Origin: Erythrobasidium yunnanense
Taxonomy: Eukaryota; Basidiomycota; Cystobasidiomycetes; Erythrobasidiales; Erythrobasidiaceae
NCBI GenBank assembly: GCA_001600175.1
Contig: BCJC01000003.1
Coordinates: 1 to 64,000, forward strand
Reading direction: 5' to 3'
Length of the DNA: 64,000 bases
Made by a program: the position numbers and the translations under genes. The notes below the pieces were generated by a model. That model was given only the letters and a program-made list of their open reading frames with translations. It did no database searches and was not told where the DNA came from. Shown here piece after piece: positions 1-64,000 of this stretch. Within the stretch, counting starts at the first letter, position 1; every line of letters starts with the position of its first letter.

Positions 1-30
1 AACCCTCTGTAACCCTCTGTAAACCCTCTG
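1..30. repeat. Probable telomere: non-canonical 10-nt repeat
   Basis: Three head-to-tail copies of AACCCTCTGT (the third has one extra A) open the window. Read on the other strand the unit is TTACAGAGGG, so the G-rich strand runs toward the left end as a telomere's must. The array stops abruptly and unique sequence follows. Most basidiomycetes use TTAGGG-type repeats, so this unit would be divergent. With only three copies, a chance satellite at a contig edge cannot be excluded, but the orientation and the gene-poor sequence behind it favour a true chromosome end. Confidence 0.65.
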
Positions 31-221
31 CTTTCGCCGCGTCAAGGCATCTTGATGAGGATGTTACTGATGCATTAGATCGTCAATCCATCAAGAGTAA
101 TCGTCATTTTCTCGCAACGCGACCAGGCGCCGAAGTCAACGGCATTCCTTGCCTTTACGCCATCAAAATCGACCAAACTTTCGAGACAGACTTACAGAGG
201 TGGATTTTCTGCTTCCATTGA
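3..221 (+). pseudogene. Open reading frame fragment abutting the telomere
   Basis: A reading frame without stops runs from inside the telomeric repeats to a TGA at 219-221, giving about 62 codons after the repeats. It has no internal ATG in a plausible start position. It contains a stretch reading GIPCLYAIKIDQTFETD. I do not recognise the family. It could be an exon of a gene cut by telomere addition, or chance, since the surrounding 6 kb hold no intact gene. Confidence 0.25.
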
Positions 222-3122
222 TAGTACTGACGATGGAATTCGGGCTAATCTCGACGAGCTACTGATATTCTTCCATCTCCTCTCGCTTCTGCATCTCCCG
301 TCCCGAACTGACGTATCACATCTCATTCTACACTCCATTCGCAGCATCTCAGTATCATTCGCAAGCTTCTCGAACCGGATCCCGAAGAGCTATCACTTTC
401 GGGCGATCCGGCATTCTCGGACCTCTGCAGCTGTTCAAAGTGAGTATTTCGGCCAATAGGCGCAAATGATATCGTGTACTGACGTATCTTCGTCTGTTAC
501 AATCAACAGCTAGCCCCAATTCTAGCTTCCAAGGCCGCGCAATTGCGCAGAAATTCCGTCAGTACGCAAAGGCATTACCTCGCGACAGCCAAGAACCGCA
601 TCTGGAACAATTCTACACATGACATGCACCATGCTACGAAGCCCCAAGCCACTCAAACAACATCGCAATTTTCGTGACATGGCCGGCCCTTCGAAAGTAG
701 CTAAATTGCAGAAATCGAGCACTATCGCAACATAATCTACTTCTGGGACGTATCTGGAGGTACTGGTTCGACTCACAGCCCCAGCCGAAAGGATCACTAC
801 ATACAGCGCCGTTATTTCTGTTCTTTTCCTACGCTACGCTCAAGACAGATGCACCAGCGCCCATTCCGCATCGAAGTCATGCTTTCCATCAAGGACAGTG
901 ATCATAAGTATGTCGATCGCGGCGAACAGACGCGATCCTGTACTTTCGCCCTTCTCAGTGTAAAGACAGCACAAATTCCAAAAAGTGCCCGAATTGAACC
1001 AAACTGCGTCTCATGTGACGCATATACATCTTATCTACTAATAATACTAATGCATTTCCCATTCCGAGCACCTTCCTCAGCCAACTTCTATCGGATTTCG
1101 GACACGGACGAAACGGTAGTGTGTAAGTGTAAGCTGCAGGACTGGCTCCATCTTTTATGTATCAAGCTGATGCGACTAGACATTCCAGCAAGGCCTCAGG
1201 CTCATAAGACGGAAGGAACACCTTGTTCCCTTTGCTGGGAGAAACCCTTCATCTACACACAATGCCGCTTCAATGCTACTCTCTCACCATATACCAAACA
1301 ATTTGACACTCCTAATGAAGCTACTGGCGAGCTTATAAGCCAATCAGAAGCAATCAGGATTTTCGTGACATGGCCTCACGAAATTTCGACAAAAAATTTC
1401 GGAATCGATGAGATCGTTGAGCACCAACAACCTCAGGACCTCGCCAAAAGATTCCATACGACTCTCGAGACCAGATTCCTGCGCATGAACACACAGCGCC
1501 CGATTAGCTGATCTTTTCCAGCGTACCTCAGCAGTATCGACCATCCGCAATTTCTCCATGCCCGACATAGATTCAGCATGCCTAACAATGCCCAACACGA
1601 ATCTTGGCAGCCCTATCTATCAAGGCACTGCGTTTTATGCATTAACAGCGCCTGAAGCTACTGGATCCCAGGACCACGCAATATCGTCAGCTGATGTAGG
1701 CAGATGCATCGGACTACTGTACAGAGCTTATGTCCAAGACTCATTTCCTTAATGTTAGCAAAGATGCCCGCAGCGAAATCCCAACAACCGCACCAGAAGG
1801 CGGAAGAATGCATTTCCAGTCAGTCCAACCACTAGCCCGACATCTTCATACCAGCAGATGACCGCATGAATCGCAAGCGCTGCCAAATTGCAGAAGAACA
1901 ATCTTCCCCCAAGCATGCGCGATCAAGCTGCGTTAGATGCAAAAACGCACAAAGCTGCCTCATGCGCGAAACTGAGCGCTTTTAGTCCACTCAGGAAGCA
2001 TAGACCAGGACACACTAAGCCAGCGGGAAGAATGCGCCCATGCTGTGCCCAAATTTACAATCTTTTCGACTGCTGCTCAGCGGCAGCCGCTTAATACGCT
2101 AGAGGAGCGAGTATTACTAACTCAGAATCCCCAACAATGACCATAACCACCGTCTTGAAGTCCCTGCTGATGAGACAGCAAACCAGGTTAGACTGAGCGA
2201 TTAGCGTGCGCCAAGGCCAAAGTCATTCAGATACCCACGCATCCCGGTAATCTGCTCCAGGACAGCATAAGCCATTAGTATGTCATCCAAGCTGATCAAT
2301 ATTAGCATATCGTGTCACTGCAAAAAGTCCGAAAGCAGATAGAAGCCCCTGATTTCTAATAGGGCTGTCTCGTAGGTGTGACAAATGGTCAAGACAGGAC
2401 GAGACTTTAGGTTCTTCAATGCCGATGAGCCAGAACTTGCTGCTGTACTGGTAGAACTCGGCCATAGCGAGCGCTCACAACCAGAGAGACAGATCAGCAG
2501 ACTCGAATACCAGTCGGAGTAGCTGCAGTAGATGCAGAGAGGTGCATCGTGTTGTCGCAGACGCCATCTTCGAGTGTCTTGCCATAAGAAATCAGCTCCG
2601 AAGGCGATCACAGCCAAATGACAGAACGGCTTTCAGGGCACTGATCGAATAAGGCCAATATGGATGGATTGACAATCCAGCAAGATCTGCATAAGTCGTA
2701 TGCCAGAAAAATGTCTGTACGCGCCAAAAAGCCCAAGTCGCCAAAATAGGGGCGGAGAAGAAGTGCTTGTATCTTGTAGGGATTATGGCTTTCGAGGGAA
2801 GCAATGAGCAGGTTGTTGATGCATTATCAGTCAAGCAATAAATGCCAGTCCAGCGAGACCAAGTTCGCGTGCGAAACAGGTCGTCTTCTTGAGCCTCTGC
2901 CGACTTGAAGTTCTCGACGTTCTACCTCCAATAGACACCCCAGCAAGACCTTCATGATGGATTCTTGCCCTTCTGCAGTCGTTTCAACGTCATCCGGATA
3001 CCATCTTTTGGTCGTAAAGCAAGCTACGAGCAGATCTGTAAGAAGTCAGTTACGATGCCTGGAGGTAGCGCAGTCGGGGAAGAACAATTGGAGATGTAGG
3101 AATTGCTCATCAATCCATGCAG
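222..3122. other. Gene-poor subtelomeric stretch
   Basis: No convincing intact gene was found. Only short open frames without family signatures occur, on both strands. There are diverged internal similarities: the block near 641-790 and the block near 1337-1505 share a TTTTCGTGACATGGCC-like core and similar flanking order (a 'cag(c)gcc' end). The sequence looks like decayed, once-duplicated subtelomeric material. Confidence 0.5.
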
Positions 3123-4250
3123 CTCGAATCCTGGCGCTAATTGACTGCATTCACAGGATCTAGCTTTCATGACGGTCTTTCAGCTTGGCGACGTTCAGCA
3201 AGTGCGCATCCACTCAGACTGGCCTCGGATGACGCTGAATATGTATTGTCTCAGCATCCATCAATCCTCGCATGCCTCACAGGCCGCCAACTATCGATCT
3301 CTCATATCTAGTCTTTGCCGGCGATCTTTAGGAAGTGCTAGCATAGAGCGGTATGCAGCAAGTAGGTTCTAACATACACAGATATTGCTTGATTGAGTGC
3401 TAATCCACACTCATAGTCTTCAGACCGTCGTTCGAGCAGGCCGTTGTTTGGGTCTCAACGACTCTGCCTTGGTCCATACTCCCACGACTTAACACTCTTC
3501 CACGAGCACGGTCCAGCTTCCGCTCGCTCATCAACATGACTGGACACGCATTCCATCCACGGACGAGTATCACCGAGCGAAAGAGGCTGCATCCCATCGA
3601 TAGACGAACTGGCAGTAGGATAGTGCGGTATTAGCAAGGCATCGGGCGGGCGCGCCTCGAATACGCTCAAATATGTATGCACTGCCCTTCCAGCAACACC
3701 GCTGCGTTGCCGAGCTATGCTGACATCTCCTTACAGACTTTTTCTGTCATCGAGCTCCGCGCGTTCCTTAGAGGGTCATACGAACAAGACAAGACGGAAC
3801 ATCAAGGTCAATATGGATGGAAGGGACGTCAAGCCATATTGGAGGTATGGAGAAGCTGGCGCCGACAGTGCTTCAGGTAGAAAAGCCATGGCCTGTTTTC
3901 CTGTGAGTAGGCAAGTTCTTCGACTCGCTCTCTATCAATAGCTAAGGGATATCGTACTGGCTGTATTCTCTATGCAGCAATACTGGTCATCACCAAAAGC
4001 CGGCATACAGCTTGTGCAGCTAGCTAGGCTCGTCTAACAGTGAGGCACCCCTTCTGTTTTTCAGTCACAGTGAACTTGCTCAGCGAAGCAGCTGGCACAT
4101 CTCGATGTTGCTTGGCAGCATCTAACATCCTGGAAAGGCTCGTTGTGCCAATCTATGGCTCATTCGCTTCAAGCTAGTACTCGCACCCCGCTGGCACAGG
4201 TGCGTTGCATACAAAAGAGACGCTCGGATATTTGGAGATGTAAGTAGATA
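3085..4250 (+). pseudogene. Tandem relic copy 1 of a multi-exon gene
   Basis: This block and the next (about 4231-5395) are diverged tandem copies of one ~1.15-kb unit. Three introns keep their borders in both: a first one ending ...GACTGCATT(C/T)ACAG, a second opening GTAGGTTCT and ending CTTCAG after a TGCTAATCC branch-like motif, and a third opening GTATGCA(C/T)TG and ending (T/C)TACAG after GCTGACATCT. The exon after intron 1 reads DLAFMTVFQLGDVQQV here. The later exon is out of register with copy 2 around 3785, and I could not assemble an open protein. The family is unrecognised; short stretches recall the paralogues at 54.2-56.8 kb. Confidence 0.55.
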
Positions 4251-5395
4251 CTACTTACTCTATATATTCTGAGTCCTGGCGCCGACTGACTGCATTTACA
4301 GGATTTATTCTACATAACGGTTTTCAAGCTCGGCGACCTTCAGCAAGTGCGCAACACCTCAGACTGGCCTCGGATGACACTGAATATGTATTGTCGCAGT
4401 ATCAATCCATCCTCGCATACATCACAGCCCGAGAACTATTGATCCCTCCTATCTAGTCTTCGCGGGCGATCTTGGGGAAGAGCTACCATGAAGCGATGTG
4501 CTGCAAGTAGGTTCTAGCATACACAGATCTTGCTGGACTGAGTGCTAATCCACTCTCAATATCTTCAGACAGTTATTCGAGCAAGGCATTGTTTGATCTC
4601 GACGGTTCCGCCTGACCTATACTCCCACGACTCTACCCTCTTCCACGAGCACGGCCTAGCTTCCTCTCCCTTACCAATATGACTGGACACACCATCCATC
4701 CACGCACGAGCGACAACGAGCGAGAGAGGCTGCATCTCTTCGATAGACGAACTGGCAGTAGGATAGTACGGTATTAGCAAGGCATCCGGCGGGCGCACCT
4801 CGAATACGTTCAAACATGTATGCATTGCTCTTCCAGCAACAACGCTGCGATGTCGAGCTATGCTGACATCTCTCTACAGACTTTCTCTATCATGGATCTC
4901 CGGGCATTCTTCAGCAAGTTATACGAGCAAGTCACGACAAGAACCCGCTCTATCTTCAAGATCAACTTGGATGGAACGACAGTCAAGCCATTCTGGTGGT
5001 ATAGAGAAGCTGGCGCCGACACAGCTTGAGGCAGGAAAGACTTGGGCTTTTTTTTGCTGTGAGTTGGCATTTCCTTCAAATGGCTTTCTATCAATAGCTC
5101 AGGGCTTCCATACTGACTGGATATCCTATGCAGCAATACTGGTCATCATCAAAGACCTGTCTGTAGCTCGTGCGGCTACCTAGGCTCGGTTAAGGGTGAG
5201 ACGCCCCTTTTGTTTTCCATAGCGAAGACTTGTTCAGCAAAGCAGCTGACACTTCTCTGTGTTCCTTGACAGGGTCTATCATACTGGCAAGACTTGTTAA
5301 GCCAGTCTCGCGCTCGTTCTCTTCATACTACGTCTGGCGTCCTGCTGGCATATGTGCGTTTCATACAGGATAGACGTGCGAAATTAGCGGAACAG
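4251..5395 (+). pseudogene. Tandem relic copy 2 of the same multi-exon gene
   Basis: Second copy of the unit described for 3085-4250, with the same intron borders. Its exons read DLFYITVFKLGDLQQV after intron 1 and, after intron 3, AFFSKLYEQVTTRTRSIFKI followed by NLDGTTVKPFWW, ending in TGA near 5029. The middle exon is interrupted in every frame I tried. Differences between the copies in the last exon fall mainly in first and second codon positions, which fits either decay or fast protein change. Similarity continues beyond the exons to about 5390, so the whole locus was duplicated. Confidence 0.55.
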
Positions 5396-6592
5396 AGGCT
5401 GACTAGTGCTTGGTCCATCCAGCTATCATCTCATCCATCAAAGCCAGCAATTTCCTCTGTTGCCTTTTCGCTGCAGGCCAAGTTCGTCCGCACTTCGAGA
5501 GCAAGTCAGCTTCTTCGGCGCACATGGTCCTGGCAGCATCCTCAGAGCAATTATGGCTCATCACCAGCCATATGCAGCGTCATCAAATTTGCAGAACGCG
5601 CAATTTGCGCCATATAGCCTTTGCGGAAAATTGAGCTGGATATGTCGAGGTAGGCAGCTTTTAAGCAGTCATGCATACTCTGACCATGTACTAATGCTGT
5701 TTCATGTGCATTTCGATCCCGTCAAGCTATCCTACACATACGTAGGTTGCCCCTACTGCCCGGAAGTACTGAAGGAGGCCAATACTGACGGCCTTCTTGC
5801 TTCTTCCAGCTTCTTCTATCCGATGATCGACTGTATGGACAGCCCGCACGCCGTTTCCCTTCATCGCTGGCCTTCTTCAGCAAAAGAGGCTGATTCTGCC
5901 TCAAGCCGATAACACCTTTCCCGCCGACTTCTTCACCGCCTCAACATCAATATCAGCCGTCAAGAATGCATATAAGATAGAAGAGCAGCCGAAGGAGAAG
6001 GAAGCCTCTTCAAGGAAGAGACAATGAGGGACTTCAGTAGGAAGACATAGGCTTTCAGGCCTGATATGAAGCTAGGTATGTCTTTACATACCATCAAGCA
6101 ACCACTATGTAAGGGCAAGCTGATCTGATTCATTCCCTTCTGTCCACAGCTATTCTTCGCGCCGACCGCCCATCTTCAAGTTCTACCTCAAGCTTTCGCC
6201 GAATGATTGATCGGAGGAGACAGACATGGATGGAAAGGCTGTCAAGCCAAATCGAGCTTGAGGAGAAATCAGCCGGATGTATACAGAAGGAGATAGCTTG
6301 TTGGCGCTTTTAGCGGGCAGACCTGTAGCTCGAAAGCAATGCAGCTGTTCGCGTCAGACATGTTCTGCCATTGCTAGATCGATAATAGAGCAACTACTGA
6401 CTCCGAATTCGCAGCCCAAGAATGCAGAGCGAGCTGTGACATCAAGAGAGTCGGGCAGATCTCCAGATCAGTTCGCAGACGTTGCTCGGTGCCGCGAACA
6501 AAGCCTCGAAGGGTGTCCACGTCGACAACACATGGATAGCCATAATGCATTTGAGCACAACAACGAGATTTGCGAACCAACCTTGCTACATG
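5396..6592. other. Subtelomeric stretch with a possible third remnant
   Basis: No intact gene seen. Around 6165-6290 the sequence again reads IFK...MDGKAVKPN, resembling the last exon of the two tandem relics (LDGTTVKPF and MDGRDVKPY), so a third, more decayed remnant is likely. The rest has only short frames. The 3' flank of the bZIP gene begins near 6590. Confidence 0.4.
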
Positions 6593-7258
6593 TCATGACG
6601 ACGAAGACCCCTTCATCACCACCGCCATAAGCTTTCCAACATCCTCCAGCGAAAACTGTCTCCCTTCCGCATCTGCCAGCTTCTTCTTCAATTCCGCATT
6701 CTCAGCTTCTAGCTCTTCCACTCGTAGTTTCAACTCGCCCTCCTTCTCCTTTGCCCTTTCACGATGTGCTTTACTAGAGTCTGCATTACGTTGTCGTCGA
6801 ATAGCGGCTTTAGATCCAGGAGAAAGAGGAGGAACTTTCGCTCGTTTGGCTTTAGGCTCGTCCTTATTGCGCTTCGACGGTGGAGGTGGTGTCCCTTCTG
6901 CCTTGCGCTTCGGTAATGTAGGCTCAGGAGGAAGCGGCGGAAGTTCCTGTCCAAATTGTAGCAGAAAGTCCTCCAAATTATCATCATCCTCAGGCAGCAC
7001 GAAATCTTCATCATCTGTCTCGTCTTCTGAAGGAAACTCAAAGTAGTTGTCCATAGCAAGCATAGATGCGAGCTCCTCTTCAGGCGGTGGATGAGGTACG
7101 CGTCCGCTACGAGTAGGCGGAAGAGCGGTAGAAGTGGATGCGAAGGTAGAGCCATAGGCAGGGAATGCATTGACAAGGATATCTTCAAAGTTGTGCGAAG
7201 GTGACGAGGATGCTACGGATGTACTGGCAGGGGTATCATCGTTCCCGGATGCCATCAT
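6593..7258 (-). CDS. bZIP transcription factor
   Basis: A single-exon protein of 221 residues. The first 100 residues are acidic and Ser/Thr/Pro-rich, with DE-rich runs (about 77-96) that could serve as an activation region. Residues 117-142 are Lys/Arg/Pro-rich and may contain a nuclear localisation signal. The bZIP lies at about 150-195: basic region AAIRRQRNADSSKAHRERAK, then heptad leucines at roughly 176, 183, 190 and 194. The core NADSSKAHRER departs from the usual fungal GCN4 signature (NxxAAxxSR), so I do not assign it to Gcn4, Hac1 or Yap. Two adjacent ATGs start it; the first was taken. It is the first intact gene next to the subtelomere. Confidence 0.85.
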   Translation of the reverse strand: MMASGNDDTPASTSVASSSPSHNFEDILVNAFPAYGSTFASTSTALPPTRSGRVPHPPPEEELASMLAMDNYFEFPSEDETDDEDFVLPEDDDNLEDFLLQFGQELPPLPPEPTLPKRKAEGTPPPPSKRNKDEPKAKRAKVPPLSPGSKAAIRRQRNADSSKAHRERAKEKEGELKLRVEELEAENAELKKKLADAEGRQFSLEDVGKLMAVVMKGSSSS

Positions 7259-7506
7259 GGAGGCGCCCTGGCCTGGCTGCTGCAGTCGTCAGTTGGTGCA
7301 CAGGAACACAGTGCTTGCGACGCACCCGCTGCATGCAATCCCAGTCTCAGGCGTTTCGCTTATCGATAGGAATGCAAGCGTGTAAACAAGGTGGCGGCAA
7401 TCTATCAAGGGCGAAGAACAACGCTAGAGTACCGGATACAGGAAGGGATGCAGATGCTCAGACGCAATAGTACACGTTCGAACGCCAAAACGAGAAAGAA
7501 AGGCCA

Positions 7507-8887
7507 TCAACCCTTGACTGCAGAAACCAAATCAGCGAAAGCCGAGCACAAAGAATAATGCACTCACTCCTGTTCAAGTAGCTTGTATTCATGACAATCT
7601 TGTCATCCAGAGTATCCACCTTTCCGCTAATCTTGTCCAGATGCTTGTTTTGCGAATCAATTTCTTTGCCTGCAGTTGTAGCGAGGATCTTGAGTCGACC
7701 AGTTATAGCTGCAATCTCATCCAAGTTACTGTCCAGTTCCTGCTCAATCTCGTCGTCCGAGTTGGTCGCTTCAAACTGATATCGTCCTCCTTGCTCCCAC
7801 TTGGCTCGACCTGTTGGCTGCTCTGCCTTACTCTTGCCAAATCTGTTGCTACGCTCTGCCTCCTTGAAGCCTTGCTCTACGCGCACCCGAGAATCGTACG
7901 CCTGCTTGCGGGCATCCTCTCTATCGTTCTTCTCTTCGATATGACGAGCAAGTAATCTAGCTTCTTCGGCATCTCGCTTAGCTTGCTTGTTGAAAGTCAT
8001 GTTAGGCCTAAAAGCAAATGTCAGTCGCATTTCTCCGGAGACAACAAACCGGACCCACTTGAAGATGCTCTGATTCAGCCTGCGAATCTCCTTGGCGCCA
8101 TCAGCAGCTCTCGAGTTGTAGCTCTTGGCCTTATCAAGCGATAGTTCGGTGTTGGCCAGGCGGTCTGCAGCGAACCATCAGCGCTGCCTGCTAACTTCGT
8201 CGAAAGCCTTACCAGTCTGCTCGCCCAAACGGTTCAATGTATTCGAAGCAGTCTCTTCAGCCTCTCTAGCTGTTCTTATGGCATTGCGAGTGGTAGATAG
8301 GGATTCTTGCTTGGTGAAGCGGATCTGTTGCTTGATGGCCTCGCTATCATGGATGTCAGCATTGCACAGATTAGCGAGAGCGACAGCACTCACACCTCAT
8401 CATCCTCCTCAGTAGCCTGATCCTGTTGTCCGCCCTCTCTACCTTGCCCCTCATCATCGTCATCTGCCCATTCTGGCCGAGGACCTCCAGAAGGGACCGA
8501 CGAAGCTGCAGATCCAGCAGGTCCACGTCGAGAAGTACTGTCGAAGCTTGATCCAGTCTGTGTTGCTGGCGCCCTCGCTCCCTTGAACAGCTCTGCCCTG
8601 CTGTCGCCTTGCGGGGCGTAGCCGTAACCAGATCCTGGCTGCTGTTGTTGCTGCTGAGGCTGGCCGTAGTTCCCATAATTGCCATAGCTGCCAGAAGTGC
8701 TCTGAGGGTTGTAGCTGGCCGCCTCTCGTCCATACTTGCGGTCCCTAACTTCGGTCATCGGATTGCCGTGCTTGTCCAGTCCACCTGGCTTGGGAACACC
8801 GCCAGTCGCACTGTTGCTGCGACCATAGTCTGGACGAGCAGGCTCAGGTATCAATGTTTGCTCCTTCTTCTTGCTGAACAGGCCCAT
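7507..8887 (-). CDS. SEC9: SNAP-25-type t-SNARE Sec9
   Basis: Plasma-membrane Qbc-SNARE that pairs with a syntaxin and a synaptobrevin to fuse secretory vesicles. About 395 residues in five exons. The N-terminus is Gly/Tyr/Gln-rich and disordered (1-165). The first SNARE helix begins EAIKQQIRFTKQESLSTTRN; the second, after a Lys/Arg-rich linker, ends the protein and holds the heptads EIAAITGRLKILATTAGKEI with the zero-layer Gln in DSQNKHL. No cysteine cluster for palmitoylation is visible, as in yeast Sec9. The last intron (donor gtgagtgc, acceptor ctgcag) joins a short tail, so the protein ends NRIKG. Two SNARE motifs in order make the call firm. Confidence 0.92.
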
Positions 8888-9055
8888 GTCGGTAGTTGGG
8901 AGTGACGAGACCTGATAAAGGGCAAGGAGGCCGGTTTAGGGCCAACAAAGAATACAGGCGAAGAAGCATTCAATGCATTTCTAGTACGATGACAGTATCT
9001 AATGTGATTGTGCAGTATAGCATGCGGTCGTGTCCAGTCTCCTACTTAGTACCTC

Positions 9056-11602
9056 TCACATGAAGCGTTCGGCGCCTATCTCCTCTCCAAAATCGTACAT
9101 CGTGATCTTCTGGTCGTGCGAGCAGCTGACAATCCTGGAGACATCCATTGCGACATCGAAGACGAGACTAGGCGCAAGAGGAAAGATTAGCAGACCATAT
9201 GATTTCAGCAAAAGCGCCGACCCACCTTGAATGACTACCCTTGAATGTCATCTTTAGGTTACCGGACTCAAGATCCCAGATACGAGTACTAGATGCGCAG
9301 TCAGCGACCTCTCCATTCCGGTTGCAGTCCAAACTCACGTCTTATCGTAGCTGCCCGTAAAGATACGCTTGCGAATCGGATCAAATACCATTGTTCGAAC
9401 CAGATCCTTGTGCCCTTTCAGAATCTTGAGGCATGCGCCAGTATTAGGATCCCAGACACGAATGGTCTTGTCATTCGAGCCGGTGATGATCACCTCGCCG
9501 TTGTATCTGAGCATCTTGGTCAGCATGTAAGTCTCACATCCGCATGGTTACACTCACTGAACGCATGCCAAGCCACGCTCATGCCCCTTGAACACTCTGA
9601 CTAGCTGTCCAGTCTCGATATTCCAGAGTTTAGCTTGTGAATCTCCGCTCGCGCTGACAATGATATCCCCGATAACTTGAATAGCGTTTACGGGTCCGCG
9701 ATGACCTTGCAACGATCTGTACGGCTCCAAAGTATCGCGCTTCCAGACCCTAATGCTCGTATCTTTCGAGCAAGAAGCGATGTACTGATCCGTCATCTGA
9801 ATATCGAGCACTCCGCCAGTATGGCCGATGAACTCGTGTTGAACAGACCAATCCTTCATGTCCCAGTAGAAGAACTCGCCGTTGGATGCACCTGTTGCCA
9901 TGATATCACCGCTACAATCGATATTAGCCATGATCACCCAATCTTATGCTGCAGACGCACTCAAGGCAGATTGCTAGTACACTAGCTCCGTGTTGTTGAA
10001 AGGTTTGTCTGACCACGCCCTTTTGGATATCCCAGACCCTGCGAATGGATTAGATTGTGGACAGGCTCAGCATATGGCGGTCTCACTTGATAGAGGTATC
10101 ACGCTGCACCATGTGTCAGCAAGTCCACAGCTAAGAATGAAGAGTGAGTACTTACAGAGCCCGAGACCAGCATGTTTCCCCGCAAAGCTACGCAGTATAC
10201 CGAATCCTAATACAGACGAAATCAGACAGCTCCGTTAATACTTGACTAGATAGCTCACTGTATGCCCTCTAAGGGTCCTCTTCACGAAGCGTCCTTCCTC
10301 CCATCTACGCTCCAATTCCAGTCTGTCTCGGTACAAAGCTCGCCAGTCTAGCACAATCGAGGAAGCAGGAGATGGGTCCATAGACGGCTGGGATACCGGA
10401 TCGAATGGTGACAGAGTATTTGTGCTGGCTCTTCTATTATGTACGCTGAGCCTAGAAGGTGTGAGAGAGCTGAAGGAGGTATCTGCGAGTCCGTGTTCTT
10501 CGCCTTCTGCAAGCTCGTGTAATAGGGACTGATTCTCCACAGAAGACTGATTGATTGCACTTGTGGTGTTTCTACGAGATACTCTTGCGATCGAATTGCG
10601 GCGAGGTGTACTTGGAGGAGCATAAAATGAAGAAGGACTTTGACCAGCAGCAGTGCTAGCTCGCACTCTGGAAGGTGTAGAGGTGCCCGCGCCTTGAGGA
10701 TTAGGATCGCTGTCACGACTAGCTGCGAGTCGTGAAGTAGGAGAACCACCGCTAGATCGCGAGAGAATGGCCAAGTAGCCCATTTCGCTGACGAGATCTC
10801 CAAGCCTTCGACCAATTCTTGCAGCTATACCTCCTTCGCTTGTGGTAGTGTTTGCTCTTCTATGGCGGTTTGGAGTGGTATAGGCCAAGTTGCTGAGGGG
10901 AGGGGATGCTCGAAGGGCGGTCGCACTGTTCAGGTATTCCGGCTTGACCTGCCAGCCGTCGTTGCGATAGAAGTGGTCCCTCCATACGCTGGGATCTGTG
11001 GCAGGTATGCGCATTAGCATTATCCAGGTCGGTTCAGATAAGCTACGTACCAGAACAGATTGTGTACCAAGATCTCGAGACCTGGCTTGCGTAACCCAGC
11101 GTCTCGATGTCGGCAAACAGTAGCACATAAAGGCTGATCTCAAGCGGTAAGGAGCTGATGAAGTCTGTTGAGATAGCGTCGGAGATGCGTCAGTGGGTGC
11201 ATCATGAAAGGGGTTTGACGATGTTTCGTGTGGATAGCGCCGGGTACATCAATACGCACCAACTTTGCCAGTAGTATCAGACATGCTAATACCCTCGTCC
11301 AGCACTGGATCCTCGTCAGGTTCGGGCAGCGCGTCCAAGCTGTCAACAGGGCTGCCGCTGCCATCTTCAGGATCCAAGACATCAGGATGCGCGAGCTTCT
11401 TCTTTGACGGAGTTGATTCCTTGTCTGTCATCTTCTGCTTCTTGCGAGACGTTCCAACCCACGCGGGCATCAGACCCCAAGTGCTGCTGCTGCTGCCGGC
11501 TCGCCGTGTTGGCGATGATGGGGGATCATTCAAGGATGTTTTATCAGCCTCAGTGACTGATGTTGCTGGAACGCCGGGTACGTCCTGCTGGACGAAGGCC
11601 AT
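9056..11602 (-). CDS. F-box/WD40 protein, SCF substrate receptor
   Basis: Predicted substrate-binding subunit of an SCF ubiquitin ligase. The first exon (about 110 residues) is Ser/Pro/Asp-rich and disordered. The second exon carries the F-box, starting SSLPLEISLYVLLFADIETL and ending in VSRSWYTICS. A Ser-rich linker of more than 200 residues follows, then about seven WD40 repeats with clear GH...WD blades, such as GSNDKTIRVWDPNTGACLKI. The last exon reads CSHDQKITMYDFGEEIGAER. The start is the ATG at 11600-11602. It resembles the Cdc4/Met30/beta-TrCP class, but the very long F-box-to-WD linker prevents assignment to one orthologue. Many short introns interrupt the propeller. Confidence 0.85.
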
Positions 11603-11843
11603 CGTCGGCAAAAACAGTGCGTCAAAGGCGAAGCAGCAAGCGGGCAGAAGTCAGCGGAAGAGGCAGAAATCGCTGTCATCTGTTGCAGAAGTGTATACAC
11701 CGTTACATGTCTGTAGCTACAAAGCCAACTTGCTTACTCTTGGCCAAGCTTCCCGTGACTATCTTGTCTCTCGACCACGCGACGCTGTTCCTCTCTCCTC
11801 TCAGGCAGACGTCGACTACTCAGTACTGGGCTGTGTCTTGTCC

Positions 11844-14800
11844 ATGTCCTCTGTCCCGTCCTTCTCCTCCTTTCCCGTCTTCGACTCATTCCCTGCAACA
11901 ACCCCGTCATCATCCAGCAGCAGGGAGAACAAGGGCAAAGGCAGAAGCAGAGAGCAGCACTCGGAAGATGACGAGGCGCGTGAAGCAAGGAAGCGAGCCA
12001 AGAGGGAGAAAGAGGAGGGTAAGGAAGAACGCAGAGGCAGACGAAAGGACAGACACGATGACAGGGAAGAGCATGGCAGACCGGCAACGTCGAAGCGACT
12101 TGAATACTACAACACGCCCGACTTAACTTCTGGGGAGATAGCTATCCTGAAAGCGAAGAGCACCAACCAAGAACCAGGCGAAAGCAGCAATACTCCCGAC
12201 TACAAGCTGTTCGCACTCGATAGAAAAGGCGACCAAGATGTAAGACGCTACGGCAAGCCTTACAAGGGCTCAATACCTACTTATAGACGCTTTGGATGTG
12301 AGTGAATACTAAATTGCTCTTGAATAATGCTGACTCCTCGCAGACGGCCATGTCGTCGGACTCGAGGGAGAGTACAAGATAACCAAAGACACTGCATATA
12401 CGGGGGAGGGGTTCACAGTCATTGCTGGAAGAGATTATACTCAGGTACGGTAAAGACAGAGATGCCCGAAGGTATGAAATGAGCTGAATCCTTGACTATA
12501 GGCACCTCGACTTGCAGACCGTAAAGCCCAGTCTCGCATAATGGATAGACACTACAAGAGGATAACTCTTACCTCTATCAAGCCCGAAGATAGGCTGGCA
12601 GCTGGCCTCCTCCAGACTGATGACGACTTCGTTCCCTTTGCCAAAGAAGTGTCAAAGCAAGAGCGCCTGGACCGCTTGGAGCATGAACATGGACAGGACT
12701 ATCGATCAGTCGCGGGAATGATCACTTCGGCAGACAGCTCGGATGAGGACGCTTTGGAACAGGAGGAAGAGGGAGGCGAGAGTTATGATGAATACCTCAA
12801 GCGAAAGAATCGGGAATTCGAACAGCACTTGCGACAGTCGCCTTCAGATGTCACAGCATGGCTCAGGCTTGTTAAGTTCCAAGATGAAGTCTACAGCTCC
12901 ATCTCACCAGATGTGTCTCGTTCAAGGCGTCGAGCCGCACTGTCAAGCACGGAGAAGCGGTCACTATGCGAAGTCAAGCTAGCAATCATCGAACGGGCCA
13001 TGTCGTATCCTGGCAACGCCGACTCTGTCGAGTTGACTCTAGCTATGCTGAAGCAAGGAGGAGAGATATGGGATACAAGCGAGCTCATGAAGCGATGGCA
13101 AGCAGCTCTTCGAAACAAGCCGGAAGAAATGAAACTCTGGCTGGCCTATCTCACCTTTCGGCAGACGAGGGCAAGCGTCTTTTCAGTTCAAGAGATTGTG
13201 GATGTATACTCGGACTGCCTGATGCGGCTCGGCAAGTCTGCAAGAAAGGCAGCTTTAAGTAGTCAAGGTGAGACTTTGCACGTTGATCCGCAGCTGTAGC
13301 TGATGGTGTGCGTCGTGGTTAGCTCGCCAATCGCTCGAAGAGATCTGCCTCTACCTTTTCCTCCGAGCATGTCTCATGTTACGTCAGGCAGGTCGGTCTC
13401 ATCTCATTCCTTGAAAGAAATGTTCGCAGTAATTGAACGGCTTGCAATCACAGGTTATGCCGAACGCGCTTTGGCAGCTTTCCAGGCCATCATTGAGCTC
13501 AACTTCTACCTTCCTGACCGCTACAATGCCGATGTACATTCCAACGAGAAAACCCAGTCAGAAGCTCTCAATGATCTTGAATCGTTCTGGGACCTAGAAG
13601 CCCCAAGATTTGGCGAAGATGGGTCCGTCGGATGGCGCAACACAAGCGACAGCGCAGAGCCTCTCGCGAGTCTCAGTATAGCCACCAAAGACACACTATC
13701 ATCAAGCGAAGATCCATTTGTGATGTGGGGAGCGGAGGAGACACAGAATGCAGCATCCTACACCCGACCTTTGCGGACGACTGACTCTGACCCACGGGCT
13801 GAAAACGATCCTTTCGCAACAGTTCTCTTCTCCGACGTGCGACCTCTGCTCTTCAGTATCTCTGGTCGCGATTCGAGATACCAGCTCATCTACTCCTTCC
13901 TCTTCTTCCTGGGCCTGCCCGTCATACCGCCGGACACTTCAACTACTACCTCTTTATCTAGCGATACCTTCTTACACTCAGACGACTTCTCTCATCAGTC
14001 CAAGCGGCAAGCATTCTGGCCAACCCAAAGTACCGAGAGCTTCCTGCATGGACTTCTGCCTTTCGAGACTATAGGCGGCGAGCCTATGGAGCCAGTCAGG
14101 ACAGGTGGCATCAAAACACCTTTCGAGCCTCCTTTTAGGAAGTTCCCGCTGTCTCCTGATCTACTTTTTAGCGGGTCACCCAAGTGGTTTTCTCTCCTGG
14201 ATCAGAAAGACTACCTGGCTGAACTGGATCTTCCGCTTATAAGGTGCGTAACTCGTACGGAGTCTGGAGCAGAGCGTGATACTGAGATGATCTACAGAAA
14301 TGTTCTGGCTCAAGCAAGGACTGTACTCAAGGATAGCTTCCTGACCCTGGCTTACTTCTCGCTTGAAGCGTCGTTGAACCCGAAGAAGTAAGTCCTACTT
14401 ACTTTGTGTCTACAAAGCAAGCTGATCCGACCTCGTCGCTAAGTGCCGTCAAGATCGCAAAGCGTATTCTGAAGGATGACAGCAAGAACCTGCTTCATTG
14501 GGACGCGTATGCTCGCATAGAACGCAGTATCGGCAATCTACCTGCAGCGCGATCTGTCTATATGAACGCCCTCGTTCTGTCTCAAGACTTTACAGAGCGA
14601 GAGCGCATGGACACACCTCTGCTCTGGCGAGCTTGGGCAGAAATGGAGTGGGAAGCCGGCAGACCGGCATGTGCGCTGCAAGTGCTCTTGGCTAGCTCGA
14701 GTGACAAGATCGACCGAGTGCTGCTCGGTAAGCCCATACTTTCCTATAGCCTTCACCGCTGACCAGCTGCACAGATCAAATCGCATCTCCTGCAGATGCC

Positions 14801-15821
14801 TCTACGCCTTCGCCAGTACAGCTTATTCGCGCGCGTCAATACTATACTCGACAACTTGAATTAGCCAATTCGGAAGACTCCCCTCAATCGCTCTTTCGGC
14901 ATCGAATTAGCATTACCTTCTGTTTGGCTCTCCTGCAGTATCTGTCCAGCGGTCTCGATGCAGCCAACGCAGTGATGAACTCTCAAACCAAGCACCTGCG
15001 GTCTGAAGGCAAGCAATCTGCTGAAGAAGAGGAGGCTCTAGCACTACAAGCCAAAATCATCTTCCGACATACGCAGACCAGGACGGCGTTCCGGCCAGGT
15101 GTGCTGCGACAGCATCTGGAGTCTGCCCTATCGCACTTCCCGAATAACTCGATTTTTCTGTCGATGTTCCTCTTCAACGAGATGCGCACTCGCATAGAAG
15201 GCCGAGTCAAGAAGGTCTTGAACGCTATTGTACTAGACAAGGCCTCTGGAACTACAGAGTCTTGGCTGTTTGCTATCTACTCCGAACTGCACATGAATGG
15301 ACGGAACTTCAATGCACAAGCCGTAAGAGCACTCTTTGAGCGCGCTATCGAAAGCGAAAGGTACGTTCGAGAGGTTCCGCCATGAATTCACAATTTGACT
15401 GCTGGAGTGCAGCACCTCGTCTTCGGTCAGTATATGGTCGCTGTACATCGACTATGAGCTTCGCCAAAACCAGCCGGCTCGAGCCAAAGGACTGCTTCAA
15501 CGAGCTTTAGTTCAATGTCCTTGGGCTAGATGTGCGTATCGTGAAGTCATTACTCAAGAGTCATTGCTGACACCTCCTCTAGCGCTGTACTTGATGGCTT
15601 TCTCTGCCAAATTCAGACCGGCATACCGGTCGGCCGAGCTTAAGGCAATACATAAACTGATGCTGGAGAAGGGCGTTCGCCTATACACTGACCTGGAAGA
15701 GCTGATACAAGACTACAATAGTGACGTTAGTGACGAGGAGGATGCAGAGGAAGAAGCTACAGTAGACGCATTGTATGCTCAGAGGCAAGCTGCAGAGCGC
15801 CTGAAGCTGCTGCCTATGTAG
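11844..15821 (+). CDS. NRDE2: NRDE2-family nuclear RNA surveillance protein
   Basis: Nuclear protein of the NRDE-2/Nrl1 family, which binds the Mtr4/Mtl1 helicase and links splicing, exosome control and RNAi. About 1,180 residues in nine exons. The start at 11844 gives the family-typical MSSVPSFSSFPVFDSF, followed by a charged RS/KE-rich region and the conserved ALDRKGDQDVRRYG and TYRRFGYGHVVGLEGEY. The NRDE-2 domain with HAT/TPR-like helices starts near 12770 (SYDEYLKRKNREFEQHLRQS) and includes LRQAGYAERALAAFQAIIEL across an intron at 13391-13453. It ends in an acidic tail. It runs head-to-tail into the PRP2 gene with only 120 bp between. Confidence 0.9.
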
Positions 15822-15941
15822 ATAGAGTAGCATGCAGTCATAGATCGCCGAGTCGATAATATTAAGCGTAGGCTTCGATATGCCTTACCACCTGACTCCA
15901 GCCAAATTGCCCTCTTGTCACCGGCCGACACTCACCTCGCA

Positions 15942-18900
15942 ATGGGCGACCTCAATACCTGGACAGGAGATCAGCTACTCAATCTCTTAGGAGCGAGCGA
16001 CTCTGCGCTGGTCGGTTACTTCACGACGCTGTCGAGCAAAGCGAAGAATGCAGGATCCTTGTACAATTCGCTAGTCGCAAATGGTCTGCCTGAGAACGGT
16101 CAAGCGCAGAAGTTCGCAGAAGAGCTGTACAAGAAGACTCCACGTACATCTGCCGGCTCGAATGCAACTGGAGCAGCTGCGCGCGAGAAGAAGCTGAAAG
16201 ACGAGCGAGCTAAGGAGGAACAAAGGAAGAAGGAATTGGGCAGCCAGAAGTTCTCTTTGATGCTGGATGATGATGGAGGCAGCGCTATCAACGGCAACGC
16301 AATTGCTTCGAGCTCGAAAGCAAGCACAAGCTCGGCAAAGAAAGACAAGTCATCGAAATCCTCGACTGCACGCAAACGAGCTGCTGGCACAGAGCAAGAC
16401 TGGGAAGCAGAAACACAGTCTGACGACAGAGGAAGCTCAAAGAGGCGCCGGAGTGCCTCTCCCGCAAGGTCTGCAGATGGCTCAATACCGGACGATGAAA
16501 CGCCTGAAGAGTATGCAGCAAGGAAGGAGAAGGAACGTCTGCGCGACTTACAAGAAAGAGATGAGTTTGACAAGCGTATGAAGGCGCGAGACAAGGACAA
16601 GGGCAAGAAGAATATTGTCGAAGACCGCACCGTCACATCCGAACAACGAGCACGCAGATTACTTCAAGAAGATGCTGAGAAAGCTGCAGCTGCGATGCCA
16701 AACCTGAGAGACTACTCAAGACAGGAATACCTCAAGAAGCGCGAACAGCAACGGATAGACTTGCTTAGGCTGGAGATTCAAGACTTTGAGCGAGATACGC
16801 GCGGCCAGAAGCTGACAAAGCGAGAGCTCAAGGAACTGGAGAGCAAGAAGGAGATCCTGCGCCTGACGGAGGAGCGCCTACGGATAGACGATGGGTATGA
16901 TGGATACATGATGCCGGAGGATTACTTGACAGAGAAAGGCAAACTGGACGCCCGCAAGAAGAAGGAGGTGCTATATAAGCGCTACGAGGACAACAAGAGA
17001 GATCGGGATACCGACCAATTCGTTACGGATATCGATAGGTGCGTGCCAACAAGCCCCGCGCTTGGACTTTTGCTGATCCTGACTTCCTATAGACACGAGC
17101 AACTACAAACATCGAGCGCGATACTACAGACAGGTGCTCTCGATCGCTTACCGGCAGAGAACGAAGAAGACTATGAATACGTTTTCGACGACACCGCGCA
17201 CATAGCTTTCGAGGTCTCGGACAAGATTGGCGGTAATCTGACGCAAGAGGATCTCGCACTACAAGCACAAATCGACGCAGCCGAACAACGAGTAAAGAGC
17301 ATTGACCAGGTCCGCAAGTCTCTGCCGGTGTACGAATGGCGAGAACAGCTATTGCAAGCTATTGAGGACTTCCAAGTTCTCATCATAGTAGGAGAGACAG
17401 GATCAGGAAAGACAACCCAGCTGCCGCAGTTCTTACATGAAGCCGGCTACACGAAAGGAGGACAGAAGATCGGATGTACGCAGCCGCGAAGAGTAGCAGC
17501 AATGTCCGTTGCAGCAAGAGTAGCTGAAGAAATGGGAGTCCGGCTGGGGAAAGAAGTCGGATACTCAATCCGTTTCGAAGACTGCACGAGCGACAAGACA
17601 GTTATCAAGTACATGACCGATGGAATGCTTCTGCGAGAGTTCATGACGGAACCAGATTTGGCTGGATACAATGCTATGATCATCGACGAAGCGCACGAAA
17701 GAACACTCAGTACAGATATCCTGCTCGGATTGGTCAAAGATATCGCCCGCTTCAGGCCAGACTTCCGCCTTCTCATCTCTTCGGCTACCATCAACGCCGA
17801 AAAGTTCTCTGAGCACTTCGACGGAGCGCCCATTTTCAATATTCCGGGACGTATGTATCCTGTCGACATCCATTACACGCCTCAACCCGAAGCAAACTAT
17901 CTCCACGCAGCCATCACAACGGTCTTCCAAATCCATACTTCGCAGCCGAAAGGCGATATCTTAGTATTCTTGACTGGTCAAGATGAGATCGATGCGGCAG
18001 AAGAAAGTATCACCGAGACTTCCAGAGCTCTGGGCAATAAGGTAGCGGAACTTATCGTCTGCCCCATCTACGCAAATCTACCTACCGAGTTGCAGGCCAA
18101 GATCTTCGAGCCTACACCTCCCGGTGCACGCAAAGTAGTTCTCGCTACCAACATAGCCGAAACCAGTATCACAATTGACGGAGTAGTCTATGTTATCGAT
18201 CCCGGCTTTGTCAAGCAAAATTCGTACAACCCAAGAACAAGCATGGAGTCATTGGTCGTTGTTCCGGTGAGTAAGCTTACACAAAGCAGCCAGGACGTGT
18301 CTGACCTCCGTATCTGTTAGTGCTCCCGAGCTGCTGCTGGACAACGTGCTGGAAGAGCTGGTCGTGTCGGACCAGGCAAGACTTTCCGCTTATACACGAA
18401 GGGTGCATACATGAATGAGCTGGAGGAAGATACAGTTCCCGAAATTCAGCGGACAAACCTAGGCTCGGCGATTCTTCTGCTGAAATCGCTGGGTATCAAC
18501 GACTTGCTGGCTTTTGAATTCATCGATACTCCGCCTGAAGAGACTCTTCGGCGCAGTTTGGAACTGCTCTATGCTTTGGGAGCCCTGAATGACCGGGGAG
18601 AGCTTACCAAGCTCGGTAGACGGATGTCAGAATTCGTAAGTCCTGCTTTATCGCACTTTGTCTTTCTGTATGCTGACACTTTCCACCTAGCCTATGGACC
18701 CACGTCTCTCCAAAGCCATCATCGCAAGCGAGCAATACAAGTGCACGGAGGAGGTCCTGACCATCGTCTCCATGCTGCAAGAGTCTGGATCGCTCTTCTT
18801 CCGGCCAAAAGACAAGCGTATTCAAGCCAATCAAGCACATCAGAACTTTGTTCGGCCTGGAGGTGATCACTTCACCCTGCTCAACGTGTTCAACGAATGG

Positions 18901-19362
18901 GTGGAGACTGGCTTCTCCATCTCCTGGTCGTACGAGAACTTTGTGCAGATCAAGTCTCTTAACAGAGTTCGCGATGTCCGCGATCAGCTCTCGTCGCTTT
19001 GCGAAAGAGTCGAGATCGTGCCGGAAAGTAACGTGGACAGTAGCGACATTATCCCGATACAGAAGGCTATTCTGGCAGGATACTTCTACAATTGTGGTCA
19101 GCTCAGTCGATCTGGCGACAGCTACAAAACGTTCAAGACCAACCAAACCATTTTCATCCATCCCTCCTCTTCCCTCTTCAATACGCAGCCGCCAGTGCGG
19201 TATATCAACTTCTACGAGCTTGTGCTCACTACGAAAGAGTATGCAAGATCAGTGATGGAGTTCAGGCCAGACTGGCTGCTGCAGGTGGCTCCGCACGCCT
19301 TCAATAAGAAGGACATTCAAGATGATACGGCGCGTAAGATGCCGAAGCAGGTGAAGCAGTAA
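15942..19362 (+). CDS. PRP2: DEAH-box spliceosomal RNA helicase Prp2/DHX16
   Basis: ATP-dependent remodeller that converts the activated spliceosome to its catalytic form. About 1,090 residues, four exons. The N-terminal region ([20 protein letters not shown]) matches the PWI-like start of DHX16, followed by a charged KE/RS linker. Helicase motifs are in order: GETGSGKTT (I), TQPRRVAA (Ia), DEAH (II), SAT (III), NIAETSITI (V) and QRAGRAGR (VI, across an intron at about 18269). Winged-helix, ratchet and OB-fold regions follow, with the typical [13 protein letters not shown]. The long N-terminal match and [20 protein letters not shown] favour Prp2 over Prp16, Prp22 or Prp43. The ATG at 15942 was preferred to one 27 nt upstream. 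Confidence 0.93.
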
Positions 19363-19457
19363 TATGATTGCTGTACAATAGTCGTACATCACTGTTGTCA
19401 TGCGTGTTCTCGTGCTCTTCAAGACGGACGCCTCGTCTCGCAGCGGCTGGCCTGACC

Positions 19458-21076
19458 TCACAGCTTGCTCGCTGGGATACCGGCCTCGTTGATGAAGACA
19501 GCTGCAGCACCCATTCCCGAGCCCACGCAATAAAAAAGGCGGGGAACCAGATGTCAGCCTTAATCGAGTGTACTGACGGCAAATCGCTAACCATTGTTGT
19601 CACCAGGACCTGCTCATTGCGGCGAGCTAGTTCGGAAAGTCCGGTAGCAACTGTACATACTGTCAACCACTGTTTTACAGACTTGAGCTAGTTCACATTA
19701 CCTTGTCGCACTCCTGTAGCGCCCAGAGGATGCCCTAATGCGATAGCGCCTCCATTCACGCTAGAGACATCTCAGTAAAGGTAACAGGAAGAAGAAAGAT
19801 GTAACCTCACTTCACTTTCTCAAGATCAATACCGAGCTCCTCCACGCAGTAGACGTACATTGTCGAGAAGGCCTCGTTGATCTCCCAAAGATCAACCTGG
19901 TCTTTCGTAAGGCCGACCTTCTGCAGTACCTTGGGCACAGCTACAGCAGGTCCGATACCCATGTACTTAGGTGTGACTCCGACTACAGAAGTAGCCAGAT
20001 GACGGGCCAAAGGTTTGAGACCGAGCTCTTCTGCTTTCCGCCTTGTCATGATGAAGGCAGCGGCAGCACCGTCTGTAACTTGACTAGAGTTTCCTCCAGT
20101 GCTCAATTCACCCCATTGAGGGAATGCCGGCCTAGCTTTATTGAGCGCCTCAATCGTAGTTCCCATCCTCATGCCGTCGTCCTTCTCTACCAGCATTTCG
20201 GTCTTCTCGCCAGTCTCGGCGTTAATTTGTGTCGCTTTCACTGGAAGAATCTCTTGCAGGAACTTGCCGGACTTCGTTGCCTGTTCTGCACGCTGGTGAG
20301 ATCGCAGTGCATACTCATCCATCTTGGCTCTCGCGATCTTGAAGTCCCGGCCGACGTTTTCTGATGTCCACCCCATTGGCTGAAGACACGGTCAGCCTGA
20401 TCTAGGACAATATTGCAGGAGTATACCTCGGCGCAATCCTTTGATGCTGCATTGGCTAGAACAGCTTCCGATTTGAAGACAGGTGTTGGACGGGGACTAT
20501 CACAAGCCTTAGCTGTTATAGACAGTGTATACAGAGAGACAAACGTACTTGCTGCTCATGCTCTCTACTCCGACCGCCAATCCAATTTCGATATCTCCAC
20601 GAGCTACGCTATCACTGATTGCACGGATAGCCATCAAGCCGGAACCGCATAGTCTGTTGAGAGACTGAACAGGTGTGTGTTCCGCAAAGCCAGCCGCGAG
20701 TGCCGAGGCTCTTGCTTCATAGCATGGCGAAGGTGCATGGCATGTTCCGACTACGATATCTTCTACCAAGCTGGTGTCGAAGCCAGCTTGTTCTTTCGCT
20801 CCAGATAGAATAGCAGTTAGGAGCGTGTCGGAAGAAGTGTCTTTGAAGCCGCCCTTCTTGGCTTTCGTGAGAGCTGTCCGCTTGATCCAGGTGATGACTA
20901 CATCGTCGGGCGATTTCTTCAGGACTGTTAGAGAGTATTAGCATGCTGCTTGATGTTCCGAAACGGGTTCAATCACGATGTTCAGGCAAAGATGCCCTTG
21001 TCCGGGCTGAAGAGCCGAAAGATCGCGCAGAAGCCATAGAAGCGCGAGCGGCAGAAGCGTGAGCTAGGCGAAGCAT
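19458..21076 (-). CDS. POT1: 3-ketoacyl-CoA thiolase with presequence-like N-terminus and SKL C-terminus
   Basis: Last enzyme of fatty-acid beta-oxidation (3-ketoacyl-CoA + CoA to acyl-CoA + acetyl-CoA). About 430 residues. The nucleophilic Cys is in SLNRLCGSGLMAI, the catalytic His in NGGAIALGHPLGATG, and the second Cys in CVGSGMGAAAVF. The protein ends ASKL, a type 1 peroxisomal signal. The N-terminus MLRLAHASAARASMASARSF is Arg/Ala/Ser-rich without acids, like a mitochondrial presequence; no canonical PTS2 is visible. The last intron (19530-19591) has a normal donor but the base pair before the TGC active-site codon is AT, not AG. Read straight through, the frame stays open but loses both the Cys motif and SKL. 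The gene converges on PRP2, 95 bp away. Confidence 0.88.
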
Positions 21077-22185
21077 GATGACAAGTGATCAGGTTGATGG
21101 TAGCGCGAAAGAGAAGGCAAGGTCGAACAGAAGATGATCTGTTCAGAGCCCGGCACTCACTTCTTCCGGTGCGGCCCGTCTGGAAAGGTTCTGCTTGTTG
21201 TTCGAGCACGCAGACACGCGCAAGCTCTACTGATCGTGCTTTCGGAGAGCAGGAGTCGCAGTGTTGTATAGGGAGCTGAATTGCAAGCAGCAAGAAGAAC
21301 TAACTCTACACGTGACGAGAGAAATAACACCGGCTTGCCCAAAGCTTTCTACACCATACACTACAAGTGCCCTTGGTCTGAGTGTGCATGCCATTGCTGT
21401 TGTCTCTTGTGGACGATATGCGACTCAGTATAGCAAGAGCTACATATGAGCTGCTGTTTTCGGTTGCTTTCACAGCGAAGCTATCAGCAGTTGGTCTGAA
21501 GCCAATCTGCCTTACTCCAGCGGTTCATGTACAGTGAGCAGTGTGGGCATGTCTTTATGAGCCGCAGAGCATATCTGTAGGCAGACATGCAGTATAGCAG
21601 ACTGATCAATACAGCAGGGATACTGGGGTCCCAGTTGAGAATGAATGTGGATAAAGATGAGTTGTTAGGGCAATATAGGCAATGCCCATAGTGTAGATCT
21701 GTCTTGATCATACTGCAGTATCTCGGTGGGATGGCAGATTAGAAGAGAGGATCCGAGGCAGGCAGAACGGTCAGGGTATAGTTAAGCTATCTCAGGCAGG
21801 TATGATTAGCTTTGTTCTTGAGCGTAAGCCAGGTCAGGTGAACAAGGAGAGCTGCGTGAACGCTTGAAGAGGACTGCCAGAGTGCAGCAGCTCGCTGAGA
21901 GCGTTCTATGAGTAAGATCATAATAGCAGTATCTCGTTGTGTATACAGCCTCCAGGCAGTTTGGTCTGTTTGTGTTGTGCAGATCCAAGCGATTTTCGGG
22001 CCCTTCTCCGTCGAAAAAAAGTCCAAGTCTTCCAAAAGAGTTTGCGGGTGTCTTCTGCGCAGAGAGGTCTCAAGTCGCAAAAAGGTGAGGAGCGACGTAC
22101 AAGTACCATTGAAGAGAGTATAGTCGGCTCACTGCTGGTGCCCCCTGCTTTCTGCGCTTCCAGATAGCGAGTCCATCCAGCCGAG
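21077..22185. promoter_or_regulatory. 1.1-kb divergent intergenic region
   Basis: Lies between the thiolase start (minus) and the Stm1-like start (plus), so it must hold both promoters. No gene with a recognisable domain was found on either strand; the open frames are under 105 codons and lack family features. No clear TATA box or repeated operator stands out. Confidence 0.45.
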
Positions 22186-23539
22186 ATGGCATCGAGGAAT
22201 CCCTTTGCGTTGCTTTCAGGTGAGTTAGGGGTAGCATGGGATAAGATGGAGTAAGAGTAGTATAAGCTGATGGTATATGTGTCTACTCTCCGCAGACGAC
22301 CAAGATGCTTCCGACAACGAGCAGCAGACTCTCCCGAAGGTGACTAAACCTACCACCGTCGATGCAGCACCCAAGAACAACAAGCCTGCAAGAACCAACC
22401 CCATTCCAGGTGCAACCACAAGACGCAGCGTCCCAGGACAGACCAACACCCGCCCGCAGAAGGAGGTCAACGAGCTACCTGCTTCAGATGCACCAGCTGG
22501 GGACAAGGCCCAGTTTGAGGGAGAGCGAGGCAGAGATACCAGAGGTGCATACAACAAGACATACAAGACTATATCAAGCGTACAGGTCCCCTAACATCTG
22601 GCAATTCTGCTTCTTCTTCCCGCAGGTACCGGATTCGGACGAGGACGAGGTGGTGCAAGAGGTGCTCGAGGAGGAGCCGACAGACCTCCCAGAGGTGACA
22701 GAACAGAGGGAGGACGTGGAGGCAGACCTCCTCGTGCTGCTAGACCCGACAGACACTCCCAGACCGGCAAAGTGTGCGTTCCGAAGAAGTCGAGAAATTT
22801 CACCAGAAGACTTGATGACTGACTTCTCTCTCTTCTGGCTACAGCGACTCCGACAAGACTGAGCACCAAGGATGGGGTGGAGATGATGGCAAGCGCGAGC
22901 TAGAGAACGAGCAGGCTGGTGTCACCGACGCCGCCGCCGAGAAGGGCACAGAAACCCCAGTTGGCGAGACCGCCGACGCTGCTGCTGCACCTGCCGAGAA
23001 GGCACCAGAGGTCCCTGCTGAGCCAGAGGATACCTCCAAGACATACGAAGAGTTCCTCAAGGAACGCAAGACTGCTGGACGAGGAGTTCTCGACGGTCTA
23101 TCGACACAGGCACGAAAGGCAAACGAAGGTGCTGATGACAGCCAATGGAAGGATGGTGTAGCTATCAGCAAGGACAGCGAGGATTCTGGCTACTTTGCCG
23201 ACCTGCAGAAGGTTAGTCGCTAGTCTCCGCTTGTGAAGTATATTCTGCACAGCAGCTAATTTATCACTGCTCTTTTTACAGGACAAGGCATCCAAGGCAC
23301 GCAAAGAGCGCAAGGAGAAGACCTTCCTCGAGGTCGAGTTTCAAGCTCCTGCCAGACCTGGCTCAGACAGAGAGGGTGGCCGAGGAGGACGAGGTGGTCG
23401 CGGCGGTAGAGGACGTGGAGAGGGTGCACCACGAGGACGTGGATCTGCTGGCAGAGGCGGACGAGGTCGTGGAACGAGCGCTGCCCAATCCAACGGCATC
23501 AACCTATCCGACGACACCGCCTTCCCTACCTTGGCGTAA
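22186..23539 (+). CDS. STM1: Stm1/HABP4-SERBP1-type ribosome- and RNA-binding protein
   Basis: Ribosome-associated protein of the family that protects idle 80S ribosomes. About 350 residues in five exons. It starts MASRNPFALLS, a typical family opening, followed by a disordered basic region. Two RGG blocks bracket the core: GTGFGRGRGGARGARGG in exon 3 and REGGRGGRGGRGGRGRGEG in the last exon. The central HABP4 region includes KTYEEFLKERKTAGRGVLDG and DSEDSGYFADLQKDKASKAR, and the protein ends NLSDDTAFPTLA. Yeast Stm1 lacks the extended C-terminal RGG block, so it is closer to the SERBP1 layout. Arginine methylation of the RGG blocks is expected from family knowledge, not shown here. Confidence 0.88.
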
Positions 23540-24131
23540 GTCGCAAGAATCTGGCACGGAAACGACATTCGGCAGCGAGACAGCTTCGATACTATCCGAA
23601 GAGTCAAGACGGCTCTTTCCCCTTTCTTTAGGCAACTTTCGTACTCTTGCAGCTTCACAGTCAAAGCATCGGCATCACCTCCTCTTTACTTACTCTTCCT
23701 AGCTTGCCTTGATTCTGCGGTCGTATATGTCGCTGTGTGCTCGTTTGATCGTATCCACCATTTTCTACAAAACGCGTAAGATTAGACCTGTACGCAATAC
23801 AAACATATGGTCCCCTATACAGCTCAATCTTGCATGTCGCGATTGTCTGGACTGCGAAGCCAATGTATCTTTTCAACTTCCGCTGACGGCCTTGCTGCAG
23901 CTTGAGAGCCACGACTTTGTTATGGGCCCAGCTCTGTCGCTACAAGTAGGACCAAACCAGTCGTGTGAAAGGCGTCAGTAAGCCTTGGACAGTGTCAAGA
24001 CAGCCCGAGCAGCGAGATCGATCATCAGAGGCGTATGCGAATTATCATTGGCGCTCGTGACGTCCCTAGGTGTTTAACCCGCGAGAAGTCTAGTCTACAT
24101 GTACACTTGTTGCTTCCGCAGTTCTTCTGTC
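23540..24131. other. Convergent intergenic region
   Basis: 592 bp between two convergent stop codons. It probably holds both 3' untranslated regions. I see no gene, RNA or repeat in it. Confidence 0.5.
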
Positions 24132-24728
24132 CTAGTCTGTTGCTGGCAAGCTTGTTGAGGCCGGGATCTGGAGACCACAGTATCTCGTCAGCATTCGTAG
24201 TAGCGGGAAGGCAGGTTGAGTGTCGCAAGCGAGTATACCTTGAAGTACTCCCATTGACCAGGCTCAGGCTTCGTCTTGAGGTCTTCCCATCTGCGAGGAG
24301 AGCATCAGCTTCTGGCAAGTCTGGGACGAGCTGAGAATTACTCACGGTTTCCATTGCGCCATCTTTGCGACCAGACTCTGCTCATCCTCTGCCATCTTTA
24401 CTATCTCCTCGATGATGCCCAGGTTGAGCTCCTTCTCGATGGCCTGAATCGCACCCTCTCCTCCCTGATTGGCATCTGCTCCCGCATGTTTCTGAACGAC
24501 TTGCAGCCTGTGCTGTGTGATGGCTTCTGCAGACTGTCTGTAGACGACTCCTTGAGGTATCTGGCTCGATAGCGACGAAAGCGTGGATTTGTATGTTTCC
24601 AGCAGCGCTGGCAGAGGGTTGGGATGGACAGGCAGACCAGTCAGGCCAGTAGTAAGCTTGCTGCCTCTCCTTGACGCAGAGTATGGGTTCAGCTGCTGCC
24701 CTCCGAGGCGTAATAGAGATGTTCGCAT
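24132..24728 (-). CDS. NDUFA5: Complex I subunit NDUFA5-type (29.9 kDa)
   Basis: Accessory subunit of the matrix arm of mitochondrial NADH:ubiquinone oxidoreductase. About 165 residues, three exons. The presequence-like start MRTSLLRLGGQQLNPYSASR precedes the family core: TTGLTGLPVHPNPLPALLET, then GVVYRQSAEAITQHRLQVVQ, IEKELNLGIIEEIVKMAEDE and QSLVAKMAQWKPWEDLKT. Length and order match the ETC_C1_NDUFA5 family. The 5' part (about 24503-24728) is duplicated at 26060-26286, beyond the neighbouring HNH gene. The original arrangement was probably NDUFA11-type then NDUFA5-type, about 60 bp apart on the same strand. Confidence 0.9.
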
Positions 24729-24903
24729 GATTGTAGTTGGAAAAGACGAGGCCTCGCTTTGCTCGCGATAGAAAGGCAAGTACAAGTTATTGCCGACAGA
24801 AAGTCTACTGTTCTAAAACATCGCTATCTCCTAGAACCTTGTCTGCTCAGCTGTCTGTTCCTGTGATACCTGTTTCCTGCTGATCAAGAGCTAATTCTGT
24901 ATC
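24503..24903. repeat. Direct repeat copy A flanking the HNH gene
   Basis: About 400 bp that aligns in the same orientation with 26060-26443, starting at GCAGCCTGTGCTG and ending at ATTCTGTATC. By eye the best-matching 160 bp are close to 90% identical; the remainder is weaker, with small gaps. Copy A contains the intact 5' part of NDUFA5, the ~60-bp spacer, and a broken copy of the NDUFA11 3' end (about 24790-24903) that now encodes the HNH protein's tail. Confidence 0.85.
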
Positions 24904-26025
24904 AACGCGAAATGACGGGGGCGCGTGTGCAGCCATTGCATTTTGCACATCTGCGATTGTATCTTCTGCAGAAATGCGATGAGAGAACCCGCGGAAGTGC
25001 ATTTGGACACACTGCTTGTAGTGCCATAGAAGCATTTTACGGTTTGGCACTGCCTCCGGATAGAAAGTGAAACCGAATCGATTGTAGGGGATACGTTTGC
25101 CATGCAAATCACGCTCGCCTTGGTCGGCGGGCTTGAAGTAGTGAACTACGTATTCAGTCTCCTGCGTTGTCAAAGGCGGTTCAGCCCGCCTGCCAACACC
25201 CATCGCGTTCTGCTTGCCGGCTCCTCACCAGAGGTAGTAAAGCCCAGTCATATCTATCAAAAGCGAAATGTAAATCGTGTCTGAGGAATAGACCCATGCG
25301 TGCTTGATAATGGTTGACTACAGGTTTCCCGAGAATCCGGGCGTAAAGCTGCAAACATAAAATACGTTAGACGAGCTTGCAGGTAGAGGTAGTGCACTGC
25401 CTACGTCTTTGCGACTTAGAGGGACTATGTGTGCCGCTACACACCTCGAGGCAGGAGCTCCTGTCAATAGACATGCGGTATCACGCACAGCGACGTCAAA
25501 GCGAAAGGTTTTCTGCGCACGTTATCAGACGAGGATAAGTAATAGACTAGGGCACATACTTGGCCGGCTGAGGATCGCGTTGAACTGGCTCGGGAGGAAG
25601 CCTCCTCTGTATCATCGAACCCAGGAGCCCTGCCCATCCGGGGAGACTCTGGCCCTCTGGTATATGTGCAGCCCATTGCGGCATCATCTACAAAAGTACC
25701 AAGTCCCATTCATGTCAAAACCAATTGTAATTACGAAAAGTGCAATGTTCGACTTACCTGTTCTCACGTATGTGTAGGACCCTGAGCTTACTTCAGTATC
25801 TTCTGAGATGCGATTACCCTGCGGATCTGTCAGAAACCCATCGTTCTCGACGCAATCGCTGATCGCGGTGTAGATGTATGTCCAGGTATTTGCGAGAGCC
25901 ACAATCATGAAGCGGAGAGGTATAGTAGCAATATGATTGCCTTTGACATCTCGTATTTCGATATCCCCTTGTCCCTCCCAATAGTCAGCTGCTGTCGTTC
26001 CGTATGTGACGATATTGCTGCTCAT
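24847..26025 (-). CDS. HNH_2-type nuclease-domain protein inserted between complex I genes
   Basis: About 300 residues, five exons, apparently intact. It starts MSSNIVTYGTTAADYWEGQG. The HNH_2 domain is in exons 3-5: TACLLTGAPASRCVAAHIVP, with the first His in AAHIVPL, then MGLFLRHDLHFAFDRYDW, with the last His. The central Asn usual in this fold (often RNG) is replaced, here RMG. Such proteins are common and of mostly unknown role in basidiomycetes. The last ~18 codons (DTELALDQQETGITGTDS) and the stop lie in a duplicated copy of the NDUFA11 tail, so that end was recruited from a neighbour. The 5' flank is a duplicate of the NDUFA11-NDUFA5 junction, which may supply the promoter. Confidence 0.8.
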
Positions 26026-26059
26026 GGCCAGGGTCGCAGTCGTAGGAATTGAGAAGTGT

Positions 26060-26286
26060 GCAGCCTGTGCTGCGTGATAGCGTCTGCAGACTGTCTGTAG
26101 ACAACTCCTCGAGGTATCTGGCTCGAGAGCGACGAAAGCGTGGATTTGTCTGTCTCCAGCAGCGCAGGCAGAGGGTTGAGGTGGACCGGCAGGCCAGTTA
26201 GGCCAGTAGTGAGCTTGTTGCCTCGTCTTGGTGTGTCTCAAGGGTTCATCTGCTGCCGCTCAATGCGCAAACAAGGATGTTGGCAT
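26060..26286 (-). pseudogene. Truncated 5' copy of the NDUFA5-type gene
   Basis: On the minus strand this stretch still reads much of the NDUFA5 N-terminal half, for example LPALLETDKSTLSSLSSQIP, then GVVYRQSADAITQHRL. It then loses similarity shortly before the HNH start. It lacks the rest of the gene. The start-codon position (about 26284-26286) is kept. It is a by-product of the duplication around the HNH gene. Confidence 0.75.
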
Positions 26287-26443
26287 GGCCTCCGGTTGGA
26301 GTCTTGAACAGGAGAAGGGGCAAGTAAGTTCATTGCCGACATGAAATCTATTGTTCTACAACATCGCTATCTCCTAGAACCTGGTCTGCTAACGGTCTGT
26401 TCTTGAAGAATTGCCTGCGTTGCGCTGCTCGAGATTCTGTATC
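26060..26443. repeat. Direct repeat copy B flanking the HNH gene
   Basis: Partner of 24503-24903. It contains the real 3' end of the NDUFA11-type gene, the ~60-bp spacer and a truncated 5' piece of NDUFA5. It begins 35 bp upstream of the HNH start codon, so it is also the HNH gene's upstream region. Confidence 0.85.
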
Positions 26444-27287
26444 TAGACTCTGTCGACCGTCTCCGGAAAGTGAGCGACCTGCTGCATCAAACGTGCCTAT
26501 AATGGTCGCAAGTACCTACGAAGTACAGAAAACATGAGCATGACAGTGTAGAGTGAATATAAGATGGGACCTTACTGCACATCCACCAAATGCTGATGGT
26601 AGCGATCCACTCCGCAGGCCCATCAGGAAGCCAGCTGCACATCCGCCGCTGCATGGAGATAGAGTAGTACCGTACGTTAGCCACGGTGAATTGCTATCAT
26701 TAAGACCGGCCGCTCTTGACGCACGCAGCTCCGTTTATCGCATCGTCTTTGCCCTTCATATTGGCCAGAGTGTGGTCGACATAGGTGAAGGTTGCTGCCA
26801 TTCCAGCTAGAGATTACATCCAGATAGTTGCATTAGTTCCCAACATCGAGCGCTCCAGGTGGGCGGCATACCGAAGAGTCCAATGGTTCCGCCTGTCCGA
26901 GTAAAGACTCCCATCGCACCGGATTTGTGCTAGAAGGGAACCAGTATACGTTAGTAGAAGATCCTATTCATGTTGAGGCTGTAGTTGAGGCTTGGTTGCA
27001 CCTTTTGAAGGGAGTTCTGCACGCTAGAAACGAGCAATCCTACGCCGGCCTGGACAAGCGCATTCAGCCAGCGTTGCGATGTGATGGTGCCATTAGATGC
27101 GTACTCCTTGTAGACCAGTGTTGAAAGCTGCTGCAATAGGCGCCTAATCGATATTCCAGCATCAGCTCGCCTGCCCTTCTTTCTCTTTCTCTCCCTCAAG
27201 TTGCTGCACCTTTTCAGAGTATGTAGAGTCGGCCGTCTGATTTCTTGCGCCCGTCGCTGGAGCGCCAGGCCCATCTGCCGTAGCCAT
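26348..27287 (-). CDS. NDUFA11: Complex I membrane-arm subunit NDUFA11-type (21.3 kDa)
   Basis: Tim17-family four-helix accessory subunit of complex I in the inner mitochondrial membrane. About 190 residues, with six short introns. Spliced, it reads APIAAAFNTGLQGAGVGLLV, then SSVQNSLQKHKSGAMGVFTR, GTIGLFAGMAATFTYVDHTL, ANMKGKDDAINGAAGGCAAG and FLMGLRSGSLPSAFGGCA, ending RRQFFKNRPLADQ...VVEQ. The GAMGVFTR-GGTIGLF core and the RR-FF-K tail match fungal NUO21.3b. The start at 27287 gives a short polar N-terminus (MATADGPGAPATGARNQTAD) and no cleavable presequence, as expected. Its last ~100 bp are duplicated at 24790-24903. Confidence 0.85.
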
Positions 27288-27699
27288 CTTGAAGTGAGTC
27301 GCTGGGGTGAAACGAATGGAGACAAGAGGCTCAAGCCGTGAGGTCCTTTACAAGCACTGGGTCTGATGCAACCAGCACATGCATGACACTTCATAGCAGA
27401 TATGCAAGGACTAGCTTTAAGCATTCTTCACACGTCCGCTCATGTTCTTTCTCTATCAACCACCTGCTCTCCTATCTTTACAAGACAAGCCAGATACATA
27501 GAAGATCGAAAGACTAGCTACATTATTTACTTACTATGAGGACATGCTATTTACTAAGTCAACGGAGATGGTAAAGCCCTATTAAAGCCCTACTAACGAC
27601 ATCGTATTTCCCAACAGCTCCACACTGCCTTCATCGTGCCTGCAAAGCTGTGTTGCAGCCCTGTAATTGTCTCGATTCCTCTCAATATGAGACGAGCTC
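27288..27699. other. Intergenic region
   Basis: 412 bp between the complex I gene (whose promoter it must contain) and the Medusa stop codon. No gene or repeat seen. Confidence 0.45.
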
Positions 27700-30600
27700 T
27701 CAATAGCTTGCCATCTGAGGCGGCGGACCCATCCTCTGAGCCTCCATGAATGGCGTCTCGGCAGGTTGTCCAGGGCCAGTTTGCGCATTCGGAGTAGTGT
27801 CGTCTTCCTCTCTTTCCATGTTGGCTATCATGCCGGCTTCTTGAACAGTTGCATCTGCCGGTAGAGCCGCGCCCGAAGCTGGTCCAGCTAAGAATTCTTG
27901 CTCGGGTGCCTCTACTATCGAGTACTGGCTGCTCAGGCTGTGCGAATGACTGTGGTTCCCGGTTGATAGCCTTGAACTGGCACCAGAGGAAGCTGTGGGC
28001 GTATACGCCATCTGTGAGGATTGCGGACTAGATGGCTCGCTTCGGTACGTATAGGCTGAAGCTTGCGAAACCTGATTACGCGGCACACTCGTTTGAACAT
28101 GTGGAGTCGTAGCTGCTGATGGTTCACCAGGCACCCATCCTATTGGTTGTACTAGCCTTCCCGAAGCAGACATCTCGTCTGGAGGGACATAGGCTGCCGA
28201 GTATTTGCTGATGATCTTGCGCAGAGCAGGTCCAAGGATCTTCCACGGGAAGACCTTGACGTCCTTCTCGATATTGCGCGGCTTGGGGTTCTGCACATTC
28301 AGAGGATCAGCACCGTACCAAGCACAGGAATACTTAATACGCACAGGAAAGCTCATGATAAGCTTGAAGAACGGTTCGCTGTCCGCCTTCGCTTTCGAGA
28401 TTGTGATTGGCTTGAAGCCTTCTAAATTCCTTCTAATCCGATTCTTCTCTTCGACCGTGAAGCGCACAGCTACTAGCGCTTCCAGGAGATAGATAGTATC
28501 CACACTCGTGACGAAGCATTCATTCTTATCCTCTCTGAATATACAGGAGATGACGATCGATGACGAGTTGATCTCTTGTAGCGATACCGGCCGGAAATTC
28601 GCAATGATCTGGTTACCTTGCTGCCTCCGCCAAAATTGGACAAGACGGCGCTTGACGAGCCACTCGTCGTGCGACCAACCCAGTGCCATAAGATTAAGGT
28701 CGCTCTCGAAATGTAAAGAAGCCTTGTTCTCCAAGCTTGCGTAAGAGCTTGAGCCGGTCGTATGAGGAGAAGTGACAGCCGTTGCAGGAGGCGATACGAC
28801 CTCTTCAGGCGCAGAACCAGATGCAGCTCCAGCTGCCGTTCCCTCTGACACTCCGGCTGAAATTTGCGTAGTGCGGTACAGAGTAGGCGCTCCAGTAGAC
28901 GTGGCTTCTATGGGCGGATGGCGAAGAGAAGAAGACGAGATAGTATATGACGGCACGGACGGGTGCGTTCTCATTCGAGCTATTGGCTTGCGCTCCACTG
29001 CTTCGCCTTCGGGCGTGTTGATCCACATGCCGCTATTACTGCTGTCCATACTGTTACCCGTACCAGGTGGAGGACCAGCTTCTGCATCGCTTATACTGGC
29101 TAGCGAAGATGTTCGAGAATGATGCGTCATGTCGCTGAACCCATTGACGAGCGAACCTATGCTTGAGCCGCGGGAGTGCTGGCGCTGAGCCTGAGTAGTG
29201 AGCACATTCAGCTGAAGTCGAGGAAGTTAATGACGGAGAGAGAGCTTACATCCCCATCGGGTCCGAATGTGGGCCGTGTCGTTGAGCTTGGCGAGTCTCG
29301 CATGCTAGACAGCGGTGACCCAGGCCGTTTCTGGCTGATCTTAGGAAGGGAAGTAGACAGAGGTTGAACAGGAGAGTTCGAGTCTGACAAGCAATAGAAA
29401 ACGAGGTATCAGCCACCCACGTATCATTTATTGCCAAATCACGGAACGCAGCGCGCTCACCTTCATACTCGAAATACCCAAGCTCAGCAGAGTCCGCGAC
29501 TCCGCCGTATTCGTCCAACGCCTGCAATACTAGCTGCACAACCCTACTTCTTCCATTGGTCATCTCACCACTACCTTCCACTGCAGCCATAGAAGGCGGG
29601 ACAGTCGCATGTCTATTCGCGAGCTGGAAACTCGGTGTAGAAGCTACTAACTCGACTCGTTCCGCACCATCAGAGAAACGCTGTTCTCCAACTACGCGTG
29701 TAGTAGTGCCATGCGAGCCGTACATTACTCTGAACCCTCGAATTAGGTGCGGTTGATGTGGCACAATCCCTATTGAGAGCGAGACGGGCGTAGCTACAGT
29801 TCCTGTCTTCGGATGACAGGTGTAGACGTGCATTATGCCTTGTACGGAACTTGAGAGGACGCCGTTGTTGCTGTTGTTGGTGGGTGGACCGGGATGAGGA
29901 AAGGAATGCGAAGATGAGGCTGCTGACATCAACATTGAAGAGGGACGTGATTGTGGAGGGTGATATGCTGGATCAGACGGGTGGTGTGCGTGTCCATGCT
30001 GTTGTTGCTGTGGTGCTGAAGAAGGGTAAGTGGGAGGAAGGGCATATGGCTGCTGTGGTTGAACAGGCGGCTGCTGCGGGTGTGCTGTCGGTGGCAGCGC
30101 TTGTGGATGTGGTTGGCCTTGTTGTTGATATTCAGGATGCGCTTGGTAGCTGACTTGAGAGGGCAGCGGCGGCGGAGGGTGATGGGAAGATGCTGATAAT
30201 GTCCTTGCATGCGTATTATGACTCGCTATCTGATCGAAGCTCGCTTGTTTCCGATGCGATAGGCTGAACGAAGAAGAGGAAGCAGGCGGAGGTTCTGAGA
30301 CCAATGATGATGTCGATGAGTTGTAGGAATGAGAAGCATAGGGTTGGGCAGGTCCATGCTGCTGAGGATAAGGCTCGTGCTGTGATATTGAAGGAAGTCT
30401 CTGGCCATTGTGTGTGCTGTTCGAAGGAGGTGGGGGACCATAAGCTTGCTGGGCTTCGGTTGAAGCCAGCGGCGGTGGATAGTACGAAGACGAAGGAGGG
30501 TACGATGAAGTTGAGGAAGAAGATAGCTGATGATGGTGAGGTTGTTGACCTTGTCTACTATTATACGCGTATGCGTGCTGGGCATCCGCAGTGACGGGTC

Positions 30601-31176
30601 TCGGCAGAGGCGTGAAGCTATTATCATATGTCGATTCCTGCGAATATCCAGTATCTCTACGATGATGCAGATCTACAGATGCAGACTGCTGGTGATGGCT
30701 GTGATAGCCTGCTCTCGAAGAAGGAGCTGAAGAAGAAGCTTGTCCATGAGGTGATTCTAGTGGATAGCTGCTCGAGTAGCGGTGTTGAGGGGTAGCAGAG
30801 GAAGAAGAAGTAGATACAGCAGGATAATGGGATTGCTGTTGATGAGATAACGACGCTGTCGTAGGCGTTACTGCAGCGTTCGGTGAGCGAGGATACGAGA
30901 AGCCCGTATTCAGCTGACCAGGTGGTGTACTGCGATGCTGGCCATTCCGGGCGTTGTAGTATTGACTCTCCGTAGCATACTGAACATCCTGCTGTCCATT
31001 ACTGCTTGTATACTGCTGTTCTTCACTCGTCTGATAAGCGAGGTCTAAACTCGATAGAGAAGCGGAGGCATTGGCAATCAGCGGAAAACTGGAGACAAGG
31101 TAGGACGACAATACACACCTTGTGGATGTTGTCGCTGTGCTTCGCTGCTGCTCCTCAGCTCCTCATAGTGGGCCAT
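27700..31176 (-). CDS. MED1: Medusa-type developmental regulator
   Basis: Fungal transcriptional regulator of the Medusa family (Aspergillus MedA, Magnaporthe Acr1, Ustilago Med1), which controls conidiation, filamentation and mating-related genes. About 1,095 residues in four exons. The first exon (MAHYEELRSSSEAQRQHPQ) is joined across an intron to a long Gln/Ser/His/Pro/Tyr-rich disordered part. A conserved N-terminal block, IMHVYTCHPKTGTVATPVSL, then IGIVPHQPHLIRGFRVMYGS, follows. The hallmark domain lies in the last exon: CFVTSVDTIYLLEALVAVRF, TVEEKNRIRRNLEGFKPITI and PKPRNIEKDVKVFPWKILGP. The two conserved blocks make the family call strong. Confidence 0.9.
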
Positions 31177-31736
31177 CTAATTCCATGCAGATCAGGCTAT
31201 TCTAGCTGGCTGCGGGCAGTCTTGTCTCTTTTCGGCGAGTCTGCCGCTGTCTTTTGCTGAGTGTGCTTGTGGTCTACAGAGTTTCTGAGTGTGCTGTCTA
31301 AGCTTATTTGACTACTTGTTCTCGCTGGTTGTGGTTCGCTCTGCTTTGGGATTTAACCTTTTGTGGGTCAATGTTGCTGTCTCTGGAGAAGACGTCTCAG
31401 ATCTGAGGTGCGAGACAGGGTGCGTAATGCGAGCGGCGTCGCTTGTTTGCTCTTGATCCGTTCAAATCTCAAGAGATTGGCGTAAAGCAGAGCCTTGAGC
31501 TGGCTCTGTTTCCGTGTGTGCTGCCAGACGATGGTGAGGAGGTCAAGCAGCTGTCTTTGTGGTAAGAATTGAGGAATGCAATGACGTTGGCGAAGAGGAT
31601 ATGGTACTCTGTACAAGGGTAGAGTGAAGCTATGATATACTATACTGTAGTTTGCGAGTAGTGATTGTGGTACCTGCTTGGTGCAGGGGACGAGCCCTCT
31701 TGGGCAGAGGGCGACTGGCAAGTAACAGTGACAGCT
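31177..31736. promoter_or_regulatory. Divergent promoter between Medusa and MCT-1 genes
   Basis: 560 bp shared upstream region. CT-rich patches occur, but I cannot point to a specific site. No gene seen. Confidence 0.45.
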
Positions 31737-32592
31737 ATGTTCAAGAAGTGAGGGAGAGCATGAGGCATATATAGAGCCATAGAGGAACAGCTGACACTAT
31801 GATATAATAGATTCTCCCGGTCAGAGGATGTCGCATCATCCACAGCAGTGAAATCATCAGTACAGAGGGGAATAAGGAGCAAGCTGTTGGAACAGATGCC
31901 ACTCCTGGGACAACCAGCAGGAGAACAACCATCATCATCATCCAACGATGAAGCAGAAGCGACGACACTCCTAGAAGCACTCTGGCCGAAAAAGGAGGGA
32001 TTGACGCTGATAAAGTGGTGGGCAGACGCTACTACGTTATATACTGAAGAGCAGGGTGCTGATATAAGAGTGTGATTGTGCAGCCGCGAGCACATCTCCA
32101 TCCTTGCACTACATGGCACTCCACTCTTCTTCCAGCATTTCGATGGTCCATACTTTCCAACACTGCGGTTGCTGCATCAATGTGGGCACTGCATCCACAC
32201 ATCTCATAGAAGAACAGCAGACTAATGGATGGTATTACAGACCCTGACCTCCTACCGCGAGCACAAGTCGATAAAGGTGCAATCAAGTTTGTTCTGGCAG
32301 GAGCAAATATCATGTGGTGCGCCGCGTCTCTCTGTCCCCTCATACATGCATGCATCCTAAATCCACTCGTCTCATTGGCAGCCCCGGACTGACGAGCAAA
32401 GGCGGATCACTCCCCGACTCGCTGGGCGCAGATAAGCCCGTAGGCTTATTCGCAGAGGGTAAAACATCACCTTGCGCAGTAGGGGTGATGAAGATGAGCA
32501 GCCAGGATATCGCGAAATTGAACAAAGGGATCGGAATCGATAATATCCACTATCTGGGAGATGACCTCTGGTTGAACGGCAAGGAGTTATAA
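31737..32592 (+). CDS. TMA20: MCT-1/Tma20 translation reinitiation and recycling factor
   Basis: Ribosome-associated PUA-domain protein that works with DENR/Tma22 to recycle 40S subunits and reinitiate. About 215 residues. It starts MFKKFSRSEDVASSTAVKSS across a very early intron. An N-terminal MCT-1 domain includes GIRSKLLEQMPLL and LWPKKEGLTLIK. After further introns come ILALHGTPLFFQHFDGPYFP, TLRLLHQYPDLLPRAQVDKG and AIKFVLAGANIMCPGLTS. The PUA part ends GVMKMSSQDIAKLNKGIGID, NIHYLGDDLWLNGKEL. The MKMS and NKGIGI-NIHYL signatures are diagnostic. Compared with human MCTS1 there is a Ser/Glu-rich insert of about 20 residues in the N-terminal domain. Confidence 0.93.
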
Positions 32593-32917
32593 TACAAGGC
32601 GAAGGGATCTTGGGAGTTTAAAACAGATATTGAGAAAAGTCTGGCACGCCTAATCTCTGCCTCAGTCAGCGCGCTGCAGCACCAATGATACGAAAGAAGC
32701 GCAAACTGGCGTCCGCTTCTCGAGCTTGCACGAGATGAGGCTCGCGCTGGACGAAGAAAAAGGCATAGCGTCAACAAAGGACGAAGAGGAGCCTCGAAGC
32801 GAATCAATGCTGGCGACGAGCAGCGCGATGGGATGGAAGGACAGATATGTTAAACTGCATGTGTTGCTGCGTGTATGGTTCATGCGTATGCTACAAAGGA
32901 CGTCCCAGTTCTTCCTC
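32593..32917. other. Convergent intergenic region
   Basis: 325 bp between two convergent stop codons. Nothing recognised beyond probable 3' ends. Confidence 0.45.
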
Positions 32918-33296
32918 TCATGATGACTTGGCTTCTTGTTCCCCTGATGAAGTCGAGGCCGGCGGTGGTGTTGGATCATTCTTGGACCGCGGATCAAAGG
33001 CTTTCCTGAAAATACCAACACTGGACATCAGTTCCCGTATACTAATCACTAAATGAGCGTGGAAAGGGACACTACTTGAATTTGTCACGCTTGCGGTCTT
33101 CAACGCTTTCTCCTTCTTCTGCAGTAAGGACTTCTTTCGAGCTTGCAGAGCCCTGTATATGAGCACGAACGTATGAGCGAATAGAGACTTGGGAAGCGAA
33201 AGCTTGAGGTTGTGGACGTACCGTGCCCTTCAGAGCTTGGGAGAATCCGCGCGTTTCAGAAGTCGAGGTCAGACGATGGCCTTGCGAGGACGACAT
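32918..33296 (-). CDS. Small unrecognised protein
   Basis: About 84 residues in three exons: MSSSQGHRLTSTSETRGFSQ first, a middle exon rich in Glu/Asp/Lys (SKEVLTAEEGESVEDRKRDK), and a last exon VGIFRKAFDPRSKNDPTPPP ending in a Ser/Glu-rich tail. The first intron (donor gtacgt, acceptor tatacag) is 66 nt, so it can also be read through in frame. I recognise no domain, signal peptide or membrane segment. Both splice junctions have good consensus and keep the frame, which is the main reason to call it real. Confidence 0.55.
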
Positions 33297-33654
33297 GATG
33301 ATAGGCTGAAAAATGTCGCACAACAAATGTGAGTGGCAAGAAGCAGGAAGCGAGAGCAACGCCAGAAGTTGAGCTCCTCGCTGATATCAGCGGGTGGGAA
33401 AAAGGCACGTCATGCTCGTGATTTCGCGTAATAGGGTCTCGAGATCCAGGAACAGGTTCACAAATGGCACGCAAGACGCGACGCAAGAGCAGAAACTCCG
33501 TTGCTGGTAGTTAGCAAGAACGTCTTGGAGTCAGAGTCGTGTTGAGGGTTCAGTAAGAGCTGTACAGTAAGGTTAACGATTGTCCGTGGGATAGGGATTT
33601 TCACGAGGGAGCGTATAATTTTCAACGAGATGTATATACGACCGCCTCAGGATG
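33297..33654. other. Intergenic region
   Basis: 358 bp between two minus-strand genes; it presumably contains the promoter of the small protein at 32918-33296. Nothing else seen. Confidence 0.4.
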
Positions 33655-34275
33655 CTAGAAACCCCATCGCCGTGCCCGTTTTTCCCTCTTCTGGAGCATG
33701 AGCGCAATTTCCTCCTCGTTCATCTTGCTCCCTTTCACGACTATTTCTCTGCCTTCTCTCCACACTTCTGCATACTTCGGAAATGCTTGTCCCTCGTATA
33801 TCGGCTTCCCATTTTTGTCTAGCAATGGGTATTTGGCTTCTTTTGCCAGTGCGAGACCGTGAGTATAGTTCAAGCTCTTGCGATGAGTAGGAGGAAGTTC
33901 ATAGTATCGAGGATGGACGACCTGCCCATCCGGAAGCGTGATGGGTGAATCGGCTTTGCGAACATAGTTCTGCATGAGCGTGATTGTCCCTCCGAGCTTG
34001 TAAGGCTTGACTTGAGGCTTGCAAACGGGTTTAGGCTTGACTGACGGTGCTCGGCCTGAAGTAGTAGGCGGAGTTTGAGGTAGGTTGGCTTGGCTTGCTG
34101 CTGCGTGCGGCGATGTACGGCGACCGCTCTGCGTGCTTTGCAATAGCTTCGCCGATGACACATTGCCTTCATGAGTACCTTGACTGGTGTCCGATGCGGG
34201 TGCGGTTTTAGGAGAAGGCGTCCGTGCCTGTCGAGGCGGATCTATGTACAGCAGTGCAGACCAGTTGCCAGCCAT
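33655..34275 (-). CDS. Unrecognised basic protein, 206 residues
   Basis: A single exon. Residues 1-85 are Ser/Thr/Pro-rich and look disordered. The second half is more ordered: GGTITLMQNYVRKADSPITL, then DGQVVHPRYYELPPTHRKSL, EGQAFPKYAEVWREGREIVV, and a Lys/Arg-rich end EIALMLQKREKRARRWGF. No membrane segment or catalytic motif. I do not recognise the family; the terminal helix with clustered Arg/Lys suggests nucleic-acid or ribosome contact, but this is inference. It lies 188 bp upstream of the stop of the adenylyltransferase gene on the same strand. Confidence 0.65.
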   Translation of the reverse strand: MAGNWSALLYIDPPRQARTPSPKTAPASDTSQGTHEGNVSSAKLLQSTQSGRRTSPHAAASQANLPQTPPTTSGRAPSVKPKPVCKPQVKPYKLGGTITLMQNYVRKADSPITLPDGQVVHPRYYELPPTHRKSLNYTHGLALAKEAKYPLLDKNGKPIYEGQAFPKYAEVWREGREIVVKGSKMNEEEIALMLQKREKRARRWGF

Positions 34276-34463
34276 AGCTCAGGCACCACACGTAGGTTGA
34301 GGACAAGGAGAAGCTGTAAGATGCCGCCAGAGTCTGCAGGATTTGCTGGAATGTCGAACCAGCGGCGGTGTCTGCTTCGAAAGGGACACCATCTGCGGAA
34401 TTTTGCTGTGGAAATGTGTGACCTTCCACGAGAGTACACGTTCCAGGTAGCTCATGATCTCCT

Positions 34464-35583
34464 TCACTTCGATACTCTCTTCTCCGCTTCCATCCGTTTT
34501 CTCAGTCTCGCCCGGATGGCAGTACTGCCCATCTTGCTTTGCATCATATCTTCCTTGCTGATATCCGATCCAAGGACACTTTCTGCAGAAATGACCTTGA
34601 TGACGAACAGCTTGAGTGAGGAGAGACCTTTTTGCAATCTGATTTCGGCGACTGTCGATTTAGGAAAGCTCAGCAGAGGTAGCGTCGAATGATGCGGGAG
34701 ATGGCACGTACTGGATGCAGCACCTTTTCGCGTCTCTTCGCTCACTAGAACGCCTTGAACATCTGGATCATGTGCAGTCGGGCCATACACGTCTTGTAAA
34801 GCAGGGGTATCGTGTTGCAGTTGCGGGCAGACGAGGGATAAGAAGCTTCGTACAGCTTCTGTGCGTTGGTTTCTGGATACTATGATTTAGCTGGAGATAT
34901 TAGTGCTTGAACAGCTGGGATGACCTACAGGCTTTCCAGTAAGTCGCGATCTGACTTATTGCCGAGCAGCACATCATCTGAAGGGGTGACTGTCAGCGAT
35001 CTATCTGGCATACCTAGGACGGATACCACTTACCAGTCACACCGACAATGACTCTCCGCTGGGCAATCCAGCAAGCCATGGTGAGGAGGATCTGGTGACC
35101 AGCATGTAGATGATCAAAGGTCCCGCCCAAAGCAACAGTTCCCATATAGGTTTCGTTAGGTGCTTGAGTCTCTAAAAGAGATGTATCGCTGCTCTCCTTG
35201 TCGGTCGCGCTGGCTAGGGCGGTCCAGCCATATCTTTCTCGCGCTTCTTGCAGTGCAGTATCACTTGTAACTCTTAATAGTACATCATTCTCTCCCCGAA
35301 GCTCCTCAATGACGATGTCGACCCCGACGTCTTCGCTAAGAGCTGACCCGGCCAAGACGTACGTCTTGCTTAGGAATGTCTGCACATCATCAAACGAAGC
35401 TTGTCGTGCTGCTCCTAGTGCTTTCCAAAGCGGTGTCGAGGGTAGATAGATCAATAGCCGTTTCTGGGCGCTCGAAGCGGCTTTCGCGACTTGCTCTTTG
35501 ACATCTTCAGGTAGAGAGCGTAATGAGCTTGATGAGTGCAGTTCTAGCATCAGAACAGAGTCGTAGCGCGATAATTCAGACAT
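34464..35583 (-). CDS. CAB4: Pantetheine-phosphate adenylyltransferase (CoA synthesis)
   Basis: Transfers AMP from ATP to 4'-phosphopantetheine to make dephospho-CoA, the fourth step of CoA synthesis. About 310 residues, four exons. The N-terminal ~140 residues are divergent, as in yeast Cab4. The nucleotidyltransferase core follows: ALGGTFDHLHAGHQILLTMA with the (T/H)xGH motif, then VGVTGDDVLLGNKSDRDLLE across an intron, DVYGPTAHDPDVQGVLVSEE, and the C-terminal SKMGSTAIRARLRKR corresponding to the ISSTxIR segment. No dephospho-CoA kinase P-loop is fused to it, so this is the monofunctional fungal type. Confidence 0.88.
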
Positions 35584-35958
35584 GCTTGCAAAGAATAGTC
35601 AGAAGCCAAGGTGTAATCAGTGTTTGGCGCGAGGAAGCGGAAGTGCAAGAATGAAAGATTGATATTCCGTTGAAAGAGCACATTAGGACTAATGCAGAAC
35701 TTAGCAGCATCTATAAGCTACACGTAGAAAAGAGAAGGAAAAATAACGCTCTAACTGAACTTGAGGCACCACGAAACAGAAACTACAAACTGACTTTGTA
35801 ATGCAGCGGCACGTAAGAGCATGCGTAACGAGCGAGGAACGATGGAATGCGAACGGATAGTTTGCGCGGTGCATTGAACGAGTGTATACCGTGAAGAAAT
35901 GGAAAAATGACTTTGCGTTGATGGACGAACTCTGTCGTTGAACTGCTTGCTTGCTGTT
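35584..35958. other. Intergenic region
   Basis: 375 bp between the adenylyltransferase start and the phosphatase stop. No gene, RNA or repeat recognised. Confidence 0.4.
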
Positions 35959-38157
35959 TCACGTATGGAGGACTTCTGCAGCACTGACTTCAGTCGCCAA
36001 GGTAGATAGCCAGTTGACATATTGCAGGATGAAGTGGACCTGGAGCGGCGTCTCTATAGCTTTTGCAGATCTCCGCTTGCGGATGATCTCTATAACTGTT
36101 TCGGTGATGCGCATTTCGCCCTCGACGCTTAGACCCGCAGGGTCGTGTATGTTCTTGACGGATCCTAGGAGACCGAGCTTGATCATCCAGGAGCAGGCAA
36201 AGAGACCGGCTCTTCCAACTCCACCGCGGCAATGTACGAGAGCAGAGTGTCCTCGGAGGGTGTACTTCCGGATAAGGTATGATAGATGCGCATCTAGCTG
36301 TTCGGGAGACGCAGGTGCAAAGCCTTCTGCCATAGGGAGTCTGCCAAAGGATCGTTAAGGAACAGCTGTGAGTGGAAGTGAAGTGATTTAGACTTACCTT
36401 ATGACTTCGATGCCTAGATCTTTAGCAACTCTCTGGTATTCCTCCCAAGGCGCTCCTAAGAAGTTCATCTCCTCATTATCCAGACAGCAGACCACGACTC
36501 GAATATCTGACAGTTCCATAACCCTTCTGAAATCCAGCTCGATATCTCTACAGATAGGTGATCGTGCATTGATGGTCTGTAAGATAGCGTTTTGATAGAC
36601 AGTATTGCCGGAGCGAGGGTCATTCGCAGGTCCAGGCTTGCAAACTTCTGGCAAGCCGAGATGCTGCAGATGAGCTTCGGAAAGCCGGACTTTCTTGCCT
36701 GGACAGGACGACAGAACGAGGTTGCCTAGCTTGACTGGCGCCATGCCATCTGCATCTGAAGTGTTGTTATTTGCCAGAGAGTGAGAGACTGGAAGAGTGA
36801 GGTTGAACAGAGCTTGCGAGGCGTTTGGTCCAGTCAGCAAATGCAAGTCTCCTGAAGGCTTGATGACAAAAGGCTTGTCCAGCTTGTTTTGCATGGTGAT
36901 GGGCTTTGTGCTGGCTTTATCTGGACTGGCAGGGCGTGACTGCGACCGAGGAGGAACGTTGATGTTGGCAAATCGACTTTTGCCCAGAGGGCTTCTCGAC
37001 AGGTCGGATTCCGCCGGGCCTGGATCTGCCATCAGGATCTTCTGGCCATATACGGGTAGCAGCTCGACCGGTATTATAGGCGATACACTCATGGGATGTG
37101 AGAGAGATGTCTTCACTCCCGCTAGAGAGGGATGACTATAGTCGTATCGGCCTGTAGGTGCGGCAGGTGCTGAAGAGACGGATCGCGACATAGATGAGCT
37201 CATGGAGGTCGAGGCGGACGTGGACGATGTTGAAGTGGATGTGCGTGCAGACATAGTCAGACTAGCGGGAATAGCAGTTATTGTAGGTCGAGCTATGCCT
37301 AAACCTTGTAGCGCCCGCTGCGCAGGAGACAAGGTTTTAGGGGAAGTATGACTGGTAGCCTTACTCCTGGGAGAGGCAGGAATAGCAGCGTTATCCTCCA
37401 TTGCATCCATCAGACGTTCGCTCAACTCCCTCTCCACCATGTGCTCTTTCTCTGACTTTGGCAGCAGAGGCGAATCATTCTGCATATTACTAATTTGCCG
37501 CAGCTCCGCAGATGTGTAGTTGACGGGCCGGTCCAGGGAGTCTGGCGGGGTGACCGGTCCGAGCGATTCTCGTCGAAGGCTGATGTTCCCTTCCAGATCA
37601 TCGTTGAAGGTCATGTCCCTCAATGAGCTCGAGCTGCCGACAGACGCCATGCTGAGAGCAGGTGTAGAGAGTGCGACGGCCGTCAAGGCTGGTGACGGCG
37701 CCAGGCCGCTGCTCTGACTCAAGGAGGTTCCCGAAGCAGACCGCTTCTGCGGACTGACAGCGGTATACGATGCTTCAGCATGAGGGTTCTCGCCTTCTTC
37801 TTCGGTATATGTACGATGAAGTTGAGGAGCTGAGGTTTCGAGGGAAGTGGGAGGTGAACCATCCAAGGCGCGTGTTCCATGGACCTGCTCACTGGTTTTG
37901 CGATGTAGATTGGGTTTGCGGACATGCTCCTCGTGAGCTGAAGTCATCCGTAGTAGAGCTTGAGCTGCCAGTTCTGCTTCCTTTGACAGCTTGTTGCCAA
38001 CAGCAACGGGAACCGTAGAGGCTGGCATGCGTGAAACTTTGCCTGCTCCATTGTACTTCGCATGGTACTGTGGGATAGGAGGAACGGGTACTCGGCTTGT
38101 TGGTGCTTTGCCCACGGCGAGAGGAGGGGGCATAGGTTGCAGTACGCCCCGTTTCAT
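35959..38157 (-). CDS. Dual-specificity protein phosphatase with long disordered N-terminus
   Basis: The C-terminal ~170 residues form a cysteine-dependent phosphatase: ELSDIRVVVCCLDNEEMNFL, then VAKDLGIEVIRLPMAEGFAP, and the signature ALVHCRGGVGRAGLFACSW (HCx5R), preceded by an Asp/Glu-poor loop. The catalytic Cys and Arg are present; the residue after Arg is Ala, not Ser/Thr. Layout and the GVGRAG loop recall CDKN3-like phosphatases. The N-terminal ~480 residues are Ser/Thr/Pro-rich, with many SP/TP sites. One clear intron splits the domain (donor gtaagtc, acceptor ttggcag). The ATG at 38157 is the minimum start; an in-frame exon upstream (to about 38335) suggests the true start is further left on the minus strand. 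Confidence 0.75.
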
Positions 38158-38230
38158 CTTGTTATAGTCGGATTGGCTGCGGTTCACTGAACGATCAGTT
38201 TCACGCATGATGCAGGAGATGAGGATGCTA

Positions 38231-39040
38231 CTCACTGATGCTGTGACGCGAGCCTGCACATTGCAGCCTCTACCGCCTGGACATCCATCCTTGCGGACTT
38301 GGTTGAGTTCTCGTTTCGGTATGATGCAGAGTGTATGTCTTGCTTCAAACTTCGAGTACTCTGACCTCGTCGCATACGCGGACCAGCGCAAGAATGAAGT
38401 CTAGCACTAAGACGCCGCTAGTCTGAAGCGTCAAATCCCCTCTCTCGACTGAGTGCACGCGATAGGTCCAGTATCCAGAATTGATGCTTCCCAAAATGAC
38501 AGGGTATGGTTGGAAGCACTGGCGAATCCAGTCGGGCGAACCTCTGCGAGGTCCTGGCTCGAGCAGGAGTAGCGAAGCCGGCGCTGAAATATACGGGGAG
38601 GGAAGCACTGAGATGGCTGAAGAGTCGGGAAGGACTAGAGAACGCGCAGACTGACCTTTTGCGAGCGCTTGAAACGCAGGCGTAAAAGGGGGAGAAATAA
38701 GCTTGAGCTCCTCGCTCTTGGGCTGCCAAAGGGATCCAATCCGGATGGGTAGACCTCGCGACGTGACTGAGCAGAGATGTGCGAGAGTATCTAATCTGTC
38801 TTCATCTTGGTTGATCTCGATAGTTTCGTGCAAAGTCAACCTTTGAATATTCGACGATGCGAGCTTCAGGACCTTGCACTCGAATTTGGGAAAGCAATGA
38901 CGCGCGTCTCGAACGTAGCGAAAGCAAACGCAGACAGTAAACACATACAGCGAAAGCCAATCAGACTCAGTAAGCGATACTGTGCTCTCAAGGTCACGTG
39001 CGCAGATGATGCTGCAAAGTCTGCAGCCAGAGATGTGCAT
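38231..39040 (-). CDS. Coding segment upstream of the phosphatase: its N-terminus or a separate gene
   Basis: An open frame of 231 codons (39040 to a TGA at 38345) overlaps, in another frame, an exon that splices (donor gtgagtag near 38240) to the phosphatase at 38190. The frame includes LTLHETIEINQDEDRLDTLA, then LPIRIGSLWQPKSEELKLIS and SGYWTYRVHSVERGDLTLQT. I recognise no domain. Its ATG is only 30 nt after the stop of the upstream gene on the same strand. A short intron ending GAAGCAAG near 38340 would join it to the phosphatase, giving a protein of about 900 residues; otherwise it is a separate small gene. I favour one gene but cannot prove it. Confidence 0.5.
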
Positions 39041-39070
39041 TGCACTGGTAACAACGTAAGATACACATTC

Positions 39071-40836
39071 TTACGGTGTCGCACCCTCTGATGCTGCGGC
39101 CCTCTGCTGAATGAGCTCGTCAAGAGTAGCCAGCTCTATCGGTGCTCTCTGTTTCCGCTTGCTCGGAGTCCTGGCTACTTTACTCAACGCACTTGAGCTT
39201 GCTTTGCCCGCGACTTCATCGATAGCCTCAGATAGCATATCGCTATTGTCCTTGGCCGGCTTCAGCTTGGGACGATGTGCTCTTTCTCTCCTCTCCCTCA
39301 CGTACGGAGGCAGCTCGTCGCGCTCGCTTAGTCTAGATGGACGAGTATCTTGACTTGAGAACTGCGAGCCAGCATATAGACGAGGCTGTCCAAAGCTGTT
39401 TGCGAGCGCATTGACGTCCGACATCCCTTCCGTTCCTGCTTTCTCGCGTCTCCGTATAGCTTCCTCGATTGCATCCTCTCTCTTCATTGCTTCACTGTTT
39501 CGTTCTCGATGCTGAACAACCAGCTCCTCAATGCGAGCGAGAGCTTTCCGCTGAGGAGAGCTGAAGAACATGTGCTTTTCTATACGGCGCTCACGCTCCG
39601 CAGACTCTTTCGAAGCTGGCCCACGTATTCGAGATGTGATCTCGAACAGGTTTTCCGAATCTTCTGCTGCAGCCATGCTCGCCTCTACTGCTTCTGTGGC
39701 ACGCATAGCATCAGCATTGAGTGCGTCGCTGATATTGCTGACTATTTCGATTATGGCGAAGCTATGTGCGACTGCGCCGCGCTCCATCTCTTCTAACAGA
39801 GCCAGGCATCCTTCGACATCTCCCCAAACTTCCCACCGCGTCCGCATAGCTGCTGCATAGACTGCTGCTGTACAGCCATGCAAGTACGAAGCAGGAGAGT
39901 GAGAGCTTGCTATACGTAGAGGAAGTGTAGAGGCGTGAGGAGCTGTGTGACGGAGAACATCGGTAATATCTTTGAGGAGGAAGGAGTAGAGATCTAGACT
40001 TTTGGGTGAGGGTGGTTGGGAGGTGCTTGTGATCTTGTTGATCAATGCTTCTGGATTGTCAGGCGAGAACAGCCTATCGTTCATCCAGTTGATGGCATCG
40101 ACGCCGTTTGACAGGGCTCGCATCTCCTCCCGCAGCCTCGCTGACAACCTCCGGTCGTTGTAGTCGTTCTGCATTTGCGTCTGTTCAAAGTCCAGTAGCT
40201 GAGAAGGTGGTGTTGCTTCCGGTTCTTCGGTCTTTGTTGGTGATGTCTGTGCTTGGTCCGCTCGCAAGTCTCCCTTCGCATCGATAGCATCGAGCAGCTG
40301 CTTCCACTTGATTCCAAACGCAGTAGCAGGCTTTCCACCTGGTGTATCCTCGCTTTGTTGCAAAGGATTATGCTTCGGCTCGAAGAAAAAGTTCATCGAC
40401 TCTTTGAAGGTTTCTAGATCTGCAGGATTGAGTCCCTGTGACCTGGGCGCTACTCTGCCAGCAGTTCTAGCAGATGAAGGGCCTCTTGAAGCTGGAAACC
40501 TGCTGCTTGCCTTGCCACTACTATTCGCAGGATAGCCAGCCAGAGGTAGACCGCGAAATAGAGCATCGTAAGCTGACACGTTTGCTGAAGCGCTGTGTGC
40601 AGGACTGTATAAAGATTGTTCAAATGGGCATTTGACTTTCTTGACAGATGCTTGCTTTCCCACTTACCTATGATCTTGGGAAATTCTGCACGACGAGGAG
40701 AACGCGCAGGTGCATCGCACAGAGGCTGAAGAATTGCCTGATTTGCTGAGAGACGCAAGATTCTGCCGCACGCTGGACCGGCTCGATTGAAGCATAACAC
40801 GAATAAGTTGTAAAGCAAGGCCAAGCGATCCGTCAT
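39071..40836 (-). CDS. Mtf2-like mitochondrial gene-expression factor
   Basis: Yeast Mtf2/Nam1 supports mitochondrial RNA processing and translation. This protein has about 555 residues in two exons. Exon 1 starts MTDRLALLYNLFVLCFNRAG and is Arg/Ala/Leu-rich, a plausible matrix-targeting presequence. The core holds NVSAYDALFRGLPLAGYPAN and the Mtf2-type block SPASYLHGCTAAVYAAAMRT, then RWEVWGDVEGCLALLEEMER. The C-terminal part is charged and probably coiled, with ERRIEKHMFFSSPQRKALAR. The acceptor that keeps the frame is GCGCTTCAG, not the nearer ACAG sites. The family match rests on one block, so the name is tentative. Confidence 0.7.
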
Positions 40837-41170
40837 CGACTCGCCTGGCCTGCTTTCAATCGATCTACGTAGTTGAATGCTTTATACGTACTCTGCCCAT
40901 CGGCATGGTGTCTGCACACCGATACCATCCCTCATCAAAGCTCGCTGTCGAATAGCTAATTATATCATGGACACCTCGAAAGACAGATGAAATCGACGCT
41001 GTGTGCTGTCTGAGATTGTAATTCATACTATGGTATTGTTACATAGATTACTACCGAACAAAGAGATATCACTGACTTCTGGCAAGACTGACCGGGCCGA
41101 CTAACGTAAAATATATTACTTCACATCCCAGATCGCCCAACGGGCTGCATCTCAGGTGGGTTTCTCCAGA
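40837..41170. other. Intergenic region
   Basis: 334 bp between the Mtf2-like start and the secreted-protein stop; it contains the Mtf2-like promoter. Nothing else recognised. Confidence 0.4.
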
Positions 41171-42532
41171 TTATCCGAGACTAGGCAGAGCTCCCGTGGG
41201 CAGGGGTGCAGCTCCGGCGCTCACGCCTCCATTGCTTGATGTAGCAGCTGATGTTACCGATCCACCGCCAGAAACGCTGCCACCGATACCTCCTCCGAAG
41301 CCAGTACTAGTCACCAGAGGCGCACCAGCAGTGGCCGATCCGCTTGCGCTGGAAGGTCTGAGGCTAGCAGGCGTATAAGGCTCGGCAGTAAAGGTAGTTG
41401 GGCCACCGGGAAGGCCAGTATACGTTCGTGTGAAGGTATAGGTCACATCATCTGAGATTAAACTGCCATAAGCAACGACGCAGCTACCGGTTCCATTGCT
41501 GGCCGTCTGCTCGCAGTCGTAGAAGTCTAATCAGGAGAAAACAAGTCAGCGCTCCGGCCTTGCTGGAGTCTCAGACAATGCTAAACTTACCAAGATTGTC
41601 GCCGTATCTGTCGACATATAGAGCTTCGGATGGCTGGACTACAACGAGTTCTACGGAAGCAAATGCAGGTAAGCTTACCCGCCCACCGCGCAGACGTTAA
41701 GTCCCTTACCAGTGATCGTACCAGTAGATACCGTCTGTGATGCCGAGTTAGTATAGTATGCAGGACCAACTGCTACTACGGTGGTATTGGGTCCGCCTAC
41801 GCACAGCACCGTCAGACCCGTCAGATCCGGCTTGGAATCAAGGATACACACCAGTTCCAACGATCTCATAAGACTTCGTGAGTGCTAGATCCTCAGGTTG
41901 CCTGCGATGCAATATTGGTTCTTAGCATGACAGGCTTCCTCTTCAGCCCGAACACATACCAGAACGTCAAAGTAACTGGACCAGTTGCTCTAGCTGCAGC
42001 GCCAGAGCCAGTAGCACTACCTGATGAGGAAGCGGCCGAAGAACCCGCAGAACTGGAGCTTCCAGGAGACACTGATGAGCAGCTGCAAGGTGCGCAAGAT
42101 CAGCAAAAAATACCTTATTATAAGAGACTTACGATTGTGCAAAAGTCTCGAGACTACTGATCTGTGCCTCCGTAAGAGAGGAGCGGGCGCACTCCAGGCA
42201 GGTCCCGACATTCGATACGAAGTTGGGAGCTACACATGCGCAGCTCTCTGGGAGATGATCCAGCAGGGTTCAGCGCCAAATGCAACCTATCGGTATTGTT
42301 TGGGATACCGTACGTAAAGCCTCAAGACTGGTCGTTGGGCAGGCGGCTACGACCGACGATATGTCGGAGCATGCAGTGAGACAGGCTTCCACAAGATGCG
42401 ATAAGCGAGCCAGTCTACGAAACGAGATCAACCCCAGTCCTTACCTGAAGAAGCAGACTGCGGCAGAGGAGCCGCCAGTACGCCGGAGTATGCTACAGCT
42501 GCTAAGACAGCCAGACTCTTCGAGATCATCAT
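41171..42532 (-). CDS. Secreted protein with CFEM-like eight-cysteine domain
   Basis: About 330 residues in seven exons. A signal peptide opens it (MMISKSLAVLAAVAYSGVLA, cleavage near APLPQ). A domain with eight cysteines spaced C-x3-C-x9-C-x10-C-x-C-x11-C-x2-C-x19-C follows, close to the CFEM pattern, though the usual Asp before the fourth Cys is Glu. Then come a Ser/Gly-rich linker and a Thr/Val-rich region (GPNTTVVAVGPAYYTNSASQ, YVDRYGDNLDFYDCEQTASN) that looks beta-rich, and a Gly/Ser/Ala-rich tail. CFEM proteins act in haem uptake, adhesion or virulence. No strongly hydrophobic GPI tail is visible, so it may be soluble or wall-bound. Splice sites were placed to keep the frame. Confidence 0.7.
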
Positions 42533-43148
42533 GGTAAAGGATGAAAGTAGGTGCAACGAAGGAGAACAGACAGGAGAAAGAGAGATGGAGAGGAGAGGTA
42601 GGAACAGTTGGAGGAACAGAACGTGCGGGGCTGTACGGGAAAGCTTGATCCACCCATATCATCTGCATCACTGCCGGGCTGCATTGCCAAGCCATACTTG
42701 CTAAAATCAGCTTTCCCGACCGTCGGCCCACAACGAAGAAGGCACAGGGTCGGCATCTCAGATGATACAGAAAAGTCGCTGTGCCCGCGCCCAGACGCTC
42801 GGATAAACATGGGATGCTTCATATGATATAGGTGTATGCTACTTCCAGAGCAACCACCGCTTTCTATGGCCTTTTCGACGTCCCGCAATACGGTGGCTCC
42901 TATTTGATCGAGCACTTTACACGTGCCCTGGAGATAGACTTTCTGTTGTGTAGAAGCTAACCAGCTATGGGAGAAGCTCATACATACATCCAGAAGGCTG
43001 TATGTTGGTATAGGTAGCAGAAAGCGTCTGCGAGTGACACCGGACGAATCTCCATTACGGAGAAGTGTGAAAGCTCTCATGATGTCTTTCTTTTTGCGAC
43101 GCATAGCCATCATGTTGCGAGTATCTATCATGGATAAAGCAAGCTTCA
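42533..43148. promoter_or_regulatory. Divergent promoter region
   Basis: 616 bp between the CFEM-like gene (minus) and the membrane-protein gene (plus). No gene recognised. The first exon of the membrane protein is uncertain and could begin within it. Confidence 0.4.
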
Positions 43149-45134
43149 ATGTCCTCATCTTCCATGATCCCAACACAGCCGGAGATCGCAACTGCCAGAG
43201 CTCCCAAAGCTTTGGGCGCGCCCGTCATGTCATTGAGGCTACAGCCAGCCCAGCAATGCCTGAGAATATAACGACACATCAAACAAATGGCCTTCTGCTA
43301 CCTCTGACACGTACTCTTGCTCCTTGAAGCCTGACCTCAGCAAGTGTCGTTCGCAGGCCTGGCCGGTCATTACTCGATGCTCCATGTTCAGGAGATCTCT
43401 GAATCGTCGAGTGTCGGCGAACATGATCTCTCAGACCTCGTGCCATCCACTCGGCACTCGCAGCCCTTCGCACCAGCGATGCAGCCAGGACGCGTCTATT
43501 CAGCTTCGCACGCTCTAGACTACCAGCGTCAACACGTTCCGGCCGGTCATCGATTATCTCTACCTTCATCTCCTGCACCTACACATCTGTCTACACCTAC
43601 ACTTCTACAATCGTTTCCGAGCTGGGACCCGACTTGGCGCTCTGGCGGAGTCAGCGCTGATGGACGAGCATACACTACGCACGTCCCGGAAGAGTACTCG
43701 AGAGAGAGGCAGAGACTAGAAGTAGAGCGGGAGAGTGACGGCGCTACAGCCTATCTGGGAGGATGGGTTTCGGAATCAGATCATGATGCACCGAGTGTTG
43801 GCGAACATACTGCTGCTCTGCAGGGACATTACCAGTATGGTGTAGGCTACGACACAGGAGAAGCACATGCAAAGCAAAAGGGTGCAATTTCAGAAGAGAG
43901 GAAAGCACAGCGACTGAAGCTACTCGAGAAGGAATTTGGAGCAAGTCGCCCGAAGCAGGATCAACCCAAGGAAGGCAGGAAGAGCAAGGACGCATCGAGG
44001 CCTTCTGCCTACGTAGCGGAAGCAGATACGTCGGAGTTGTCGTTCAAGGAGATGCGCATGCTGGAGAAAGAGCAGAAGAAGCAGCTTGAGCAGGAAATTG
44101 GAGTAGGCACAGATGGAAGACTAATAACATCTGGAAGGCGGAAGAGGAGCTTCTTGAGGTGGATGCAAGGCTTGCTGGCTCTCATAGCAGCTGCGGCGGG
44201 TATCGGAGGAGCATTTGTGCGTTCCTGCTCTCTTTTCAAGCGTGAACTCAGCTGACTGCTGCAGTATATAGGCTACGCATCCAACGGAGGATCCTGAACC
44301 ATCAGGAAAAATATCTACTTGGGCTCTATACATCCTCTCAGTCCTGTCGTTTCTCGTCACTTTCTGGACGTTCGCATTCCGGCGATGCATCAAGCGCGAT
44401 TCGGCCAGCAAAGCGATAACTCCGCCCACAATGAACAGTGGGCTTGTGCTACCTATGTTCTCCAATAATGGCTACGGGCAAATCGGAGGGTCAAGCAAGC
44501 AGAAAGTTGGCTTCTTGACTGGCAAACCCAAGAAGAGCAAGCACATGCCAATGATGCACCAACAACAGCCCATGACTGTCAATTTGGTGCTTGACCCGGC
44601 TACACTGGCGTCTCTAACGGGCGTCAAGCAGGGCAAACCTCCATCTCGATACGACGACTCTGGATATACAGAAGATGCGAAGTCCGAGGATGGTCATGAA
44701 GGCGAGGAACACGATGTACACGATGATGGAGATTTCCATATACCGTCCTCTAATCGTACTGGCGGGAATCGGGGCCAGCTCAGCGTCATTGACACGATGT
44801 CGAGTATGGCGCTGCAGGATAGGTGGAAGGCTGCAAGACGCCAGATGAAGAGGCAATTGATGTGGGATATACTTCTTGCGCTATTGTGGAGTAGTGAGAG
44901 CGTCTGGGCTATCGGCTTTACTGGCTCGTGCAAGCCTGGAACAGGCGAGGGGTGGTAAGGACGCCTATTTCTCCCACTTCGTGAGCTAGCTGATAGATGG
45001 CCTGCAGGTGCGACACATACAACACTGCTCTGGCGTGTGCAGTCTTGCTTGCCATTGCATTCTGGTCTTCCGTCACCTTCGATTCTCTCGATTTACGGCG
45101 CAGTCGGACACCTCCTCGGATCTCGCGTAGATAG
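43149..45134 (+). CDS. Multi-pass membrane protein, unassigned
   Basis: The N-terminal ~250 residues are hydrophilic and charged, with a Lys/Glu-rich stretch (ISEERKAQRLKLLEKEFGAS). Four hydrophobic segments follow: WMQGLLALIAAAAGIGGAF; ALYILSVLSFLVTFWTFAF after an intron; a long cytoplasmic-type loop; MWDILLALLWSSESVWAIGF; and ALACAVLLAIAFWSSVTF in the last exon. The loop between the last two holds GSCKPGTGEGWCDTYN with paired cysteines, reminiscent of MARVEL-like tetraspan proteins. It ends in an Arg-rich tail. The first exon (ATG at 43149) and its weak donor are uncertain; the frame is certain from about 43341. Function unknown. Confidence 0.65.
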
Positions 45135-45332
45135 CTCTGTCGCTTATTATATTGTTGCTTGTACAAACACTACGTAATGCATTCTTCGTTGGCACTTTAC
45201 GCGTCTGTTTGGCGTGCCTCACTTTAGGTCGCGCGTTCTCGGAGACGCGTGCCTTGTTGTTTTTGTTTATTGCATTCTGCGCAATTTGCGGCTTCTGTTG
45301 CTTGACCTCATACATACTGACCAACATCAGCC

Positions 45333-47680
45333 ATGGCTACTGCATCTTCAATAACAAGAGCGACACGCCAGTCTGCGCGGTTTTCACGAGCGACAAAGCC
45401 AGCAAAGCGAGTGGTCGAAGAAGTGTCAGATAGCGAGGAGGAGCGAGAGAGACAGCGAGAAGTAGTTGAGAAGAGTAGTAGAAAAGTGATGAGGACGCCT
45501 ACCAAGAAACGCAAGACGAGCAGCGAGAATAACGAGCAGGATGACGGGAATGCAAGCCAAAAGAGCGATGGTAGGCGGATATTATCGAGAGATGCAAGAT
45601 GAGTAACTGATCTAGTTGTTGTTGCAGTGCAGATCACAGTCACTCCAGTCAAGGAAGCCTTGACACAAGCTTATCCAAACTATCTGCCTACTCCGCCCAT
45701 CACGCCAACAACTTCTTCAGCTTCAAGCGACTCGACACCAACAACAAGCTTAAGCTCATCCTCCAGCAGCAACAGCAACATCTATGCACGAGCAAGAGCA
45801 CTGCTACGCTTATCAGCGCACGACCAGCAGTCCAGCCAAGCATACACCGAGCTCATCGGCAGGAATGTCGAAAGAGGCCAGCTCCAAGCATTCTTAAAGA
45901 CGAACCTGCCTACTCTTTATACAGACGAAGAACAAGAGGACGTAGCATCATCATGCTGCTCCAAAGCGCTCTACGTATCTGGATCGCCTGGAACTGGCAA
46001 GACAGCCCTGCTTCAGAATATCCTTGGGCGCCTACAATCCCGCTTGGACGCATCGACATGCTTGGCCTTCTTGAATTGTACTACTATACAGAGGTCGGAT
46101 GATATCTGGGAACGACTGGCTGAAGAGCTAGGCTTTTCAGCTGTTGGCAAGGGCAAGAAGAGATGGGATCAGAATGCATTCGAAAAGGCTTTGCAGGCAT
46201 CAAAGCAGCGCTTGTAAGCTATGTCGTTTCTGGGACGTAAATGATCTGCTGACAATCGCTGCGCAGCCTGGTTGTTCTTGATGAAATTGACCATCTGCTT
46301 GCGGGGACAAGCGGAGTGCTATCCCAGCTCTTCACCCTTGCACTCAGGCCATCATCTTCTCTTGTTCTTATCGGGATAGCCAACGCACTCGACCTCACAC
46401 AACGGCATCTCTCTTTATTCTCCAGCGAAGGTGAAGCGGATGTTCAGCCTGACCTCCTACATTTCCGCCCTTTCCAGTCAGATGAGATGGTAGCAATCGT
46501 GAAGAACCGTCTGATGACTATGCATGGCGCGTCAGACGATGATCAAGCACGCACTCTTCCGGTCGTAGCGCCAGCAGCGCTGGAATTGGCAGCAAAGAAG
46601 GTAGCAGCTGTCACTGGAGACTTGAGAAGCTTCTTGTCTCTCATCAGGAAAGCTGTGGAGATTTTCGAGGCAGAACAGCGGAAGAAGCTGGAAAGCAATG
46701 CTTCGCCGAATGCACTATCGCCAACGCCAAAATCGAATGCTGGACGAGGCAGGAAGAGGCATCTTGAAGAGTATACGGATGTTCTTGCGGAATTTGATGC
46801 AGTCACAGCACCGAAGCTATCTCCTGCACATATACTCAAAGCTACTCGGCTAGTCACGCTCAACTCGGCTTCTACGACTGTCTCACCAGCCGGCGGCGTC
46901 TCTACTGGTTCATCACTCTCTGCAGTAGCTCAATCCTCCTCTGCGGTACTGGAAAGCAAGATTCAGGATCTGAACTTGCATCAAAGACTCGCTCTTCTTG
47001 GCTTTGCCATAGCACAAGCACAGCGGGAAGCTGAAGTAGCAATACCATGGTCGACTTCTGTTTCTTCAAAGTCTGCTTCGATCAAGCCTAATGAGTTGCA
47101 TGCAGTATACCGCGGTTTACTGGAGAAGGAGGACCTGCTCCACCCAGTCGGGAACAGCGAGTTTAACGATCTCATCTCTGGCCTGCACACACGAGGCCTC
47201 GTCGGACTAGAATCAGACTATATCACCTCTCCGAAACGCAGCAAGTCCGGATCCACTCTAGCTGTTCCAGAATCAGCTCCAATGCTTCGCAGGACAAGCT
47301 CTTCCTCCTCCGCTTCATCAGCAAGATCCCGGTCTCCTTCTCCTAGTGCAGCACAGACACCTCTTATCCTCTTATATACAGTAAAAGAGCTCAATGCCTG
47401 CTTGAGAAGCACAAAGCCTGTTGAAGCAGCTGGCATCTGCTCTAGGATACTAGACAAGGTAGAGAAAAGCATCAGAAGAATCAAGACTGTCAAACAACAG
47501 GAAGAGGCAAGAAAAGTGGCTACGAAAGATGCTCCTATGGAAGGCTTCAGTGGGAATGGCCTGCAGGACGATGTGAAATATGTTGGCAAGCGAGATAGGA
47601 GGGGAAGAGCGGATGCAGAGGATGAAGATGGAGAAGAGAACGATGGAGTGAAGGATGGAAACGAGTCGGAGGAGGAGTGA
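45333..47680 (+). CDS. CDC6: DNA replication licensing ATPase Cdc6/Cdc18
   Basis: AAA+ ATPase that loads the MCM helicase with ORC at replication origins. About 745 residues, three exons. The N-terminus is basic and disordered with CDK-type sites (RTPTKK, PTPPITP). The ATPase core contains ELIGRNVERGQLQAFL, Walker A GSPGTGKTA, Walker B LVVLDEIDHLL, and sensor-1-type LVLIGIANALDLTQRHL. Sensor 2 lies near GDLRSFLSLIRKA. A C-terminal winged-helix region follows (LALLGFAIAQAQREAEVAIP), then an acidic tail. The order and the initiator-specific GIAN-LDLT separate it from Orc1, which would carry a BAH domain. Confidence 0.9.
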
Positions 47681-47873
47681 TGTTCATAGATCGATCGAAT
47701 GCTGAGATTAACCACCGAAGTTTAGTCGAGACGTGTTGGATACCATAAGTACATAGGCATATAGCATTGTAGACATAGCAAAAACAAGTAATCAAGTACT
47801 CTTCATAGGCTTTCTCATACCAGATCATCGACCCTTGTGTTCTTGCTTCCTCTCCATACTCCAAATTATCAAG

Positions 47874-48560
47874 ATGGCCGCCCTCGCTTTGACGCACAAT
47901 CCGAATCCTCTACTATCGCTACTACATCGTGGCATTCAATCCCTGTTCCAGGCTCCTTCCTCGCTGCTCGAGCTCCTTCCGCCCATCATTCTGGCCGTCC
48001 CAAAAAGCAAGGTCTCGCATTCGCGCAAGTCGATGAGAAGCGCCAACAAAGGCTTGAAGGAGAAGTTTAGTGAGTGCTCAGTCTTGTAGCTTGAAGTTGC
48101 GCGAGCCAAAGTCGCTAACGAAGATTGGTTTCTTGCAGACATCGTTACCTGCCAAAGCTGTGGAAGAGCGAAACAGTCGCACCATCTATGTCATTATTGC
48201 TACTCTGAGATCACAAGAGGCTTCAAGACATCTGCCAGACAGCAGCAGCAGTCAGCTCAAGCAGGCCCTTCTTCAGCGACTTCTTCGAGATTGGCGAATG
48301 CTGGACGCAGCAGGTCGAGTGCCCCCATACCGAGGGACGGAGCGACACCGATACAGCCTGGTGGAGTCGTCACGAAGTGGATGAGGGCGAGAGCGCAGCT
48401 GGGCAAGGAGGATAAGAAAGTCAGATTGGGCAAAGATGGGCAGACATTCGTGCTGGCGGAGAAGGGCCCGAAGGAAACAAGGAAGAGAGACGGAGAGGAT
48501 GACAGTGATGGACCTTCTAGCTCTGGCGGCGCGTCTCTACCTGGATTACAGTTGGCATAA
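47874..48560 (+). CDS. MRPL32: Mitochondrial ribosomal protein bL32m
   Basis: Large-subunit protein of the mitochondrial ribosome. Two exons, about 205 residues. A presequence of ~42 residues (MAALALTHNPNPLLSLLHRG...) precedes the mature start AVPKSKVSHSRKSMRSANKG. A zinc ribbon follows: CQSCGRAKQSHHLCHYC. In yeast the mature protein is produced by the m-AAA protease, so processing ahead of AVPKSK is expected. After the zinc ribbon the protein carries about 110 extra residues, Ser/Gln-rich then Lys/Glu-rich (VVTKWMRARAQLGKEDKKVR), far longer than bacterial L32. The gene converges on the nuclease gene with 78 bp between stops. Confidence 0.92.
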
Positions 48561-48638
48561 ACGGCTGGCCGACGAACCGCACTGCAATACACTACTTCCA
48601 TGCCACGTCTATGTTCTTGAACAAATGCATCTATGCTT

Positions 48639-50429
48639 CTAAGATACCTCTAATTGAGCCATCAGAGCTACATGGTCGGACGGCTCCTTGTCTTTTCTAG
48701 GAAGACCAGGCTCCACACTTTCCAGGGGATGAGGAGGCAGAAGATGGGTAACTTCGATAAGACACGATGTCACTGACTTGAGCGGTGGAACGAGGAACAG
48801 ATAGTCCAGCGTACAGCGCCAGAGAGGCGTTACTGAGAAACCTAGTCAGCAAAGGATCGCTGACGATGTCAACAGAGGAACTGCGAAGACTTACCGTTGG
48901 TATAAGCAGGCTCATAATAGCCTCTTCGTATCCGCTCGCTCATATCACCCTCCGACCGCAACGAGTTGGGGACTCCTTCCCGTTCTCCGTAAAACCCTCC
49001 ACTTTGACTGCCCAACATGTGTGCATTCTGACCATATAACGAGACGAGCTTTCCTTGGAATGGCCTGTATGCTTCCTGCAATTCTTCTAAGCTGAGCAGA
49101 CCATCGGACTCTCTGGCTGGTCTAGTATTCTTGAGTACTCGATCTTCGTCGCCTTCAGGTTGAGCATATTCTTCGCCAGCGGGTGCTCCCCCGTCATCTT
49201 CATCTTCTTTATCGTCCCCTTCAGCAACTTCGCAACCGCTTTTCTCTGCTTCAGCACGATCTCGCAGATACTTGTCTAGCGAAGAATGGACGACTGTCGA
49301 GAGCCGTAACGCATCTTCTTGCTCTTGTGTCAAGTCTGCGCCCGTAAGCAGGGAATAAGTTGCCTCGCTAGGCTGTATATTGAAGTCTGTCGATACACGC
49401 CGACCGTCACCTTTTGTCAGAACATTCAGTCTTTGACGATATTCAGAAGCTCACCTCCAGCAAAGATGCACGGCCAGGATTGCCAGGCTTCACCTCCACT
49501 GCTATTACGGAAGTCTTCGATCTGCTGAAGCAGGACTGCAACCTGCCGACATCTCTCGTAGACGTGACGGGCATGCCAGAAAAGGTGATCTATGGCGTAT
49601 GTCTAGTAAGAATGGTTGCCAGAAGAGCAGCCTGGACTTACGAGTAACCAGGATCAAACCGCCTGCTTTAGGATCCTTCTTAAATCGCAAAGCCGTAAAG
49701 AGACCAATATTCCGCGTTGCACGACTGCAGCCAGTCCTTGCCTGAGCCGACCCTAGGCCAATAGATGCATCGTCCAGCTTGACGACTTTCTCGCCCACGA
49801 GTTCTAGTTGATCCCGCTTCCAGATCACGCAAAGCCCGTGTAGTTTGGTCTGATAGCCAGTGGTATACTTGTAAGAATAGCCAGCTTCTTCAAGTATAGG
49901 TCCATGATGCTCTATTTTGTCTACTTCCTGTAAGCAAGCTACGTCTGGGTTATAATGCAGGATTTCCTGGGTCCTGAGGTAAGTCTCGTCAGAAGAGGAA
50001 GCATGTATTCTTGGAGAGACTCACAGGACAGGCCCTCTATCTTTCCATTTGAGCATATCGCTGCCCGGAAAGAGCGTTCGCCGAACTAGAGCTTGAGCAA
50101 GCATCTGTCAGGACTGCTTAGTCCAGCTGCAGTCTTGTAATGAGACTTGAACGAACATTCCATGTCATAACAGTAAGTCTGTGCGAAGCCCCAGAACCAT
50201 TGCTTGTAACATGACGCGGTAGCTGGATCATGGTTCTCTTCAGGAAACCCGGTAAGGCAGTGGAGTCATTTGATTCGTCTGACTTCTTCTCTTGTGCATC
50301 ATCATGTCGTTGTTGAGCTTTCTTTGCTGCTTTCTCATCCCTGCGTTGTGCGATGACCTCTGGATCGATTTGGACTTTCTTCTTTGCAAGGGTAGCAGAG
50401 ACCTGCTCTGCTGACTGAGATGTGGACAT
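48639..50429 (-). CDS. NGL2: CCR4/Ngl-family exonuclease-endonuclease-phosphatase protein
   Basis: Magnesium-dependent RNase of the EEP superfamily; yeast Ngl2 trims 5.8S rRNA 3' ends. About 480 residues, seven or more exons. After a basic N-terminus (KKKVQIDPEVIAQRRDEKAA) come RLTVMTWNMLAQALVRRTLF, the metal-binding Glu in NPDVACLQEVDKIEHHGPIL, THLFWHARHVYERCRQVAVL-type strands (DHLFWHARHVYERCRQ), and FAGGDGRRVSTDFNIQPSEA where family members have GDFNSxP; here Asn-Asp order is altered. The C-terminus EPAYTN...LDYLFLV and PSDHVALMAQL gives the catalytic Asp-His. An acidic insert lies near the middle. The start is the ATG at 50429; an upstream in-frame extension resembling a presequence lacks an ATG. 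Confidence 0.85.
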
Positions 50430-50767
50430 ATATCGTCGTAAGGAGGCAGCTAAAAGGCTACGCGGGAAAGCCAGACTCGACAATCAAGATAAGAATCGAA
50501 GGAAAGCCAAGCTAACAAGTAGTGATCTAATTGATCTAGGTTGTTGCCCTACTATGCTACAAGAGTGTATTGAGACGTCTAGCTGACAAGGGACGAATCA
50601 TCGGTCTTCCTATGCGGACAGATGCGCGGGCACACCCGATCTCCCTGATATTCAAGGAGGGTAACGGCTTTCGAAATATCTCTGAGCAGGGATTGAGTCG
50701 TGAGGGGACCGTCGTCACAGGTAGAATGGCCTTTGCGAGAGCGTCTACTAGCCATTTCGGTTCTTGC
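50430..50767. other. Intergenic region
   Basis: 338 bp between two minus-strand genes; presumably the nuclease promoter. Nothing else recognised. Confidence 0.4.
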
Positions 50768-51965
50768 TTATTTGTCGTCCCGCTCTTGCTGCTGAAGTAT
50801 CGTGACGAAGCCAACGAAGGCATTGCTGATCTTGGGATTGTCGAACTCCGGCATAGCTTTGTATCCTTCAGCTTCCAAGAGTGCCTTTATACGTTCCAGA
50901 GCAGACCACATGTCTTGACGGGGCATATTGCCTTGACCTAGTGCTCCAACGATAGCATTGATCTCGGTCCTTCTCTTATCACTCGCTTTTACCGCTGCTT
51001 CTGATCCACCGCACACTTGACACTTGCACAAGAAGCCAAAGTCCCGCTTCAGGATTTGCTGGCGCTGCACTGTCGTCATCTGCACGAGCGAAGGCATGTA
51101 CTCGATATTGATCTCTTCTCCAGCCGCTATCGACGTTGTCGCATATACAGACATGGCAAGCTTGGAGAAGTCCATTGCATGATCCGCATTGGGCAGACAA
51201 GAGTGGTTGATACGTGCTACACGAGGGAATATGAAGGACGCTGTGCTTGGTCGGTCTTTTGATTGCAAGAGACCCGCAGGCACGAGATTTGTAGGGATTT
51301 GGGGCAGCTCGACGTTGAATCCATTTGTCGCGCGTATACCCAAGATTGGGTCCAAGCTTGAGGAAGGGTCGCTAGCATTCGCAAGAGACATATACGCTTT
51401 CTTCGCTGAAGGTGTCATGCGACCGACAAGTTCCTGAGCTTGCTGTGCTGTCAGGTCGGTGGGCCACATTGCCAGAGGTCGCTCGGTGATGATGACTTCT
51501 CCTCTCTGCATATCTTTCTTTGCAATAGCTCCAAGGCCTTTCGACGGTATAGCCTCAACTGTGAAAAGCTTCTCTTGCAGAGGTGCTCGGTTCTTTGCTG
51601 AAGATCCTTCGTCGTCGTCGCGTGCCGCGAGCAGGATAGCCAAGAATAGAGGTAAGAGATCCGGTGATATCTACTGTATAGATTCTCAGCTGGTCAGTCA
51701 TTCTAGCCGCAAGCTAACGGACCTGAGGCAGGAAGTCGAGCGTTTCCCAGATAGGTTGGCCAGCTCCAGAGCCAGCAAACGGGTTCAGCGGGCTGGCAGT
51801 ACTTGTTGAGGATCCCCAAAAGCTACGCCGCTGATGAACTTGGGCTGCTTTCGCTACGCATCTGGGTCGATTCGGACAGCGGCTAGCAGAAGTTGCCATT
51901 GACCGTTTCAAGCTGGCTGAAGCTGGCAGCCGCAGCGATACACGATGTAACGTTTGACTTATCAT
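50768..51965 (-). CDS. SET-domain protein with mitochondrial-type presequence
   Basis: Putative protein-lysine methyltransferase of the SMYD/Set5-like group. About 380 residues, two exons. Exon 1 (MISQTLHRVSLRLPASASLK...) is Arg/Ser/Leu-rich with few acidic residues, a good matrix-targeting presequence. The second exon opens with a hydrophobic segment, SPDLLPLFLAILLAA, that could anchor it in a membrane. The SET domain follows: SKGLGAIAKKDMQRGEVIIT, then RINHSCLPNADHAM (NHSC) and AAGEEINIEYMPSL with the catalytic Tyr. A post-SET cysteine group, CKCQVCGG, is present, but no MYND finger. A second ATG at 51899 would shorten the presequence. It shares a 284-bp divergent promoter with the tRNA synthetase gene. 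Confidence 0.82.
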
Positions 51966-52249
51966 ATCGAGAATTGCTTACTGCGATGTTCGAGGTTAAA
52001 TGTTGGTCGGGAGCTGAGAGTTGGCTGTTTCCGTCTGTTCGATATATCGCAAACCTCGAGGAAGTCGACAATAGTGCAAAGGATACACCTGATTGTACGA
52101 CCTAACAAGACAAATCTACTACGACGTCCCTTCCCCTTCTCTGTCCGGCTTGAGGCACCATCTGAAACCGACAATTTTCCTAGCCTGAAGACATCAACGC
52201 CTGTTTCGCCTACCAGAGTCTATCCTTGCTCCCCCCTAAATCTATCGAT

Positions 52250-53971
52250 ATGGAAGCCATCAAGGACGCTGTTAGCAAGCTGGGTCTATCAGATTCTGGT
52301 GCAGCCAAAGCGTCAGAAAACACAAACGACAGCGCAGCAGCATCTACGTCAGTCTATCCTTGATTAACACGAATTCTTAGATTCCACCAGACGCTGAAGC
52401 CGTCTAACCAGATCTGCGACTCTGCCGCCCTTGAACGAGTCAAGTGCACCGGCAAGCGTGCCAGCTCTAGCTGTTCCCGCGCCCACTACAACACAGACAG
52501 ATGCAGCGCTACTGGCGGATCCTGTAGGCTCGACGAAACAGGGTGTGCCTCAGGACCAGGTAGTCACGCCTTGGGATGTGGAGGGCGCAGTAGTCGATGG
52601 CAAGCAAGTGGGGATAGACTACGACAAGCTCATCACGCAGTTCGGTACAAAAGCTATAGATGCGGAGCTGCTGGCCCGCTTCGAAAAGCTTACCGGACAT
52701 AAACCGCATCTCTTGTTGCGCAGAGGGACCTTCTTTTCGCATAGGCGGGTCGACGTTATTTTACAAAAGCTATTCATATGCTGATAATATCGTTTATAGA
52801 GAGCTGGACCGCATCCTTGATCGATACGAGCAGAAGAAGCCTTTCTACCTATACACCGGACGAGGTCCCAGCAGCGATAGCATGCATTTGGGCCATCTCA
52901 CTCCTTTCCTTTTCACTGCGTAAGCTACTACTTTCGGTCTACATACGCTGTTCGCTAATGTTGTGCCTTGACAGCTGGTTGCAGCGTGTATTCAACGTCC
53001 CACTAGTCATCCAGCTAACAGATGACGAAAAGTTCCTCTTCAAGCCAAATCTCAAAATTGAGGACGTCCAGAAGTTCTCTCGTGCAAATGCAAAAGACAT
53101 TATTGCATGCGGCTTTATACCCGAAAAGACATTCATCTTCAGCGATCTCAGCTATGTTGGGTGAGATAACCTTCTTTTGTTGTCACCATAAGTATAAGCT
53201 GATCCAACGCGTCTTATTACAGCGGACCCTTCTACCACAACGTCTGTCGGATTGCCCGTGTTATCACCTACAACCAGTCAAAAGCTACCTTCGGTTTCAA
53301 CGACAGCGACAACATTGGCAAGAGTCATTTCGTCGCAGTGCAAGCAGCACCCTCCTTCTCCAACTCATTCCCTCAGATATTTGGCACAAATTCGCAAATC
53401 CCGTGCCTAATCCCATGTGCTATCGATCAAGATCCTTACTTCCGGTTAACGCGAGACGCAGCTGTCAGGCTCAAGTACCCGAAACCTGCATTGATGCATT
53501 CAAAATTCTTCCCTGCCCTCCAAGGTGCACAGACGAAGATGTCAGCTTCTTCGACAGAAAGCAGTATATTCATGACAGATACTCCGAACCAGATCAAGAA
53601 CAAGATCAACAAGCACGCGTTCTCGGGAGGTCAAGTATCGATCGAAGAGCATCGTCGGCTGGGCGGCAATGTCGATGTAGACGTTTCTTATCAATACATG
53701 GGCTTCTTCGTCGACGATGATGCGGAAATGCAGAGGATAGCTGAGGAATATACGAGCGGGAGAATGCTTACTGGAGAAATGAAGAAGCTTTGCATCGAAG
53801 TCATGCAGAAAGTTGTCAAGGATTTCCAGAATGTGAGCCTAAAATTCTTCAAGCTTGCATTTAGCATCGGCCAACCTGACCACTTGACCACAGAAACGAG
53901 CGCAAGTGTCGGAGGAGACGGTAGACTATTACATGGACCCAAATCGAAAGATAGATCCGACATTGGTGTAA
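52250..53971 (+). CDS. WRS1: Cytosolic tryptophanyl-tRNA synthetase
   Basis: Charges tRNA-Trp for cytosolic translation. About 475 residues, six or seven exons. It opens [20 protein letters not shown]; the N-terminal core includes [20 protein letters not shown]. The class I signature HxGH-type motif is [17 protein letters not shown], and the KMSKS loop is [10 protein letters not shown]. Between them come [20 protein letters not shown] and [21 protein letters not shown] last intron joins KDFQN to [20 protein letters not shown]. Eukaryotic-type sequence throughout and no presequence, so not the mitochondrial enzyme. Shares a short divergent promoter with the SET gene. Confidence 0.95.
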
Positions 53972-54241
53972 AAGGGCATTGGGTCCTCCTGCATAACCAC
54001 CATTTCGGGGCCTACAGAGTACCTCCTCTCGCAAGGAGCCTCCTCTCTACTTGCGAGAGACTGGGTTCACATCCCGTACGATCTGGACCCTTTGTCATGG
54101 GCTCCTTGTCTGATACCGTTGTCTCTACTGACCAAGGAGTATTGCTGAGCTGCTTTTCTGTTGCAGCAAGCGGAGAGCTGCTCTACTCTGACTGACGCTC
54201 ATCAGAGTCAGACTAAGGACGCGCTAGCTAAAGCCGAAATA

Positions 54242-55381
54242 ATGAGTACCTACGAGTCAGACATCAAGAAGTATGAACTGGAGAGGCAAATTTCAGATGC
54301 CAGCAGTTACAGATCAACCGCCAAAAGTACGCGCAAGTCAAGTGAAGACAGCAACAGCAGCATAGCATCTGCTAGGTCTGCTAAGAGCGATGTTTCGAGG
54401 TACTCTTCGGCATCCTTCATGAGCCCCTCCGGCGAGCTGCTGCCATCAAGACACACAGTGGACGGTACTCCTAAACCTGTGTTACGTCGTACATGTACAG
54501 ATCTACAGGACGATGCTGGCCTGGAACCTCTTGTTCTGGAATGGAATCGTGCGATCAACGCAACGCTTCGACGGATTTCACCGGTGGAAGTCTCCATCTA
54601 TAATCGATATGTCGCAGATGGTATCGGATCGCATTTCAAGACAGGCGATTTGGCCAACAGATACGCTACCTTCTTGCGGCAGCCACCAGCGCATTTCATG
54701 ATTGACTTCAATGTCAAAACCAGTAAGGGCCTCTTGCACCGAAGTGTGCGCCTCTCACATTGCAGTGTGGTCTCCAATCATGGAGACCCGGTACTCGGGC
54801 TCCTCAGCCGTATGCAGGCAGGACTTGAGGACTCCGCAGATGGCTACGCTATCCCTTTCCCTGCAAGATGTACACTCTCCAAAGCCTTCTTCGACCATGG
54901 TCTGAGGGAGAAGCGCGCCTCATCAGGCACTTTACAGGTCAACCTCGCCGTCGCGGATCCCACGAAAACGGTGAAGAGGGCGCATCTGGGAGGCATGCAC
55001 TATCCTTTTGGAGTTACTGAAGAGCAGCGCCGAGCTTTCGTGAAGGATTACTGGTATATCAAAGCGCTCTTGCCGACGGCGAAGAATGGCCGCACGAACA
55101 CTCCAACGACCGTATACCTCTCCAAGCTAGAACATCGAGATGCCTTTCCAGATGTACTAAAGGTGAAAGCTACCGAGGGGGACATCCAAAAGTGGCTCGG
55201 GCCAAAAGATCCTTCAGGCAGCTATCTCATCAATTTCGAGGTCAACGATATTCAGATGAATATGCTCGGAGAGATCATCAGTGCGAAGCTGAGGCGAGTC
55301 AGCGGCCCCTTCGTACCGGTGCTGGCATGCGATATGCAGGCTGCCCAGCCTGTCAAGAAGACAGGAAGATTCAGGAGATGA
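54242..55381 (+). CDS. Unrecognised intronless protein, tandem paralogue 1
   Basis: 379 residues with no intron, unlike almost all neighbours. The first ~60 residues are Ser-rich with a phosphosite-like motif ELERQISDASSYRSTAKSTR. Conserved with the next gene: VLRRTCTDL, GLEPLVLEWNR, then RLSHCSVVSNHGDPVLGLLS, RMQAGLEDSADGYAI, HGLREKRASSGTLQVN and NMLGEIISAKLRRVSGPFVP, plus a basic tail. No signal peptide, membrane segment or known catalytic motif. I do not recognise the family. Short stretches resemble the decayed subtelomeric copies at 3.1-5.4 kb. The start at 54242 lines up with the paralogue's start. Confidence 0.8.
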   Translation: MSTYESDIKKYELERQISDASSYRSTAKSTRKSSEDSNSSIASARSAKSDVSRYSSASFMSPSGELLPSRHTVDGTPKPVLRRTCTDLQDDAGLEPLVLEWNRAINATLRRISPVEVSIYNRYVADGIGSHFKTGDLANRYATFLRQPPAHFMIDFNVKTSKGLLHRSVRLSHCSVVSNHGDPVLGLLSRMQAGLEDSADGYAIPFPARCTLSKAFFDHGLREKRASSGTLQVNLAVADPTKTVKRAHLGGMHYPFGVTEEQRRAFVKDYWYIKALLPTAKNGRTNTPTTVYLSKLEHRDAFPDVLKVKATEGDIQKWLGPKDPSGSYLINFEVNDIQMNMLGEIISAKLRRVSGPFVPVLACDMQAAQPVKKTGRFRR

Positions 55382-55635
55382 TGGCTTTTAGTCTCGTCGA
55401 GCAACTCGATATAATCTTTTTTGCACGTCCTTTTAGAGATGATGACTGACTTCAGCTTCTTCAGACTATCCGAGGGGAGATGACCCTTGTCCTGCACTGG
55501 AACAAAGGCGCAGATATCCCTCTTTGCTTCTTCCTTTCTTTAATGAGTCCCGCTGTTCCACTATCTTGTTGCTGAGGCTGGCTCTGATACTACCTCTCCA
55601 GAATACAAACCAACGTGCACGTCCAAGTAGCAGAA

Positions 55636-56757
55636 ATGAGCGACTACCAATCAGAGATCAAGAAGCCTATCCTGGATCGACAGTATTCAGATGCCAGCAG
55701 TTACAAATCGACCTCAAGGAACTCACGCAAGGCGAGTGTTGCGAGCGCCAACAGTCAAGCGTCAGCACGAAGCGACATCTCCAAGTATTCATCAGCCTCC
55801 TTCGTTGATTCGAATGGCCAACTCATTCCCTCGCAACACCAGAAAGATGGTGGCCTTAAGCATGTCCTTCGTCGGACATACACCGATCTGGATCGAGATC
55901 CTGGTCTGGAACCCTTGATTGTCAAGTCGAATCGCCTCTATAACGTACAGCTGAGATACATAACATCGGAGGAACGTGCAATTTATGACGAATACACCAT
56001 CAACGGCATTTCATCGCACTATCAAGATGGCAATCTGACGACTATGCATGCTCAATCTATGCGTCTTCCTTCCTCAGAGTTTATGATTGCTTTCAAAGTC
56101 AAAACTGGAAAGGGCTTCATAGATCGTGCACTGCGCCTATCTCACTGCGGCATAGCCTCCGGGCATGCGACTCCTGTTATAAACGTGCTCAGCCGCATGC
56201 AAGCTGGACTGAAGGATTCCGAGCCAGGCCATACAATTCGCTTTCCGGCAGGGTGTCTCTTTTCCCGGGCTGACTTTCCCCATGGTATAAGAGAGAAACG
56301 TGCGACTGCTGGAACACTAGAAGTCAATCCCCATTTCGTTGATCCCCGACGCAAGACCATCAAAAGCGTAGCTTGTGAGTATATTCGTACGCCTGCGGTC
56401 CAGGGCGAAGGCGCGGCCCGCATACAGGCTATAGATTTGAATTGGGCAGTACAGGTGTACATCCTACGCCAGGACAGTCCAATCCACGGTCACTTGGATA
56501 TTCCGTTCTCGAAGCTGGATCACGCATCTGCCTTTCCGGACCGTCTGAAGGCGAAGGGCACCCAACAAGATATCGCCAAGTGGCTTAGAAGGAGCGAAGC
56601 TGGTGTCTTTACTGTCACGGACATCAAGCTCAATATGCTCGGCGGAATCGTCAGTGCAAAGCTGAACCGTGTCACGGAACCTTTCGTTCCAGTGCTGGAG
56701 GCAGATGTCCCACCTGCTGGGCCCAGTGTTAAGAAGTCGAGAGGGTGGAGAAAGTGA
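55636..56757 (+). CDS. Unrecognised intronless protein, tandem paralogue 2
   Basis: 373 residues, single exon, 254 bp after paralogue 1 and collinear with it along its whole length. Shared features: LDRQYSDASSYKSTSRNSRK near the start, VLRRTYTDLDRDPGLEPLIV, EFMIAFKVKTGKGFIDRALR, LSHCGIASGHATPVINVLSR, MQAGLKDSEPGHTIRFPAGC, HGIREKRATAGTLEVN and LNMLGGIVSAKLNRVTEPFV. It has an extra stretch relative to its neighbour near residue 255-275. The conserved aromatic, Cys and Pro positions across roughly 45-50% identity by eye argue for a folded domain under constraint. Function unknown. Confidence 0.8.
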   Translation: MSDYQSEIKKPILDRQYSDASSYKSTSRNSRKASVASANSQASARSDISKYSSASFVDSNGQLIPSQHQKDGGLKHVLRRTYTDLDRDPGLEPLIVKSNRLYNVQLRYITSEERAIYDEYTINGISSHYQDGNLTTMHAQSMRLPSSEFMIAFKVKTGKGFIDRALRLSHCGIASGHATPVINVLSRMQAGLKDSEPGHTIRFPAGCLFSRADFPHGIREKRATAGTLEVNPHFVDPRRKTIKSVACEYIRTPAVQGEGAARIQAIDLNWAVQVYILRQDSPIHGHLDIPFSKLDHASAFPDRLKAKGTQQDIAKWLRRSEAGVFTVTDIKLNMLGGIVSAKLNRVTEPFVPVLEADVPPAGPSVKKSRGWRK

Positions 56758-56981
56758 TACACCGAAGCAGCATCAGCCTGTATCAGGATAAGGGTCACCT
56801 TGGCTTTGTTAGCTTGTTGCACTCTTTGTTGTGCACTTGACCAACAGGTGATTTGCCGTCACTAGATCGCTACAACACTGAGACTTCGACTCCTACTGCG
56901 GAGGCACCGACCTTCTAACGAAAGTACATGCGAATGCTGAATGAAAGAGAATATGCTGGACGAAGAGGTATATGCTGACAC

Positions 56982-59900
56982 CTAATAAGGCCGAGGAAGC
57001 TGTTTGTCGAATGCTGCAGACCCGCTGCCTCCACCACTCCTGCGCTTGACGTGCTGGCTCTTGCCTGACTGTGCAGGACGCTGCTCGTAGCCCGAAGTCT
57101 TGCTTGGACTATCTAGAACGTGTGATGGCGGGTAGTCGTATGCACTGCGCCCTGGTGAAGCTCGACGCGGAGACACAGGTGAAAGCGGATTGCCGTTATT
57201 GTCGGTCATATCCTGTGTGAGTGCAGTCAACGATGAAGTCGAGCCGGCTGACGGATTTGCATCTGTCAACTGGTACATCTTGACAGGCGCCTGTGAATAC
57301 TGGTGATACTGTCCAGAAGCGCCCGGAGGAGGTGTGGCAGCGTTCCCGGGATAGCCCTGCCCATTGTACTGGTAGCGAGGATGTCCATCGGTCGATCCAG
57401 ATGGCGTAAGATTGACTGGACTATCATCATCGTCCCAGCCTTGGTCCAACATAGCTTCCAAGCGGTCGTGATCGACGGTGTCACCATCGCTAGCTGTCTC
57501 GTCGATGTGGTAGAGACCGACAGGCGGGAGGTAGCTGCTTGATTCTTCTGCGTACTGACCAATCTGCAATCCCCACCGATCGTCTTCGCTGCTGAACATC
57601 GATCCGGTATCGCTCATATCCATTCGAGAACTGTCTCCTTCCGTCGAAGTATACGTCGACAGAGTGTTCTGGTTGTGGAAATTGCGCGTACCGAAAGCCT
57701 TCTCGAACTCAAGCTTGCGCTTGCGCTCTCGCTTTAAACGTCGAAGTCTGGATCTCTCCCAGTCTTCCCATCTTCTCAGCGGCACTGCATTCACTTCTAT
57801 CGCATCTCCGACCTTGTCTCCATGCCCGAGATCCTTCTTCTCTCCTGCGACCAGACGTGTCTGACCCCAGGAGAAATCATCGAAATGCCAGTATGCATAA
57901 ACAGGAAGGACGAAATTCCATATCGGTAGAGAAAGCATGTATATCAACATCCAAGATACGTAGACGACTTTGCCTGTTGCTAGAAGGATCAGGATTGCCG
58001 GTAACCCAAGAACTGCAGCCAGTAGGAGAAGTGGAATCGCGTCCGAGAAATTTGTAGGTGGGTTGATACAAGCTTGAATGACCAGGGAGTACGTCAAGCA
58101 GATAGCAACAGCTGTGGCAGATGATACATTAGCCCAATCAATCGAGCTTCCGCAGTCGAAATCACTTACGAAGCACAATTGTTCCAACGAGATCCATGAA
58201 GACCATAAACTGCATGGAGAAGCAGAAGGTACCGCATAGATCCGGTACTCGGACGAGCTCCATCAAGTTGTGTATGGTAGAGTTAATCCATCTACGCCTT
58301 TGGGAGAGCAGAACCTTGAAAGTATCGGGAGCAACTGTCCTGCAGCGAGCTTGAGGGCAGAACATCATCTTGCGATGGCTGCAACATATCATATCAGTAT
58401 TGACAAGCCGATGCGACAGATAGTCTCGACTTACGGGAAAGTTCGAAGCATAAGGGTTGTCAAGAATCGATCTTCACCCAGTAAGAGCAGATTTTTCTCA
58501 TGAAGCGTTTGCACATCGCTTTGCGAGTACTCCGAGACGATAGCTGACTGTGTAAGGACAGGAACCCAATCCGTATCGTTCGCCTTCCTTGCTTTGAGTC
58601 GATACATGGAGAAACATCCAGGCAAGCAGGTGACGCCTCCGAATACGGATTCGAAAGCTTTGGAAAGATGGTGCGAGATGAAGTATTCGTAGACTTGGAT
58701 GGCTGTCACCCAGCTTTGTCGCTTGTTCGCTATACGCGTCTCGCCGCATACGCCCATGATCATGTTGTCGTGCTGCATACAGTTGACCAGCTGCTTCAAA
58801 GAGTCTGGAAAGGCTTTAGTATCGGCGTCGACCTGATTGAGGGAAGATAGACTGATCAGCTCAAATGAATGGGTGATCGGACAGCAGAGGGCACATACCA
58901 TTAAGCACACTTCGAAGAAATCTGGGGTGATGCCCATCAGAGATTGCACTTTGCGGAACAGATCATAGTCGAGCGGTGTCATACGATCGTTGCTGAATAT
59001 TAGACAGATCGCTTGAGCTCCAGCCGCACCACTTCGGATGCTTAAAACTCACTATGTCACCCTCGAGAAGAAGTTCATCAGGACCATCTGCGAGTCTCGC
59101 TTTCCTCTGTTTCCAGGCTTTGCATCTCTTGCTTCTTCCGGTGTGCCCGTCTTCACTACAATAACGCATGGCGTTCTGTGTCCTTTGACCTGTGTGTAGT
59201 GTCCAGCATATACCATCGCTTGATTATGCTGTTTCCTTCCGGCCGCTACAGCGAGGTAGGACATGGGCTGAGGGTTGTCGAAGCGTTCGTCTGCGTCTAG
59301 CAGAGATACGCAGATATCGGGCGTAGACATCTTTTCTCCTGATCCAGTGATCATTCCATCGCAGACTACGAAGAGTAGCTTTCGAGAGTCGGCATAGTCT
59401 GTGCCAGCTATACTGTCCAGAGTCGTCTTGATTGAATCGAGACCTTCTGAATAACACGTAACGAGACAGACGCAGAACAGCTCTGCTCCGATAGCAGCCA
59501 TGCTCAGCATACCATTCTGGTCAACGAGAGAGGGTCCAACTGCTTTTCCATTCGCACCAGCTTTCTCGTCGATGGCTTTCTTGCTGCCTTTATTGACGCG
59601 CTTGACTGTGTTTGCTCTATGCGCGGCATTTGCTGATGCGACCCATGGAGCAGCTCCGGATGCGTTATTGACTGACTTGACAGCGCCTGCAGGCATGACT
59701 GCTGGACTGACTGCGTGTCTCTTGAGGTTCTTGGGCGGTTGTACGAGTTTCGCCGACAAAAACCACGAAAAGAAGAGTGCCATGAAGAATCTTGCCAAGA
59801 TGACAGACATGATGACTCCGAGCGAGACATAGAGAAAGAGTTGGGAGGCGAAACAGCCTGGCGTGATCTTGTCGATAGAACCTGCTTTGTACCGCCTCTT

Positions 59901-61138
59901 GATGCACTCGGCTGCATCTTTACTTGTCGTTCGCGTGTAGAATAAGCGCGTTCCGTCTTTTCCGCCGCTGGAAGTAGAGTTCTGCAAGACTGCTCGGATG
60001 ACACTGTCGGCTGTATCGTTGACGGGCTGCGGGAAGGCCGCTATATAAGGGTTGAGATTGCACACTGCGCCGTCGATGACCATGTAATTTGGTATCCGCT
60101 CTATCTGTTCCCACGAAAAGCCAACACGCTTTGTCGAATTGACGAGACCGAGTGATTGGAGGTACGCTGCTTCAGGCTTCGCGAGCACACATGCTGCATT
60201 TGCAGAAGTGGAGTTTGCGCAGAGAGAGACGGTCGCGTAACGATCTCTCCGCGTGCGACATTGTTCTGGCTGCAGGTCGGAATTGTCGAAGAGTCCGGTG
60301 ATGTCTTGGCCTGAGAGCTGGCTTGCAAGCGTCTGGAAGTTCACTCCATTGACTGCGTTGGCTCGAGTAACGTTGAACATCCATCCGTGTATGCCGACAT
60401 ATCCTGTAACCAATGATGTGTTAGGGTGGGAAGTCATAAGGATGGGGTTATGCGCCTACCTGCTTGCTCTCCCAGCCTTATAAAGTCGTTCTCTTGATTA
60501 TTCTGATCTTCCGGACACAGTGTCCTGTTGAGACCTATCGTTGCGAAGCCGACGATGCCTCCAAGAATGAGGGCTATACTGCATAGCGCGACTTTCTCCT
60601 TCCATGCCTGCTGTTGAATCTTTGACTTCATTCCACATGCTGATAGTATAGCGCCTGGCGCCCAGAATGTGACGACTTGAATGTAAAAACTCCATGGCTG
60701 AAACCAGGATGGAGTTGCTTTCGCCGTCGAGGCTGCCGAGGCAGCTGCACCAGGTGCAGAGTGTGGATTGATCAGAGGTGCAGGCTGGACATGCCTATCT
60801 GGTCTTGTCAAGGTCTTTGCACGCGTCAGGTTGCGGCGCGCACCAGTCGATGTCGCCGATGTCTGTAAGCCCAGCGACTGCCCGCCTGCATAAGCTGCTC
60901 CATTGTTCATGTCCGTGCGAACATTCGGTAGTGCTGCTCGGCCGTTCACAGCAGCACCACCGTTTCTTGAGCTTCCTGCTGCTGGACGGTGCGAAGGGAG
61001 GACGTGCCCGTCGAATCCGACGTCGCGACCATTGCTATGAGATGGAGGGCCATAGGATCCAGCTGCTGATGTGGTAGCTTTGCTGCTGCTGCTCCAGTCG
61101 CTCTGCTGCCTGCCATACTCTGGAGGACCCCTCGCCAT
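56982..61138 (-). CDS. CHS3: Chitin synthase, class IV type
   Basis: Plasma-membrane enzyme polymerising UDP-GlcNAc into chitin. About 1,200 residues, several introns. The N-terminus (to ~140) is Ser/Gly/Asn-rich; a first hydrophobic pair includes [20 protein letters not shown]. An extracellular-type loop opens [20 protein letters not shown]. The catalytic region has [30 protein letters not shown]...[69 protein letters not shown] and [15 protein letters not shown]. Several membrane helices follow, then a long disordered tail rich in Ser/Asp/Gly. The loop and the absence of a myosin motor point to class IV (Chs3-like), not V/VII. Confidence 0.92.
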
Positions 61139-62733
61139 GACCGCGTCGTCTCGCCGCAGTGATTCCTGCTGGCTATCTGGCTAGCACTGTCGCTGCGACG
61201 TTACTGATGTACTGAAGCGTATAACTTCGTTCCTTTTATCGAGATTATTGCTGCATTCGAGCGAGCGGACCGAGGATCTTGAAAGTGAGCGTGGGTCTGC
61301 GAGATACCGAAGGTCGAATCGTTGGCACAAATAAACGAAAGTATTACGTCTTAGAGTGTTGGTGTAAAGCTAGAAGGTGTTGTTCCTGCGAAGTCACCGC
61401 AAAATTTCAATCAACACGAGCGAGACAGCGACGCGGCTCTGCTTTGCTGCTGCATGCCAAACCCCAAATTGCTGGGCGAAAATCAATAATCAGCGGCTGT
61501 CTTCTCCTTGACACAAAGATCTAGACAACGCAACATCCTCATAGACTGCTCGAATCGTACTTCTCCTCGTTAGCAGGAGATCTCGCGTTCCCAATCGCTC
61601 ACTACATGACCGAGTTCTGCTGCAGCTGCTACATATTCCCACTCACACTCTCACTACTGCCGTAACCACAACATCACTCCCGAATCTGCATCGTCCACCT
61701 TGAAGGTCTACAACGCTCAAGATCGGGCACCCGAGCTGGAGCTGCTGGCAAGCTTGGTAGCTTTGCGCGGCGCAACTGGAAGGCCGCTGCGACCTCCTTC
61801 CATGCTTGTTCACGATTGACCCTGACTGTGCTGACGTTTCTGTCACTACGTACCGGAGCTATCGAGCTATCCGCTCAACGGACTGGGAAGCCTAACTGCG
61901 CAACCCACGTTGGCGACCACATCTGCTTGTCCTCTTCCTCCTCATGTGCTCTCGTCAGATCTCTCAGCGCGGACAGCGTCTCCCCTGCTAAGGCTACTGG
62001 CAGCATCGGCAAAAAGCGTATATTGCACCTCGCAGAAGATCTTGAAGATCCGGCGAATAGTTGCAGAGCGCGCCCTCCCTCCGTCTCAGACAACGAAAGT
62101 AAGGCCTTGTCGCGCTGTAGTGCAAAGCATACGTTTTCAGTACAGTTTCTGCTGGGTGTAATTCGATACATACGATCTTTGACGCGAAAGCGTCGCATAG
62201 GTAAGTCACTCATATTTTCGGACCTTCCAAGCGTATGAAACAGCCTCTAAGACGATACTGCCTGCTTTATCGGCTCGCGAAGCGCACGTGCACGGACCTC
62301 TTTTCATGCGCAATCACAGACGTCCTTCTGTTGTAGCAGCAGTCTCGGCTGTTATTCAGCTAGAACGCTGTGTGATTTTGTATTATTAGGAAGCTCGAGG
62401 TTCGGCCTTCACTGCTCGAAATTTAGCGAGTCTGAGAGCTCTCCTTTCTGTCAACCAAACCAACCGAAAAAGCAATAACGTAATGGTCTACCCTTTACCA
62501 TAGCGGCGAGTTTAGCTGCTTTCGAGCTGTACGCGCAACCTGCACGGCTTGCTAGTCGAGAGTATCAGAGGTCATTTCAGCTGTGAAGCATCCTGAAAGT
62601 GGTATGTTAAGGCTCAGCGGGGCTGCGATACAACTCAGCAACCTTGCTGACACTGTTATATCAGCAGAAAGAAGGCCAGCAGGACTGTAGCGCGGTGCTG
62701 GACGAGTTTGGCATCGTTTCGAGGGCAATTTAC
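61139..62733. promoter_or_regulatory. 1.6-kb divergent intergenic region
   Basis: Lies between the chitin synthase start (minus) and the next plus-strand gene. One frame of 140 codons (61816-62238) lacks any recognisable feature. AT-rich patches and short imperfect repeats occur, but I could not identify a gene, RNA or defined element. Its size suggests long 5' untranslated regions or extended promoters. Confidence 0.4.
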
Positions 62734-64000
62734 ATGTCGTCGTCAAAGGTCGAATCAGGCCAGCGCAGACACAGGCGCACCAGTAGCGCCCCTGTACACC
62801 AGTATCACGACTCCTGCTCTTACGGCTCTCGTTCGACATCTGCTCGCAAAGCTGGCTTTATCACGCCCGAACAGATCGATCACCCTGAATTCGGAATATG
62901 GACGTGTGAAAATCGTTCAGATGGTGGACTGGAGCACCTCAGCTCGTCAAGTAGCAGTAGCAGCAGTGGTCGACTGAAACGAAAGTTTCAATCGGCAACC
63001 TCGCTGCCTGGCTTAATGGACAGCGACACCTTCAGCAGCGAATCCTACACCGAGGCATCTACATCTCGGGAATCTTCGCCTTCTTTCTCCTCCTTCTCCT
63101 CATCTTCTATACCTACCAACGATGACCCAGAAGTCTCCTGCACAGCGACAGATGTAATTGGACAAAATGGTCCTTGCACTCTCGACGCTCCGCCAGCAAG
63201 GCAGCAGGCAAACGTTGATCTTGGGACCCACGCCCATGCGAGCATGCGCTCTACTTGGACGAAAGACGACGGGCACATTTCAAACCCCTTCTCAGCGGAG
63301 GCTCTCTCCCTCATCCCGATACGCCAAGCTGTCTCCATTTCTTTCTATCTTTTCCTCTCCATCGTAACGGCTCTATCTCTCCTCGCTATTTTATTCGCAA
63401 GCTATGGCCTAACGTTGGCGGACGATGTCAAAGTACGCGTCGGGAAAGCAGTCGAACAGGCTACAGACCTGAAGAAATGGGCCAGCGTTAGCGCAAGAGA
63501 AGGCTCAGAGGCTAGTTATAGGTATAAGAGACACTCCTCGAGTGGTACGAGTACACCTTCGAGCGGGTACTCTAGCCCATCAAGTGGGACTCGTACGCCC
63601 GAAGCTAGGGAAGTCAACGATGAGAAGCCGAGTAGATCATTATTGTACACGGTCTTAAGTCTGGTGAGCGGTAGTCCATGCTTCTGCCTTCTGTGATGCT
63701 GAGCGTTCCGTCACACAGGCAAGTCTCGCTCTTATACCCTTCATACTCCGACTATTTCGTCGCAGATCGAAAGCTTCCGACAGATCGGACAGAAACAGAC
63801 ACAAATCAACCTCTTCATCCTCGAACCTCCCTCCCCGACCTCCGCTCAAAACGCTCATTCCTTCCATCATTCTGGCACTGATGGTGGCGCTTCTGGGCTT
63901 CACGACAAGCTCCTCTTCCACTGTGTTCCCATCCAATTCGAGCAAAGCGCCAAAACACGAGCAGCCGAGCGCATCTCGTCGAACTCGCAAACCAAGACCG
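62734..64000 (+). CDS. Partial membrane protein running off the right edge
   Basis: At least 410 residues are visible. The N-terminal ~200 residues are Ser-rich and polar (SSSSSSSSSGRLKRKFQ, then SESYTEASTSRESSPSFSSF). A transmembrane segment follows at SISFYLFLSIVTALSLLAIL, then a charged stretch (VKVRVGKAVEQATDLKKW) and a Ser/Thr/Pro linker. After an intron (donor gtgagcgg at about 63664, acceptor cacacag) come LASLALIPFILRLFRRRSKA and a further hydrophobic segment, TLIPSIILALMVALLGFTT. The part after that, presumably the functional domain, is outside the window. I cannot assign a family. Confidence 0.65.

Follow-up and report, generated by a model that had tools for sequence, protein, structure and literature searches.

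A gene for an HNH_2 nuclease lies between two complex I genes in the window studied here (the whole 64-kb stretch of DNA that was analysed), which contains no N bases and, judged from its gene content, looks like nuclear-type fungal DNA with short introns. On the minus strand, NDUFA11 is followed by one copy of the NDUFA11–NDUFA5 junction (copy B), the HNH_2 gene, a second copy of the junction (copy A) and NDUFA5:

26348..27287, minus strand: NDUFA11-type complex I subunit (B14.7/NUJM), intact, 7 exons (in-frame splice model)
26059..26443, minus strand: junction copy B, with the working NDUFA11 tail, a 61-bp spacer and a dead NDUFA5 5' fragment (alignment, three-frame reading, codon comparison)
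24847..26025, minus strand: HNH_2 nuclease gene, 5 exons, 312 aa (splice model, Pfam HNH_2)
24502..24903, minus strand: junction copy A, with a dead NDUFA11 tail into which the HNH C-terminus extends, a 76-bp spacer and the working NDUFA5 start (alignment, region distances)
24188..24728, minus strand: NDUFA5 (B13) complex I subunit, intact (Pfam and PDB matches, splicing, frames)

The first-pass annotation had described an HNH gene between complex I genes with direct repeats of about 390 bp on either side. This arrangement is confirmed, with copy A spanning 402 bp and copy B 385 bp, aligned with a score of 409 (the best of 200 base-shuffles reached 44). Each repeat had been read as the end of NDUFA11, a spacer of about 60 bp and the start of NDUFA5, with one host gene kept whole per copy. 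This also holds: the spacer is 61 bp in B and 76 bp in A, NDUFA11 reads through B (27287-26348), and NDUFA5 reads through A (from 24728).

Both host genes are readily recognized. NDUFA11 has an open frame from 27287 to 26348 once its six GT-AG introns are removed, and the last of its seven exons enters repeat B. An approximate, hand-joined query for this protein matched the B14.7/NUJM chains of complex I in the PDB (best E 1.3e-12) and scored 21.6 bits against Pfam Tim17, under the cut-off of 32.7. In a two-exon reading, NDUFA5 has its first exon at 24728-24346, an intron at 24345-24291 and its stop at 24188; there may be a further intron close to the gene end. Its product matches Pfam ETC_C1_NDUFA5 (E 1e-22) and the B13/NUFM subunits of complex I in the PDB (best E 1.5e-18). 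At 44993-44895, tblastn gave a weak hit to residues 17-54 of NDUFA5 (39% over 38 residues, E 0.011), probably due to chance.

The insert between the two repeats (26058-24904) is 1155 bp long, and since the HNH coding span fills nearly the whole of it, the insert is almost pure CDS. The five exons (26025-25758, 25687-25560, 25512-25405, 25348-25229 and 25161-24847) are separated by four in-frame GT-AG introns of 47–70 bp. Residues 146-205 of the HNH protein match positions 1-65 of the 66 in the Pfam HNH_2 profile (PF13391), with 35.3 bits against a cut-off of 21 (E 1e-8). This was the sole Pfam match up to E 1, with no intein or zinc finger; NCBIfam yielded nothing up to E 1, and PDB sequences gave five uninformative matches (best E 0.25). 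There are two candidate catalytic His residues, within AAHIVP and DLHFAFD. At what we take to be the position of the middle Asn in the HNH motif, the protein seems to have Met instead.

The final 18 codons and the stop of the HNH frame (24903-24847) lie inside the weak outer part of repeat A. Because the frame thus ends within the copied NDUFA11 tail, some of the HNH C-terminus may derive from NDUFA11 sequence. After the HNH stop, the sequence carries on in the NDUFA11 frame. At the other end of the gene, short reading frames begin upstream at two positions, 26286 and 26249, and expression may be driven by the copied NDUFA5 promoter.

A retrocopy origin of the HNH gene is ruled out by its four introns; the gene must have arrived as DNA. 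No inverted repeats of at least 30 nt, and thus no transposon-type terminal inverted repeats of that length, were found in 22000-29000. A tblastn search of the window up to E 1 for other copies or remnants of the HNH gene returned, besides the gene itself, a single match (E 0.93). The possibility that the gene first lay downstream of NDUFA5 and was then shifted by tandem duplication was rejected, as no HNH remnant is found there. While the HNH frame has no disabling change, the NDUFA5 fragment in B has picked up two within roughly 225 nt; at that rate, the chance of finding none in the 936 nt of the HNH frame is 0.017. Since the HNH gene has stayed intact while B decays, it has probably been maintained through selection or recent homing.

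Over their whole length, copies A (24502-24903) and B (26059-26443) share 310 identities, with 69 mismatches and 29 gap columns (310/379 ungapped). The strong core of the repeat covers 24502-24863 and 26059-26405 (blastn E 1.5e-74). Towards NDUFA11, the outermost 40 bp match weakly: the anchored score was reached by 1 of 500 shuffles and the free local score by 6 of 500. Beyond the opposite end of the repeat, 11 of 500 shuffles attained the free local score of 21, which came from an out-of-register match. The outer 40 bp therefore rely on the anchored test. The NDUFA5 part of B is broken in the presequence by a 1-bp frameshift and an in-frame stop, while codons 20-75 are open; it stops after codon 75, 33 bp ahead of the HNH start codon. 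The NDUFA11 tail in A, for its part, is without the RRQFFKN stretch that is encoded in B. A 59-bp block around the NDUFA11 stop (24789-24847 in A, 26332-26390 in B) is 90% identical between the copies, with far more diverged flanks, and is possibly a signal or recognition site.

How did the two copies diverge? The differences between them are unevenly spread, with 18 in the 172 positions of the mature NDUFA5 block, 16 in the 59 of the spacer (plus 19 gap columns) and 20 in the 55 of the presequence (Fisher P against the mature block, 0.005 for the spacer and 4e-5 for the presequence). In the mature block (codons 20-75, n = 56), 13 differences are synonymous and five nonsynonymous, and 13 of the 18 sit at third codon positions. 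The resulting dS of 0.35 and dN of 0.04 (dN/dS 0.12) refer to these mature codons, the presequence having been kept out of the count because of the frameshift. In presequence codons 5-19 (n = 15), nine codons alter the residue or introduce a stop, two are silent, and four are identical. Targeting presequences are generally weakly conserved. The contrast in divergence between presequence and mature block argues that selection acted on both copies. When the entire NDUFA5 fragment is counted, with the presequence, there are about as many silent as changing codons, and these totals alone would also suit a local duplication.

Of the two copies, B is the one that departs from residues kept in orthologues: the five nonsynonymous differences include P→L, Y→D and E→D in B where the top three PDB orthologues listed retain P, Y and E. 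This identifies B as the decaying copy. In A, the outer NDUFA11 tail has 12 mismatches and 9 gap columns in 59 columns, a divergence at the level of the spacer, whereas the last 43 bp of the same tail, though noncoding there now, differ at only three positions (3/43 against 16/59 in the spacer, P 0.01). Taken together, the sequences of copies A and B seem to have diverged as working genes that met later, and the NDUFA5 part of B seems to have died late. The meeting would then reflect either homing out of a diverged allele or an earlier tandem duplication.

A precedent for homing of this kind is provided by the WHO elements, a rare type of selfish homing element from a few yeasts, which Coughlan et al. 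(2020, PMC7282813) described from the FBA1 locus of Torulaspora and Lachancea. The WHO nuclease cuts a sensitive allele of the host gene, and repair imports the nuclease gene together with a resistant, diverged end of the host gene, leaving the old end behind as a fragment; two alleles of the WHO locus had 85% identity in the replaced end (PMC7282813). By analogy, the free-standing HNH nuclease gene could be a homing element with the mode of action of the WHO elements in yeast. This is the explanation we prefer, if tentatively and at somewhat less than even chances.

To account for the observed anatomy, with its intact genes, repeat and codon pattern, the homing model would take the mobile unit to be the HNH gene plus the adjoining copy of the junction. 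The nuclease would cut or nick the NDUFA11–NDUFA5 junction on an element-free chromosome, and repair from the element-bearing chromosome would bring in the HNH gene along with a diverged, presumably cut-resistant junction. From the direction of replacement that we infer, the incoming junction would most likely be copy A, with the NDUFA5 start, and the old native junction of the recipient would stay behind as copy B, its NDUFA11 end working and its NDUFA5 start dead. Both host genes would thereby remain whole after homing. In addition, the duplicated junction could give the HNH gene a promoter (from NDUFA5) and a 3' end (from NDUFA11). The outer NDUFA11 tail of A, gapped and as diverged as the spacer, fits with A carrying it as old baggage. 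On the other hand, the homing model does not predict the near-identity of the last 43 bp of that tail, and the presequence changes, where the nonsynonymous excess goes the other way, also count against it. The model is drawn from one locus in one 64-kb window.

In so far as the WHO elements are described in the available text, the two systems share a free-standing nuclease gene that adjoins a whole, functional host gene and a diverged fragment of a host gene. The divergence between copies is strong in both, with 85% identity at WHO and 150 of 168 coding bases identical here. In the WHO10 elements of Torulaspora globosa, two of the five insertions described carry a duplicated host-gene end and leave the host gene unbroken, as here (PMC7282813). 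These WHO10 insertions are reported as 2.8–6.6 kb long with an FBA1 fragment, and some with fragments of other genes, whereas the insert here is 1155 bp and nearly CDS-only (PMC7282813). From the same text, the WHO nuclease is intein-derived with zinc fingers, in contrast to the HNH_2 protein, and WHO elements replace the 3' ends of host genes, whereas the affected end of NDUFA5 is the 5' end; the dead piece of NDUFA11 at this locus, a 3' tail, lies across the HNH gene from the dead NDUFA5 fragment. Unlike in the WHO loci described there, the repeat covers two genes and a spacer, and the cluster of older copies is not seen. Because the nuclease family and the affected gene end differ, the locus is not classed as a member of WHO; a WHO-like reading with an HNH_2 nuclease is nonetheless the best reading.

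A second likeness is to the mob genes of T-even phages, which spread by intronless homing and in which a free-standing HNH gene sits between two conserved genes, as here (PMC2988022, as far as its available text goes). According to the same partial text, several of the HNH homing genes of T-even phages are promoter-less cassettes that rely on upstream promoters (PMC2988022). These genes are phage-borne, and the available part of that account makes no mention of a duplicated junction (PMC2988022).

Among the alternatives to homing, an older tandem duplication of NDUFA11–NDUFA5 is the main rival; it is rather unlikely, although it accounts equally well for the coding-type divergence. Both copies would have worked for a time, and the HNH gene, a mere passenger, would later have replaced the middle, taking out the 3' part of one NDUFA5 copy together with the 5' part of an NDUFA11 copy. 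Tandem duplications are present elsewhere in the window (3088-5385; ORFs 54161/55615), and the junction repeat could therefore be older than, and unrelated to, the HNH gene. However, this history takes extra steps, with an insertion as well as the deletion of most of two genes, and the ends of the deletion must happen to spare one whole copy of each gene. Moreover, the HNH interval is without remains of the lost gene halves, and blastn and tblastn searches of the rest of the window returned weak matches only, the best being that to NDUFA5 at 44993-44895 (E 0.011).

Could the repeat instead have been made on the spot? A one-time ectopic insertion of the HNH gene, in which several hundred bases of the target were duplicated on site (for example, by fill-in after staggered nicks) and then diverged, is unlikely on the evidence of the codons. 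It does offer the simplest anatomy, with both genes kept and an insert that is almost CDS-only, and the near-equal numbers of silent and changing codons over the whole NDUFA5 fragment are as it would lead one to expect. Nick-induced segmental duplication has also been reported for Cas9 nickases (PMC11406185).

In this scenario, however, B would have been free of selection from its birth, with A still constrained. Simulated on these terms, about 10 of the 18 mature differences are expected to be nonsynonymous; five were observed, and five or fewer arose with P 0.001–0.020 over 16 settings and in 0.2–1.7% of simulations in six others. When the spacer, the synonymous sites or both were used as neutral yardsticks, about 18 nonsynonymous differences were expected (P 0.001–0.0034, including yardstick error), and B was estimated to have been unconstrained over some 12% of the path that separates the copies, figures that come from small samples and, for the spacer, from a gapped alignment. 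The mature part of the freed fragment is thus short of nonsynonymous changes by both measures, and it is also much less diverged than the spacer and the presequence. Constraint on B as a promoter or leader of the HNH gene could partially mimic the pattern, yet would not by itself give a bias to third positions. The first-pass annotation had proposed HNH insertion with local duplication of the target; of this, the HNH gene between duplicated junctions and the intact host genes stand, whereas duplication on the spot is disfavoured by the five nonsynonymous against 13 synonymous differences.

A local duplication of any origin, followed by gene conversion that kept the coding part of NDUFA5 similar, would explain why divergence is uneven along the repeat, but it is very unlikely, since conversion alone leaves the position of 13 of the 18 differences at third codon positions unexplained. 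A misassembly that fused two haplotypes is highly improbable: heterozygosity is conceivable in a fungus with two nuclei, and the locus is known from assembled sequence alone, but the window has no N bases, the HNH gene is single-copy within it, and the coding divergence is high for alleles within one species.

Does WHO-like homing by an HNH_2 nuclease extend beyond this locus? It is conceivable, if doubtful, that the HNH_2 genes of fungi include a nuclear homing class that carries part of a gene junction, diverged and cut-resistant, and swaps it in at every homing event. Such a class would have reached a WHO-like strategy independently with an unrelated nuclease, and at the present locus, the two-gene junction would also supply a promoter and a 3' end. 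If true, the HNH-based case would make the carrying of a replacement piece of an essential gene a more general route by which nuclease genes spread while sparing the host, and it would give HNH_2 genes in fungi a possible role. Among the matches listed in a literature search (titles and the starts of abstracts), there was no report of a free-standing homing gene of the HNH type in the nuclear genome of a fungus. Searches for the locus or its proteins found no relative in viral contigs, bacterial and archaeal genomes or plasmid DNA, nor, by protein, in phages, all of them non-fungal collections that are silent on the distribution among fungi.

Besides the junction repeat, comparison of the window with itself revealed one longer tandem repeat, picked up at 3126-5376, and two short matches between neighbouring ORFs. 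The former is a head-to-tail duplication with an exact junction, consisting of copies of 1.15 kb each (3088-4232 and 4232-5385) that share 908 identities, with 230 mismatches and 23 gap columns. The latter involve the plus-strand ORFs 54161-55381 and 55615-56757, neither of which matched Pfam at E 0.1. These ORFs have two short similar stretches and similar starts, and are likely a tandem pair.
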